In this document: in pieces, positions 1 to 64,000 of the stretch
How the letters are laid out: every line of letters starts with the position of its first letter
Numbering within the stretch: position 1 is the stretch's first letter
Source of the DNA: Homalodisca vitripennis
Lineage: Eukaryota > Arthropoda > Insecta > Hemiptera > Cicadellidae
Direction of reading: 5' to 3'
DNA length: 64,000 bases
Assembly: GCF_021130785.1 (NCBI RefSeq)
Contig: NC_060214.1
Coordinates: forward strand, 48,483,001 to 48,547,000
Notes under the pieces: generated by a model
Databases searched by the model: none
The model's input: the letters and a program-made list of their open reading frames with translations, nothing else
Told to the model about the DNA's origin: nothing
Program-made: the position numbers and the translations under genes

Positions 1-780
1 TCCCAAATATAATTTGATTGAGGAACCTTTCTTAGTGATGGTCATAAGGAAATAGCATATAAACAGTTAACAAAATGGAATTAAAGCGTGTCATTTCAAA
101 CTTAAACAGTATAAAACAGAAATTTCCATATTTAGCTTTATTGCCTCTAACTTCCATTACTTTGCAGAAGGAATACATCTTCAAACTTATTCTGAAATAA
201 TGTTTCAGCATTCGTTATGTGTTTAAAATAATTTAATTTCGTCATATAATCTTTCGCTCAATAAGTAACTTAATAAAATAAAGTATCGTAAAATTTGAAG
301 AAACAATCTTTGTGGGACTATAGAACAACCTGGCTATTCTATACTTACATAATTTTTTATATAGAATTTCTGTTGTTTGCCTCTTATATTTATATTTGAA
401 AATCTGATAGTAATGCTTGGACCAACAAGATTAAACGCTATTGAATCTAATTACATAGTCTTGTAGCCTTATTTCCGGTTATAGAAACATACAACTTTGC
501 TCAGTTAAAATGCTTCTAAATATATATCGATATTGTGGAATCACAAAGGCTGTTTCAATTAACCCAGGTAAATTAGTTTCTACCAATTCCAGATTCATTC
601 AGTTCTTACAGAAGGTTCCAAGTAATGCCCTTTTTATTTATCTAAATATTGTTGATACAATGCGAGTGTTGAGGTCAGCTCCACTTCCATTTTCCGCTTA
701 TTGTAGACTCTGTTAGGAAACGAGACACACAGGCCCCTTTTGTAGTCCAGGTATTTATGATGTCAAAGCGATGTAAAGAA
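1..780. other. Non-coding AT-rich stretch
   Basis: I see no gene here. The only open frames are under about 70 codons, have no recognisable motif and lie in ordinary AT-rich sequence. Confidence 0.6.
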
Positions 781-925
781 TTCATTTTGAACTTCTTCAT
801 TGTTAATAGTTTTTGTATCACTCCCAGGAGTCGTATCTGTGTCATATAACACAATGTCATATTGCAGAGGATGCACTAAGCGGAAGGTAAAATGGTGCTG
901 ACCTTATCGTTCGCAATAAGGTACA
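781..925 (+). repeat. Diverged interspersed repeat, copy 1 (partner at 27.9 kb)
   Basis: This stretch resembles 27900-28045. Both begin with a TTCATTTT(G/A)AACTTCTTC block and both contain CACTAAG(C/T)GGAAGGT about 90-110 bases later. The shared words are in the same order and orientation with diverged sequence between them, as expected for two old copies of one dispersed repeat. I cannot assign a family. Confidence 0.4.
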
Positions 926-3900
926 TTTATTTTTTTATTAAGATCCGACTGATGCATACGACATATTAAAAGAATTATTGCAAATAATATAATCAAATTA
1001 AAGTAATAAATGTTAATTCTAAGTTTAGAAAATATATTTTATATTCTTTATATTTTTAAGTCCTGTTGATTTATAAATACTACCTGATTCCATTGTGACT
1101 TGATATGGAAATTTTAATTATAACGGAATTGTTAAATAATATATTTAATATACAAATATCTATATATTTCGACGCAATATTTTATTCAAATTATTCTTTA
1201 TATAAAGCTGCTATTAAATACATTACAGAACCTACGTACTAATACAAGCAGGTGTTAGTGGATTTTATATTGCAAGTAAAGAAATGGTTCCCAAAAAATA
1301 AACCACAAATGAGTGATGCTATTGCTAGATATAATTGTACAACAAATTATTTGATCAGAAAAAACAAGAAATATTGAAAACTAAATTGTACAGTTATTTT
1401 CCTCGTCACATATGAGTATGTATATATTAAAATTTCGATGTTAAAATAGCGATTATTAATTAGTTGCATATCCTATTTAATACATAAAGCGAGTGATCAA
1501 TAATCTTAGAAGGGCAATTATTTTATGACGAGTTTCAAAGTAAGAGTTATAATATTCATAACTTCATAACCATTTCAGCGATCTACTGTAAAGTAAATTA
1601 AATCAGAGCGGGATGATTGCAAATTTCCCAGGAGGGTAACAACTAAGATTAGGTCCCTAGTAGTAGTAACAATACGATAAACTAGCCAGATTATCTCGAG
1701 AGACAACAATGCCGAGTTAGATGTTAAACTGATGTAACCAGCGTGTAGCTGCGGGACTACTTCTTAGTAGTTAAAATTTCCAAGCGAATATCTAATTGCT
1801 AACGTGAGAAATAAACAGCTGGTCTTACATCTGTAACAGAATATATATGTCACAGCTGATTTGCAATGTAAAGTACAAGAACTAACTGTACTGTATTACT
1901 CTAATCTTTACACCTCTAACCTCAAATGATTGGCTGGATTCAAATTGAATCAGAAATATATATTATATTTAATTTTAATCACTGTAAAGTGTATCTTTTG
2001 TTGAATTAAAAACTCGTGCATGCTTTTAAGAACACTTGATCTATGTATGATATTTGGTTTAAATTATTGTTAGCATCTTTTACAATGATATCTTCAACTC
2101 AATGCATCATAAAACACTTTTTATTATTTACTTTGTCGATATTGATTTGTATAGAACGAAGAGTCCGTCAAGATAATAGATAAATAAATTTTCTATAAAA
2201 GCAATATCAATTTTGATGTTTGTGAATGTCACTCAATGCGATTTGGTGCAGTGTTATTTAAAATGTTTACATTAGTCTTTGCAGAAAATAGCAAAGTTAA
2301 TAAACATTTAAACAAACTTAGTACAGCCATACGACATTTCAACATGTAGGTATAGACTTAAAATTTTAAATTATTACCCAGCAAACCTGCTATGTGATAC
2401 ATTTTGTGGCGTATTTCTATCTTGTAATATCATTAGTAAAATTCATATTTTAATAATTCATACATGAATGAATACTGAATTTACCCTTCATTTATGCCTT
2501 ATACTCAATTCATAAGTGTACAATACCTATTTAACTTCATCTAAATATAGCCATCCACACGATTGGCTACAACAACTACAAACCACTATCCCCTTTAAAT
2601 CTGCAGGAGACTTTGATTGCCCCTTAATACCAAAGCGTATGTTTTATAAATACGAATATTTAGGTTAAGCATACAATCCGTCATATTACAGACAGAAAAA
2701 AAATCGTAAAATTTTGTATATGAGTGTCCAACGATTTGTATCGTTGATAATGATTTCTTAATCCTTGTATTTTTGGACATTAAAGCAAATGTCAAATCCA
2801 GCTCAACTATCCATTAAATGAATTAAAACTCCAAAACAAGTAGCTGGAAACTTTAATTATATTCGAGTTTTAAACAATATGACTGATAAAATGAAAATGC
2901 GTGATTATCAGTTACGCAGCATGGACATTACTTATGTTACACTTAACCAAATGTAGTGGAAAATATTTATTAAGATTTGAATTGACATTTATTTGTTCAG
3001 TCAAGATAATTGAGATCATGGTAGTACGATCAATATGCTATTGATAGTTTGTTAATTTTATTTATAGCTTATTTCAGGACTTCACGCAAGTCTAGGCCGC
3101 AGTAAATTGTATTAGAGTCCATAAACACCTCAAATAGCTGATACATTATGAATGTAGTAACTGAAAGAGGCATATTTTAGTATACAACTTTGAAGTCCTT
3201 CAGATGCAGTAGAATTAGTACTCTTGCTATTCATGACGGAATTGTGACATTTACTTTAAATTGTATCATAAAAAGAAAATGAAAACTCTGTGGAAGGCAT
3301 CCGAAATATGAAAAATAATATCACATTTTTCCCACAAGAAGAGGTCTAATATTCACAATTCTTAAAGGGGGTTTCGACGTTAAACTGTGGATGAAAATCT
3401 AATTGAAGTTTAAATACATTACATTACTTTGATATTAAAAGAATATTGATAAATCTTCTTTCTATGCATTAGGGTAGTGCTGATATATCTTAAATCAAAT
3501 TGCAATTTAGACAGAGAAAATTTGACGAAAGTGTAAATCAAGGACATTTTCGTGAAATTGACAGATGTTCAGGATTTGTTAAATATTGACGGATGAGGCT
3601 CGTTGGCGAAGTAGTTAGTTTTTTCGTACTGTTCAGGCATTTTTATGTCTCGATAAAAAAAATGTTGTAGGGATGTTTGCTCAAACATATAGTAGAGTCT
3701 GGTGATCCACGTGTATTTAAGGGTTCTGATGTGTCTAACTTATTGAAACGCGACTACACTGAAAGCTATCCGTTGTAAGACGAGATGGATTGCAGATCTC
3801 AGAACGAAAATTTTCAGTTCTTATTTTAAATCGGCAACTTCTTTGCAGTGATGAATATTTTAAAATGGATATTGAGAAGTATTCTGGCGTAATTAATACA

Positions 3901-6900
3901 GTTTCCTAAACTTAGAAAACTTCATTTTGAAAGTATATAGACAGTATGTGTTCTCATGAAAAGAGTATGCATTTCAAAAAAAACAGTTTATTCATTGCAG
4001 TTTTAAGATGAAAATATCGTGCAAGCAGCTTTTCATAAGTGTTTCTATATTTTGATTGCTTTTAGTTACCAATTACTACATATTTAGGTATTGTAAATTC
4101 TATAATATTATAATATTTCAATGGTTTGGCTTATTGTTTTTATGTTTCAAATAAAAGTTTACTCAGTCCTCAGATATATGTATTACTGCCAAAGAAAGGC
4201 GAGAAACAATAAAGTAGCACATAATCTATTGTCCTTATCAGACGATTTATAAAGAACGGCCTGACTAAAGGGAGGTTTTAACGCCAGAGATCAGACCGTG
4301 GCCACAGTTATATACGCACACTGTGGACTTGTGGAAGATATAAACTCCATTATACAGACCGCGATAACGGTTCTGAACTATCTAACCCAGCCTTGTCGTC
4401 ATATACTCTAGCAGCAAATTTCAGACTAATCGCAGAAAGTCAAACTTCCAATTTACTGATAGATAAAAGATGGCTCATGCTCTAAAAATGCCTCCATCGC
4501 ATTTAACCCGTTACTGCTTTTGCAGTGTATTATAGATCAGTTAACATAATTTAACATGGTTTTAAGACTAATTTGCTTATATTGTAAAAAATAGCTAAAT
4601 TGAATGTGTTATTCAAAATTGAAATAATTGTATAATTCTTTATTTAAACCACGTGGATTAAATTAATAATTTAAATTAATAATTTAAAATAAATTAAATT
4701 AAATTAATAATTTAATCCAATTATCGATTTATGTTTTACGGTCAAAGTAAAAACTTGACATCACACTTCGTGAACATATTATAAACAAACTTACTCTGTT
4801 ACTACAAAACACATTGCATTCAAATAAAACAGTCCTAAGTAAATGGGACAAATAACAATAGGATCTTGAATATTTCCCATCTGTTACAAAATATAAAACA
4901 CTAAGTTTCGAAGATTAGGTACACCCTTTTCTTGAGGCGTATAAAAATTTATAAATGAGCAAATGTACTTAAAACCTACAACATATGGTAATGGAATGCT
5001 ACGAAAAAGTAAATACACGAAAAACTTCCAAAAAAAGATCAAACGAAAATATTTGTACAGTGCCATGATTTTGAGGTCTAGGACCGAAATAATTCGCAGG
5101 GGGCGTCTGAGAATTATCCGATCATCGCTTTCTATTCTCATTGTTTCAGAAGACACGGCGCGTACCTCAGGAAATGTCGACATTGATTTTGTGGTTAGTG
5201 TTTTATCTTCGCTTGTGTGGATGTGGTTATTGTTTGTTCTTTTGACTTCTGTGCAGTGATGACCCTAGTTTGTATTTCTTCAATCTGAACTGAACTGTTG
5301 TCAAGTTTGATACCAATTTAAATTTTTATTGACAGCAAAATGCCGCATGTTGTTATTTTTAAGTACACGATTGTGTATTAATTATTTCACACCTGAGGAA
5401 GAGTGTATGTAACATATAATGATGGTAAATTATCTGAAGTTCTATAATAGTTTCAAACTTTACACCGTCAATAAATAACTTTAAAAAACGAAAAAATGAA
5501 AAACTTACTAATCACAAACTAAGAAAAAAGTCAACGGTTAATTTTATGGTTTTCCCTTCAGTCACTCTCTTCATTTCAACTCAGTCAACTCGATAGCACA
5601 ATATTTTATGCTTTATAGGAATTAATTTTCTTATGGTGTATCCACCCGTTATGGAATAACAATAAATATAAGTTTTTTTATTCTAATAGTAATTTCGTAT
5701 TAGGTAGAATCTGTTTAAATATTTCTAATCTAATGAACCTTTTATAATTTCAGGAATATCTTTTGAAACCTGGCAGATCATGACCCAAATACTTGTCCCA
5801 ATAGTACATATTATTAGCTCATAGATTTATGGTAATAATTCATAGTTAATTTAAAATCGATTAGAAAATCTAAAGGGTGGTCAGTGCTGTCGTCAATTAT
5901 TATCACTGTCTCCATTAATTGGCATACTTCTAATCCGATGTATTTTTTAATACATCGATACATAAAAAACTATTTGACACATACATAATCATTACATCAA
6001 CATTAGGTAACAATAAATAAAAATTAAGACTTGTATCACTTGATAAAACAGGAGGAACACGAAAGCGATCAAAATATTTTACTTTAAAAACTACATTTCT
6101 TGAGATTAGTTATCTCTTAGTACTTATAATTTGAACATAAACTGAACAATGTCCTGTTACGTTACATAAAGTATTGGTTCAAACTCAAATGAATGTTTCT
6201 TGTGCCTGGTTAATTACTTTTAGTGCCATCAATAATGCAGTCAGTTTTCAAGATACAATAAAAATTAGGATGAACTTAATACAAAATATTTTGCAGAAAT
6301 TTGTTAATTAACTAATACTACAAATTTAATATTTATTTACAAACGGATCTATAGTTTATTGATAAGAGCAATTGATTTGATTCATTAAAAGATTAAGTTT
6401 CTTTACTATTCTTCATGTATCCAATGCAAATAATTTAGTTAACTGAAGATTTTATTTTAAGGACATTTTGAGGATGATATTTGCTTCAACTTGTATAGTT
6501 TATTACAAAGGTAAATTTACAAACAATACATTCCTACTACTTTACGCAAATCAGGAAAGCCACTTTAGTCATAAATGTTAAGTAAATTAGATTGATCGGA
6601 CCAATCTAACAAAAAGGGGATAAGCCAATGGGGCATGTAGTTGTAGAGTGAATTAAACAACAATTTTTAAACGAAGTTTTTTGAAAATACTAAAGACATT
6701 TACTGATATGATTAAACTATATTTAGATTAACTAAATTTATTTGCAACTGAATTATCCAAGGAATTATAGTTATTTGATCACAATGGGATTATCATGTGC
6801 CTTTTTCATTACAAAAATTAAAACAAATAAAGGGTATCACGCCAGCTCTTACATTTAAATTTGTTAAATGGATTTAATCTTCCTTTGAAATAAACTTTAA

Positions 6901-9318
6901 TGAATATACAACCTTCTTACAAATAATAATATTTAGGTAATGGTATGCTTCCATTTTTATCTAAAAATTTAATCAATAATATTGTTATAATATTAATAAA
7001 CAATATATAAATACAAAATTTAAATTTTCCTGTAAAAATTTTTACGTCCCTACGCAGAATTTGATGAGATTTTTATTCCAAAGTTAGGATTCGTCGGTTA
7101 ATGTAATATACATAACGTTCGTTTCTTTTACGATAGTGTAAATATGTTGATAGTCAAAGATTAAATTTGTAAAGTCTGCCTCAAAATTATGTTAGTAATC
7201 ATAACTGTATTCTGCTACAACCGGTGGCGGTTCACTCGTTGTAGAACATCCCGAACGAGCATAGTTCAATGGTTACTTGCTTTTCTGAATCTCCCCTTTA
7301 TATCTTAATATAAGAATGAAAAATTTTATATACCTGAATTGTGCAAGAAAGCACATCGCAGCATGTTATGTCTGTTAAGTATTCTCCCTGAAATAATATT
7401 CTATCGAGACAAGATTATTTTTCCTAAAAGTAATTTTAGCTTACAAATATAACATATTTATGTTGTAAATCAATAAAACATATTACTCAATGAATATTTG
7501 ACTCACATGTATAACGTAGCTAATTTAGATTTTAATTTCGGCCACTTTTATATTGGTTCATTGAAAAGTTTTTAATATTCTCACTTTAAATGCATGGAAT
7601 TCATCGTGTAGGGTTTGACATTACTTTTAGATTTTTCTATAATGTTGAAGGTATTGCAAAGAGATGTCACTTAAAAATGAAAAAAAAAATCTAGCAAAAT
7701 CCAATCGTGTCAACTTAAACTATTGTGATGCAAATTACGCTATACAACTCGATAATCTTGATTTGTAATAAAAGCATTAATTTAGTTATCCTTAGTTACA
7801 TCATTTTTTAAAATTTCTGGTTCCATCTAATACAGCAGTATGCACGTAACACTAATGGCTTTCTTGGTTATAAGTATAATATTATTTCTGGTTTTATATT
7901 GCATCATGCAGTTTTGTACAAATATTTTTCCATTTAATTTTCAACTTTTTGCATTACATATTTGTCGAATGATAAAATAATTTTCCATGGTTGTGTACCG
8001 TTAGTTAGTTACTTGTTATATAATGCAACATTTCACAACCTAGTTAGCCAGTACAACTTAATATTATTTTTTATCCAATGTTACGGAACTAAATTATCGG
8101 CGGACTAACTACCTAATTGTCACGCGTATGAATATTTTATTGTAACCCTTCGTAGCAGCCCAACTACATGACCGATTTCACCTTGCGCGCTATGTCCGCG
8201 AGCTCACGTATTATTTGAGTAGATGGCTACCACTTTCATAACTTCTACTCCTCTTCTAGTAATTACCGACTAGAAATAACCCTTCTTAGATTACAGATTC
8301 AATGTCTCGTGCCAAGACGCCGACGCCCGGGTTGTGAGTGTATATATTGCGAAGGAAAGTAAAATCTTAAAGTTTTATAAAGTAAAATATCGTAGGCATA
8401 ATTCCATACAACATTGGATATTTTAGGCCCACCTATTAGATATACATTTTTAGTTCTTGTACTCTAATTGGCAGCAACGTGGCAAGGCATACATTTAATT
8501 TACCAACTAAAAGTGGTGCTTGTAAGTTTCATTAATTAAATTGAACTTATAAGTAAACTTTGCAATTCGAGTATTTATTGCTACGACCTAAGAAGTCACC
8601 ACCCCCATGTGTTCGTCATTCGGTACAGTTTATTTAGATTTATTTGCATTGTGTTTAAATCTATCTTTACTATTGTAATTATATAACCAAATAATTTTAT
8701 AAGATTGTTTTTACTTTTAAGTCTTATTACATTCAACCAGGTATGTCGCGCAACCTTCCCCTTTATTAGGCAATTTATGTTACTCTAAAGTCCCATTCCA
8801 CTTAACGAACGTTTTCTGTATCATCCAATGGAAATTGATAAATAATGTTGGATAGGTCCATTTGAAATGTGTCATGGATATCTGTAAATAAAGAATCTCA
8901 AGAAATCTGCCATGGCCGTCACCTCTAATTTGAATATGATTTCTTTATTAGTACACATTTTCCATCTACCAGCTTGACACATTATGTCGGCTTAGCTATA
9001 GTTAAATAATATTTTTACAAACAGATTATTGATTGGATCAATTATAGCGTGTATTGATACAAATTACCATTTTGTGTATTCGAGAATGAAGAAACTTTAA
9101 CTTATATGTATGTTTTCTTGCTTACTCAATGTCGAAAGTGTGTTAACACATAGCACTTCTTGAAATAATTCAGCTTTCATCTAAATTTCGCATGATAAAC
9201 AAATACTACCGAACAGGCGAATCGAAAGCTGTATCGCGCTTAGTTAAACCATGATTAATAACATTCCAGTTTACCTGAAACGTTACCAATTACATACCCG
9301 TACCCACATAACTAACAG
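926..9318. other. 8.4-kb non-coding AT-rich region
   Basis: No coding gene is recognisable. Open frames are short (at most 99 codons, at 4884-5259, overlapping on both strands) and motif-free. Small structures seen are an AT-rich direct-repeat tract at 4640-4712, a short hairpin at 6587-6610 (two arms of about 8 bases around a 7-base loop) and a short hairpin near 4301-4325 (CCACAGT with its complement). Confidence 0.55.
4640..4712. repeat. AT-rich low-complexity direct repeat
   Basis: Units of the type AATTAATAATTTAA recur several times in tandem, imperfectly. This is simple low-complexity DNA with no evidence of function. Confidence 0.6.
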
Positions 9319-9488
9319 GGATATTGAAGGAAACAGGATTTTTCCAGACATTTGCCGTCGTTCAGTGAAACAAGAAATCAGTAACAGATTCTAGATCAAA
9401 TTGCAGATCTCGAAACGTTGTGTTACTGATTTATTGTTTCACTGAACGATGGCAAATGTCCGGAAAAATCCTGTTTCCTTCAAAATCC
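9319..9488. repeat. Foldback element: 68-bp inverted repeat with 34-bp loop
   Basis: Bases 9319-9386 and 9421-9488 are reverse complements of each other with only a few mismatches, around a 34-base spacer. The arms contain GAAGGAAACAGGATTTTTCC and its complement. A near-perfect, long hairpin like this in neutral DNA suggests a small foldback transposable element or a recent inverted duplication. No protein is encoded and no family was recognised. Confidence 0.8.
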
Positions 9489-12400
9489 TTCCATCGTCAA
9501 AAATAACCTTCAAACAAAGTAACAAGGATAAATACGTCTAAATTATTAAAGATTCAAAGATTTTTGATAATTTAAAATTATCTCATTTGTTGCAGATATT
9601 TTTTATATCTTGATTATTTTTAAGGTTTCTTTTGCTTTGTTGTAAAGGTGTTTTACCTTACTTTTCAATGATGCTCAGAAAAAACGAACGTACAGCCAGC
9701 ACACCAATTAATTGAGACTCAGACTTTATTTAAAAAAACATTAATATTCCGTTTAGTGGTCGTATTGATGGAATAAGGAGAATTTTTTCTGAAATGTATC
9801 GTCTGAAACACTAAGCCGCTGCACTTTTGAGCTTCGGGGAGGTTGATGTGCTCCTTTTATATCTATGCATGTTGAAAGTACTCCATTATACATTTAACGT
9901 TTAAGAAATTTGTACAGGGTTAATGTTGCCTACCTGAGTTCGCGATGACGTCTTTTATAGATTAGGTTTACGTAATATAGACTACGATCGTATAAGGTAG
10001 GTTAAATTTAAGATGACCTAACGTTCTTGACCTTGCATGTCACAAAATAGCTAATTATATGTGGTCAAACATTGAGTTTAAAACAAATTTAAATAAATTG
10101 AGTAAATGTGTGTAAGTATAAGTAAGCTATTGCTCATCAGTCACCGGTACAGCCATCGCATTGCGCCATTATCATCTTATGTCACGCTCCATTAACATGG
10201 TACAATCACACGGTGATCGACTCTCCGTATGGTGATCTCACGCCACTAATCAGACCAAGGCAGGGTCCACACCTACCCACATGAAGTAAATTAAACTACA
10301 CGGAATGCTTCTCATACGATTGGCTACAAAATTATAATTTACAGACATTTAAAACTGGAGGGGTCAGTGAAAAGAATTTCGGCTCTAATCCACCGAGGAA
10401 ATGATAAACGGCACAGTTTTAACTTATATTATATTTTAAATAAGTCTTGTTGTTTCAAATACTTTCACTGAAATTTATTTAATCTTATGTGATTTAGTAA
10501 AAGAACAACGTGTGACAAATCAGTTGCTTTAATAACGCATTTTATGTTCCTGCTAACATACATTTCGGAAACACAATTTTATTTAAAACGAATGCGGTAT
10601 ATATATTCCAAACTTTTAACATGCTATTAGAGTAATAAATATACCTAATTCCTAATATTAATGGTTCCAGCATATAATTACGGATACGTGCACATGAAAA
10701 TAGAACATAATTAAAGTAGAAAGTAACTTCATAGGTCTATCTCTCTCTCAACAGAGTTACCCATTTTACTTGTAGTGGTTTCTGCAACTCAGGGGATGAA
10801 AGGGAAGGGTGTACCAACTGAGGATAAACCTCAGTTAAAGCTAACGAGAACTGTAATGGCGTCATCAGAGAGGATATCTGGTTAGTGAATATCCGGTCAA
10901 AGTTACGTAGTCAGTTTATGATCATCGCCTTACGAAATACTGTTTAAAGGTTAGTAAGCTTAAAATGAATACTTGTTTAAGTGCTTCTAATTAATGTTTA
11001 CAGGTAGGAAAAAAGCATAAAATAGTTTTTATCCTCATAGAATTAGCATTCTATTTATATAGCTTCAATTAAAACTGTGTTAAATAGTAGTAACGATTGA
11101 ACCAAACACTTAGGAGTACATTGGAAAATTGAAATTGATATTATTCATGGAAATTCTCAGATTTATAAAATATCTCAACTCAAATAATTTTATACTCATT
11201 GTATTTGACAAATAAAAATACAAAACATTTTTGTAAAAAAAATGTTGAAATGTAATATTTTAATATATTTGTTTTAGATGGAACTTACCAGTTTGCTCGA
11301 TCATCAGCATGCAGTGGAATCAAGTTAAAGCTAAATATTTTGTATGAAAAATTAAACACCAATTACCACATGAACACGGCAGTATTATTGGATTAGGGTT
11401 AATACCATTTTATATAACGGGTTATGCAAATATATAAAGTCAGTCTGCGATATACGTCTCAGGCAAAATATTTTCACTTCACTGATTGTTGTAATAAACT
11501 ATTATTATTAGCTATTAAAGGTAATAATTATTTATTAGTGTACTTCGATATAGACTGTTTAAGCGCCACTGCTTATTGGTGTGATAAAAAAATTCATTTC
11601 AATTGGTGGTGTCAGTTTGCACTTGATAAATCCGTAATAGCGTGCAAAATGATCGTATTAAAAAATAAACTACTTGTCCAAGGATGAGCTGACCTTTAAA
11701 CTACTAGCCAGGTACATTAGTCCAGGTTAGAAAATCACAGAAAACTGACCATAAAAAACTATGTTAAAAAAAACTGTGTGCATACGTGACCACGGGTGCT
11801 AAAGTGTATGTAGTTTAATAAAAAAACATGAACTTGTTTAGAGATACCTTTAGTTGAAAACATTTTTATTAGAAGACAATTAATTAGTTTATTAGGGAAC
11901 AGTTGTACAAAAGTTGTTTGATAAGTCGGCGTTGTATATTTAACGTGGTATTATAAACTTACACCAAATATTGATAAGACCTCTTCCAAAAAATAGAAAC
12001 ATTGAAATTTTTCAGTTACACATATTGAAATATTATATAGCCTACAAGAAACATTTAGTGAAATGATGTAAAGAGTAATGGAGGACACTGAAAGAGAGAG
12101 CCCTCTATGGTATGGCAGACCTTACAAAAAATTTAATTTGTGAATTAAAATGTTAAAAATTCTAAGTTGCTTCTTTGACAGTTTGCTTATTCAGTAATAT
12201 TCTGAAGACATAACTTTCCTAGACTTTAATTCACTGTAGGAGGTTATGTATATTCACTTTGATGAAACCTTCCAGAATGCGGATTGTATTGGCAGGAGAG
12301 ACTTCACCTGGGAGAGAGTTCTCTTCAACCGTAGAAGTTTTACTCATCTGGGTTCACTGTTAATGGATATAATCTCTGATATTCTGCGATTTCTGGAGGT

Positions 12401-12945
12401 AGTACTAACTGCACCCGTTCCCTCTTATGCCTGGGATCCTAGGATGGATGTTGTAGCTGACATTTGCTTTGTACACGGTGGCGTCGGTTGTAGGGCAAGC
12501 ACGGAGAACCCTCTTCTTTTAGGGAGCCACACAGCGGGGAGAGGGGGAGAATCGTAATCACAGCGTCACTGAATTAAACACCAGGTCGTTAATCACCGGT
12601 TTTTAAGAGATGTGTTCTATGAGGCTGACTTTAGTTTCGACGTATTTGAGGTGACGTAAACCTCCATCCGAATTCAAAAATGATACTAGGATACACATTG
12701 ACGTAACTGTCAGGTCACGCAAACAGATGGTGAAACTACAGGTTGGGGGAGTGGTGAGGTGCTTAATATGTAACTGGTAGGTGGTTTGATTTATCAGTAA
12801 TATTTCCTGCCCAGGAAAGTTAGAAACTCAACTGTTATTAAACATATTTTCATTGTTTCTTTTTATGGTATAAAGGCAACCCTGCATTAGGTACAATCTT
12901 CTAGAGAATTTGTTTCATGCCTTGTTTGCTGATTTAGCGATGAAA
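9489..12945. other. Non-coding region with two unassigned short ORFs
   Basis: Two open frames of 87 codons (11424-11687, plus) and 103 codons (12246-12557, plus) lie here. The second is slightly GC-richer than its surroundings and could be an exon or transposon relic, but neither shows a domain, signal peptide or motif that I recognise, so I do not call them genes. The rest is AT-rich DNA with nothing notable. Confidence 0.45.
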
Positions 12946-13610
12946 TCCAGTTCAATAATATACATGGGAGATACAAATTTAAACCTTGTGTCGTATACAG
13001 ATTAAGATGCAAAGTATGTATGCTGAATATAGAAAATACCTACTGCTGTTGTGATTGTTAATGAACCAACAAGACTTTTTTAAACCACATTCTAGTAGAC
13101 AAGTCGGTCGAGGTCAAGAGGACTGGTGTTAAAGATGCTCTCAGTATCATTTGCTATATAGATGTAAAAGTTACTGTCCGCAAATTTTCTTGCTTGGACA
13201 TTGTGTATTAGAGACCCCCGTTCAAAGCTTATAAGATATCAGGATCTCTCCAATTTTGACTCAGATCAAGTAGTTCTACAGATATTTCAGATTGTTAACA
13301 CTAATATCAGGAATATATGTAATAAAATGCCTCTATTATCTGCAAATATATGACCAAGATGAAGGCTCCCTAGAGGAAATAAGTAATCAATCAAGGTTAT
13401 TATGAAAAATAATTTCTATTTTTGAGAAACTAAATATACCACATACTGAGAAAATTATAGAAAGTATTAAAATATATTGTGCTACAAAACTTTAAAGATA
13501 CATACTTCACAAAAACGATGAAGTATTGTGGAGTCTTCTAATTGAATCCTGAATCTGCCTAAGAAAATGTGACGTGATTGACAATATCAATAATTATTTC
13601 CTGAAAATGG
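12946..13610 (+). pseudogene. Fossil LINE endonuclease / pre-RT fragment
   Basis: Short translated islands, in the order expected for a non-LTR retrotransposon ORF2, are separated by stops and frame changes. They are a GDTN block like the endonuclease GDFN (about 12966), an NEPTR block (about 13062), an SDQ block like SDH (about 13262) and an INNYF block like the FNxYF segment before the RT (about 13585). The order and the approximate 30- and 65-codon spacings fit an apurinic-type endonuclease of the jockey/CR1/I group. Each match alone is weak and the call rests on their order. The copy is clearly dead. Confidence 0.45.
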
Positions 13611-14324
13611 AAGCAGGCAGTGGTACTGACATGGATATCGGCAATAAGATTCATCCAGACACACAAGGAAAATGAGGCAGACGAGAGTTTTACTTTTCAT
13701 GGAACAGAAGAAGATGGTAAACGAGGCATGAAAGAGACAAAATAAAAGAAATTGGGAAATTATGGACTGTTCATACAGTTGATTTAAATTGTGAGTCATA
13801 TGCATTTAGGACCATTTTACATCTAGTACACATCTATATTTGTTTAGCTTGACGGCAATTTCACTTTCACTGACTATGTTTCTCACACCTTCAATTGTGC
13901 TCTTGGTAGTCTGAGAGGCCAGCACAGGTTCAGAATACTGCTACTAGAAACTGTGAAGCTGCAGTTCATGCAGTCATAGGCTTTGTCAGTATTAAGCTAC
14001 TATTATCCTGCCTATTAGAACATCATACCAAGAGGAAAAATGGATAGATTATGGAAATTACAGGATTTTATAACAGGTTCATTTTTAACATCAGGTCTCA
14101 TGACATTGTTTCTCCTTTTCTTATTGCTGCTCAAAGGCTGCTTATGGCATTAGTATGTAAATTACTGATGTATTGCATGATTCAAAAGGCACTCGTGAAT
14201 GCAGGATCCACAGTGACTAGTCGAGAGGGTTTTGTACCACGGTGAGGTTTCTGGACGAAGCACCGCCAGAACGAAAACTTCACTACCTTAAGGTGACGCT
14301 AGAGGTCCGGTAAAGAGGCTTCAC

Positions 14325-14425
14325 GTATTTCGGCCCCATTCCTATAATGGCCTTCTTGAATACACTAGGACTGTATCTTGTGCTAGCTTTAAAACTAAGC
14401 TTAGGAAAGTATTAGGTACAATATT
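14325..14425 (+). pseudogene. Possible LINE C-terminal fragment
   Basis: A short frame reads a YN-L-E...SF-K-KLRKVL pattern typical of the C-terminal end of jockey/CR1-like LINE polymerases. It lies downstream of the endonuclease relic on the same strand, so both may be parts of one internally deleted element. This is weak evidence based on a motif of about 30 residues. Confidence 0.25.
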
Positions 14426-17400
14426 CTTTAGATAGAACTAGACTAATCCAAGTATTGTTTCATTGTTTATATATGTTTTTTAAGTATTGCAATTTTACAA
14501 AATATATCTTGATATGACCAGAATCGATGTATTGTTAAAATACGACCGCTAAATAAAAGGCATATTTTTATAATTTTTTTCGTAATTAAATCGCTATTGG
14601 TACAATCAAGCTGCAAAACTAAACATAAAATATTACCGCCACCGTAGCTACCTGACAATTCGTTGCGCAACATGGCGAACAACTCGCACCTTTCGTGGAA
14701 TTCTGACAAACGACTTTGAACGAAGATTGGCAAACTTTGCAAAGTAGGGGTGCAACCGATTTCTAAAGGATGGAGTCTTAACTTTTTAAATTATAACTTT
14801 GAGAGCTATTGAACCTCAACTTTGTAATGTTTTTCTACCGCTTTTACAGTTTTACGCCAGTTTAATATGCAATATTATAAAAGTGAGACTTCATGATATG
14901 TTTGGCATGCAATAATTAGAATTTGATTTAATTAAAATGCCATATTCCATGGGCTATAAGCGAATTATGTCAATTTATGCCTTTTCCTTATTAAGTTGCT
15001 TAAATAATAATACGTTTTATAGTTAAAAAGAAATCAGATATTCTATGAAGATGAAGTAGAAAATTACTGAGGTATTACAAGGATAATTACCCTTGTTTCG
15101 ACATTATAATGGCATATTGTAAATTTAGTTATCTCTTTTAATAAGGATATGTAATAGTAAATATAATGCGAGTTACATGAGCACTTTAGTAGCTTTGGAG
15201 CGCTAAAGGGAGTAACATTTTCAGGGGAAAATACTCATTTGGAAGCTAAACGCCGCAAACCCTAGTTTTAAAAGATTACAGAAAAAGGGAATTTTTAAAT
15301 AACGGCTATAATCGGAAATATAAGCGACATTTCGTAATTCTATGAAAACAAACTCGAATATAGATTTTAAAATCCATAGAGGAATTCATTATTAAACGGA
15401 ATGGAGCACCACCGAGGCAGACGTTTGGCGGCCATTGAAATGGGGAAGAGGGAGAGCTGAAAGTACCAAATGTTTTTTTTTTTCAACGGAGTTTAATGAT
15501 TGACACATAACGATTACCACCAAACATTTTAATAATAGTTTTATCGTTACCAGCCGAAGACAAATGGACTAGAATATGTCATAGATGACTCTTTTTTTTA
15601 TTGATGCTGATATATTTAATTACGTATATCACACAAACGTATAGTCTGTGAAAAAATATATTGTTTGATATTTCAAACATTTTCCTAGCCTTCAATTCTA
15701 ACCATTTAAAAAATTAGGTTGGCTCACTATTGATTTCTTTATGGAATCAACTCTTGAATCAGTTTTATCAAAATAAGTAGGTTGTGTTCTCATACAGTGA
15801 AACTTGGTTCTTGTCTTTGGACTTGCAAAATTGCAATGAAAGAAGAGTCTTGGTTATTTCCCTATCGGTTATGGCATTTTATATCACCAATATCGTTATA
15901 AATTTTCGTTATAAATACGACTAATATTTTCATTGATGAGAAGTTTCCTGTCTCAAAAAGATAGGTTTGTATCGAAAAGAGTACACACCCTAAAATTAAT
16001 AGAGTAGAACAACGTAAATACTCCAATTGGTTATAATATAAATAGTAAACTTAATAAACATTTTCATTGTAGTGTAATAAAAATATCCTAGTGCCCCTTG
16101 TTGTTGCTTATTCTTAATTTTAATATTTATATATGCAAAGGATTCATGAATGATGTAACAGGAAATGTAGATAGTCTGTATGTCTGTGCAAGATGATAGC
16201 TCCTATAGCCTTATACCTTGGTACGTAGAGTTCTTTTTGTCCAGGAAAAAAATTAATTTATTCTAAGAATAAATCTTTGTTACGTTCTGGTGAGTACATC
16301 GATACTTAATTATGTACTTATTTTAGAAATTGTAAATGGATACCGTTGTAATTTTTAACGAAATTTCAAGTCATGTTGAAGCTTTTAACAACGTATGAAT
16401 GAGTGAATGTTCTGTAACTCTGAAGGCAAGAGTGTTTTTTCATAATATTTAAAGTAACTGAGCCGGTGGTTTTATAAATATACGGGTTCAAAAGAAAGTC
16501 CAGGGACGGTTAAATATGATTTTGAAATAAAAATAGAGCCAAAAACGTTATATGTTGTTATAATATTGTCTCATATAGGTCTATTAAGTATGCTTACACA
16601 TTTATCTATTCTACTATTTTCACAATGCCATCACGGACCAATGTAAATTATTAGGTAAAGCTTCATCAAATCCCATGAAGTGACATGCTCCATCATTGAA
16701 CTTGTTTCTCGTAAAGAAACGGAGCTACATGCACAATTTAAAACCTATAAGTCAGTTTAATTTTGAGGTATCTTGTAGAGTTACAGACAAATATAATTAA
16801 ATTTTTTCATGCTAACGAATAGGCTAATAGCTTTCGCTTTAGTTCAGCCACCAAACGGTCCTTTGCCTGGCGTGTGTAATCCGTTCCTGTCTTTTTTTAA
16901 AGAAATGTATACTTACCATTCTTTATTCTTGCGGTTTAAAATGAAAATTAGGCTTTAAACTATAATAATTTAACATTTTAACTAACCATTTCCTGAGCTT
17001 TTCCTTAATAAGTATTCACTTGCTGCTTATACTTCTGATTCGTTTTGTAATGTTAATGTAAGTTTTTCTTTCACCTACATCTCCAAATGGCAACAATTAA
17101 AGCCTAATGTCAAAGATTCCTTGTATTACCAAGGAAAACGTATATAAGGAAAAACCTTTTTGATATAAAGACATCAATGTAAATATAACAGGTAAGCCTC
17201 GTCAGTTGATTTCAAGTTGCTCATCATTGGATACCGTGGATGAAAAGAATCTTTACGTTTGTAGGTAGAAATACGCCGTCAGAAGATTCTACAATTTACG
17301 GGATGAAAGGTGGCCTTTGAAACTTACCAGTTTGCTTTACGGAGATATTGCCTTCATACCATCGCCCGCCTTGTGGCTGCATAGACTCTGTTCGGGTGTT

Positions 17401-17589
17401 TGGCCTTTCATTCATCGAGTTTTTAAAGGTGCGTTATTTGAATTTTTATTTGGTTTATTGAAAATACCAAACTTTTTTGGTCATGATCAATGCTCTGCAT
17501 TTGCAAAAAAGTGTGTTGAGACGAATAGTAATATTAAATCTACAATTTTAACAAACCTGGTGGAGCATATCACACTAGTTACATAAAAT
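14426..17589. other. Non-coding AT-rich region
   Basis: No gene or recognisable repeat was seen. Short open frames, such as the 89-codon one at 17317-17586, have no motif. Confidence 0.5.
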
Positions 17590-17965
17590 ATGACACCTGC
17601 AATGCTATGAACCCGAAAATGTGAGCGATCCAACGCTTTCCGTGGTTCTACAGTTGCGGTACTGTGGTGCGCCCAAGCTGCCGTGAGGTGAACTCAACGT
17701 TTCCCTCACTCGGTCTGTTGATGGGGTAGCAGTTAGTGATAAGTAGATGTGTCTGTTCGGATCGACTCACCAGAGTCGCAACTGAGTGCGCTTTCCGCGT
17801 GTAGCACTGCTGTCGGTGGTAGAGTGAATGCAGCGATCACATAAGACCAATAGATGGAGCACTCCTATTCCTACAACATTACTGGTGTTGAAGCCAGTGG
17901 CGGCCATCTTGGGAGCGTCTAGAAACGCCAAACCCCGTTCAGAGAAGCTTAAAAATTGCAGTGTG
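17590..17965. other. GC-richer, CpG-containing islet
   Basis: About 375 bases are visibly richer in G and C and in CG dinucleotides than the flanks. The segment lacks a long open frame. It could be a fragment of a transposon, a spliced non-coding exon or a host promoter island. I recognise no core promoter motif and cannot decide among these. Confidence 0.35.
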
Positions 17966-18677
17966 CGCGCATAAATAAATCGCCACCCAGCCCACTTAGG
18001 ATTAAACCAAAATGTTCAAATTTGTTTTACGTATATCTCATAAAATACCAATTCCAATGGTGCAACTCAAATTACCAGTTTTGATCTCTATATAATTTTA
18101 ATGAGCAAACAATTTTAAAAGTTTTATACACATTTGAAATCGTAACATGAAAAATATCGGTCTTTGAGGATGTTTTTGTTTTTAGGACAGGTAAGTTTTG
18201 TAAGCGGGAAAGTTTAAGATGAAGAGTTGAATTTTTTTTTTCATTACAAACTTTTTTTCTAAGATTAGTCGTTTTCCTGATATTATCGGCAGAATATAGG
18301 CAAAAACCCTGACCGCATCGCCCGACCTAATACAGATTACCTACACTCCAGGCCGCTCTCGGCTCTTAAATTAAAACTCAACATATCGTTAATTTAAAAT
18401 AATTCATTTAAATGTCATTAATTATTTTTAATACGTTAAACATTTTTAAACCCTATTTATAAGGCATTCGCTTTTTAACTAATATAAGGTGATTTACCTC
18501 AGGATCTTGTTCAAAACAATACCCTCCTGGGAACAGATTTACACCTATACACTTTCGTAACACTGAATTTACCATTCTGTCCTCTAGTTTTTGACGTGAC
18601 AACGTCTTAAATTAGGTTGTGGCTCGGAGTCACTCATGAAAAAGTGTAACGCCCGGTAACGTTACGATGCCCGTCCA
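17966..18677. other. Non-coding AT-rich stretch
   Basis: Nothing recognisable apart from a short GC-richer segment near 18300-18370. Confidence 0.45.
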
Positions 18678-18757
18678 GTGGGTCCGCCGCACGGGATCCG
18701 CACGGGATAAAGCAGATAACTGTGGGTCCGCCGCACGGGATAAAGCAGATAACTATG
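18678..18757 (+). repeat. GC-rich tandem duplication
   Basis: A unit of the type TGGGTCCGCCGCACGGGAT...AAAGCAGATAACT occurs twice head to tail. The first unit carries an extra internal copy of its CCGCACGGGAT core. The duplication is exact or nearly so, and thus recent, and is GC-rich in AT-rich surroundings. Confidence 0.75.
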
Positions 18758-19653
18758 TTTATTCGTGAAAATGTGGAGTGCTTAGATTCTCCATTTACAA
18801 CAACTACAACAATAAAGGTAAATAATTGTACACTGATATTTCATTATCGTAAACTATGATTGATTGATTAATTGTTAGATTGACACAAAAGTTGAGAAAC
18901 TGAGTTTATAGGTTATGTCATACTATTGACAAATATTGATAGTGTTAAGTAAATTATTAGTTTAAATCACTCTGCAATCAATCGTAATTCAGTCTATTGA
19001 GAAGAAACAGCGCGTATTGCTAGTCAAACATTTAAAATAACAAATTATAACCTCTAACCTGTCATAACAGTGCGACCAAACAAACAAACTAAACCGATCA
19101 ATCAATACGCGCGGAGTTAGAATTTAACTGTGTTTAGCAAGAATTTCAAATTCCAATTTTAGTAAATGTTTTATTCAACTTTACCATTTACAATAACAAA
19201 TTTTAATTAATTTCAAATTATGTACAATGTTTTAGTAAACAATAATTCACTTCTGTACAACTGACAATCATAATGTAGTATTTATCTGCAGTATTCGTTT
19301 GGTTGCAGTTTTGCTTTACCGGGGTTATGGCTACTAATGAAATGTAACCAAGTAAAACCTTTGAACAGCCGCCATTTTGTACTGGATCAATCTTTTTGAG
19401 TGCGGTTTGCGGCATTAAACTCTGCTAGATAAGCCCTTTAAAAAGATGTGCATATTGACCTATGCTCCTATTTAAGATTTCCTTCCGACTCCTTGCGGGA
19501 CGTCCCCATGATATTACAGAAAACTGATAGTTCCTTCAAAAAGTAGATTTTTAGGTGTAGTATTGATGTACCAAATCTTGTTCATTTATCTGTTATCGTT
19601 TAGAAAATATTATACCAGTGCAGGACTTTATGTACACCCTGTATATATATATA

Positions 19654-19818
<165 letters not shown>

Positions 19819-19883
19819 AGATAGACTTTTTGATTTATCAAGAGAGGAAAAAACTATCTGAAAAGAATTATTGTTTTGTATTT

Positions 19884-20012
19884 TTAACCCTTTTAATATA
19901 CTCCCATTTTGACTTACATCAAAAGTATCACGGCTTACGATTGACTTATTTCTTAAAAAAGTGCGCCATCGATTACAAAAAAACCCAGATTGGGTACTTA
20001 TACAATATAAAT
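19884..20012 (+). repeat. Interspersed repeat family B, copy 1
   Basis: It begins TTAACCCTTTTAATATACTC and then shares a colinear series of words with 22105-22230 and 46467-46596: an ATCACG-type block, GACTTATTTCTTA, a CCATCGATTAC-type block and a final GGGTACTTATACA-like block. The TTAA plus CCCTTTT start recalls piggyBac-type termini, but no matching opposite end was found. Confidence 0.5.
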
Positions 20013-22104
20013 TACCTCTCCTCACATATGATTAAAATAGGAAATGAATTCTAAAACTTACCTTTAGCAAATATATATTGTCTTATACATTTGTTTTGCC
20101 CATTTAGTATATGGCAGAATTGAATCATCCATTTCTTTCAAGACCATAATGGAGGAATTTTGGATGAGTTTCTTAGCTTTATTAGAAGATAATAAATTTA
20201 ACATTTTTGATCACCAAGATAGGAGGCTGAGGAATCCCCAGATAGACGTAATTGTATAAGGTCTTGTTGTAGTTCTATAGCAAAGGCATTATAAGGAGGG
20301 ATATTGGACGATAAATTATTCTAGGAAATTGGAAGAAACGTTTTTTTTTTGTTCCAGCCTGTATTACTTACATACGAAGGATGTTAGTCTTCTCTCGTTG
20401 TCTCGTTAAAATTTTAAATACAAATAGTGGATAACAACCTCAACGATTATCGTCTATATTAAATTAGACATATGGATTTTATCCTTTTATAAAACATCTC
20501 TACATTAGTGATGTAACGGACCTCGACAATAATTTGATTATAAGTGACATCGGATTTTGTTGTATCCAGTGACATTAAGTTGTATGCAGGTAAAACTGCA
20601 GGTTTACCGGTCAGAAGTGAATCCTCTTGGAGAATGATTTTTAAATTTAAATAAGTATGTAGAATAATATAAATGCTTTAAAATTTTTTTATTACTCTTA
20701 CTACCAAAGTGAAAGAATACATACATTGTAAATATTCTAGATATAGAAGCGGTCTATGTCTAAACATTTATATAATACTGATCATAAAAGTATATACTAA
20801 TTAAAATCACTCCAAAATCATAATTTTAATACGCCTCTGATTTACTAACCAGCAACACTAAAAGGTATGACGTAATGTATACCTATATTAGAGGAATAAA
20901 AATAATGTTTTCTAAACATGACATTTAAATACAATATGTAAATAATGGCTGAATTGATGTATGAAAAAGCATCAATATGATTTTGTGTTTTTAAAGCAAG
21001 ATTAAAAATCAAGATTACTCACACTAACAATAAAACAATATAGGTAGAAACAAGCAAACAAAGATTATTATACTGTCCGATAATATAAAGAGATTGAAAA
21101 GCTCTTTATACCAGAAAAAATAAAGGTAGGAGGAAACATAACCCTTCGATTAAAAAACAATCTAAATATATGAAAGTGTTCTAGAGTTGTAATAATATAT
21201 AAATGTAACGGCGTTGTAAATGTGAGTATTTGTTGTTATTTACTTTAATTGAAGGATGTAAAACTATACAAACATGCCATATCAAGGTTCGCAGACAGAA
21301 TATAAGCAGATTTGAAAATATTTCATTAATAGCTGAAACTATATTTTTCTGGAAGGCTTTAGGTAGTAAGTACCATTCCAAAGAACCAATTGCAAGAACT
21401 TAATGCATCAGAATGTTTCAAGAGCATAATGTATTTAAGTAGGTGGAATTAGTTATTTACCGTGCTCTAGATTTTAAAACCTGTTTCCAATAAAACAATT
21501 TTAGTAGGATCGACGTTCCTAGATGAAAGAAATAATCTGACTTCCACGAATTGAAGCTTCCCTTCAGAGTTTTGTCAATAAGCTGGTAAAACAAACTTTT
21601 ATTATTTTCGCTTGAATGAACTCAGGTTTTAATAATTTACTCTGGATAGTTGGTAAAACGTTGCTGATCTCTTAATGATTTATAGATATTTACGTCAGGC
21701 CATTTTACTATACATCAAAGGTATGTTAAATATTTGAATAGTTGAAACTTACAAGAGTAATTATATTAACAAATCAAAATTGTAACACAAGGCAATGCAT
21801 TATCCTACAGACTTTTTGGTGCCATCTTTCCTCCATAAGCTGCGTCTTTCTGTTAAGTGCCACTCAATGTCCAATGTGGTGGAAACCACACAAACGAGCC
21901 TGGCCTTATATTAACTCTACATTGAATAATTCTTCAACACTCTTTTATCTTAAAGACACAATTAGAATAAGACTGACATTTGTCACTGTAAGAGACTGTA
22001 CATAGTTAGCTAAAGGCGACATCAATTGTATTTAACTTTATGGCTGTTGATTTTAATTATGTCAAACTAAAATACATTATCTGACAAAAAAATAATTTCA
22101 TTCC
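20013..22104. other. Non-coding AT-rich region
   Basis: No gene, long repeat or recognisable regulatory element was seen. Confidence 0.5.
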
Positions 22105-22230
22105 TTAACCTTTTGTTACCCTTCCATTCCTACCTTCATTAAAACTATCGCGTCTGACATCAACTTATTTCTTAGTAAATTTTGTCTGTCAATTTAAATA
22201 ATGATGTAGTTGTGTGCTTATACATTGCTT
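22105..22230 (+). repeat. Interspersed repeat family B, copy 2
   Basis: It begins TTAACCTTTTGTTACCC and follows the same order of blocks as the copy at 19884, including CAACTTATTTCTTAG and GTGTGCTTATACA. It is clearly diverged from the other copies. Confidence 0.45.
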
Positions 22231-22444
22231 GTTTTTTTCAATTTTTGTGTTGTTAGTTTCTTGGCTCATAATTTGACGTGAACAACTTTTTCTAACTATA
22301 GTTATAATGTGAGAACCAAAATGTTATTCTGAGCTGTCAAATTTAAAATTTAAAAATAGACATATCATTTTGTAGTACGCTAAATAAGTCATTAATTAAA
22401 TTCAATTTTAAGCAATAAGCCAGTTAATATGATTTTCATTATAA

Positions 22445-23045
22445 AAGGTAATTGAAGTAATTGAATAATGTAAAATTAAACTGTGTGCCGTACGTCAACT
22501 TAACAGTAAGAAAACAAACAACGTCTAAGAGGATAATTTATGGGTGAACACGACTTAAGTTAGAACGCAGGGATCAGCAGTCAGCCCGCACGATAATGCT
22601 GCTGTAGTGCTGATAGTAATGCTGTTGCTCTGATAATGGTAGGTTAATTGCTCTGGTTTACCACTAGTTGAACACCACATTGTTATAAGATATATGTTAA
22701 TTTAGCAGCAATGCAGAGTTACAATATTTCATACGATAAATGTAAACCCTTTTGTTTGTTTTAACTTCCTATAGTAGCAAATACACAAAATTGCAAACAT
22801 ATGCGTAACGTAAGTTTCTAACATGTTTCAAAATAAATTTTACACATTTATTCCTCTAAAACTTAAATTTATAATGATTAAAGATACAAAACAGTATTAA
22901 ATTGTGCAACCATCCAAATGTATTTCTTTCGTTAAATAAATTTGAATAACTTAAAGGCTTAGTTTTATAGGCAATTATTTAGAATATTTATGTACCATTT
23001 ATAAGAGCTTAACAAAGGAAGGAAGTGTCAGGAAGGTAATTTATT
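22445..23045 (+). repeat. Interspersed repeat family C, copy 1
   Basis: About 600 bp is colinear with 23918-24545. Shared landmarks are AATTTATGGGTGAACACGAC followed by TTAAGTTAGAAC, ACGATAATGCTGCTG, TTAGCAGCA, CTCTAAAACTTAAA and the final TCAGGAAGGTAATTTAT. A third copy is inverted at 42840-43330. There is no coding capacity. The size and the lack of an ORF suggest a non-autonomous element. I saw no clear terminal inverted repeat. Confidence 0.75.
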
Positions 23046-23917
23046 TAAAATTATTGCAAAATGAACGTAAATATAGAAACATTAAATAATAATTTACGGT
23101 TTCATAATTCCAAGATTTTCATTGATAATTTTACAATGAATTAAGAGAAACAGAGTTTATTCATTTATTCTATTGATTAGTACAGACCTGGGTGTTTACT
23201 GTGAGTAGAAATATAGTGTGGTGAGAGAGAAAAATTACAAAATGATTTTGTGATTGTTCACCATCACACTTAAATATAACCGATAATACTTCAGATACGC
23301 GTTTAAGTCACATATAAAGAAATGTAAAATAAAGAATTTTTGCATATGTTAAATTGTTTTTAGTGTTTTAAATTTTAAGATATAAATCGATATAAAATGT
23401 GTGTCAATCGTTATACAACATCCTGGTAAAAATGGTTCAGGTTAAATGATAATCTCAGTTACTGAAGATGATTAGACTTTGATTTTAGAATATCCTAACT
23501 TCAAAACAAAACTTTCAGAAGATCTACTTTCTCTAGCTACATTTATAAAAATACAGCCAAAGTGTAATTTCAAACCGACAGCAATTTAAAAGTGGACATA
23601 ATAATCTTATAGTAAATTGCACAAATCATAACGTTAAATTTAAAAAGAAAGAAAAACCTAAAAGGTTGTAATCTGCTTTTTATATTTTATTACTCTAAGT
23701 ACATAACTTGGAAATAAATTTAGTAGAAAACATTTTTTTGTATTTGTTATTTACTGCTATTGTAAGTACGTTATGTAATAGTATTATTTATTACTAAGCA
23801 CTGGCAATAATATTTGTTTGTAATATCCAGTTTGTTATTTTGGGGAAATAAATGATTTATTATTATTTTTATTATTATTTAATTTCAAACGAACAATGTA
23901 TAGACAAATTATATTGT
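23046..23917. other. Non-coding spacer between two family C copies
   Basis: This AT-rich sequence has no gene. It separates two direct copies of family C, so the whole 22.4-24.5 kb segment might be a duplicated or internally deleted larger element. Confidence 0.4.
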
Positions 23918-24545
23918 AAAAAGTAATTGGAGTTATTATAAAATGTAAAAGATGAATATGTAAACGTTCTGCAACAACTTAACACTAAGGAAGCAAATAA
24001 GAGACTCAGAACGTCTCTGGGCGGATAAATTATGGGTGAACACGACTTAAGTTAGAACACAGAGAGCGGCAGTCAGCACGTACGATAATGCTGCTGACTT
24101 GTTGATGGTAATGCTGAGCTGTGATAATAGGTTATTTGCTCTTGATTAGTACCACTTGTGTATCACATGCTGTAATTTATATGTGTATTAGCAGCATCCC
24201 AATTAAAATATTGCCTACACTAAATGTAAAACATATTGGTTCTTGCCATTTTGTTTTACATCTAACAGTAGCAATTTTATGTAATTATAAATATATGCTT
24301 AACGTACATTTTCTAAAATGCCTAATTAATAAATGTTATACATTAGATACTCTAAAACTTAAAATTATAGTGTTTAAGTTTTTATAAAATATTAATGTGT
24401 CCATACATTCAAAATGTTTTACTCTCGGAAGATTATGTTAAATAAGTTAAGAAGGTTGTTTTGTTATAGAAAATTATTGGAATATTTCCACACGATTACA
24501 AAAGCTTAAAGTCGGAACAAAGTTTCAGGAAGGTAATTTATATAA
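23918..24545 (+). repeat. Interspersed repeat family C, copy 2
   Basis: Direct copy of 22445-23045 with the same landmarks (ATTATGGGTGAACACGACTT, ACGATAATGCTGCTG, CTCTAAAACTTAAA, TCAGGAAGGTAATTTAT). An 88-codon open frame inside it (24121-24387) is not conserved in the first copy and is unlikely to be coding. Confidence 0.75.
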
Positions 24546-24724
24546 GTGGATCTATACTAATATTTATATTAGCGGATTTCAAAAGCTTTTTTAACATATA
24601 TATTTTTGTATATCCATTGGATAAAATATAATTACATAATGAATTTTAAATTCTGCATATGTAGAACATGTAGTTGGAAAAAGGTGTATTTTTTATTTTT
24701 TTTAAGGCAAACTACTCCCCAAGC

Positions 24725-25012
24725 TTGTTCAAGATAGCTTAAAATACAGAACTATCATATTAGGTCTGCTATACCACTTCTTAAAATATTCTTTATGAAT
24801 ATATATTAATGTTTGGCAAAAATATTTAGCTTTAGTAGAAGCTTAAATTACAAGATATTATGAGTAGATATGTTTATCCCAATTCTTATAATATAATTAT
24901 AGTATATTATATTAAGATTTGGGATTTATATTTAATTTAGGAAAAGACTTAAAATACACTATTATCATCTTAGATCCACCTATCCCACTTCTTATTATAT
25001 TATTAGTTAGAA
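24725..25012 (+). repeat. Local degenerate direct repeat
   Basis: Two stretches about 210 bases apart share a GCTTAAAATACA/GACTTAAAATACA block, a TATCAT-TTAG(G/A)TC block and a final CCACTTCTTA-like block. A third match lies at 26695-26765. These are old copies of a short repeat or parts of one decayed element. Confidence 0.4.
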
Positions 25013-25149
25013 TAGTGGTTATTCTCAAAAGAATTATATATACACATACACAGCTCTTTAAAGCCTACTTCTGTCAAAAAAAAACAACTAATTTAGTTTA
25101 TATAGCTTTAAATGTAAAGCAAAATTAGATTACATTCTCTTATATCTAC

Positions 25150-26075
25150 ACTGTTAGCAGTTACCCGCTGCTTTAAACGCAATTTAGAAGGCGTTGCACG
25201 TGTATGGCTATTGAATTATTTACGACGCTAATGTTGTTTGACTTGTTGCCACAATAAATAAAATACGTAAAAAGTGCATATTTATGGCTCTTGTAATTTA
25301 CTTTGTGCTTAGCATGATTTATTCCATACATGATTTTGACTTGTTTCACAATAAAAAAGTATATATCACCTATCAGTGAAGTCTACTTCTATCAAAATGG
25401 AAGTAAAGCGGGTTTTATTTAGTATTTAAATTTATCTTGATAGTAACATTTTCTTTTAGATCTGATATTGAATATATAATAAAACTATAAAGTAAAAAGT
25501 AAAATTAAAATTATACTACACTTTTTTCTTTTTAAACTGAAACATATTTTTAATATTTTATAACATTTATAGATAAATTAGTGCACTAGTTCCAAGGGAC
25601 AGTCCAAATAAGCAGTTGGTTTCATCTAGCATAGTTCTTTCCGAATGCTTCAAAAGCAGTATTTGGAGTACAATTCTGACCAAATGGCCTTATTTTAGGA
25701 CATTTCCTAAGGTATGTGAGTACTTAACCAGGGCCTAAAATCCGAATTGGCAGGAAAGATAATGATTAACCAGTAGAAAATGTATTCACTATAAATGAAA
25801 CAAAATAGTAAACTATGTTTTCTCAAAACAGTTTATTACAAATTACAGTATCAATGAATTAATATTACACAACTTAGAGACGATGATAGGATTTTTCGCT
25901 ACTTTAAGATGAGCGAGGCGAAGCACGGAAGGGGTTTCCAAATAATAGCTGTATATTCATGTTAAAACGCGTAAGAGTGTCCCTCTAAAATTTCAGTACA
26001 ATCGGTTGAGTTTTTTAAGCATGAAAACATACAAAGGCACTTTCGCATTTATATGATTATTAGGATTGCAAAAAA
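25150..26075 (+). repeat. RTE/SINE-like insect repeat, diverged
   Basis: The segment opens with GTTACCCGCTGCTTTAAACG. It ends with a block reading ...TTTCAGTACAATCGGTTGAG, then ACATACAAAG and TTTCGCATTTATATGATTAT. Both ends are diverged versions of motifs common at the borders of insect RTE-type or related non-autonomous repeats (general knowledge, no database search was run). A partial second copy lies at 57320-57790. Confidence 0.45.
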
Positions 26076-27815
26076 TCTTTACTCTCAGCCTCAGCGGTTT
26101 TTTCTTGAATATGGTTATAAATTTGAACATTAATAGTTTTGTAGATTTCTATAAATCCTTATGGAGTGATAAAGGAATTATTTTCATTCTAGTTTTTTAT
26201 GGCATATATCTTTGAGGAGAGTCTTAAAAAATAAAAACAAAACTTAACACCAAATTAATATCATAGTAAATTGTGTATCTTGACACTTAACTATTTCGTA
26301 CTATGGATATGCATACAATATCACAATGTTGTAAATATTGTTTTGTTGGTTTTCTCTATGAAAATACATGAATTATTCTTACTAAAAAAGGTTTATTTTG
26401 ACAGAGATTAAATTTGGATGGATGTTAAACAAAAGAAAATGAGAGAGGTTTAATAGAGTCGATTTTGGCCGAAATGAAACTGCGACAGAAATTCTTATAT
26501 TTTATTTGGCGTTATGAAGTTAAAAAGATTCTTTCAATCGCGGTTGTAAAATTAAACATTGACTTTAGCCAAACGAGAAAATTATTGGTTTGTTATTTCT
26601 GAAAATTGCTTGCAGTGAAATTAATCTAGGCAATCTTTTCTGTAAAAACTAAATTACTGTTGGAACAATATATCAAACACGGCAATTATATTTGGCTTTA
26701 GAAAAGGCTTAAAATACTCGTTTATTATCTTGTATCTGTTTTTTCCACTTCTTCTAACATAGTTAATTATAATACTGGTTAATTAAATTGTTTCCAAGGG
26801 ATTTAGAGCTTTCCGTATAGCTATAGTTATAATATTACCGTAAATTAGAAGAAAAATTATTGAACCCCAGGGTATAATTAAATTTATAGTACTTTTGTAT
26901 GATTGTTGGCTGTTTTAATTTATCTTTTTATAGATTCATGGTCTTAAAGATTGCTATGCAATTAATTATGAATTTAATATGTCACCCTCGTGATTCTATT
27001 ATATTATGACTCTTAATAATCAAAGCAAATAGACAGTTTATGTAATCAATTAACGTATTAATTACTATATTTATACTAATTTACTGCGTCATGAAATAAG
27101 AAAAGTCTGCAGTTTTAGTGTACTTTTATACTTTTTATATCCTACTTAGAGTTACACATTAACGATATAGCATTAGTAACTGCATTGTATTATTAAAACG
27201 TAGAATAACACTTCTATTCTGGAATAAGCAATTTTTTGGAACGTTACGCACAAATATCTGCCTGTATTAATGTTGAGTTATACAAGTTTCTTATTATGTA
27301 TGCCAAATACATATACAATATACTGCGTTATATAACACAATATATTATAAAGACCAACTAGTTTCCTGGATTTCACAGGGATTGCTATTAATATACCCAT
27401 GCCCAATTTCAATTATTTACTAGTATTAGTACTAGTATTATAAATCTTTATTGTGATTTTCAGTTTAACCCCAATTCATCATCCTCTTAGCGCAACGTCT
27501 AGAATCTGACGTATAGGCTTCAGTACTGTAATCTAGAGTTATGTTTGTATGATGAGATCCAAAAGAAATTATGTGACGAATAAACTCAAAATGAACATCA
27601 GAGACACATAAAATACAAAATATAGTATAATCTAGGTGAAGAGATATTCTCATTGTCTCATCAGTTGTACAATTGAGAACAATACGATTTTTAGACACAA
27701 TCTCTAAGCACGGTGGAGCACTCGAGTTTTCGACATATAACTATGGTGAGAAGGGTTTATTCCATGTGAGTGTTGGGTTTAGATCCAGGGCACAACAAAT
27801 TTTCCAAATGGCAGA
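26076..27815. other. Non-coding AT-rich region
   Basis: No gene recognised. The 26695-26765 match to the local repeat of 24725-25012 lies here, as does an unassigned 77-codon minus-strand frame (27465-27698) without motifs. Confidence 0.45.
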
Positions 27816-28045
27816 CGCTGCACTAATGGGAAGGTGAAGTAATGTAGATGTTATAATGGTTGTGATATTTTTAGCATGCATAAGAAACGATACACAGATT
27901 TCATTTTAAACTTCTTCGTTATCAAATTGTTTGCATCTGCAGACGGACATGGTCTTTTAATAGAACAATATGACTTACTGATTGTGTCAGATAGTATACG
28001 CTACACTAAGTGGAAGGTGAAATGAAGTTTAACCCATCATTCGAT
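27816..28045 (+). repeat. Diverged repeat, copy 2, with an internal tandem unit
   Basis: GCTGCACTAATGGGAAGGTGAAGTAATG near 27817 resembles the block starting at about 28000 (CTACACTAAGTGGAAGGTGA), about 184 bases later. The 27900-28045 part is colinear with 781-925. This looks like a decayed tandem or dispersed repeat of unknown family. Confidence 0.4.
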
Positions 28046-30012
28046 TTGAATCAAATCTTACCACACGTTACATTATGCGTATTAATATTTTTCTGAGCGT
28101 TAGTGAAGTCTATTAATGAACGGGTTTATAATTTTATATCTGTCTGTCTGTTTCTCCGCAAGCTATTTCGAGGACAAGTTGAGCTATGCAGAACTCGCAT
28201 GAAGCTTTTTGTCTATGTAGGAATCATCGATTTTGCGGTTACTCACTCCCTGTAGGGACTGTAAAATTTCCTAAAAGCGAATAAAAATATCATAAATAAC
28301 TAATGTTCAATTCACGTTGTGTAATATAATAGCAAGTACAAATATGTCACCTGCTTAGATTTAATGATGGATGGACACAAGGGCAATGTTCCGTCTCGCG
28401 TATATTATAACCCATTAACCATGTTGTTTAATTTTATACTCATACAATAATATAGCCGGTTATTTGTAGTTGATATTTAAATATTATTGCACAGGAGATT
28501 GTTTTAATGTAGAACAATATTAGAATATTTTGGAAACATGCTTATATTTTCTTTCTTACGCAAGCCCTTTTTTCCTCTTTTATGGAAGATAGTGTAGTTA
28601 AATAATCACCTTTAAGCTAGTGGCTAGCTAAAAAAATTCTTGTTTGAGTACTTTCAACTGGAAACGATTGTTCGATATATTTAATTATATAGAAAACGTT
28701 ATCTAACACATTAACAAATCTATCAGTTTACCGATTAGTTTTAGAGCTTAGTTTTGCTAAACAACTATTTGTTTTCGAGGTTACGTCATACAGTCTTACT
28801 ATGCAATGATATTTCCAACCATTGGCACAATAAGATCTTGCTAAATATGTGGAATTGTCAATTCAAAAATTTTGGATTAAACTAAACAAATAAAGGGGCG
28901 CAATAAATAAAGGAAATAATACATTTAGTATCAAGAAACATGTATCGTGTATTAAAGACATAATAGGATAAGAGTTTCCTTAGCTGGCAAGAGATTCTAT
29001 CTGTGACACAGAACTTCTCGACGGCAATCAAAGAGGTTTTGTCAGGAACTGTTTAATTAAGACCCAACTCCTAAATGAAACTGTCTTCTCGTCTGTCATC
29101 CAGACAGATCGCACAGAACTCAAGTATTCGTACATTAAACTGTGATTAAAACTAACAGATAAATATTATTGCCTGTAATTTAGTCTGAGTTAATAATAAA
29201 GATGACGTATTTAACACGATTGTTTTTGCATTCACTTCTACGGAACAATGGAATTATTGAACACGGTTTGAGCAAGTATCGTAATTATTAGAGAAGGAAA
29301 TATCAATACTAAGTGAGAACCCCTGGACTGGGGAAGTGAATGGTATTAGTAGGTAGATCTCCCTTTACTTTAAATAATGTCTAACAGCGTAAGAAACTCT
29401 GTGTTACTTATTAAAAAAACTTTAATTTAAATTTCAAAAAGTATAACACACAATAAGAATCCGTCAAAATCACGTATCACATAACTGCCTTTACTGAAGT
29501 TGCATACACATATTCAATTATATAAGTGCTTGTGATAATATATCATATTTGAAAATCATATACTTGTACACAATTTATTTTGCGTTTTTTCGTGACAATC
29601 ATGGTTAACCTTGAATTAAATGTAAAAGTTTCACTAACGTTGAGTAATAACCTATTGATTAACATGTACCTGAATGTTGCAACTGTTTGTAAGTTTTTTA
29701 ACGACATATCGTGCGGATTGTTAGTCAGACAGAGCAATATAAATCAATATTCCCTCCTCAAATTGTAGGTTTCTATAACGCGCAGCTACTAACTTTACGA
29801 TTCTCCAAATCACTACGCTAAACACTAATGTGTGCTATAATATGGTACATTATTGCATGAATGGACTAAACTGGTTGCGCTTAGCTTCCTCGTACTTCCG
29901 GCCACCTCTGTGAACTTCCGGTCTGAGTTAACCTCTTTATTTCCCTGTGTGTAACTACATACATATTCATGCCACATTTTACTGAATTAATCGGTTTTAA
30001 GGAAGGGAATGT
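28046..30012. other. Non-coding left flank of the LTR retrotransposon
   Basis: AT-rich DNA with no gene. A segment around 28110-28260 (repeated TCTG units, then a mixed-composition stretch) looks like a piece of a dispersed repeat. The bases just left of the LTR (ending GGGAATGT) show no direct duplicate right of the 3' LTR. Confidence 0.45.
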
Positions 30013-31669
30013 TGTAACATGTTACTTTTTTAAACATACAAAATTAAATTTAATTTAAAAGATTCATTAGTAAAATTGAAAAAATTAGAACAGACATTTT
30101 TTTAACAATTACGAATAACGACTTGAGTTTTATTATTATCATTAAAAGGAGCGAAATAATTATTTTACTGGCGACGAGTCAGACGCTATCTGGCAGGTCC
30201 GTGCCCGCACGGATATCACCGCTTCCCCTCCGATCACAGCGAGAGGAGAAGGCTTCCCCCACCCCCGCGATCGCGCGAACCTATATATTTTTATATTAGG
30301 TATAAAGTTTTCTCGACCATCATTCTGTTGTCTGATTATTATCACATTTCTTGGCGAATCTCTAATCTACTCGGAAATATTTTTCTTTCTTATTGAAGTT
30401 CAATCTAATTTTCATTTTATTAATTATTTATATCTTTGTAAGTGATTATCTTTATTTTTCTCCTTTATCTATGTCGGGACTCGCAACCCTTTCTTTTTAT
30501 TTTTGCGAACGTCCTGACACCCTCACCCCGATAACCTCCATCAAAATATTTATTTAACGATATTTTAGTTTATTTTTCTGGTGAACTGTGCAGATAGGGT
30601 GAGTGTTCAATTTTTCTTTGATATTCATAGAGCCCTAATATTTATAGTAATTTAGCTTAGTAGCCTTATTGCATGGTTTAAATCATTTACCTTTATCTTA
30701 GCTTGCATATGGTAGGGTAATTCTGCATGGTGTGTTATAAGTGATTACTTTGTTTTTTTTTTATTTTCCAAAATTATATGCCTGAGAAAGTAAACTTGAT
30801 ATTTTATTTTGGAGCTATACACTTGCCTACAGAATAAATACAGCTTAGTATATTCTTATATTATAAATTCATCTAGCTTTTGCATCCCGTAGAAATATTT
30901 TTTGTTAATGGGTAGTGCTTGCTTTATGTATATAGTAGTTGCACTGTGATATTGGTGAATGGCTAATTTTTAATTTATAAGATTGTATATTTGCTATTGG
31001 TGTTATTTGAATATTGCTTTTGTTTGCCATTGCTATTCATATTTTGCTTTGATTTTGTATTTTGCTTCTACTAACCATCATTATTTAACCGATTAATTAT
31101 TCCAACCCCGGGCTCTTACAATAATTACTGTATACGACTCCCCGACCAAGTTATCAGTGGAGACTACTCAGCATACTTGTAATTCCTCACTGACCGACGT
31201 ATTAATAAACAATACAGTTGTTTTCGAAAATCGAACTCGCTTGAACAGTATCTTTCCTAGAACAAGAAATTTTTATTTTTCTGAGCAAGATTATTTTTTG
31301 TTATTTTTTACTTCTTCAAAATTTTATTGGAGTTGACGTGATGAAGTAAGCCCAACGTTATTTTGGAAATATCAATTTTTTCCGCAGGGCCCTCTGATTC
31401 GACTCCTAACAATAAATAATAGTTATATGAAATTCTCGAACCCTGGAATTTTCTAACCCAGCTCGACTGGCTATCTGGCAAGTTGCGACCGAAAATAACA
31501 TCGCAATGTATCTTAAATTCCTTATAGTTGTTCACCCTTAAATCAAAGTTACTATTAAATATTTAAATTTTATTCCATGTGCTAATTTTAAAGATCAGTA
31601 GTAATTTCTGAAAAGCATATGCAGGTGGGGTGAACAAAAACTATATGGAGTTAAAAATAGAGTAGGGTC
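30013..31669 (+). repeat. 5' LTR (internally deleted)
   Basis: It starts TGTAACATG and matches the 3' LTR to AGAGTAGGGTC. The part 30288-31669 is almost identical to 40910-42293 (about one substitution and two homopolymer-length differences in 1.38 kb). The part 30013-30287 differs from 39737-40006 by roughly 11 substitutions and several indels. It lacks the 903 bp found at 40007-40909, including the likely transcription start and leader. The canonical end may instead be AATAACA at 31720, just before a primer-site-like sequence. Confidence 0.88.
31308..31535 (-). other. Antisense 75-codon ORF in the 5' LTR
   Basis: The same 75-codon minus-strand frame occurs in both LTRs (here and at 41932-42159), as expected from their identity. 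Its start, CDVIFGRNLP, loosely recalls the GRD-type C-terminal motif of retropepsins. It may be a captured antisense fragment or chance. I do not call it a gene. Confidence 0.2.
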
Positions 31670-31726
31670 GACTGGCTATCTGGCAAATTGCGAATATTTT
31701 CGCTTGCCCCGAAAATAACATCGCAA
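31457..31726 (+). repeat. Duplicated 44-base motif around the LTR/leader junction
   Basis: CGACTGGCTATCTGGCAAG and the following GTTGCGACCGAAAATAACAT occur inside the LTR near 31462-31502. They recur, with an 18-base insertion and small changes, at 31669-31726 just outside it. The 167 bases between the copies are also present in the 3' LTR, which ends there. The duplication makes the true LTR border ambiguous. Confidence 0.6.
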
Positions 31727-31728
31727 AG

Positions 31729-31749
31729 TGGCGCACGAACAACTGGGAC
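31729..31749 (+). other. Possible primer-binding site (lysine tRNA-like)
   Basis: TGGCGCACGAACAACTGGGAC resembles the tRNA-Lys-complementary primer site type TGGCGC..CGAACA..GGGAC, with a 3-base insertion and one change. It lies 60 bases after the shared LTR end but only 8 bases after a TG...CA-style end (AATAACA, 31720). No other convincing tRNA complement was seen closer to 31669. Confidence 0.35.
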
Positions 31750-31882
31750 TGTAATATACGTTAATTTACGAACTTAACGATTTACTTTACACTTTTTTGT
31801 GAATATACTTTACAATTTACAACTAAAAATTGCTAAAGTTTTACAACAACTTCTTGTTTAAGAAAATTCGATACGTACAATA

Positions 31883-32821
31883 ATGATGTACTTACTAAAC
31901 CTTTTTCTCCGCCCTTCTCAAATTTTATTCTTTATGTATGTAAACGGAAATGATAGACAAGGGGACGCAAACAAACGAAAAACAACTACGACTACTACGA
32001 CTTCAACTCGGGTTACGATACCACAGGCTTCTGTTGGTACATTACCAAAACTTTGTCCCCCTACAGTCGCACCGATTACTACTACGCCTACTGCTACTAT
32101 TACCACCACCACTACTACTAGTACTACTGCTACTACAATGGGCCTACCGATCCCTCCTACAACTATTCCCAATCCCCAAATTATGCTTCCTTCCCCTTCG
32201 GAGAATGATCCTCGTGTGGGCTGGATTTATAAACTACAAAAGAACGACCTACAGAAAGAGTTAAGAAAATTTAATCTGAATCCGGATGGTAATGTGGCTG
32301 AACTACGAAAGCGACTTGTAACTTTTCTTAGATCTGGAAAAACACCTCCTGAACCTCTTCCACTAAGAACAAAATTATTGTCATACGGACAAAACCTCGC
32401 GACCAATGTAGTTTTCTCAGCATTAGGACCGATTAGTGCCTCTCATGTTGACGGTCATATACAACATGAGGAAGTTAGCATTCGAGAAATGTTAAACCTC
32501 CCTCACACAAAACGAAGAGTGTTTAAGTCATACCCAGTACATATGATAGATAAGCCAGAACTGTGTCACGATAAACCCAAATCTTTTACCGATAAACGAA
32601 GGTTCGAGCTCTCTACAACTGTCCCGACTAACACTACTCAGCCAAGGCATCTTACTACAGATACAACGACTACCATTCCTACTTGTTGGAATTGCGAAAC
32701 TAAAGGGCATAAATACCACCAGTGTCCTCTCCCTAAAACCATTCGCTGTTTTAACTGTAAAAAAAATAGGAATCCGAACCGTCCAGTGCCCTTGCAGGCA
32801 GGGAAACATTTCCGGAGCTAG
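31883..32821 (+). CDS. Gag-like protein with SAP-like motif and CCHC knuckle
   Basis: This ORF of 312 residues is the structural gene of the retrotransposon. Residues 34-86 are Thr-rich, encoded by an ACT/ACC-rich microsatellite-like run. Residues 118-150 fit a SAP helix-extended-helix motif (LQKELRKFNL...G..AELRKRL), a DNA-binding fold. Residues 268-281 form a CCHC zinc knuckle (CWNC....H....C). A second knuckle begins at CFNC (289) but lacks its His and final Cys. I see no capsid-like region between the SAP motif and the knuckle, so part of Gag may be deleted. The frame ends at TAG (32819-32821) and continues open, in the same frame, into pol. The start is the first ATG after the leader and is uncertain. 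Confidence 0.7.
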   Translation: MMYLLNLFLRPSQILFFMYVNGNDRQGDANKRKTTTTTTTSTRVTIPQASVGTLPKLCPPTVAPITTTPTATITTTTTTSTTATTMGLPIPPTTIPNPQIMLPSPSENDPRVGWIYKLQKNDLQKELRKFNLNPDGNVAELRKRLVTFLRSGKTPPEPLPLRTKLLSYGQNLATNVVFSALGPISASHVDGHIQHEEVSIREMLNLPHTKRRVFKSYPVHMIDKPELCHDKPKSFTDKRRFELSTTVPTNTTQPRHLTTDTTTTIPTCWNCETKGHKYHQCPLPKTIRCFNCKKNRNPNRPVPLQAGKHFRS

Positions 32822-34281
32822 GAGCGTCAGAGGTGTCCCGGGACTCAGGGGCAACAAATCACCTCAATCGAATGGCCCAAGTGGCTCAACCAAATAAAAG
32901 AATTTAACAAAAGCAGCTGTGCAGAAGTTAAATCGAACGATCCTAGACCATTTGTATCCATTAAGATTCAAGAAACTACCTTTTGTGCACTGCTTGATAC
33001 GGGATCGATGGTGACTATTATAGGGGAAAGAGTAGCTCATCATCTATTACAGTTAGGCGTTAGACCTAAGAACGTAAATGTTAATGTTAATATGGCCGAT
33101 AGAACAAATAGCCAGATATCTCAGGCCTTCGAATTTAACTGCGAGATAGCCGATATTAGAACTAAGGTACGCGCCCTGTTTCTACCAGGCTTAACTACGC
33201 CGATGATTTTGGGTATGGACGTTATAACGCCTTTAAAACTGATCGATATCACTCCTCATGAAAGTACTGCAGAAACAGTGACTAGATGCGATAATTCAAA
33301 GACTATTCATACTGATGCCGTTATGACACTAACAGAAGTAGAAAGTAAAAAACTGAAAGAATTCCTTGATTATCAGTTTAATTTGTTCGATGGTTTTATT
33401 GGTCGCACGACATTATTGGAACATAAAATTCGCCTTAAAACTGATACACCCATTAAACAGAGGTATTATTATCGCAACCCGGCAATGCAGGCGATCATTG
33501 ACAAAGAAGTTGACAAGATGCTGGAGTCAGGCATCATTGAACCATCATCTAGTCCTTGGAGCTCTCCACTAGTGCTGGTTAAGAAATCGAATGGAAAAGT
33601 AAGGTGTTGCATCGACTTAAGGCGAGTTAATGCGGTCAGTGAGAAGGATGCATATCCCCTTCCCCAAATAAGCGCGATTCTCGACAAACTGAGAAATGCT
33701 TGCTATATATCCACGATCGACTTAAAAGATGGCTATTGGCAGGTACCTCTCGAAGTTAACAGTAGACCAATTACGGCTTTCACCGTTCCCGGCAGAGGGT
33801 TGTTCCAATTCAAGGTCATGCCATTTGGCTTACACTCTGCTCCGGCTACCTTTCAGAGATTGCTAGACCAAGTGATAGGACCTGAGTTTGAGCCCTACGC
33901 TTTTGCCTATTTAGACGATTTGGTGCTGGTATCCCGAACTTTCGAAGAACATTTGAAACTTCTCAAAGAAGTGTTTGAACGCCTTAGAAAGGCAGGATTA
34001 TTACCAAATATGGAAAAATGTAACTTTTGTAAAAAGGAGTTGAAATACCTTGGCCACGTAATAAACGAGAGAGGAATCCAGACGGATCCAGAAAAGGTTA
34101 AATCAATTGTGGATTTTCCAGCACCTAAAACTGTAAAACAAGTACGAAGTTTCTTGGGACTTGCGTCTTGGTACAGACGATTTATCGAAAACTTTGCAAA
34201 CATATCTAAGCCATTGACGAAACTCTTAAGAAAGGGAAATAGATGGGAATGGACGGATTCTCAAGAACGAGCATTCAATTC
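32822..34281 (+). CDS. pol: Pol, 5' part: retropepsin and Ty3/gypsy reverse transcriptase (interrupted)
   Basis: In the same frame as gag after the UAG stop. The aspartic protease shows DTGS at 32996 and its C-terminal ILGMD motif near 33207. Reverse transcriptase runs from about 33400. Visible motifs are LVLVKKSNGKVR, STIDLKDGYWQ, MPFGLHSAPATFQ and the catalytic YLDD at 33908-33919, followed by the GHVI and FLGLASWYRRFI connection typical of Ty3/gypsy. The reading frame is then broken by a nested LINE at 34282 and reads into it until a stop at 34480. Apart from the insertion, the RT domain itself appears intact. The first ATG of the frame is at 33008, inside the protease, so translation must come from gag readthrough or an upstream start. 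Confidence 0.9.
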
Positions 34282-35877
34282 AATTGTCAAGCAAGCTAAA
34301 ATGTACCTGATCAAGCCCCTGACTCGTGTTATAAATTCCTCTTTTGTGTCTGGAATCTTTCCTGAAAAACTGAAAATCTCTAAAATTATAACCGTTTTCA
34401 AAAAGGAAGTGAAACTGACCCTAATAATTATCGACCTTTGTCCATTATGTCTACTTTTTCAAAACATTTTGAACGTGTAATGTATTTACGACTAGTTGAT
34501 TTTCTTGAAACCAATAATATATTTGACAGAGAACAGCATGGATTCAGAGCTGGTAAGTCTGTCATAACTGCTGGGACGGATTTTATTGAAACCATAGTGG
34601 ACAATATTGATAAGGGGAATTATGTGGTTGGCATTTTTATGGATCTTACCAAGGCCTTTGATAGTGTATCACATGAAATATTAATAGAAATTTTAAAAAA
34701 TATTGGTATTAAAGATGTTACATTAAACTGGTTTGCTTCTTATATTTCAAATAGACCACAGTATGTTGACTTGCAGTTTGTAACCAAATTAAATCAAATC
34801 ACTCATGCAAAATCTTCTTTAAAAATATCAAGGCATGGAGTGCCACAAGGTTCCATTCTGGGGCCAATTCTTTTCTTACTTTATATGTTGGGTTTGCCAA
34901 ATGTTCTGACAAAGGATTAGAGCAAGCTATGTCTATATGCAGATGACTCTAATTTAATAGTTGCTGGTAAAAGTTTGAATGAAATAGAAATTGCAGGTAA
35001 AACGGAACTCATGTGTATTAATAATTATTTTTGCAGTAAAAATTTATTACTAAACTTTAAAAAAAACAAATATGATCTCTTTCTGCACAAAACAAAATAG
35101 AAAAAAACTTATGCCAAATATAACAATAGACAATATACAAATTTCTCAATTAACTAACACTAAATTTTTAGGATTACTTCTAGACGAGAACTTAACTTGG
35201 AACGAACATATTTTGGCTTTGCAAAAAAAGATTTCTTCCGGATTGTTTGCTCTTAAAACCATGTCAAAATATTGCTCAACTGAAATTTTGAAAACCATTT
35301 ATTATGCCCACATACATTCTCATATAAACTTTGGTGTTGTGTTGTACGGGGCCACTAGTAATTCAGATCTGTTAAGCATTCTTCAACTTCAAAAAAAAGC
35401 AATTAGGATAATCATGAACTTAAAGGATGGGGAATCTGTGAAAGAGTATTTTTCAAAATTAGGAATTTTAACTATTTACGGAATGTATATACTGGAAACT
35501 GTTATGATGGTTAGATCAAATTTTGACAAATTACCCCGATTAGGGTCAAATCACAACTACTTTACTAGAAATAGAAATCAATTGGCAGTACATAAACATG
35601 CATTGGAATTTCATTATAAAAAACCTAGCTCGGCAGGTATTAAATTTATAAACCAAGTCCCTAGGAATTTATTTAACATAGAAAATGATTTATTGTTTAA
35701 AAAACATTTTAAAAGATTTTTGACAGATAAGGCTTTGTATTCATTTGGAGAATATATGGACACATAGGATATAATAAAATAAAAAATGTAAGATGATTCC
35801 ATTCTTTATTTGTATAAATTCAAATGTAATTGTACAAATAATATGAATAAAGTTAATTTAAATTTGAATTTGAATTC
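34282..35877 (+). mobile_element. Nested 5'-truncated LINE (jockey/CR1-like)
   Basis: It inserted into the gypsy pol between RT and RNase H. AATTC is found on both sides (34277-34281 and 35873-35877), so a target duplication of 5 bases is likely, though the tail sequence makes its length uncertain. The copy starts within the RT domain and ends with a polyadenylation-like AATAAA and a short AATTTG-repeat tail, as in CR1/jockey-type elements that end in short tandem repeats rather than poly(A). Orientation is the same as the host element. Confidence 0.85.
34318..35767 (+). pseudogene. LINE reverse transcriptase fragment
   Basis: This is a non-LTR RT of the jockey/CR1 group, lacking the endonuclease and N-terminal RT. 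Motifs are NNYRPLSIMS (about 34428), GFRAGKS (about 34540), MDLTKAFDSVSH (about 34639), HGVPQGSILGP (about 34834), YADD (about 34935) and the thumb FLGLLLDENLTW (35167), then a C-terminal region to 35767. It is broken three times: a frame change in the A-run at 34399-34403, a stop at 34918-34920 and another frame change at about 35080-35095. The copy cannot make polymerase. Confidence 0.85.
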
Positions 35878-37625
35878 CCTTAAAGCAAAACTTTCTACCG
35901 CACCGGTCTTAGCCTGCCCTGACTTCAAGGAAACTTTTGTAGTCCATGTGGATGCCTCCAATGAAGGTTTAGGGGCTTCGCTTACTCAAACTATTGGCAA
36001 GCGGGAGAAGGTTATTGCATATGCGAGTCGACTTTTACACGAGAATGAAAAGAAATTTTTCCGTAACCGAGAAAGAATGCCTAGCTCTGGTATGGGCCGT
36101 TCAAAAATTTCGTCCGTACCACGAAGGGTACAAGTTTATAGCGATAACTGACCATCAAGCTTTAAAGTGGTTGATGAGTTTGGAGAAACCATCTGGAAGA
36201 CTTGCTCGCTGGATGCTGGAACTACAGCAATATGACTTCGAAGTCCAATACCGCAAGGGAGTCCTGAACCGAGTAGCAGACGCACTCTCCCGGTATCCGA
36301 TCGACACGTCAAGCTGTGATCCTGTAGTCGGTTCAACCGTTGGTTGTAGCACCGCCAACGACAGTTCGAATAACTCTCGGAGGCAACTACCGCTCAAAAC
36401 CAAGGAACCAAGGCTAGAAACAGCTTCAGACAAACTTATGCCCGATTGGCACCCGAAAATGCTTCGGAAGGTATCTGCAAGTCCAAATAAATATGCAGAT
36501 TACACCATTCGAGGAAATAAACCATACCGAAAAATCGAGAAATCATCTACCGATCCAAAATCAAATTGGAAACTTTGCGTACCAGATTCTCTAAAATCCA
36601 ATGTACTGAGAGAAAATCATGACAGCACAACAGCTGGTCATTTAGGTGTAAACAAAACGATCCAGAAAATCAGCGCCAGATACTTTTGGCCTGGATGGAG
36701 AAACGATATTCGAAAATACGTAAAAAATTGCGACACTTGCCAGAGATACAAGGTGGAACAATGTAAACCGGTGGGTAAAATGCATTTCAGACGCACCCAA
36801 GGACCTTGGTTCACAGTCACCAGCAATCTGATGGGACCTTTACCTCGATCTTGTAAAGGAAACAGATTTGTCCTGGTGTTCCAAGATACCTTTACCAAAT
36901 GGGTAGAAATTGTAGCATTACCATCAGCAACTGCTAAGAAGGTGGCAGAAAAGTTCGAAGACCTTATATTGATGCGATATGGTGCTCCAGAAGTAGTACT
37001 GACAGATAACGGAACGCAGTACCTCTCGAAAATCTTCCAAAAACTTACAAGTGATTGGGGAATAATTCACAAAACAACCGCACCTTATAGTCCGCAGAGT
37101 AATCCAACAGAGCGAACGAAGCGTGTATTGAAAACTATGATTTCTCAGTACGTGCGGAATGATCATCGTAGTTGGGATCAACATTTAAATGAATTTAGAT
37201 TTGCGTTGAATACATGTTGTAGCGAATCAACAAAATTTACTCAGGCCATGCTCAATTTTGGCAGAGAACTTAAAACTCCAAACTGTATCTACGGCCAAGT
37301 ATTAGAGAATATCACTCAAGGTGCTGTTAAATCTAGCGAAATCGATCTACATGAATCTCGAATGAACTTCATGTTAAAATTAAGGGAAAAATGTAAGGTG
37401 AATCTGGAAAAAGCACACACTCGCCAAGCTCACTACTATAACCTCAGAAGAAGAGACAACAGTTTTGTAATAGGCCAACAAGTTTTGAGGCGCAGCCATA
37501 CACTTTCCTCAGCGGCTGAGAATATAGCAGGAAGATTGGCCCCAAAGTTTGAAGGACCATACATCCTACATAGAAAGATAGGATGGAATATATTCGAACT
37601 TCGAGATCTCCATAAAAAAACATAG
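35873..37625 (+). CDS. pol: Pol, 3' part: RNase H and integrase (with frameshifts)
   Basis: RNase H resumes in the original frame (DASNEGLGASL with its Asp) and changes frame in the T-run at 36056-36060. It continues in the frame starting at 35994 with the KECLALVWAV Glu and the TDHQALKWL Asp. The integrase zinc finger shows H209, H216, C246 and C249 of that frame. In the catalytic core the position of the first Asp is Asn (N278, in TSNLMGPLP). D338 (LTDNGTQ) and E373 (NPTER) are present with 34 residues between them. The C-terminal region (GQQVLR...KFEGPY) ends early at 37625. The expected GRAHTKDLK-like ending lies in another frame, pointing to a base change in the A-run at 37614-37620. Confidence 0.88.
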
Positions 37626-37736
37626 GCCGAGCCCATACGAAGGATCTGAAGACAACTCTTCCTTGGAGGCACACTAGATCCTTGTGTTGCCCCGTAGTGT
37701 GCCCACAGTTTCCCTCCCACTAACCTATTTTCCTGC

Positions 37737-39164
37737 ATGACTGCTTGGCTGCACGATGCTTTTGTTTTAACAGATTTGAAGATGAGACCCACTATTCTGG
37801 TGGCAGAAGTTCTGATGGAGTGTCTGAAGCCCGGTGGAAGGCTCAATGACACTGTCATCGAAGGGGTACCTCCGCCTCATTGAGAGACGAAACCAAGAGG
37901 GCGTGCATGGGTTCTTGACAGTCCTAGCCCTAGATACTTTTTATATGAAGGACCTCGAGGATGGTTTTTTATTAGGGCAGCTCGGAGGTTTAAGAAAGTC
38001 AACCCGTTCGACACCGAACTAATATTAATCCCCCTACACATTCCGACCGGTATCGGACATTGGGTCCTTATAGCTGTCCACCCCCACGCCAAATGGATAT
38101 CGACTTTCGATTCGTTGGGTGGCACTCACATACCCGCGATGGAAAGATTACTCCACGACCTAGGGAGATACGCCCAATCTCACGATTTAGAGTGGTCCCC
38201 ACAAGCATCGCTCCTTCACGACACGTCTCGCACTTGCCCTAGGCAGCAAAACAACGTGGACTGTGGGGTGTTTCTCACGTGGTTCGCGGAGCGACTCTCC
38301 CGAGGGCAAACAATTGAAACAAGACAACTCAACACACTAGTGTGGCGAGTCCACTTGGAGGAAGCGTTGAGAACGAGCCGGTTGGGTGCATTCGACGGAC
38401 ACCTTGCCGAATGTCAGGAACTCCTCGATCCCAATGTTCTCAACGCCGAAGCTTGGAATCTCCTAGAGTGCGGCGTGGAAGACGACACACGTCGTCACCG
38501 TACGGAAGTGCCCTCCAGGTTGGAGCTGGAGTACGACGCCTTTATGGCGGAACTCAACGAGGCTTGCGACGAGTACACCGAGGAAGTCCCCGCCAACACG
38601 ACATCCGGTATCTCCGTCGACGACCGGAACCTCAGTCTACTAATTTTCGACGACGAGAATTGGTTGGACATCTTGTGGGAGGAGCTACAACAGGAACTCC
38701 GTGCCTCGTCCGCTGATCCTCCGCATCTCGTTCCCGACTCTCCTGTAGCGACTACCGACACACCGACCGAAACTCTATCGAATATTGATCCGATTCCGAA
38801 ATCTCCGACCTCCTATCCCGACGAAATCCCGAATCCAGCTCCCAACGACCCGATCGAATGTTCATCTTGCCCCTCCCCTTGCCTATCCCTCATCGCGGAC
38901 GAGGTCTGGCTTAATGACCAACTAGGGGAGAACCAGTCGAGCTCTCAAGTATCCGGCCACTCAGCGACCTCTGGAATTGATCCAACCCCATCCTCTTCAA
39001 ACCCTACTCCCACCACTTCCACGTCAAACCTCCCTCCTACTACTTCCTGTCCAAACCCCTCGACATCCTCGAACGATGCATCACACGGTCCCGAACCTCG
39101 TCCACGCCTGAAGCGGAAGAGAGAACGGAAGAAGACTATTATATTTCCAGGGGCGCTAGGATAA
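37737..39164 (+). CDS. Ulp1/SENP-like (C48) cysteine protease ORF of the retrotransposon
   Basis: This ORF lies between integrase and the 3' LTR. The core has the signature of SUMO/NEDD8-type isopeptidases: a GRLNDTVIEG block (like WLND..I) at about 37833, GHWVLIAV with His at 38058, FDSLGG with Asp at 38109, QQNNVDCG with Gln at 38244 and Cys at 38262. His-Asp spacing is 17, Asp-Cys 51 and Gln-Cys 6 residues. Yeast Ulp1 (His514, Asp531, Gln574, Cys580) has 17, 49 and 6. The catalytic half and a 270-residue acidic, Ser/Pro/Thr-rich tail share one open frame (about 37881-39164) ending in a basic KRKRERKK cluster that resembles a nuclear signal. The N-terminal half changes frame twice, at the G-run 37862-37865 and the T-run 37965-37970. 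Predicted role: cleaving SUMO-like modifiers from host or element proteins. The substrate is unknown. Confidence 0.85.
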
Positions 39165-39736
39165 AAATTCCAAAGCGATTTCTGCGGATGTAAGCTCGCG
39201 AAAAACATGAAAGTGAAATTTTTTTTGGTGCCAAGAATTACTATAGTACTCCTACAACAAATCACCTTTCTATCCCAAATTATTCCTTGTAAGACTGCCA
39301 CTCCCCTGTACCCGGCGTGTCTAATATCCTTCCCTTAGAGATTTTATATTTTCGAGTTCGATTTTTGTTTATTTTTATTAGTAAAGCGAGATCCGATTTT
39401 GTTTTCCAGTAATTATATGTATTGTGAAAGACTGTGCCCTAATATATTTTAGTGTAAATTTTAGTTTTTTTTTAAATACTTTTTTGGTTATGCAGATTGC
39501 AATTTGTTTTTAGTTATATTTTCTTACCAGAATATGCTATCATTTTATTTTATTTGTTGATTAAAACATTAATTTCGTGCGAAAAGAGTCTTTTAGTTTG
39601 TTTCATTTCATTTCAGAAACTTTCAAAACGGATACAAGAGGAGATTAAACTACGGTAACCTTTTTTGTTTATCTATATACAAATACCACATTTAACTTTT
39701 TTCTTCTTTTTTTTGTTTCCCGAAGTACAGATGGGG
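39165..39736 (+). other. Spacer between protease ORF and 3' LTR, ending in a polypurine tract
   Basis: This AT-rich non-coding segment closes with GATGGGG at 39730-39736, directly before the TGTAACA of the LTR. That is the expected place and composition for the plus-strand primer of reverse transcription, although the tract is short and includes a T. Confidence 0.6.
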
Positions 39737-39994
39737 TGTAACATGATACTTTTTTTAACATACAAAATTAAATTTAAATTTAAAATATTCATTAGTAAAA
39801 TTGAAAAAATTATAACAGACATGTTTTTAACAATTACGAATAACGACTTGAGTTTTATTATTATCATTAAAAGGAGCGAAATAATTATTTTACTGACGAT
39901 GAGTCAGACGCTATCTGGCAGGTCCGCACGGATATCGTCGCTTCCCCTCCGATCACGGCGAGAGGAGAAGGCTTCCCCGACCCCCGCGATCGCG

Positions 39995-40045
39995 CGAACC
40001 TATATAATGACGGCCGATTGAAGACAAAGGGAGACAGTCAGTGAC
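39995..40045 (+). promoter_or_regulatory. LTR core promoter: TATA box with initiator-like TCAGT
   Basis: TATATAA at 40001-40007 sits in an otherwise GC-rich stretch and is followed by TCAGT at 40038-40042, a match to the arthropod initiator consensus. The distance from the TATA start to the A is 39 bases, a little long for a canonical pair, so the start may lie a few bases upstream. In the 5' LTR everything after TATATA is deleted. Confidence 0.45.
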
Positions 40046-40161
40046 CGCGACACCGCCGACGACCGCTGCTCACCACGACTACTTCGACCCCTTCCCACGA
40101 CCCCGCTCGCTGAACGACTGTACATCGCGACTCGACGCCCGCCGCCGATATCCAGCACCAG

Positions 40162-40671
40162 GTAAGGAACAACGACCCTGTTCCTTACTAAAGTGTTTTA
40201 TCTCCGCCATCAACAATTCTTCCAATTTTTTTTATGTGAAACAGAATTTAATATTTTATTGGTCATTTATGAAAATTAATCGATCTGAAATATATTAGTA
40301 ATGTTTGATGGTTATAGATTTATCTTGATAAGATAATTGTTTGATTTTTAATATACTCTTAATAATTTATTTGATATTTAAGGGTATCATTAAATTTAAA
40401 TAGAATATATTTGACTTTCTCAATTTACTTAAACTTTAATTACTTTTTCAACTTAAATTACTAAAGTTATTCTTTTCTTCAATTTAACTTATATTTATAA
40501 TTTCAATTACACAGATTATTTTTTTTGTCATTTCGACTAAATTTTTAAAAGTAAAAAAAAAGTAAAGAATGTCTTATTTTACCAGGCGAAGTTAGGGCTA
40601 AGAAGCCCTCTCTAACACTTAACCTGGAATTTTAATTACTGTGTTAAAATTTTCCTTTCTAAATTTTTCAG
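40162..40671 (+). other. Intron-like segment in the LTR leader
   Basis: CAG/GTAAGG at 40159-40167 is a strong donor-like site 120 bases after the putative start. TTTCCTTTCTAAATTTTTCAG, ending at 40671, is a good acceptor with a pyrimidine tract. The 510 bases between are AT-rich with T-runs, unlike the GC-rich exon-like start. A second donor-like AGG/GTGAGT lies at about 41221 (30598 in the 5' LTR). This suggests, but does not show, a spliced leader. Confidence 0.35.
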
Positions 40672-41170
40672 ATCTCGCATTTCTTTTCCTGGCGATCGAT
40701 CTGGCACCTCATCCCGAGTTTCCTTTACGAACTTTCCTAAAAAATATCTCCTACCCGGAAAAAAAATTATAACAGTCGGGACTCGCCTTACCACTGCTTT
40801 CTTTCCGGCGATAGTACTGGCATCCTATACCCACGTCTTCCTTTTATAAATACTTTCTTCCCACCGACCTCGTCCTCATAAACTAAATCTTATGTTCAAT
40901 CGATGTAAATTTTTATATTAGGTATAAAGTTTTCTCGACCATCATTCTGTTGTCTGATTATTATCACATTTCTTGGCGAATCTCTAATCTACTCGGAAAT
41001 ATTTTTCTTTCTTATTGAAGTTCAATCTAATTTTCATTTTATTAATTATTTATATCTTTGTAAGTGATTATCTTTATTTTTCTCCTTTATCTATTTCGGG
41101 ACTCGCAACCCTTTCTTTTTATTTTTGCGAAACGTCCTGACACCCTCACCCCGATAACCTCCATCAAAAT
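40668..41170 (+). repeat. Three imperfect leader repeats in the 3' LTR
   Basis: Blocks beginning near 40671 (CTCGCATTTCTTTTCCTGGC), 40777 (CGGGACTCGCCTTACC) and 41097 (CGGGACTCGCAACCC) share the order ACTCGC, TTTCTTT, GCGA, then a CAC/CCC-rich end. They look like an old triplication of a unit of about 70-110 bases. The 5' LTR keeps only the third. Confidence 0.4.
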
Positions 41171-42293
41171 ATTTATTTAACGATATTTTAGTTTATTTTT
41201 CTGGTGAACTGTGCAGATAGGGTGAGTGTTCAATTTTTCTTTGATATTCATAGAGCCCTAATATTTATAGTAATTTAGCTTAGTAGCCTTATTGCATGGT
41301 TTAAATCATTTACCTTTATCTTAGCTTGCATATGGTAGGGTAATTCTGCATGGTGTGTTATAAGTGATTACTTTGTTTTTTTTTTTATTTTCCAAAATTA
41401 TATGCCTGAGAAAGTAAACTTGATATTTTATTTTGGAGCTATACACTTGCCTACAGAATAAATACAGCTTAGTATATTCTTATATTATAAATTCATCTAG
41501 CTTTTGCATCCCGTAGAAATATTTTTTGTTAATGGGTAGTGCTTGCTTTATGTATATAGTAGTTGCACTGTGATATTGGTGAATGGCTAATTTTTAATTT
41601 ATAAGATTGTATATTTGCTATTGGTGTTATTTGAATATTGCTTTTGTTTGCCATTGCTATTCATATTTTGCTTTGATTTTGTATTTTGCTTCTACTAACC
41701 ATCATTATTTAACCGATTAATTATTCCAACCCCGGGCTCTTACAATAATTACTGTATACGACTCCCCGACCAAGTTATCAGTGGAGACTACTCAGCATAC
41801 TTGTAATTCCTCACTGACCGACGTATTAATAAACAATACAGTTGTTTTCGAAAATCGAACTCGCTTGAACAGTATCTTTCCTAGAACAAGAAATTTTTAT
41901 TTTTCTGAGCAAGATTATTTTTTGTTATTTTTTACTTCTTCAAAATTTTATTGGAGTTGACGTGATGAAGTAAGCCCAACGTTATTTTGGAAATATCAAT
42001 TTTTTCCGCAGGGCCCTCTGATTCGACTCCTAACAATAAATAATAGTTATATGAAATTCTCGAACCCTGGAATTTTCTAACCCAGCTCGACTGGCTATCT
42101 GGCAAGTTGCGACCGAAAATAACATCGCAATGTATCTTAAATTCCTTATAGTTGTTCACCCTTAAATCAAAGTTACTATTAAATATTTAAATTTTATTCC
42201 ATGTGCTAATTTTAAAGATCAGTAGTAATTTCTGAAAAGCATATGCAGGTGGGGTGAACAAAAACTATATGGAGTTAAAAATAGAGTAGGGTC

Positions 42294-42839
42294 TTAGTAT
42301 TATTATATAAATTAGATATACAGAAATGTTATGCAACCTCAAAACTGTCATGGAAAGAAAGACGGTGCTACTTGCTGTTAAATACATGATAATTTGTATA
42401 AATTAATTAATTCAATAAGCGATCTGCAACGTTTACCTAACTATTATAATTGAAGCCATTAATAAATTCAGGTTACTCCAAAATAATGATTCAACTTTGT
42501 TTCTGAAAATGCTTTGATACATTTCTCATATAAACTCGTAACATTAAAAAAAACCATGTATTGTCATTTAAATTTTCTTCAGTAATGTCTAACTCATCAA
42601 GAGGCTCGGTTTAAGGAAGCTTTTGATATCTGGCACGCAACGAAATGTCTCAATCAATTGATATAAATTACGTTCCTGTAATTTTCTTCTGCCTTAACTT
42701 CTTATTAATAATTGAGTAATCTTACTAAATTACCTTATAAAGTTCAACAAAATGTTTAAAGTAAAAATCTAATGAGTTACTATTTTAAAACTATATTATC
42801 TTTGTGTGAACTTTGCATTTGGATTTGTGCGGATCATAA
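42294..42839. other. Right flank of the retrotransposon
   Basis: AT-rich DNA with no gene. No copy of the left flanking bases is present at the border. Confidence 0.5.
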
Positions 42840-43330
42840 TAGATGAATAGATATATCCTTCAATATCTTTAAAAGTACATTTTAGAGAAACCATTATGTA
42901 ACATATATTACTAACACTTGTTAAAAATTTATTTATAATTATGTGCAATTGCTAAATTTGGAAGCAGAAACACTGAAAAACAAAGAGGATTGCATTATTC
43001 GTAGGATATATTTGAATTACATTGCTGCCAAATTCGCAAATATCTTACTACAATGTGGTGCAAAGCTGGTAGTAAACAAGAGCAATTAACCTCCCATTAT
43101 CAGAGCATCAGTATTACCATCAGCACTTCAGCAGCGTTATCGTACGTGCCGACTGCCGATCCGTGCGTTTGTAACTTAAGTCATGTTCACGTTCGCCTAT
43201 AAATTACTTGCACTTAACCGTTTTGAGTCATTTGTCTTCTCGGTGTTAAATTAATAAAGTTAGAACCTTTTCTTTTCCGTTATTCATTTATTCCTTATAA
43301 TGTAGTATAAATATTTAACGTCTATTGTTT
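42840..43330 (-). repeat. Interspersed repeat family C, copy 3 (inverted)
   Basis: The reverse complement follows the two copies at 22445 and 23918. It contains GTGAACATGACTTAAGTTAC, CGTACGATAACGCTGCTGAAG, GGTTAATTGCTCTTGTTTAC and a TCTCTAAAATG block in the same order. This shows that family C is dispersed in both orientations rather than a local duplication. Confidence 0.7.
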
Positions 43331-44573
43331 GAAATTACGCTTTACGCAATGCGTAATTTAGTACAACGGAATTATTTCTAATTTATAACTTTTGCATGTT
43401 TACAACAATATTTTGGTTTTTAATATTGTTTCATATCACTATATTTGGTGAAGTGTTATCATCTTAAACTTTAAAACATTATACAAAATCAATAAATTAT
43501 AACACTCTGTCTTCAGTAACAGAGATTCACCTGAATCTATTTAGTAACGTTTTTACAGAATGTTCCATATCGAGTGAAACGTATTTATAAACTGGTAGAG
43601 GGCATCAAATCAACAAAAAATCAACTTTAACGTAAGAAAAAAATGTGTTTTAAGTGGCTGTCTAACACAAAAATTATATTATAAATGTTTTTTGTAAATC
43701 CAGAACCTATTTATGAAGCGTTGATTAGCCTTATTGATCACACGTAATCTTTAACTGAAATTCAGAAAAAAACAACATCACATCACCAAAAAGTTTTAAT
43801 TGACAGACCTTACTAATTGTACATTCAATACCTTATACTATTAAACATTTCATAGAAACTGATGGTTGTTTATAATAAAAGTAGTAAATTATTACGAGAT
43901 ATGCAATTTAATTGCAACACGTTAATGTATAAAATATGTGCAGTTTAGAATATATGAAGATTTTAAAGAAGATGTAGCATCCCTATTTTAAGTTAATGCA
44001 TATTCCACATCAAATACCTAATGTACAGCAGCAAAAGGACTTAAAAAATAATAATGAATTAACATAAATGGATATTATTAACAGTTATAAACATTCGGAC
44101 GGCAAATATAACTAGGATATATTTTCCTCACTACATTTTTCCTCATTTTGATGCCTTGATCTAATTTTCTGAAATATTAACCAGTCGTTAAAGAACACTC
44201 TTTTCTTGGTACTTTTTGTCATTCAATGTTTATTGAAAAAATAAAATTCGGCTATTGCCATTTATACAAATTTAATTATTAAATTTATAGATCGCAGGGC
44301 ACAGATCTGGGAGACATTGTCTGACAGGCATTATTAAAAAGCCATTATCGGAACACACGCACGCGCTTGTACGTTCATCGCAGAAGTTGTGTGCTTAAAT
44401 ACTGTTAACGCCCATCAAATGATGGATGACGCCTGACATCGACATTTATTCACACACATCTGCAATTTTCAATTGTACCAATTACTTGCATCGGAATCGT
44501 GTACAGCGTTTTGGCATTGTTTTGATACTTTATAGTAGTATAAATTACTTTAATAACTTTAAATTACTTTATT
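43331..44573. other. Non-coding AT-rich region
   Basis: No gene or clear repeat was recognised. A slightly GC-richer patch lies at 44290-44450. Confidence 0.5.
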
Positions 44574-44811
44574 CTATGGAATAAGGAAATATCTGTTAGG
44601 TATGTTTACTGTGATACAATAGATTTACAGGTCAACTCACGTCTAACATATTTTCTAATACTTAAAGTATGTCCAACTAAAAAATTATCTAAAAAGTACT
44701 AAACCAAAATCACACCGATATTTTGGCACCTATTCCTTAATTTAAGTTCTAATTTATCCTAATTTTGGGCATATAGAATACTGATAGAACAGATATTTCC
44801 TTATTCCATAG
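44574..44811. repeat. Short inverted-repeat element (24-bp perfect arms, about 238 bp)
   Basis: CTATGGAATAAGGAAATATC followed by TGTT at 44574-44597 is the exact reverse complement of 44788-44811. The interior has no ORF. The size and end structure fit a MITE. The flanks do not show an unambiguous target duplication. Confidence 0.65.
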
Positions 44812-46466
44812 TATACCAATATTCGGTCGATAAAACATCTTTTATTAGTAACGAATATTTATAAATGTCACAGAGTAGAAATACAAACGTTCATATTTCT
44901 TACATCACGAATGCTCATGTTTGTAATTTCCTAAAGTCGTAAACTTTAAATGATAAATACTATAATTCTATTTCATCTAATTACAACAACATCTTTACGT
45001 AAAGTTTCTTAATGAGGGTATACAAAGTTTGGCAATATAGTATTAATCATTCTCAGATCATGTGAGGTTTATTTATCTATTGTATGATTGGTTTATTGAG
45101 ATTCAGACTAAAGTAAGAAACATGCTTTTTAATTTTTTCTATGGCTACTTCTTAACGTCTATTGTCCTTATGTATTATAAAATTCGTTTAACGGCCACAC
45201 GGGATAACCGTTTTAACAAAGAGACGTTGTGTTTTTGCCATTAAGTTTATAGTTAGCACGTTATTTATAGTTCTAATTCCCTACTCAGCTGATGAAGATT
45301 ATTAATTTTCATTCATAAACGACCAGTGCGTCACTGTTACCATGGTACATTTGGCGATTGAATAAATATGTCATTGCTGATTTAATCCACTTTTATGCAT
45401 ACTAACAAACCAACGCTGTTTGTTGTTAACTTATAATTAGCAAAAGCCACTATTTTGATTTGCTAATATATTCATTACTCCCTTGTCCATTGCTTTCACG
45501 CAATTTCATTTTGAAAAAAGGAACTCAATGAACAGATTATCCTTATATGGAATTCCAAACCATCCTGGATAGGCGAGATCCATTTAAATATATTTTCTTA
45601 TCTCGTTATGTATTTCATATTTAAGTTTAAAAATGGGGTTCTGAATTTGAAGATTGATCATATATGTTGTAACTACTCTCAAATTTCTACGATTTTCTCC
45701 CAATAATTAAGAATAATATTTTGGAAATTTCCAAAGTTTTAATATTAATTGAACTATGGCATAAAAAATTGGGATACATTTTGATTACGATGGGAAATCA
45801 AAGGTGTGTTTCAGTTAAGACCCTAATGATGTAATAAATAATTATGTAATTTTACTGAATTTAACGAAACTCACACTAAAAAAAAAACAGAAAAAGACAA
45901 TGCGCGTAACATAAAATTCTTAACTTTTAACTGGCTTTGGTAGGTAAATGACAACAAACATTTACTGTTACCTGTTTTAATCTGTGTAAAACATTATACA
46001 TATGGTTCTTGAATTTGACAGGGGATGAAAATCAAATTTGCTATATGATGATTAACTGTAAATATATTGCATATTGGAGTGTTAAATGATTTTTTAAGGC
46101 CAGTAAGAACGTAGTCGGAAAGATTTTTAAAATACGAATATGAATTCAAAATTACCATACAATCGTTATAGTACTTTTTACGTGATAAATTTAAACAAAC
46201 ACACAGCCACCATTCGATTTGTTTAATTTCTATAAATGTATGACAACAAAAGGCAAATATATTATGTGGAAGTTTGTAGATGTTTAATCAATATTATGAA
46301 TTGACATTTTCAATACAATTTTGTCAATTGTGTTTACTATAATAAAGAATTATTATTATTGAAATAATTTATCTGGTTCAGTCCGCGAAAGTAATCTCTA
46401 GACATCAATCTCAGATTAATATAAATCGTGTTTACTCTAATAGTGATATAAGGTAATTATCATACT
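44812..46466. other. Non-coding AT-rich region
   Basis: No gene seen. A 60-codon open frame at 45062-45244 has no motif. Confidence 0.5.
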
Positions 46467-46596
46467 TTAACCCTTTTTATACCCTCCCAATCGACCGCTC
46501 TTTACCAAAACTGGTGTGGCCGACGATCGATTTCAGTGTAAGAAACTTTGTAATTCGATATCACGAAAAACCAGGCTGTGTGCTAAAACAATCCAA
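46467..46596 (+). repeat. Interspersed repeat family B, copy 3
   Basis: It begins TTAACCCTTTTTATACCCTC and shows the same block order as 19884 and 22105, ending in GTGTGCTAAAACAATCC. It is somewhat GC-richer and diverged. Confidence 0.45.
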
Positions 46597-46839
46597 AATA
46601 CTCTTGGCTACTAAATTAGATTAAATGTTTAGATTTAGAGGGATATAAAGGACTCTTATTTCCGATGTGACGCGTCAACCTATGTTTATTGCGCACCACA
46701 ATTTCGGCTAATAGCGCATGCCTACTCCCGTACCTTCAAAAAGATCGAAAAGTTGCCTAATGAACACGTTGAATTGGTCACCTCGCTGTGAGGTTCAGGT
46801 TTGTTTAGCTTCATCAGCTAGTTCGTGATTGGATATTAG

Positions 46840-46990
46840 TACCTATAAAAGGGTTCTTGTCAAATTATCTGTGGGCAAAGTGTTTCGGACTTGAGCTTGT
46901 ATCACTTCAGCCTGATAACATAATATTGACCGATATCTTGAAATTGAAAGCTCGTGAAATAAGTCTCAAGAAGAAGTTATAGTCTCACGA
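46840..46990 (+). promoter_or_regulatory. Candidate TATA-type promoter with donor-like site
   Basis: ACCTATAAAAGGG (TATAAAA at 46844-46850) is followed by about 145 bases of balanced composition and then AAG/GTAATC (about 46996), a weak donor-like site. No clear initiator is present 30 bases downstream and no coding start follows. It could be a host first exon or a relic LTR promoter. Confidence 0.2.
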
Positions 46991-46996
46991 TTTAAG

Positions 46997-49900
46997 GTAA
47001 TCTGACTATTTGATGACCTTAATGATCTCTTATAAATAGTCAGGTCAAAAGCTGGTACATAACTTACAATGTGCATTGAGACGCTTCGGCTCCTTTACGA
47101 ACCGTTATCATGAATTTTGTTTTGATTTTTAAATTGCTAAACTGTAATCTGTGTGAGTCGATGACAAGGCTCTCAGTTACTAGTCTTACAATATTTTGAA
47201 AACTTTCCTACTTTAAGCTATTTTGTGACAGACTGTTAGTCCACCATCTAGTGCTGGTATTAACCTTCCTTCGCCACAATGGGAAACTGTCATGATTACA
47301 ACTGTAAAATCAACTGATTTGAGTCACAATACTCTTTGAGTTTTTAAAATAGAATATTGTTAAAGAAATATTAAGTGTAGGATTCATGCAAAGCCAGGCT
47401 TTTTTGTGAGTCCCACCATATTATATTTGGACACCCACAAACATAAGACTGTTCTTTCTTGCAGTAAAAATGGTATCACTACTTCTACTGGATACAACAT
47501 TACTTTTGTTTTTAAAGAATTACTCATTCATATTTCAATAATTAAATCAATTCACGTAAATGTTGTGCATGAGCAAAGAACGGTAGTAAATATTTACAAG
47601 TCATTGAGTTATTAGCAACTGTTTTACAACTGCAATCTAACGTAATCCTTAATATTTCAATCCATTAAGTAAAACTATCTAGGCGAAAGCTTAGTGGGAT
47701 TTTAATAAAGAACTATAAATTGCATTATATAACTTCATCTAGTAACTTTTGAAATCTACAGCACGGTAAAGAACGATTCCATATACTTAAACAAATTGAA
47801 ACTTGAAATTGAAACTCTTGAAACTTGCTGATGCATTAAGTTTTTAAAATCTTTTCGCATTAGTCTCCAAATTTTTACTAAAACCGTGTAGACAAAACAC
47901 TTCTGTAGCGTTTAGCAAACAATTGTTTTCAAATCCACTTATTTTCTGTGCGAACCTGGAATAAGTGCATACTTTATTACTTTTTACTCCTTAATTAATC
48001 CAAAATGTATCAACTACTTACAATTAAAATGCCATTACACATTAAAATTATTATTAATAAAGACAAAACATATGATTCAGCTCACCATATTATACATGTC
48101 AATTGTATGAATGCACATCTGTGCCAGGGCCCATTCTCCATTTAAAACTCTTGACTTATTAATCATATCATACCATTTATCTATTGGAGCAGTGTGTGAT
48201 TACATGCCGAAGCAGTATACATAACCAGTCCATAAGATTCCAAGTATAGTATTTTCCACGTCCACCGTCCTTATAATCATTGTACTTACTTCCTTTACAC
48301 CCTTACCTCTTGATCTCTTAATCTCCTGCGACTACATCACAGTATAAGAGCCCAATCAATCTTTTTAAGATATGCCATCCTTTGACACTGGATGTTCAGT
48401 TATTTTCTCAAATATTCACTTACGTTCTTTTATACATTCATATTGTTGAATTTCTTGACTATTTTCCCACTACGTCCTTACGATTCCTAATGTATATGTC
48501 TACATTTAACTCAATTTCCCTCCAAGCCCTTTTGATTTCAAGTTCTCCCGTGATGCCTAAAGTATCCTACTACTTTTGCGAAGTCCATTTATAGGTAATG
48601 AATTTATGGTCGTCGTGTAAACGGCATTTATTGCTTTATACTTGTTTATTCCATATAATTTTAATTTAATCATGATTCTTAAAATTTTTTTAGTCTTCAT
48701 ATTTTTTAATAGTGTTAGCCAAAGCTACCTACTTTTGATAGAAGGGTAGGTTTGAGGTAAGAATTCCTTAACGGTATATTATTTTGGCTTCAATGCACTT
48801 TAAGTGACAACTTTCAGAAAAGATATTGAGAACAAAAATACGTGTATTTCTTAAAAGTTTTACTCACTATGGTGTAATATATTTATACTAAATTCTTTTG
48901 GGTCAACATCTGTTGACTTGAGCGTCTTATAGTTTTTTGACATCTTTATGTTATTATTGAATATTTAAACTCTGTAAAAGGTTGGAGCACGATACACAGA
49001 GTATCACGTAACGTGTTTCGATCAAAGCTATAGCTTATGTCCTTATTTATATATTCTAACGGTGAAAAATAGACAGGCAATAAGGCATAAAATACATGTT
49101 TACAGCCCCTGGAAGATAGAAGAGAAAATCTTTCAAATGATAAATTTCAATTAAGTTCAGTCAAATTCAGACATGCACCTTCATCTAAGTAAATCTTGCC
49201 TATTTATAAATGAAGTTTCTTGCAATATCCAAAATCTAAAACGAAGTATTTCTCGAAAAATCCTGCAGCTAGTTGGGCTGTGTAAAGGCCGAGCCTAGCA
49301 TCAAACACGGCATTGCTGATGTACAAGAGACGTGCAAACTTGCAAACTTTCCCTAGCTCAATTCGTTCTTAATTTATTAGTAGAAAAAAGACACTCAGGA
49401 CGATAGACAAACAGAGGAATTTTCCTAGAATCCTAGATAGATAATAAAGTATGTATATATTCAAGTTTGTACATCAATTTATTCCTTAGACGTCGCCCTG
49501 AAATATATGCTTGGTAACGGTCGGCTACATCCTATGAAGGGAAAACACGCTTTTAATCGGTGTCTGCTTTGTGTATACATAAACTCATACCAATAAATCA
49601 ACCAAATGTCACATGTTAATATTTTATATCAATGCTCATTTACAAATTTGTTTATTCTACGATTTTCTCTATGCCATCATGATTACCTACAACACGAATG
49701 TAAAAATATTAGCCACCACTCAGCCAAACCCATGGAGTGAAAATACACCATCATTCATCTCGGTGACCTTGTATAGAAAATAAGCTTCATGGATAATTTT
49801 GATTGGTTCAATTTTTACATATGTGGACAGATTAATATTTCCGAGTTCTGGAGTAATCGCCTTCAATAACGCTCAGTACATCGCGATGGTTTACACTGAA

Positions 49901-50099
49901 ACATTTTGATTCGTTCAAAAGAAACCCTAATGAATATATACAAACCAAAATCGAATCCTATTGAATCACTGAACGACATATAATCCAAATGTAGTGATGA
50001 CTGGTAGATGTAGGGTAGTGTTGTTTAGAGTAGCTGAAAAATATCGTTGTTCTATAAAATTCACGATGTAAAATATTATTGAGCCATAGCATATTGTAG
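46997..50099. other. Non-coding AT-rich region
   Basis: No gene recognised. Two open frames of about 70 codons (47406-47615, 48382-48594) lack motifs. Confidence 0.5.
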
Positions 50100-50765
50100 A
50101 ATCGATTTTATTAGGTCACAATGCCAAGAACTCAGAGAATTTAAGTCATTTCAGAGACCTATAGTTTAGGCCGTAAGCTTACTGATGACACTGATTACAA
50201 AAGCCGGGAGTTCAAAGAATGTGTAGGATTCTGCTTTATATAGTGTAAGTTTCTAGTCAAGTGAAGCTTCTAAGGAAAATAAATAATTCACAGTTTAAAC
50301 TTCACACGGACCAGAGGCTCATGTTCCTTGCCAAAATCCCTCAGGACACGAGTACTTCTAGAGGCCGCAATTGGAAAATAGACGATTCCCGAAGTTAGGA
50401 ATTTCCAAAGACTGTGAGCTACATATGACCCAAAAATCTCATAAATAGGGTGTCGGAAACTTAGAGGTCTGGAAACATCTAAAAGCAGGAGACTTCCCAA
50501 AGCGAGAAGCCTGGAGTTAACATGGATTAGGTGTCTTCAAATACCCATATCCATTCTAAATTTGATCCTAATTGGATTGGTTATATGAGAGTGGTAATAC
50601 AAATTTCATGAGCTCCGAAGCCGAGGTTTCTTAGATAACTGAAGTTTATAAATTTATTCCTTCTCATCGCAAGAAGTTTCAAAATCTGTGAAGTTATGAA
50701 GCTTTTCCGAAGCTTTAAGAAACAGAGCCTTTCCAAGACCAAGAACCTTGGGAGTATATATAGAG
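50100..50765. repeat. Possible degenerate minisatellite
   Basis: Words such as GCCGGGAGTTCAAAG, GCCTGGAGTTAAC, CCGAAGTTAGGAATTTCC, CCGAAGCCGAGGTTTC and CCAAGAACCTTGGGAG recur irregularly. They suggest a heavily decayed repeat with units of perhaps 50-60 bases. The pattern is by eye and could be partly chance. Confidence 0.25.
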
Positions 50766-51041
50766 TATGTATATTTATTTAAAACTGACTTTGGTCATGA
50801 ACCGTCTGGTGTTTTAAAATTTTAAAGGGAAATTCTTCAAGAAACTATAAGCTATCTTGGTCAGGGTAATCTAGAAGCAAAAAATAAAATCTTCTAACCA
50901 TGTAGGAGTTGTTTTTACCTAATAGTAAATCTGTGTTCAACCCTACTATCAGTAAATTACAAAGATGCTAACATAAAAACTTATTTTTGTCCTTCAAATT
51001 TACTTTGAACAGTTGCTGTATCTTTAGTGTATATATGTACA

Positions 51042-51110
<69 letters not shown>

Positions 51111-53520
51111 CTCTGCGTTGAGTCAATGTAACAGCTAATTTACAGTATATACGAAAATATATAGTGTCATTACTTTACCTACAGTTTATTTCCATCATAA
51201 ATATGTTATCATTCCTAACATTTGTATTAGAGAATTTACTGTAACAAGTTTATAAATATAATGCATGTATTTAATGTACATAAAAATATTACATTTCATA
51301 TAGTTGTGTGTGTATATATATGTGCTTAAGTAAGCATGGTTCTCTGAGAGAGATAAAGTTAAATAAACTAAGTTATAAACTCACCTATTCAATAATGTCG
51401 AGGGACTATGTCGTAAAGTTCTGTAAGCTTACATAACCGTTTTTCTGCTAGTCAGCGTGTTGTGGAACATTGTAAACACTATAATTTTGCAGCTTAAATA
51501 ATTTCTAAACAGTCTACAAGACATTTTTAATAATACACAGACCTACATTTTCTTTAAGTATCTTTGGGATACCGGATAATATAAACACTTACTTGTTAGC
51601 CATTCTATTTGCTAAGCAAAGCAAAGTGTCGTACTTTTATTTCTATATTTTTTGCCTCGTCAATACAATTAACGAAACTCACTAACAGTAACGCACACGA
51701 AGGTTTTTCGCGTCCCCTCGACCATCACCCTAAATGAAAGTGTTGTACTTATCCTGACAGTAAAGTAAAAAGTATCCCTTGATATACTTTGTGCCTGTTA
51801 TTTTTTTCCAGACTGAATATGACCATATAACTAAACTAGTTTTCAAAAGAGAATTGATGATCGGAATCAATCAATTATTAAGAAGAGGTAAGTAGCCTCA
51901 GTAAATGGAGATTACGAATTTGGTTCATAACATTGGAGATATTTAGTTATAATATTTTTCTAAATTCATACAAATTTTACCAGGTTCATCCAAACCATGA
52001 GGGTCACATAAAAATTTTGTATGCACATCTTATCATTCCTTACAAAGTTTTATGCAGCGTATATATAAACTGATATTTTAGAACACTCTTTATAGAAATT
52101 CTGCTTTATATTTTCGGCAAGAATCCGGTGACTATAAACTGTTTATAGCTTTCATCATAAACCTCGTGCCTCCCGTAAAGAATATATTGATATGAATGGG
52201 AATATTAAAATAGAGATGGATGGGTAAAATGTTATTAAAAATCGTCATAAAACCATTTGAGGCAAGTGAAATAAAAACAAATGTAATATTTTATGTTTTA
52301 TTGATGTATTAAGGGATATAATACCACTTTTAAACCGTAAAGTGTTTTTAAAGAAACGATATTCCTACAGAGGTCTTAAACCAACAGCTTATAACAGTCA
52401 TACTTGTATGTATTTATAGACAAGTACAGGGAAAAATAAGACATCCGGACTTTGTTCTCTCTCTTTTTACCAGAACCTTAAAGATGAGTCGTTTTATGTC
52501 TACATAAATATGAATCTAATATAAATCTAAATTTGCCGTTAGACAAGTTGTTTTAATGGTAGCATAAAGTCCGTTTTGATCTTTGACAGTTTGACATAAC
52601 TGATCATGGTGCCTTTTCACAGTGTATGGTGATCTTTGTCAATTTCGATATAAATAATGATAGCTGGATGTCCAGTATGGTGAGGTGTTCTCACAGGAGC
52701 GTAAAGTTGTGTTGTGCTGTTGTACCTGCATGTATAAATTATGTATGTATACGAAATTTATTAGTATAATGTTTTTAATAATAGAACATATATAAACATA
52801 TTTCTTATAAATTATGCTATAGAACGAAAATATGTGTTTTGCCGTTATTAGAAACACTTTTTTATAATCACATAAAAGTATTATACTTAATAATAAGTAC
52901 TTTTTATTGAGATCTTAAACTCATAACTTTGTTTAAATACAACTATTTTTGTAATATACTGTTGCAAATAATCACGAGTGTAAATAATAATTTGTAATAA
53001 CATTTTCCTCTCTGTAATAAGTAGTGAATTATTGAGGAAATCATTAATATGTGATATCCTACAAATGATATACATGTGAAATAGCCTTTGTTTGTTTGCT
53101 TGTTTTGCTTTTACGTATAAATTATTCAACCAATAGTACTGAAATTTTACATGGGCCTTTTTAGGGCCCCTAGAATGAACATGGTCCTATTCTTATGTCG
53201 TAAATCCTTCCGGGCTACGCCCCACTGGGTTTAAAAGTAGCGTGAATATCATCTTGGGCATTAAAGTTGTATAATGTGAATTCAGAGCCAGTAAAATTTA
53301 TCAACCGTTAATGTAAACGATGTATTATGATAGCATGACCACATGTTTAATTAATTTAACCAATATTTTCAATATTTTGACGTTTATAGATATAAAGCTT
53401 AACAAAAGTAACAACAATTATTCTTATTTTAACAGCTTAAGCAAAGCCATTTATTTGTTCTGTGTTTTAAAAGTAAAAAACAATACACTAAATGCATTTT
53501 TTATGACGGAAAATTGTCGA
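50766..53520. other. Non-coding AT-rich region containing a (CA)n tract
   Basis: No gene recognised. Minus-strand frames of 72 and 80 codons (52639-52857, 52887-53129) have no motif. A GGGCC...AGGGCCC hairpin lies near 53155-53172. Confidence 0.5.
51045..51107 (+). repeat. (CA)n microsatellite
   Basis: A nearly pure CA tract of about 60 bases. Confidence 0.97.
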
Positions 53521-53600
53521 GATGACATCGCATCCATTTCTTATCGATGAGGTATACGATACTGATCAGGTGTATGAATACCGATATTATTCTTATACTG
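53521..53600 (+). repeat. Short diverged repeat, copy 1 (partner at 60.3 kb)
   Basis: It is colinear with 60316-60390: GACATCGCA, then GATGAG(G/A)(T/C)ATACGA, ACTGAT(C/T)AGGT and a TATTAT/TATTGATAT end. No family recognised. Confidence 0.45.
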
Positions 53601-55587
53601 GACCGCGGAAATTTTATAATATAGCGAACATGATTTGGGAAGAAAGAAATTTTATATATGATTTATTATCTTTATATATGAATAGCAGCTGTAATAATAA
53701 CTATTTTAAGTATTGAAATATCTCATTATTAACGTCAATTTAGTTTTTATTGATCAGTAATATCAATATAACATATCTAAATCCCTAACATTTAGTAAAC
53801 TTTACTGTTTTGAATCCAACCTCATTAATATCGGTAAATATAATGCAATTACTTATATTGTTTCTTGGAACAAAATATAAAACTCACATTTTGCTTAAAA
53901 AATAAAATTAATAAGGATTACTCACACTTTCGATTAACTTCTGGCCCTCCTAATTATGAACACTTTAAAATGGGTACATTATGCCCATTATATGTCTAAT
54001 TCTACTTTTAAAATATCATATTACATCACAAGTGATTTCTCTATGAAATCTTTGGAGTTCCTCTACATTGACCTAAAATAGTTCGTTACTGAAATAGTAG
54101 GAGCTATGAAAACAAATACACAGCATTTAGCATAGAGATTGCGAGTGAAGAACGGGTATTCACTAATTCTGTATAAATGACTATTATTTGTAATACTGTG
54201 AGACAAAGCATGAGTATTCTTACACTAGAAGCACTTTGCGCTTTAAAATGTTTTAACACAAACAAACGACGTGGGGTTTCTCTAACAAGCTCACAACTGT
54301 CTATTAAAAAAGGGAGCGTACAACATCTGCACTCGTTCTTTTGAAATTAAGCATCAACATCCAGCCTTTTAATAATAGTCATCGAATAAAATTTTAGAGC
54401 TGACTTGAATTTAAAATTTTTTCTATTTATAAAATTGTGTATTAAATCTATACACTAAAAAAATTAAGTTGAAGTGACGTTCAGTTTAAAATGTTGATAG
54501 CATTAATACAATATTTGTTATTAAACTTTTATGATAATAATTTATATCTGAAATACATAACCTAATAAAATATTAGAAGCAGAAAGATGAAAATAGGTAC
54601 TAGGCCAAGGCGAATAATAACAGTGGTCCACGTTTTTCCATTACCTGTTTACCTGTTATGGAGACGAGTTAAAAATTAGCCAGAACACTACTGGATGGGT
54701 TTCAGTAGCGTTCTTTCTCGAAGCCTTTTTACTACTTAGGCATTAACTGTTCAGTCACCGAAATATCATTCCTCAGAAATAGAAAAATAGTTAAAATAAC
54801 ACAAAAAACTAATACTAGGATCGTTAATGGTATAAAAAAAGAATTTCAAAAAAGCTGCATCCCTAAAAGATCATCCTGTGCCGAAAATAAGCACTGTGCC
54901 TTAAACAAAGAGCATTAAACAGAATTATAATGCCTAAAAAGTTACTTTAAATAGTAATTGCCATAATGAATATTTTAGAGGAATAATATTTATCAACACT
55001 ATCAGTCCAATGTGAAGACGCTCATAAATCACATTTATGCTTAATATAGACGACTGAGCTGAATGTGCTATTTTCATGATTTCTACTACGCAAATGTAAA
55101 TTCATGTAGTACCTACGCACCTAGTAAATACTAGAAAGCAATGTATTTTTTCATTACTCATTCAAGAGTTGATAATGCATAATAAATAGTGCTATAACAT
55201 AGTGAAAGGAAATCTTGGATGAAAGCCCAAAGAAAATATAGTAAAAAATGTTTACTTAACAAAGGGTAAGGATTTATTTTGATAAAGAGTGTTATTGTCT
55301 TAAATAAAAATGTTATTGACTTATTTTAAGATGAATTGTTTTTAATTTTATTACACCGAGGTTTTTAAATAGTGCATTAATACAGAAAACATATGTACAA
55401 CTCATTAATTGTAAGGTGTCTTAATATTGATTGTCTTAAATATTTTTGTATCTCGTAAAGCATTTAGTAAAAGAAACTTTTTGGCGGGATATGACAAAAA
55501 AGTGTCTATAAAGATCGTTCTATAAATGAGGTGCTTACTTACAGACTATTGCTATATTGAAGACTCTTGGAGCAATTGGAAAAACAC
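53601..55587. other. Non-coding AT-rich region
   Basis: No gene or clear repeat was seen. Confidence 0.5.
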
Positions 55588-55812
55588 AAATATTAATAAA
55601 TTAAATAATACATATCATTTCAAAACCGAAGGTTTCCTCATCAGGCGACTCAAATAAATATTTACATAATTTTTATTCAAAAATTATAAATAAAAATTAC
55701 GTAAATTTTGATTTGTTTAGTCGCCTGATGAGGAAAACTTCGGTTTTGAAAGGCCTCGAACGAAAAATAATTAAATTGGAAATTATATGTATTACTTACG
55801 TTTATTAATATT
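55588..55812. repeat. Foldback element with long imperfect inverted repeat
   Basis: TTTCAAAACCGAAGGTTTCC and the following TCATCAGGCGACT (about 55618-55651) are matched in reverse complement at about 55719-55751. The match continues inward through an AT-rich stem and outward, after an asymmetric insertion, through AATATTAATAAA...AATACATAT. The short central loop and long stem fit a foldback or MITE-like element. No ORF is present. Confidence 0.75.
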
Positions 55813-56743
55813 GCTATATTATTAATACGTCTTCAGAAACATTGAGTCGTTATAAAAATTTAAAGTAATACTTTCGTGAAATACGATAATCTGTCACGAA
55901 GAGATCCTAAGAGACATAGTCGATTATAAAGTTATCGGGCTCATTCCCTCACGAGTCGAGGCACTAACTGATATTGAACCTTGTTTGTACACCAAAGTTA
56001 GTGACAGATTCTATCGTGTAATACGATTAGAAGTTCTTAACGCTCCAATATCGATGATTGTGATCATATTCTGCTAGAAACAGCGTTCTTAAATGATATA
56101 ATATAATTTAATAATGATATAATATGTTTTAACAATTGAACAAGGATATAATATCATTGAACATTAATTATACTATGTTAAGATGTCAACTAGTGAAATA
56201 TTCTATATGTTGATTTCAGTTTGTGTTTGAGGCAACTTTACAAGGAGGACAGTGTAAATTAAATTGTATATTGTTATAAAAAAATACCAGTCATTTCTTC
56301 AATAATTATTAAATAATTGGAACTCGGAAACTTACAATTAATTGTTATATGTTACGACAATATATATGACTGATCCTACACAGAAACATAAAATTATTTT
56401 AGAAAGTTTATACATGTTAGCTTTCTCTCAGACATTAATGAACAGATACCATAAAATTTTACCCGTTAAGAGAAAAGCTTCATTTTAAAATAAGTTTTTC
56501 ATTCATTTCCATAACTGATTACAGTAAGCATTAGGTTGATCCCATTCAAAAAACTGGTCTGGCTGGTCTGAGTGGTTTATAGGATGGGTCTCTAAACTGG
56601 CTCAGTAATTTGGATTTAGCTTTGTGACGGGAGATCTTAATATTATTTTTAAATTATGACTCAAGAACTTTGTTCTTACGTACTTTTTAATAATTGTAAT
56701 TTTTTAATTTATTTATTTATGGATAGCTGCCTTTGTCCTCCAT

Positions 56744-56746
<3 letters not shown>

Positions 56747-56782
<36 letters not shown>
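56747..56782 (+). repeat. (AT)n microsatellite
   Basis: Pure AT tract of 36 bases. Confidence 0.97.
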
Positions 56783-56786
<4 letters not shown>

Positions 56787-57319
56787 AAAACAAAAAAAAC
56801 TTTATAAACTTTAGCTAGAAACTTAAAATATTTTTTCTTTGTTGCAATTTACGTTTAAGTATTTTAATTACCTTAAAATTATGTTTTAGAGACAACACTG
56901 AGGTTTTGAGAAATTCCAATTTTTAATTGTAACCTTAACATGATATATTAAAACATTCAACTCTACCGAAGTATAGGAGAGGTTTGAAGACAGAAATATT
57001 TTAAAGTGAGAGTTACAAGGTATGTGAAGTCAAAGACCTATAAAAATCTAAAGAGGAACTCAGCAAATGACAGCCCTATGCAAGTGCTCGTATATTTTTA
57101 ACAAAGCACTGACTAGTGCGGCATTTTCAAGATCCGCAATCAACCGCGATGATCTCGAATAATGCGGTAGAGAATCGCTATATTTCTCTGACTGTGGTAA
57201 TATGGCTGTTAACTGGAAGCTCTGTAATCATCCTTCTGAAACTTGTTACCCGGTTTTAAGCTTGGTTCGAGAGCGACCTGCCTTTCATTACTTTGCTTGA
57301 TTACTACACCTTCTATATA

Positions 57320-57790
57320 TGCACATATTAGCTGTTACCCGTGGCTTTACAGGCAGTTTTTTAATTCATTGCCCGTAGCCTAACTTTTCAAATCACGTTT
57401 TATGTAATACGACGGTCCTCTACGATATTTCTTAATCATAATTAGGCATACGATCAGATTAATATTATTTCAGTGTTCATGCTTAGACGATCAACGGTTA
57501 AGGAACTACCTTTTTATAAAGTTTTGCGTGTATAAGAGTATTTCTGCATAATTAATTATATTCCCGATGCCACAGCTGAGTTTTCCCCGATGCCATCGTC
57601 AAGAAAATAGATACATAGGACTTTGGTTAAAAAACGCTTATTTCCAGCTCTTGTGATCTACTTGAGGCCTAATAGATGTCAAGGGACATGGTTGTCCTGA
57701 CGAATGAATAATTCGTTCAAAAAGTGTCTAATTACGTTCGTTTCAATTATCACTTCTAGTGTAATATACCGTTTTAAGTAAAAAGCATAG
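57320..57790 (+). repeat. RTE/SINE-like insect repeat, partial second copy
   Basis: TAGCTGTTACCCGTGGCTTT parallels TAGCAGTTACCCGCTGCTTT at 25154. A later AGCTCTTGTGATCTACTTGA parallels GGCTCTTGTAATTTACTTTG at 25284. The terminal part seen at 25.9-26.1 kb was not found. Confidence 0.4.
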
Positions 57791-58019
57791 TTTGGGAGTA
57801 AAATCAATGTAAAAATTCAACCTTATGGCATTACAAGCGAAAGAGAGGCACTTTTCCAGTGGACTATTTATTTGCTATTTTTCCTAGTACCGAGCATTTT
57901 TATTAAAACGATCCAGTCAAATATTTTATAGCTGTATGAGTTATTTGGTCTATTAATTTACTTATAGAATAGTAACAGCTGATTTTTTACAACAGTGTCA
58001 GTTGAAAGCGTTTGTAAAA

Positions 58020-58420
58020 GAAAAGTTTATTGTTAAGCTCTATGTAGCCGATATAACCCAGGTTGCTTAACCCGAAAATGATCAAACATGGAGTACCACA
58101 GGGGTCTATTTTGAGTCCTCTAATGTTAGCAGTTGCAATCAATCACCTTTAATATAGTGTCTTTGGCAAGGTGTTATTTTCGGACGAAACCACGCTGTTC
58201 TGTTGTCATAGGTATATGCATTTGGCTCAGCCTGCAGTACATGAATGCTGCCTTATACTGGTTTAAGGGCAATAGACCAGGTTTAATGACAATGAAACGC
58301 AGGAAATTATATTTAGCTTAACCATGGACTTTCCACTTTATGATTCCGTTAAGCTTGGTTTTGTCATGGACTCTTGGACTAAGCTAATATGGGATGATCA
58401 TTTAAAACATTCTGTATAAC
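58020..58420 (+). pseudogene. Fossil LINE reverse transcriptase fragment
   Basis: Translated islands in correct order: KHGVPQGSILSPL (about 58085), VLFSDETTLF in place of the YADD catalytic block (about 58170), WFKGNRPGLMTMKRRKL, and LGFVMDSWTKLIWDDHLKH (about 58352), the thumb-region motif. The frame changes several times and the catalytic Asp pair is altered. It belongs to the same broad jockey/CR1-like type as the LINE nested in the retrotransposon but is much older. Confidence 0.75.
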
Positions 58421-58503
58421 ATTAAATACGGTGATGTATTTTTTGAAAAGGCTTACACTTGTATTGCCATTCTGTGACATAAAAAAGCTTCTTTGTTTCT
58501 TGT

Positions 58504-58546
<43 letters not shown>

Positions 58547-60126
58547 TACAAATTAAATCATTACAAATAAAATCATTTAGGAAATGATTACGTAATAGAG
58601 GTTTTCAGTGATCCTTATAACCTGCATTGGAAGTTAAGATCATAGCCTTCTCCTGATAAAGAAGAATTTTACTGACATTAGATAAACGTCCCCATAACGT
58701 AATGCCATGACGTATGTAGCTCTGAAAAATATATATATATATGTATTATGATTATATTATACATGGAATTTATAAGACTGAACGATGAGTTTAAATTACA
58801 TAGTTATATAACAGCAAGGGTCAGATATAAATGTGTATAATTCATTAATAATACAGTTTGAACATTCAACTGAAATAAAATTACAATAACTGAAATAAAA
58901 TTACAATAAGTACAATAAGAATTGTATTATCTATTATAAGAGAGGCTATAAATGAAATGGCAAAAACTTGTTTATTTTATAATAACTACTCTGAAAAGAG
59001 TCATCGTTTCTTAAAGTAACTTTAAAAACAATTGCATTTAATTCAAAGTTATGTTTTTTAAGTATATCCACATAAACCCTATTCCCAAAATGATTGAACT
59101 TCAAAAATTATTAAAAAGCTAACGACCGCTTTTCAGTTTTACAGTTCAATTCACCTATATAAGCTTTTCAATAGAGGATTCACAAATATGTATGATTAGA
59201 ACCCAATGATTTGTTCTCTAACCGATTGAGCTTATGTTTGAATGTATAATGTTTAATAAAGCTATTTATAATAATAATATAAATTTGTGAATTATTCAGT
59301 CCGAACATAATTATAAATATAAAAATCCAGTAAATAATGGAACAGATTTTAATATCGTATTTCCGGTGCAATTATAGACCGTTTATTAGATTTATGAGAA
59401 TAGTTTTGTATCTCCAAATGATATTCATATCTATTATTACACTGTCTTCTTTATTCAATATTTTGTAACAAATATTTGCAATAATATACAAGTTAATATG
59501 TGTCAATGTAGTTGAAAGGAAATTTCCATCTTTACAATTTTAATGACCAATAACAAAATTTTAATTTACATTCTTTATATATTTATGAGGGTTTTCACCA
59601 ACTACTAAAGGCAAAATATTTATAAAAATACCCGACAAGCTACAGATATTTAAAATCGCAGGATTACTACATTCCTAGTGTATATTGTGAGTGGGCCTGT
59701 ATTATTTGAAATTTTACGTAAAGTAAAATTAAAAACGTTTTACACGTACAATTCTAAGTAGTTCGGAAAAAATAAACTTTGATTTGTGGTCCCTAACACA
59801 AAGATAATTTTAAGTTGGGAAAATTAATAGAAAAAACTAATTAAATAAAATGTATTATGTTGTAAGTAGGTGTTGTGAATGATATAGTACGTTCCTCTTG
59901 TTTAATTTTTTTTATCAATGAATTAATTAAAGAACACACCATGTGGTTCTTTGAAACATTTGAGTAACACAACAGTTTCGGAAAGTATATGGTATGGTTT
60001 ATTCATGTTTATTACGTCTGTTCAAACCTTTTAACTCAAATAAAAAAAGCATTGCATACCGTTGATTTAGTAATTGGATACTTTGAACCAGTGTAATAAT
60101 TTAGGAACTAGGTTGCATACTCCATG
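58421..60126. other. Non-coding AT-rich region
   Basis: Holds the (TA)n(CA)n tract at 58509 and a short (AT)n run at 58729-58742. No gene seen. Confidence 0.5.
58509..58548 (+). repeat. (TA)n(CA)n microsatellite
   Basis: TA repeat running into a short CA repeat. Confidence 0.95.
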
Positions 60127-60230
60127 AGAGCACTCCATGTCTTGCCAACTTGCACCCAACTTGCATCTTGAAAGCTGACAGCACTACTAGAAGTTGTGTG
60201 GGAATGACGTCAAATGTTCCTTTGCATCCT
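60127..60230 (+). repeat. Diverged repeat, inverted partner at 62.8 kb
   Basis: GAGCACTCCATGTCTTGCCA, then ACTTGCACCCAACTTGCATC and the following CTTGAAAGCTGACA match the reverse complement of 62774-62877 at high similarity over about 58 bases and more weakly over a further 40. Confidence 0.6.
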
Positions 60231-60315
60231 CTCTCAACATAAGTATAAATGCCTGATATGTGTTTTTATAGACATAATAGAATATATTTTATTTTTTTTT
60301 TAAATAAATTCAAAG

Positions 60316-60390
60316 TGGGACATCGCACTCGTTTGTCACTGATGAGACATACGAAACTGATTAGGTATATAGATATTGATATAATATTTG
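60316..60390 (+). repeat. Short diverged repeat, copy 2
   Basis: Colinear with 53521-53600 (GACATCGCA, GATGAGACATACGA, ACTGATTAGGT). Confidence 0.45.
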
Positions 60391-62773
60391 GATACAAAAA
60401 AGTGGTAACATATATTGTAATAGATCAGGTTTACAGATAAACATTTGAGAAACGATTATTGAGAGTACAAACAAAAGCAGACAAGCTAGTAGTAATATTT
60501 CAAAGATTTGGTTTGTTTACTGGATTTATAGTACTCAAAAGTACAGCTGAATAGAAGGTAAACTTAGGTGTTATATTTTTTAGTAGTTACTAAACTGACG
60601 TGTACGCGTATATGTCTGTATAAAGGAGTGGATTTTCTGACACCACAAGAGTGGCTCGGCCACTCATAAAAAATGTAAAATGAAACATGAAACTAAACTA
60701 CTAATTTAGAATGAATTCAAGAAATTTTTCTCTTATATCGTGGGGTAGCATGTCTGCAAATGAAAAACATTCCTCTGAAGGGAGTAATCTTACTAAGTAT
60801 CTCAGATTAAAGACCGAGCAAATGTTTAAGCCCTGCAGGTCGACAGGTTTACTTTACAAAATGCATGTAAAGTAGTTCGTTTGACATCATTTCCGTAAAT
60901 ATTATAAGGATCTTCACATTTTAAAGGAGAGAATTAAAAGAAAAGTAAGAAGTGTTTACAATTACAATTAAAGCATTTTTTAATTTTATGAGTTGTTCGT
61001 TAATTGTCTATAAACACTTTTTAACAACAGGTTTATTTAAATTCTGTAATAATTGACTTAAAAAAAGAACTTCCTCTGATAGGACAAGTACATGATATAT
61101 AATGTTTATCACAAAGTGCTATATACAACTCCGCAATGGACATTGGGGAAATTATTGATTACACAGCTCTGTTGCTCGTTGCTTTGAAGCTCCAATCTGC
61201 TCTCTACATCTATCCTCGGACATGACTATCTCTCTCATACACACTGAAATATTTAGCAGCTATTCGGAGCAACTTTAATGACATCCTTTTTATATCAGTC
61301 TATCATTTAATGTTAACTAGAAACTTTTTACCAAAAATGTACGTTTTATTTCATATTGAGCAGGATAGAAAGACAAATAGCTCTCAAAACAATACTGACA
61401 ATTCACTTTAACGTTTATGAATCGTTTATAGCATAAAATATGTTTTGCATACATCAAGTATATTTTTCATCGAGGTATGAGTTAAAAACAATACCATTCT
61501 ACGGAATCAGTATTGTTTGTTTTTTTAGAAATATTAAAAAAATATTATTGCTAATCTGGGTTCTTTGAAAATTAATAATTTTTAATATAGGCATGATTTA
61601 TGTTTATTTTGAATTTTAAATATTATAATATAACACAATGCGTAACTTTATGTTTATCAATGTGGTCGGCTCTGGTTTTATGATTAAATAAGCATTTAAT
61701 CAATGTGTCTTCATTTTCAGTATCATACAGTTAGTTGAAATATATTGATCACATTTATTATTGATCATGTCATATTATATGTACTTCGCTTTGTTTTAAT
61801 CCCAGAAGATGTTCTATGTTTGACAGTTATAAAGGCAATATATTTTAATGAGTCATAGATTAATTAAACTTAATGCGTTTTGTAAATTATGTTAACAATT
61901 GCTTTCATGTTGTGCTATTAAGGAATTATTAGAAAACTAAATTAAATGTTGATCGAGTACTATAAAAACTATAAAATATAATGTAACAAAGTATGAAAAG
62001 TAATTTTAAAATTTAAATAATATTTTCAACTAATTAAGGAAAAGCTATATGTATAACTAAACATTTTTAAATGTAAAATATATTTTCTAAACTTTTTCTA
62101 CAAAAAAATACGTTGAAAATCAGGAGCCAGGAAGCCAGCGTGGGACAGGAGACGTCTTGCATTAATAAACAGTACGTGTCACTCTGTGTACAAAACTCGC
62201 CTTTCTCTCTTGTATACTAGTATTTACATAGCAAAATAGTGTCTTTAATTTTGGATTTAAAACTTGTTTTAAGTCAATTTCTGTGTACGATATCGTTTAT
62301 TATATAATGAAAGTTATTCAAAACCATCTAGTACTCATATTTTATATTGATTTAAAAATTATTGTAAAATGATTTCGTTCAATTACGGCCTAAGAAACTA
62401 TTTTACTGCAAATTGCTAGGTTTTTATACGATAAGGCTCAGCATTGTAAATTTGAGCTCAATGTGTTAACTATAATTTATCAGTCATGAAAAGACACATA
62501 AAATATAAGCTGACTAAAAAATTTAACTTGAATAATGCATGAATACTTTTATACGTGTTTATTTTCCACAATATGATTATTATGTTAATAAAGGATTCTT
62601 TTACAACTCCTATTCGAATTTTAAAACTGATGTCTTAATTATTGTAACTTCATTGTGTAATACATTTAAAACTAGAATATATATAAAGAAAACTTTTTAT
62701 TTTTAATTGAGCCTCAAGGAATTTATAATAGAAGATGAAGAAACATTACGGGAGGTTATCCGATGTAGCAATA
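60391..62773. other. Non-coding AT-rich region
   Basis: No gene or motif recognised between the inverted pair at 60127 and 62774. Confidence 0.5.
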
Positions 62774-62877
62774 GTATGCAAACTAGCATTTTGGTGCCAT
62801 TCCTACTCATTTTCCGGTAGCGTTGTCAGCACTCAAGATACAAGTTAAGTGCAAGCTGACAAGACCATGGAGTTCTC
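62774..62877 (-). repeat. Diverged repeat, inverted copy of 60127-60230
   Basis: The reverse complement contains ACTCCATGGTCTTGTCAGCT, TGCACTTAACTTGTATCTTG and GTGCTGACA in the same order as the copy at 60127. Confidence 0.6.
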
Positions 62878-63568
62878 TTCATGGAACATTAATGCCTAAG
62901 ACCCTTGACTAGTTAAAATTGGCTCCTAGTATCCAGTTACTCCATCCACAGTATGTGGTACTCTTTATAGTGTCTTTGAGTTCAAAGTGTTGAACAAGCT
63001 TAAGAAACTAAAACTATATTTTCTCTTACAAGAATACACTTTATGTAGTTTCTGATTACTATTGCGTCATTAGAATTTCTAAAGTACCACATAGCTTGCA
63101 TTCTAATTTATTCAATTCTAATAGAAAACAAACGCAGAGTATGTACTTTTTGGTACGCTATAAATGTCATACTTCGATCAAATCAATGTGTTTATTCACT
63201 TTTATCATTTATATACCGTATTTCATTTTCACATATAGGCTACTATTATTTATTATTTTACAGTAATTTCCAACTGCAATCCAATACATAAATGATAATA
63301 TAAATAGGTGGTACAGTAAATATATGAAACATGTAGAATTAGAGATGAGTCAAAGATCATAAACTATTGTAACAGTGTTTATATTTGCACTGCTACTAGA
63401 TCTCGTAGAAGTATTGCAAGAAGAGGTTAGAAAGCTTATAAACTATTAACTATAAAATGCCTATAACGAGATCAAACTAAGTCAAATTATAAGGAAAAAC
63501 TGAAAAAGCAATAATTTACAAGAAAAAATCAAGTAAAAAACAACTGGAATTGATGATAAACTAATTTG

Positions 63569-63661
<93 letters not shown>

Positions 63662-64000
63662 TAAAAACTTATAAAACACAGTAATTCGACCTTTTTTCAA
63701 CGACGTTTACCTACGCACAAGCTTGCCTATGTATGTACTTTTTTAATATTTTAAGTAATGTTTATGTTTTAAACAAAGTTTTAAATACAACGAAATAATA
63801 TTAACAAAACGATTTTATTATATAAAAAAATACCATAAGAAATCTGAACTTTCATTACTTTACTTTTTCATTATAATTCTTTTATTTATTCACCTTGATA
63901 TTTATTTAAATTTAGTGCCTATTTTTACTTTCATAAAATTTAAATAAAAGTTCCAAGTTAAATGTTATATTCTATTTGGATAGCAAAGCAATAAACATAT
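62878..64000. other. Non-coding AT-rich region to window end
   Basis: No gene seen apart from artefactual frames through the GT tract at 63572. Confidence 0.5.
63572..63660 (+). repeat. (GT)n microsatellite
   Basis: Pure GT tract of 89 bases. Confidence 0.98.

What the first reader, a model, noticed from the sequence alone, without database searches (positions are those of the whole stretch)
37737..39164. A Ulp1/SENP-type deSUMOylase-like protease ORF carried by a Ty3/gypsy retrotransposon
The ORF sits inside the element, after integrase and before the purine tract and 3' LTR. Its catalytic His (38058), Asp (38109), Gln (38244) and Cys (38262) are all present at spacings of 17, 51 and 6 residues, close to yeast Ulp1 (17, 49, 6), with GHW, FDS and QxNxxDCG contexts. 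Ulp1-like genes are known as passengers of some DNA transposons (for example plant MULEs). I do not know of them as a standard component of Ty3/gypsy elements. A retrotransposon bringing its own SUMO protease could counter SUMO-dependent silencing or process its own proteins.
Basis: partly seen in the sequence, partly recalled or inferred. Interest (0 to 1): 0.9.

Follow-up and report, generated by a model that had tools for sequence, protein, structure and literature searches.

The report
SUMO-protease gene inside Ty3/gypsy retrotransposons
A leafhopper genome carries a group of virus-like jumping genes that hold an extra gene for an enzyme of the kind that removes the SUMO tag from proteins, possibly to escape the host's silencing system; this copy is dead, but related copies with an open gene exist.

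Summary
The ORF is a Peptidase_C48 (SENP1/2-like) protease between integrase and the 3' LTR of a Ty3/gypsy element bounded by LTRs and a 4-bp target-site duplication. The host is inferred to be Homalodisca vitripennis. The window copy is broken: an out-of-frame stretch with a stop near the ORF's start, a LINE in pol, a gag deletion and a rearranged 5' LTR.
It is not a one-off capture. In the host genome I found seven element families with a homologous C48 ORF behind integrase. Catalytic His, Asp, Gln and Cys are kept in 21 of 21 aligned rows (18 loci of the seven families, three proteins of unidentified source). In the same 21 rows the Trp of the WLND motif, kept in 32 of 34 other C48 rows, is replaced. 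dN/dS is 0.2-0.4 in the informative pairs (not tested for significance).
Against a strict need: in the window's family one deletion removed the ORF, and that C48-less form has multiplied (18 of 40 scored places; 18 others hold the stretch full length).
Most likely mechanism, inferred only: removal of SUMO from chromatin silencing factors or from the element's own proteins. My searches of the held library showed no report of C48 in Ty3/gypsy elements. New variant of a known kind.

The parts
30009..30012 (.). target-site duplication ATGT, left copy
   Evidence: identical to 42130-42133
30013..31725 (+). 5' LTR, rearranged; begins TGTAACATG, ends AACATCGCA. 30284-31669 is a 99.7% copy of 40906-42293, which includes host flank beyond the 3' LTR
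31729..31750 (+). primer-binding site of tRNA-Lys type (type recalled); here TGGCGCACGAAC..., TGGCGCCCGAACAGGGAC in L012
31862..32818 (+). gag remnant: SAP-like match (below Pfam cut-off); lacks about 782 bp at 32504/32505 present in L009, L012, L013
32822..34281 (+). pol, first part: aspartic protease and reverse transcriptase
   Evidence: Pfam RVT_1 E 1.8e-35, RVP and gag-asp_proteas; 32505-34281 is 97.6% identical to L009
34282..35869 (+). LINE-type insertion that splits pol (second RT, RVT_1); similar 8-mers TTCAATTC / TTGAATTC at its edges, possible TSD
35870..37625 (+). pol, second part: RNase H and integrase; open frame 35973-37622
   Evidence: Pfam RT_RNaseH, Integrase_H2C2, rve
37737..39164 (+). 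C48 (SENP/Ulp1-like) accessory ORF; open frame 37884-39161; broken here by an out-of-frame stretch about 37866-37968 with TGA 37881
38058..38264 (+). catalytic residues: His 38058, Asp 38109, Gln 38244, Cys 38262
   Evidence: kept in 21 of 21 rows of relatives
37769..39218 (+). segment absent from the C48-less copies of this family; T-rich at both ends
   Evidence: L061, L062; 18 places share the junction
39069..39161 (+). basic C-terminal tail (KRKRERKK...), shared in kind by the other families
39725..39736 (+). polypurine-like tract before the 3' LTR
39737..42129 (+). 3' LTR
42130..42133 (.). target-site duplication ATGT, right copy

Best explanation
This is a dead copy of a Ty3/gypsy LTR retrotransposon from a lineage of elements that carries an extra gene behind integrase, where errantiviruses and retroviruses carry env (recalled). 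The gene encodes a separate protein of about 400-500 residues: an N-terminal SENP1/2-like cysteine protease, an acidic linker and a basic tail. SHOWN by sequence: the protease family and catalytic residues, the place in an LTR-bounded element, homologous ORFs in seven families of one genome plus three related proteins of unidentified source, low dN/dS in the informative pairs, and a shared loss of the WLND tryptophan. INFERRED: the protein enters the nucleus through its basic tail and removes SUMO (or a close ubiquitin-like tag) from proteins at element chromatin, or from the element's own proteins. By doing so it weakens SUMO-dependent heterochromatic (piRNA-type) silencing, to the benefit of this element and, in trans, of C48-less relatives.
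Against: No activity, expression or localisation was tested. The Trp of WLND (recalled as part of the SUMO Gly-Gly clamp) is replaced in all 21 rows, so SUMO may not be the substrate. A C48-less form of the same family has multiplied, so the protein is not needed in cis. In yeast the protease restrains Ty1 rather than helping it, and the review says the function of Ulp1 in KIU elements is unknown. Of 12 pairs, L026/L027 gives 0.72 and the pairs with dS under 0.03 give 0.50-1.75 except L019/L021; no significance test was made. IN and C48 distances among families do not correlate once F5 is left out (500 of 720 permutations as high; with F5, 411 of 5040).
Confidence: 0.45

Rival explanations
1. 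The protease acts on the element's own proteins: it removes SUMO from Gag or integrase, or cuts the polyprotein as the CE-clan proteases of adenovirus, poxvirus and ASFV do (roles recalled).
Against: Pol already has an aspartic protease. No excess of GG-type cleavage sites in four Gag or Pol proteins (3, 0, 1, 1 sites against shuffled means 2.6, 0.6, 1.2, 1.3). The fold is much closer to SENP than to viral proteases.
Confidence: 0.25
2. It is a protease with changed specificity (NEDD8, ubiquitin or another tag) rather than a deSUMOylase, since the Trp of the WLND motif is lost in the whole group.
For: Trp replaced in 21 of 21 rows; kept in 32 of 34 other C48 rows with a residue there, 3 of 3 bird SENP2-like rows and the 1 of 4 LINE rows that reaches it.
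Against: Fold and sequence are nearest to SENP1/2/5, above NEDP1. The second Trp, after the catalytic His, is kept in all 21.
Confidence: 0.2
3. It is a passenger fragment of a host SENP gene with no function for the element.
For: The window copy is broken. A C48-less subfamily thrives. Several close pairs show no constraint.
Against: Homologous long ORFs in seven families that differ at 44-56% of IN and 65-79% of C48 positions, open in many copies, with dN/dS 0.2-0.4 in the informative pairs and all catalytic residues kept.
Confidence: 0.05
4. Two or more independent captures: F5 took its C48 separately from the other six families.
For: Holding all C48-bearing IN rows as one clade is rejected (p-AU 0.00016), because F5 falls among elements whose C48 status is unknown.
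Against: In the C48 tree F5 joins the other gypsy C48s (support 72, not strong) and it shares the lost Trp and a basic tail. The outgroup proteins come without the DNA behind integrase, so they may carry the ORF too.
Confidence: 0.35

Closest known systems
Ginger1 DNA transposons (Hydra and others), Ulp1 at the C-terminus of a Gypsy-like integrase/transposase (PMC2836005, abstract and passages)
   Same: Gypsy-type integrase with an Ulp1 (pfam02902) protease behind it
   Different: Ginger1 is a cut-and-paste transposon with TIRs, and the Ulp1 is fused to the transposase; here it is a separate ORF in an LTR retrotransposon with gag and RT
NeSL and Utopia-1_TSP non-LTR retrotransposons (PMC4640811, passages)
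   Same: retrotransposon with an Ulp1-like cysteine protease
   Different: non-LTR elements with a restriction-like endonuclease; protease N-terminal in the RT protein
Plant MULEs: Kaonashi/KIU VANDALs with a VANC gene carrying Ulp1 (PMC13317346, passages)
   Same: transposon-borne Ulp1, conserved over long times, linked with anti-silencing
   Different: DNA transposons of plants; Ulp1 domain within VANC genes
CryptonF and CryptonS of oomycetes with a C48 peptidase (PMC3212892, passages)
   Same: C48 peptidase carried beside the mobility gene, in CryptonS as an additional protein
   Different: tyrosine-recombinase DNA elements
Errantiviruses (gypsy of Drosophila) with env as third ORF (recalled)
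   Same: extra ORF between IN and 3' LTR
   Different: env is an entry glycoprotein; here a cysteine protease
SENP1/SENP2 (cellular deSUMOylases)
   Same: fold, catalytic His-Asp-Gln-Cys
   Different: lacks the WLND Trp; the extra sequence lies behind the protease, whereas in the SENP2-like relatives seen here (P0046-P0048) it lies before it

Membership tests
Ty3/gypsy (Metaviridae) LTR retrotransposon | LTRs, PBS, polypurine tract and TSD | tested here: met
   (TSD ATGT; tRNA type of the PBS is recalled)
Ty3/gypsy (Metaviridae) LTR retrotransposon | pol order PR-RT-RNaseH-IN, and gag | tested here: met
   order seen in one 1683-aa frame of L024 (Retrotrans_gag to IN)
Peptidase family C48 (clan CE) | profile match and catalytic His-Asp-Gln-Cys | tested here: met
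SENP1/2-type deSUMOylase | SENP fold | tested here: met
SENP1/2-type deSUMOylase | Trp pair that clamps the SUMO Gly-Gly (WLND Trp and the Trp after the catalytic His; role recalled) | tested here: not met
   first Trp replaced 21/21, second kept 21/21
SENP1/2-type deSUMOylase | cleaves SUMO | not testable with these tools
   needs enzyme assay
Ginger1 transposon | TIRs and Ulp1 fused to a Gypsy-like transposase | tested here: not met
   LTRs, RT and a separate ORF
Errantivirus | env-like ORF behind IN | tested here: not met
   the long ORF in that place is C48 by Pfam, with no env match; two + strand frames of 82 and 132 aa inside it were not scanned
Errantivirus | spliced subgenomic RNA for the third ORF | tested here: inconclusive
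   the start of P0001 fits a joint of 36077-36089 to 37774; acceptor-like sites before the ORF are no better than shuffles (52 to 443 of 1000 as good, seven families)

The most novel reading that the evidence does not exclude
One ancient capture gave a widespread clade of insect Ty3/gypsy elements an Ulp1-type protease in the env position, which serves as a transposon-encoded counter-defence against SUMO-dependent piRNA/heterochromatin silencing. C48-less deletion derivatives live off it in trans as cheaters, so one genome holds a natural experiment on whether a retrotransposon needs its own SUMO protease.
Probability: 0.3. Interest if true: 0.88.

Novelty: new variant of a known kind. Interest (0 to 1): 0.72.

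Why it matters
Transposon-borne Ulp1 proteases are known in DNA transposons, Cryptons and some non-LTR elements, and have been suspected of helping transposition without proof. Seven families of LTR retrotransposons with such a gene as a separate ORF, next to an otherwise similar subfamily that has lost it by one deletion, make the question testable in one animal: does a self-encoded deSUMOylase lift silencing, in cis or in trans? SUMO takes part in piRNA-guided silencing in Drosophila, so a positive answer would identify an animal retrotransposon counter-defence.

Tried and rejected
One-off host gene insertion: rejected by the other families and copies.

C48 in viral contigs: three scans (protein, alignment, integrase) found no relative. 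The protein search takes only candidates up to 1.75 times the query's length, so a full pol-C48 fusion could be missed; none of the 120 pol relatives listed, out of 465, shows PF02902.

3' splice-site test before the ORF in seven families: not better than shuffles. Correlation of IN and C48 distances: no signal without F5. GG-site test for polyprotein cleavage: no excess.

The LTR identity of 99.7% is not an age: the identical block includes host flank, so it is a later duplication or conversion, or an assembly error. The 276 bp outside it are 93.5% identical.

Whether the C48-less form is nested among C48 copies: the tree of the shared 3' region is unresolved; loss is inferred from the other families and the shared junction.

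Limits: the IN tree used 23 of the 120 listed outside proteins, chosen by hand, and a quick search; IN rows with 250 or fewer filled columns were dropped (L014), and L016, L034 and L041-L048 had no IN match. One search compared 79 IN places with 34 of the 118 C48 matches (fragments and most distant ones left out; by eye none of those omitted lies beside a listed IN place). The Pfam-wide search scored 150 of 1093 candidates, the C48 search 98 of 577, the IN search 79 of 13354 and the DNA search 40 of 215, so copy counts are lower bounds. Of the three proteins of unidentified source only P0043 was searched in the host genome.

Full report
OBSERVATION. The frame 37884-39161 is Peptidase_C48 by Pfam (E 7.7e-14) and matches human SENP1 and SENP2 chains in the PDB. 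The ORF probably starts at ATG 37737. That start is in frame, and the host protein P0004 begins in nearly the same way. Between about 37866 and 37968 the window copy is out of frame relative to its relatives and meets TGA 37881.

ELEMENT. The insertion spans 30013-42129: LTRs beginning TGTAACATG and ending AACATCGCA, a TGGCGC-type primer-binding site, a purine tract before the 3' LTR, and a 4-bp TSD ATGT. It holds a gag remnant, PR-RT, RNase H-IN and the C48 ORF. It is dead in several ways. A LINE sits in pol (34282-35869), gag lacks about 782 bp, and the 5' LTR was partly overwritten by a copy of the 3' LTR and its flank. The nearest proteins are those of Homalodisca vitripennis (P0001-P0008), a leafhopper, so I take that as the host; the window lies in an unnamed 2.3-Gb assembly.

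NOT A ONE-OFF. The C48 protein search in the host genome gave 118 matches, 98 of 577 candidates being scored. I fetched 20 of those places with flanks, near and distant ones of my choice. Nineteen of 20 have the integrase region upstream on the same strand, in L014 only its last third; the exception, L016, is a degraded copy. A Pfam-wide search gave 150 scored places of 1093 candidates. From these I chose 20 stretches upstream of the protease, and 11 of 20 hold the integrase region. Of the other nine, L034 has no match within the 1.9 kb fetched although its C48 (L053) belongs to F6. The remaining eight look like a second kind of element: the three followed far enough downstream have C48 plus a GDSL-like match in one ORF and an endonuclease ORF behind it. 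The gypsy loci fall into seven families, F1 (the window's) to F7, each at 100% SH-aLRT in a quick IN tree. The ORF is separate from pol: its first ATG lies 59 to 243 bases behind the pol stop in eight loci of F1-F5 whose pol end is open; L012, with a broken pol, shows 419. Repeats that fit LTR pairs around the whole were seen in L012, L013, L019, L021 and L026. For F3, F6 and F7 the fetched stretches did not show both LTRs.

SELECTION. Of 12 pairs within families, dN/dS is 0.33 (L009/L014), 0.37 (L012/L014), 0.36 (L049/L050, of which L050 has a divergent, probably shifted tail), 0.22 (L019/L021), 0.40 (L009/L012), 0.50 (L022/L028), 0.65 (L027/L056), 0.72 (L026/L027), 0.79 (L009/L010), 1.16 (L051/L052), 1.72 (L024/L025) and 1.75 (L051/L053). 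The last four pairs differ at very few sites. No significance test was made. Between families the protease domain shows pN 0.44-0.55 against pS 0.69-0.88, with synonymous sites saturated in eight of nine pairs.

HISTORY. The quick IN tree puts F1-F4, F6 and F7 in one clade (SH-aLRT 100) together with P0051-P0054 and P0078 (Macrosteles), whose DNA behind integrase I could not see. F5 falls outside. Holding all C48 bearers together is rejected (p-AU 0.00016), and so is holding F1-F4, F6 and F7 together without those five proteins (p-AU 0.000456). The C48 tree keeps all gypsy C48s on one side of a branch (support 72 with F5, 89 without, neither strong), and the LINE C48s far away. F5 shares the lost Trp. 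One capture with unseen intermediates, or two captures, both remain open. IN and C48 distances show no correlation among the six families without F5. P0043 finds no match above 55% in the host genome, so the group probably reaches beyond this species; its organism is unknown to me.

LOSS. Integrase copies of F1 are many. Of 79 scored integrase places, 8 (six of F1, two of F3) have a C48 match within 3.5 kb behind them and 71 do not, some of these being truncated. Two C48-less copies, L061 and L062, run from window position 37768 straight to 39219 at a run of T. A DNA search with 37560-39740 scored 40 of 215 candidates: 18 match the whole stretch, 18 show the same junction (query 207-209 to 1659-1661; one at 1685), and 4 are partial. 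One deletion thus founded a successful C48-less subfamily; the integrase search lists many C48-less places with 1106-aa open frames. The protein is dispensable in cis. Whether the subfamily borrows it in trans is unknown.

EXPRESSION. The host gene model P0001 begins with residues that fit 36077-36089 in RNase H joined to 37774, behind TTTTAACAG. Other host models hold pol-region sequence before the C48 ORF: P0005 the stretch behind IN in another frame, P0045 the RNase H to IN linker. That also shows that those loci have the same arrangement. The published annotation pipeline was trained with RNA-seq (PMC8496328, passages), but I saw no reads. A splice-site test over seven families was not significant.

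HOW IT MOST LIKELY WORKS. Shown: a complete C48 active site in a SENP-like fold, kept in many retrotransposon copies. Inferred: nuclear entry by the basic tail, and removal of SUMO or a related tag. The element could gain by weakening SUMO-dependent silencing; [quoted passage not shown] Ty1 RNA rises when yeast Ulp1 is impaired or mislocalised (PMC8585004, passages), which shows that SUMO balance controls LTR elements, though there the protease restrains them. Plant KIU elements join Ulp1 to anti-silencing proteins, the role of the Ulp1 part being unknown (PMC13317346, passages). The lost Trp leaves a changed specificity open.

NOVELTY. Ulp1/C48 is in print for Ginger1, MULEs, Cryptons, NeSL and Utopia. 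Full-text searches for Ulp1, C48 or SUMO protease with gypsy, Ty3 or LTR retrotransposon showed no paper on a Ty3/gypsy element with this gene in their listings (12 of 12 listed, 10 of 10, 2 of 2, none, 20 of 331, 1 of 1). I opened passages of only some of these. The library holds open-licence papers only, and Repbase reports were not searchable. I therefore call it a new variant of a known kind.

Noticed in passing
L041-L048 and L057-L060 (host genome): A second class of C48 loci: N-terminal PWWP-like or PHD-like stretches and coiled coil (by eye), C48, then a GDSL-lipase or OSK-like match (below the Pfam cut-off in L058 and L059, above it in L060), followed in those three by an endonuclease ORF (Exo_endo_phos type; below cut-off in L059) with RT-like sequence by eye. 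This looks like C48 within ORF1 of a LINE with an APE-type endonuclease, unlike NeSL and Utopia, where the protease sits in the RT protein.
   Followed up: partly
window 31862-32818; L009:129-1361; L022:365-2020: SAP-like DNA-binding motif in the N-terminal part of Gag in F1 and F3, just below the Pfam cut-off.
   Followed up: partly
window 30284-31669 and 40906-42293: 99.7% identical block that includes host flank beyond the 3' LTR: a recent duplication or conversion into the 5' LTR, or an assembly error.
   Followed up: partly
window 32504/32505 against L009:771-1554: The window gag lacks about 782 bp present in three other copies of the family.
   Followed up: no
L020:7770-9900 and L025:8225-9901 (reverse complement numbering): Sub-repeat arrays with periods of about 100 and 150 bp downstream of the C48 ORF in F2 and F4 copies, matching the start of the same stretches.
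   Followed up: no
window 22438-24545 and 42920-43190: Diverged dispersed repeat (71-78% identical), two copies in tandem and one inverted beside the element.
   Followed up: no
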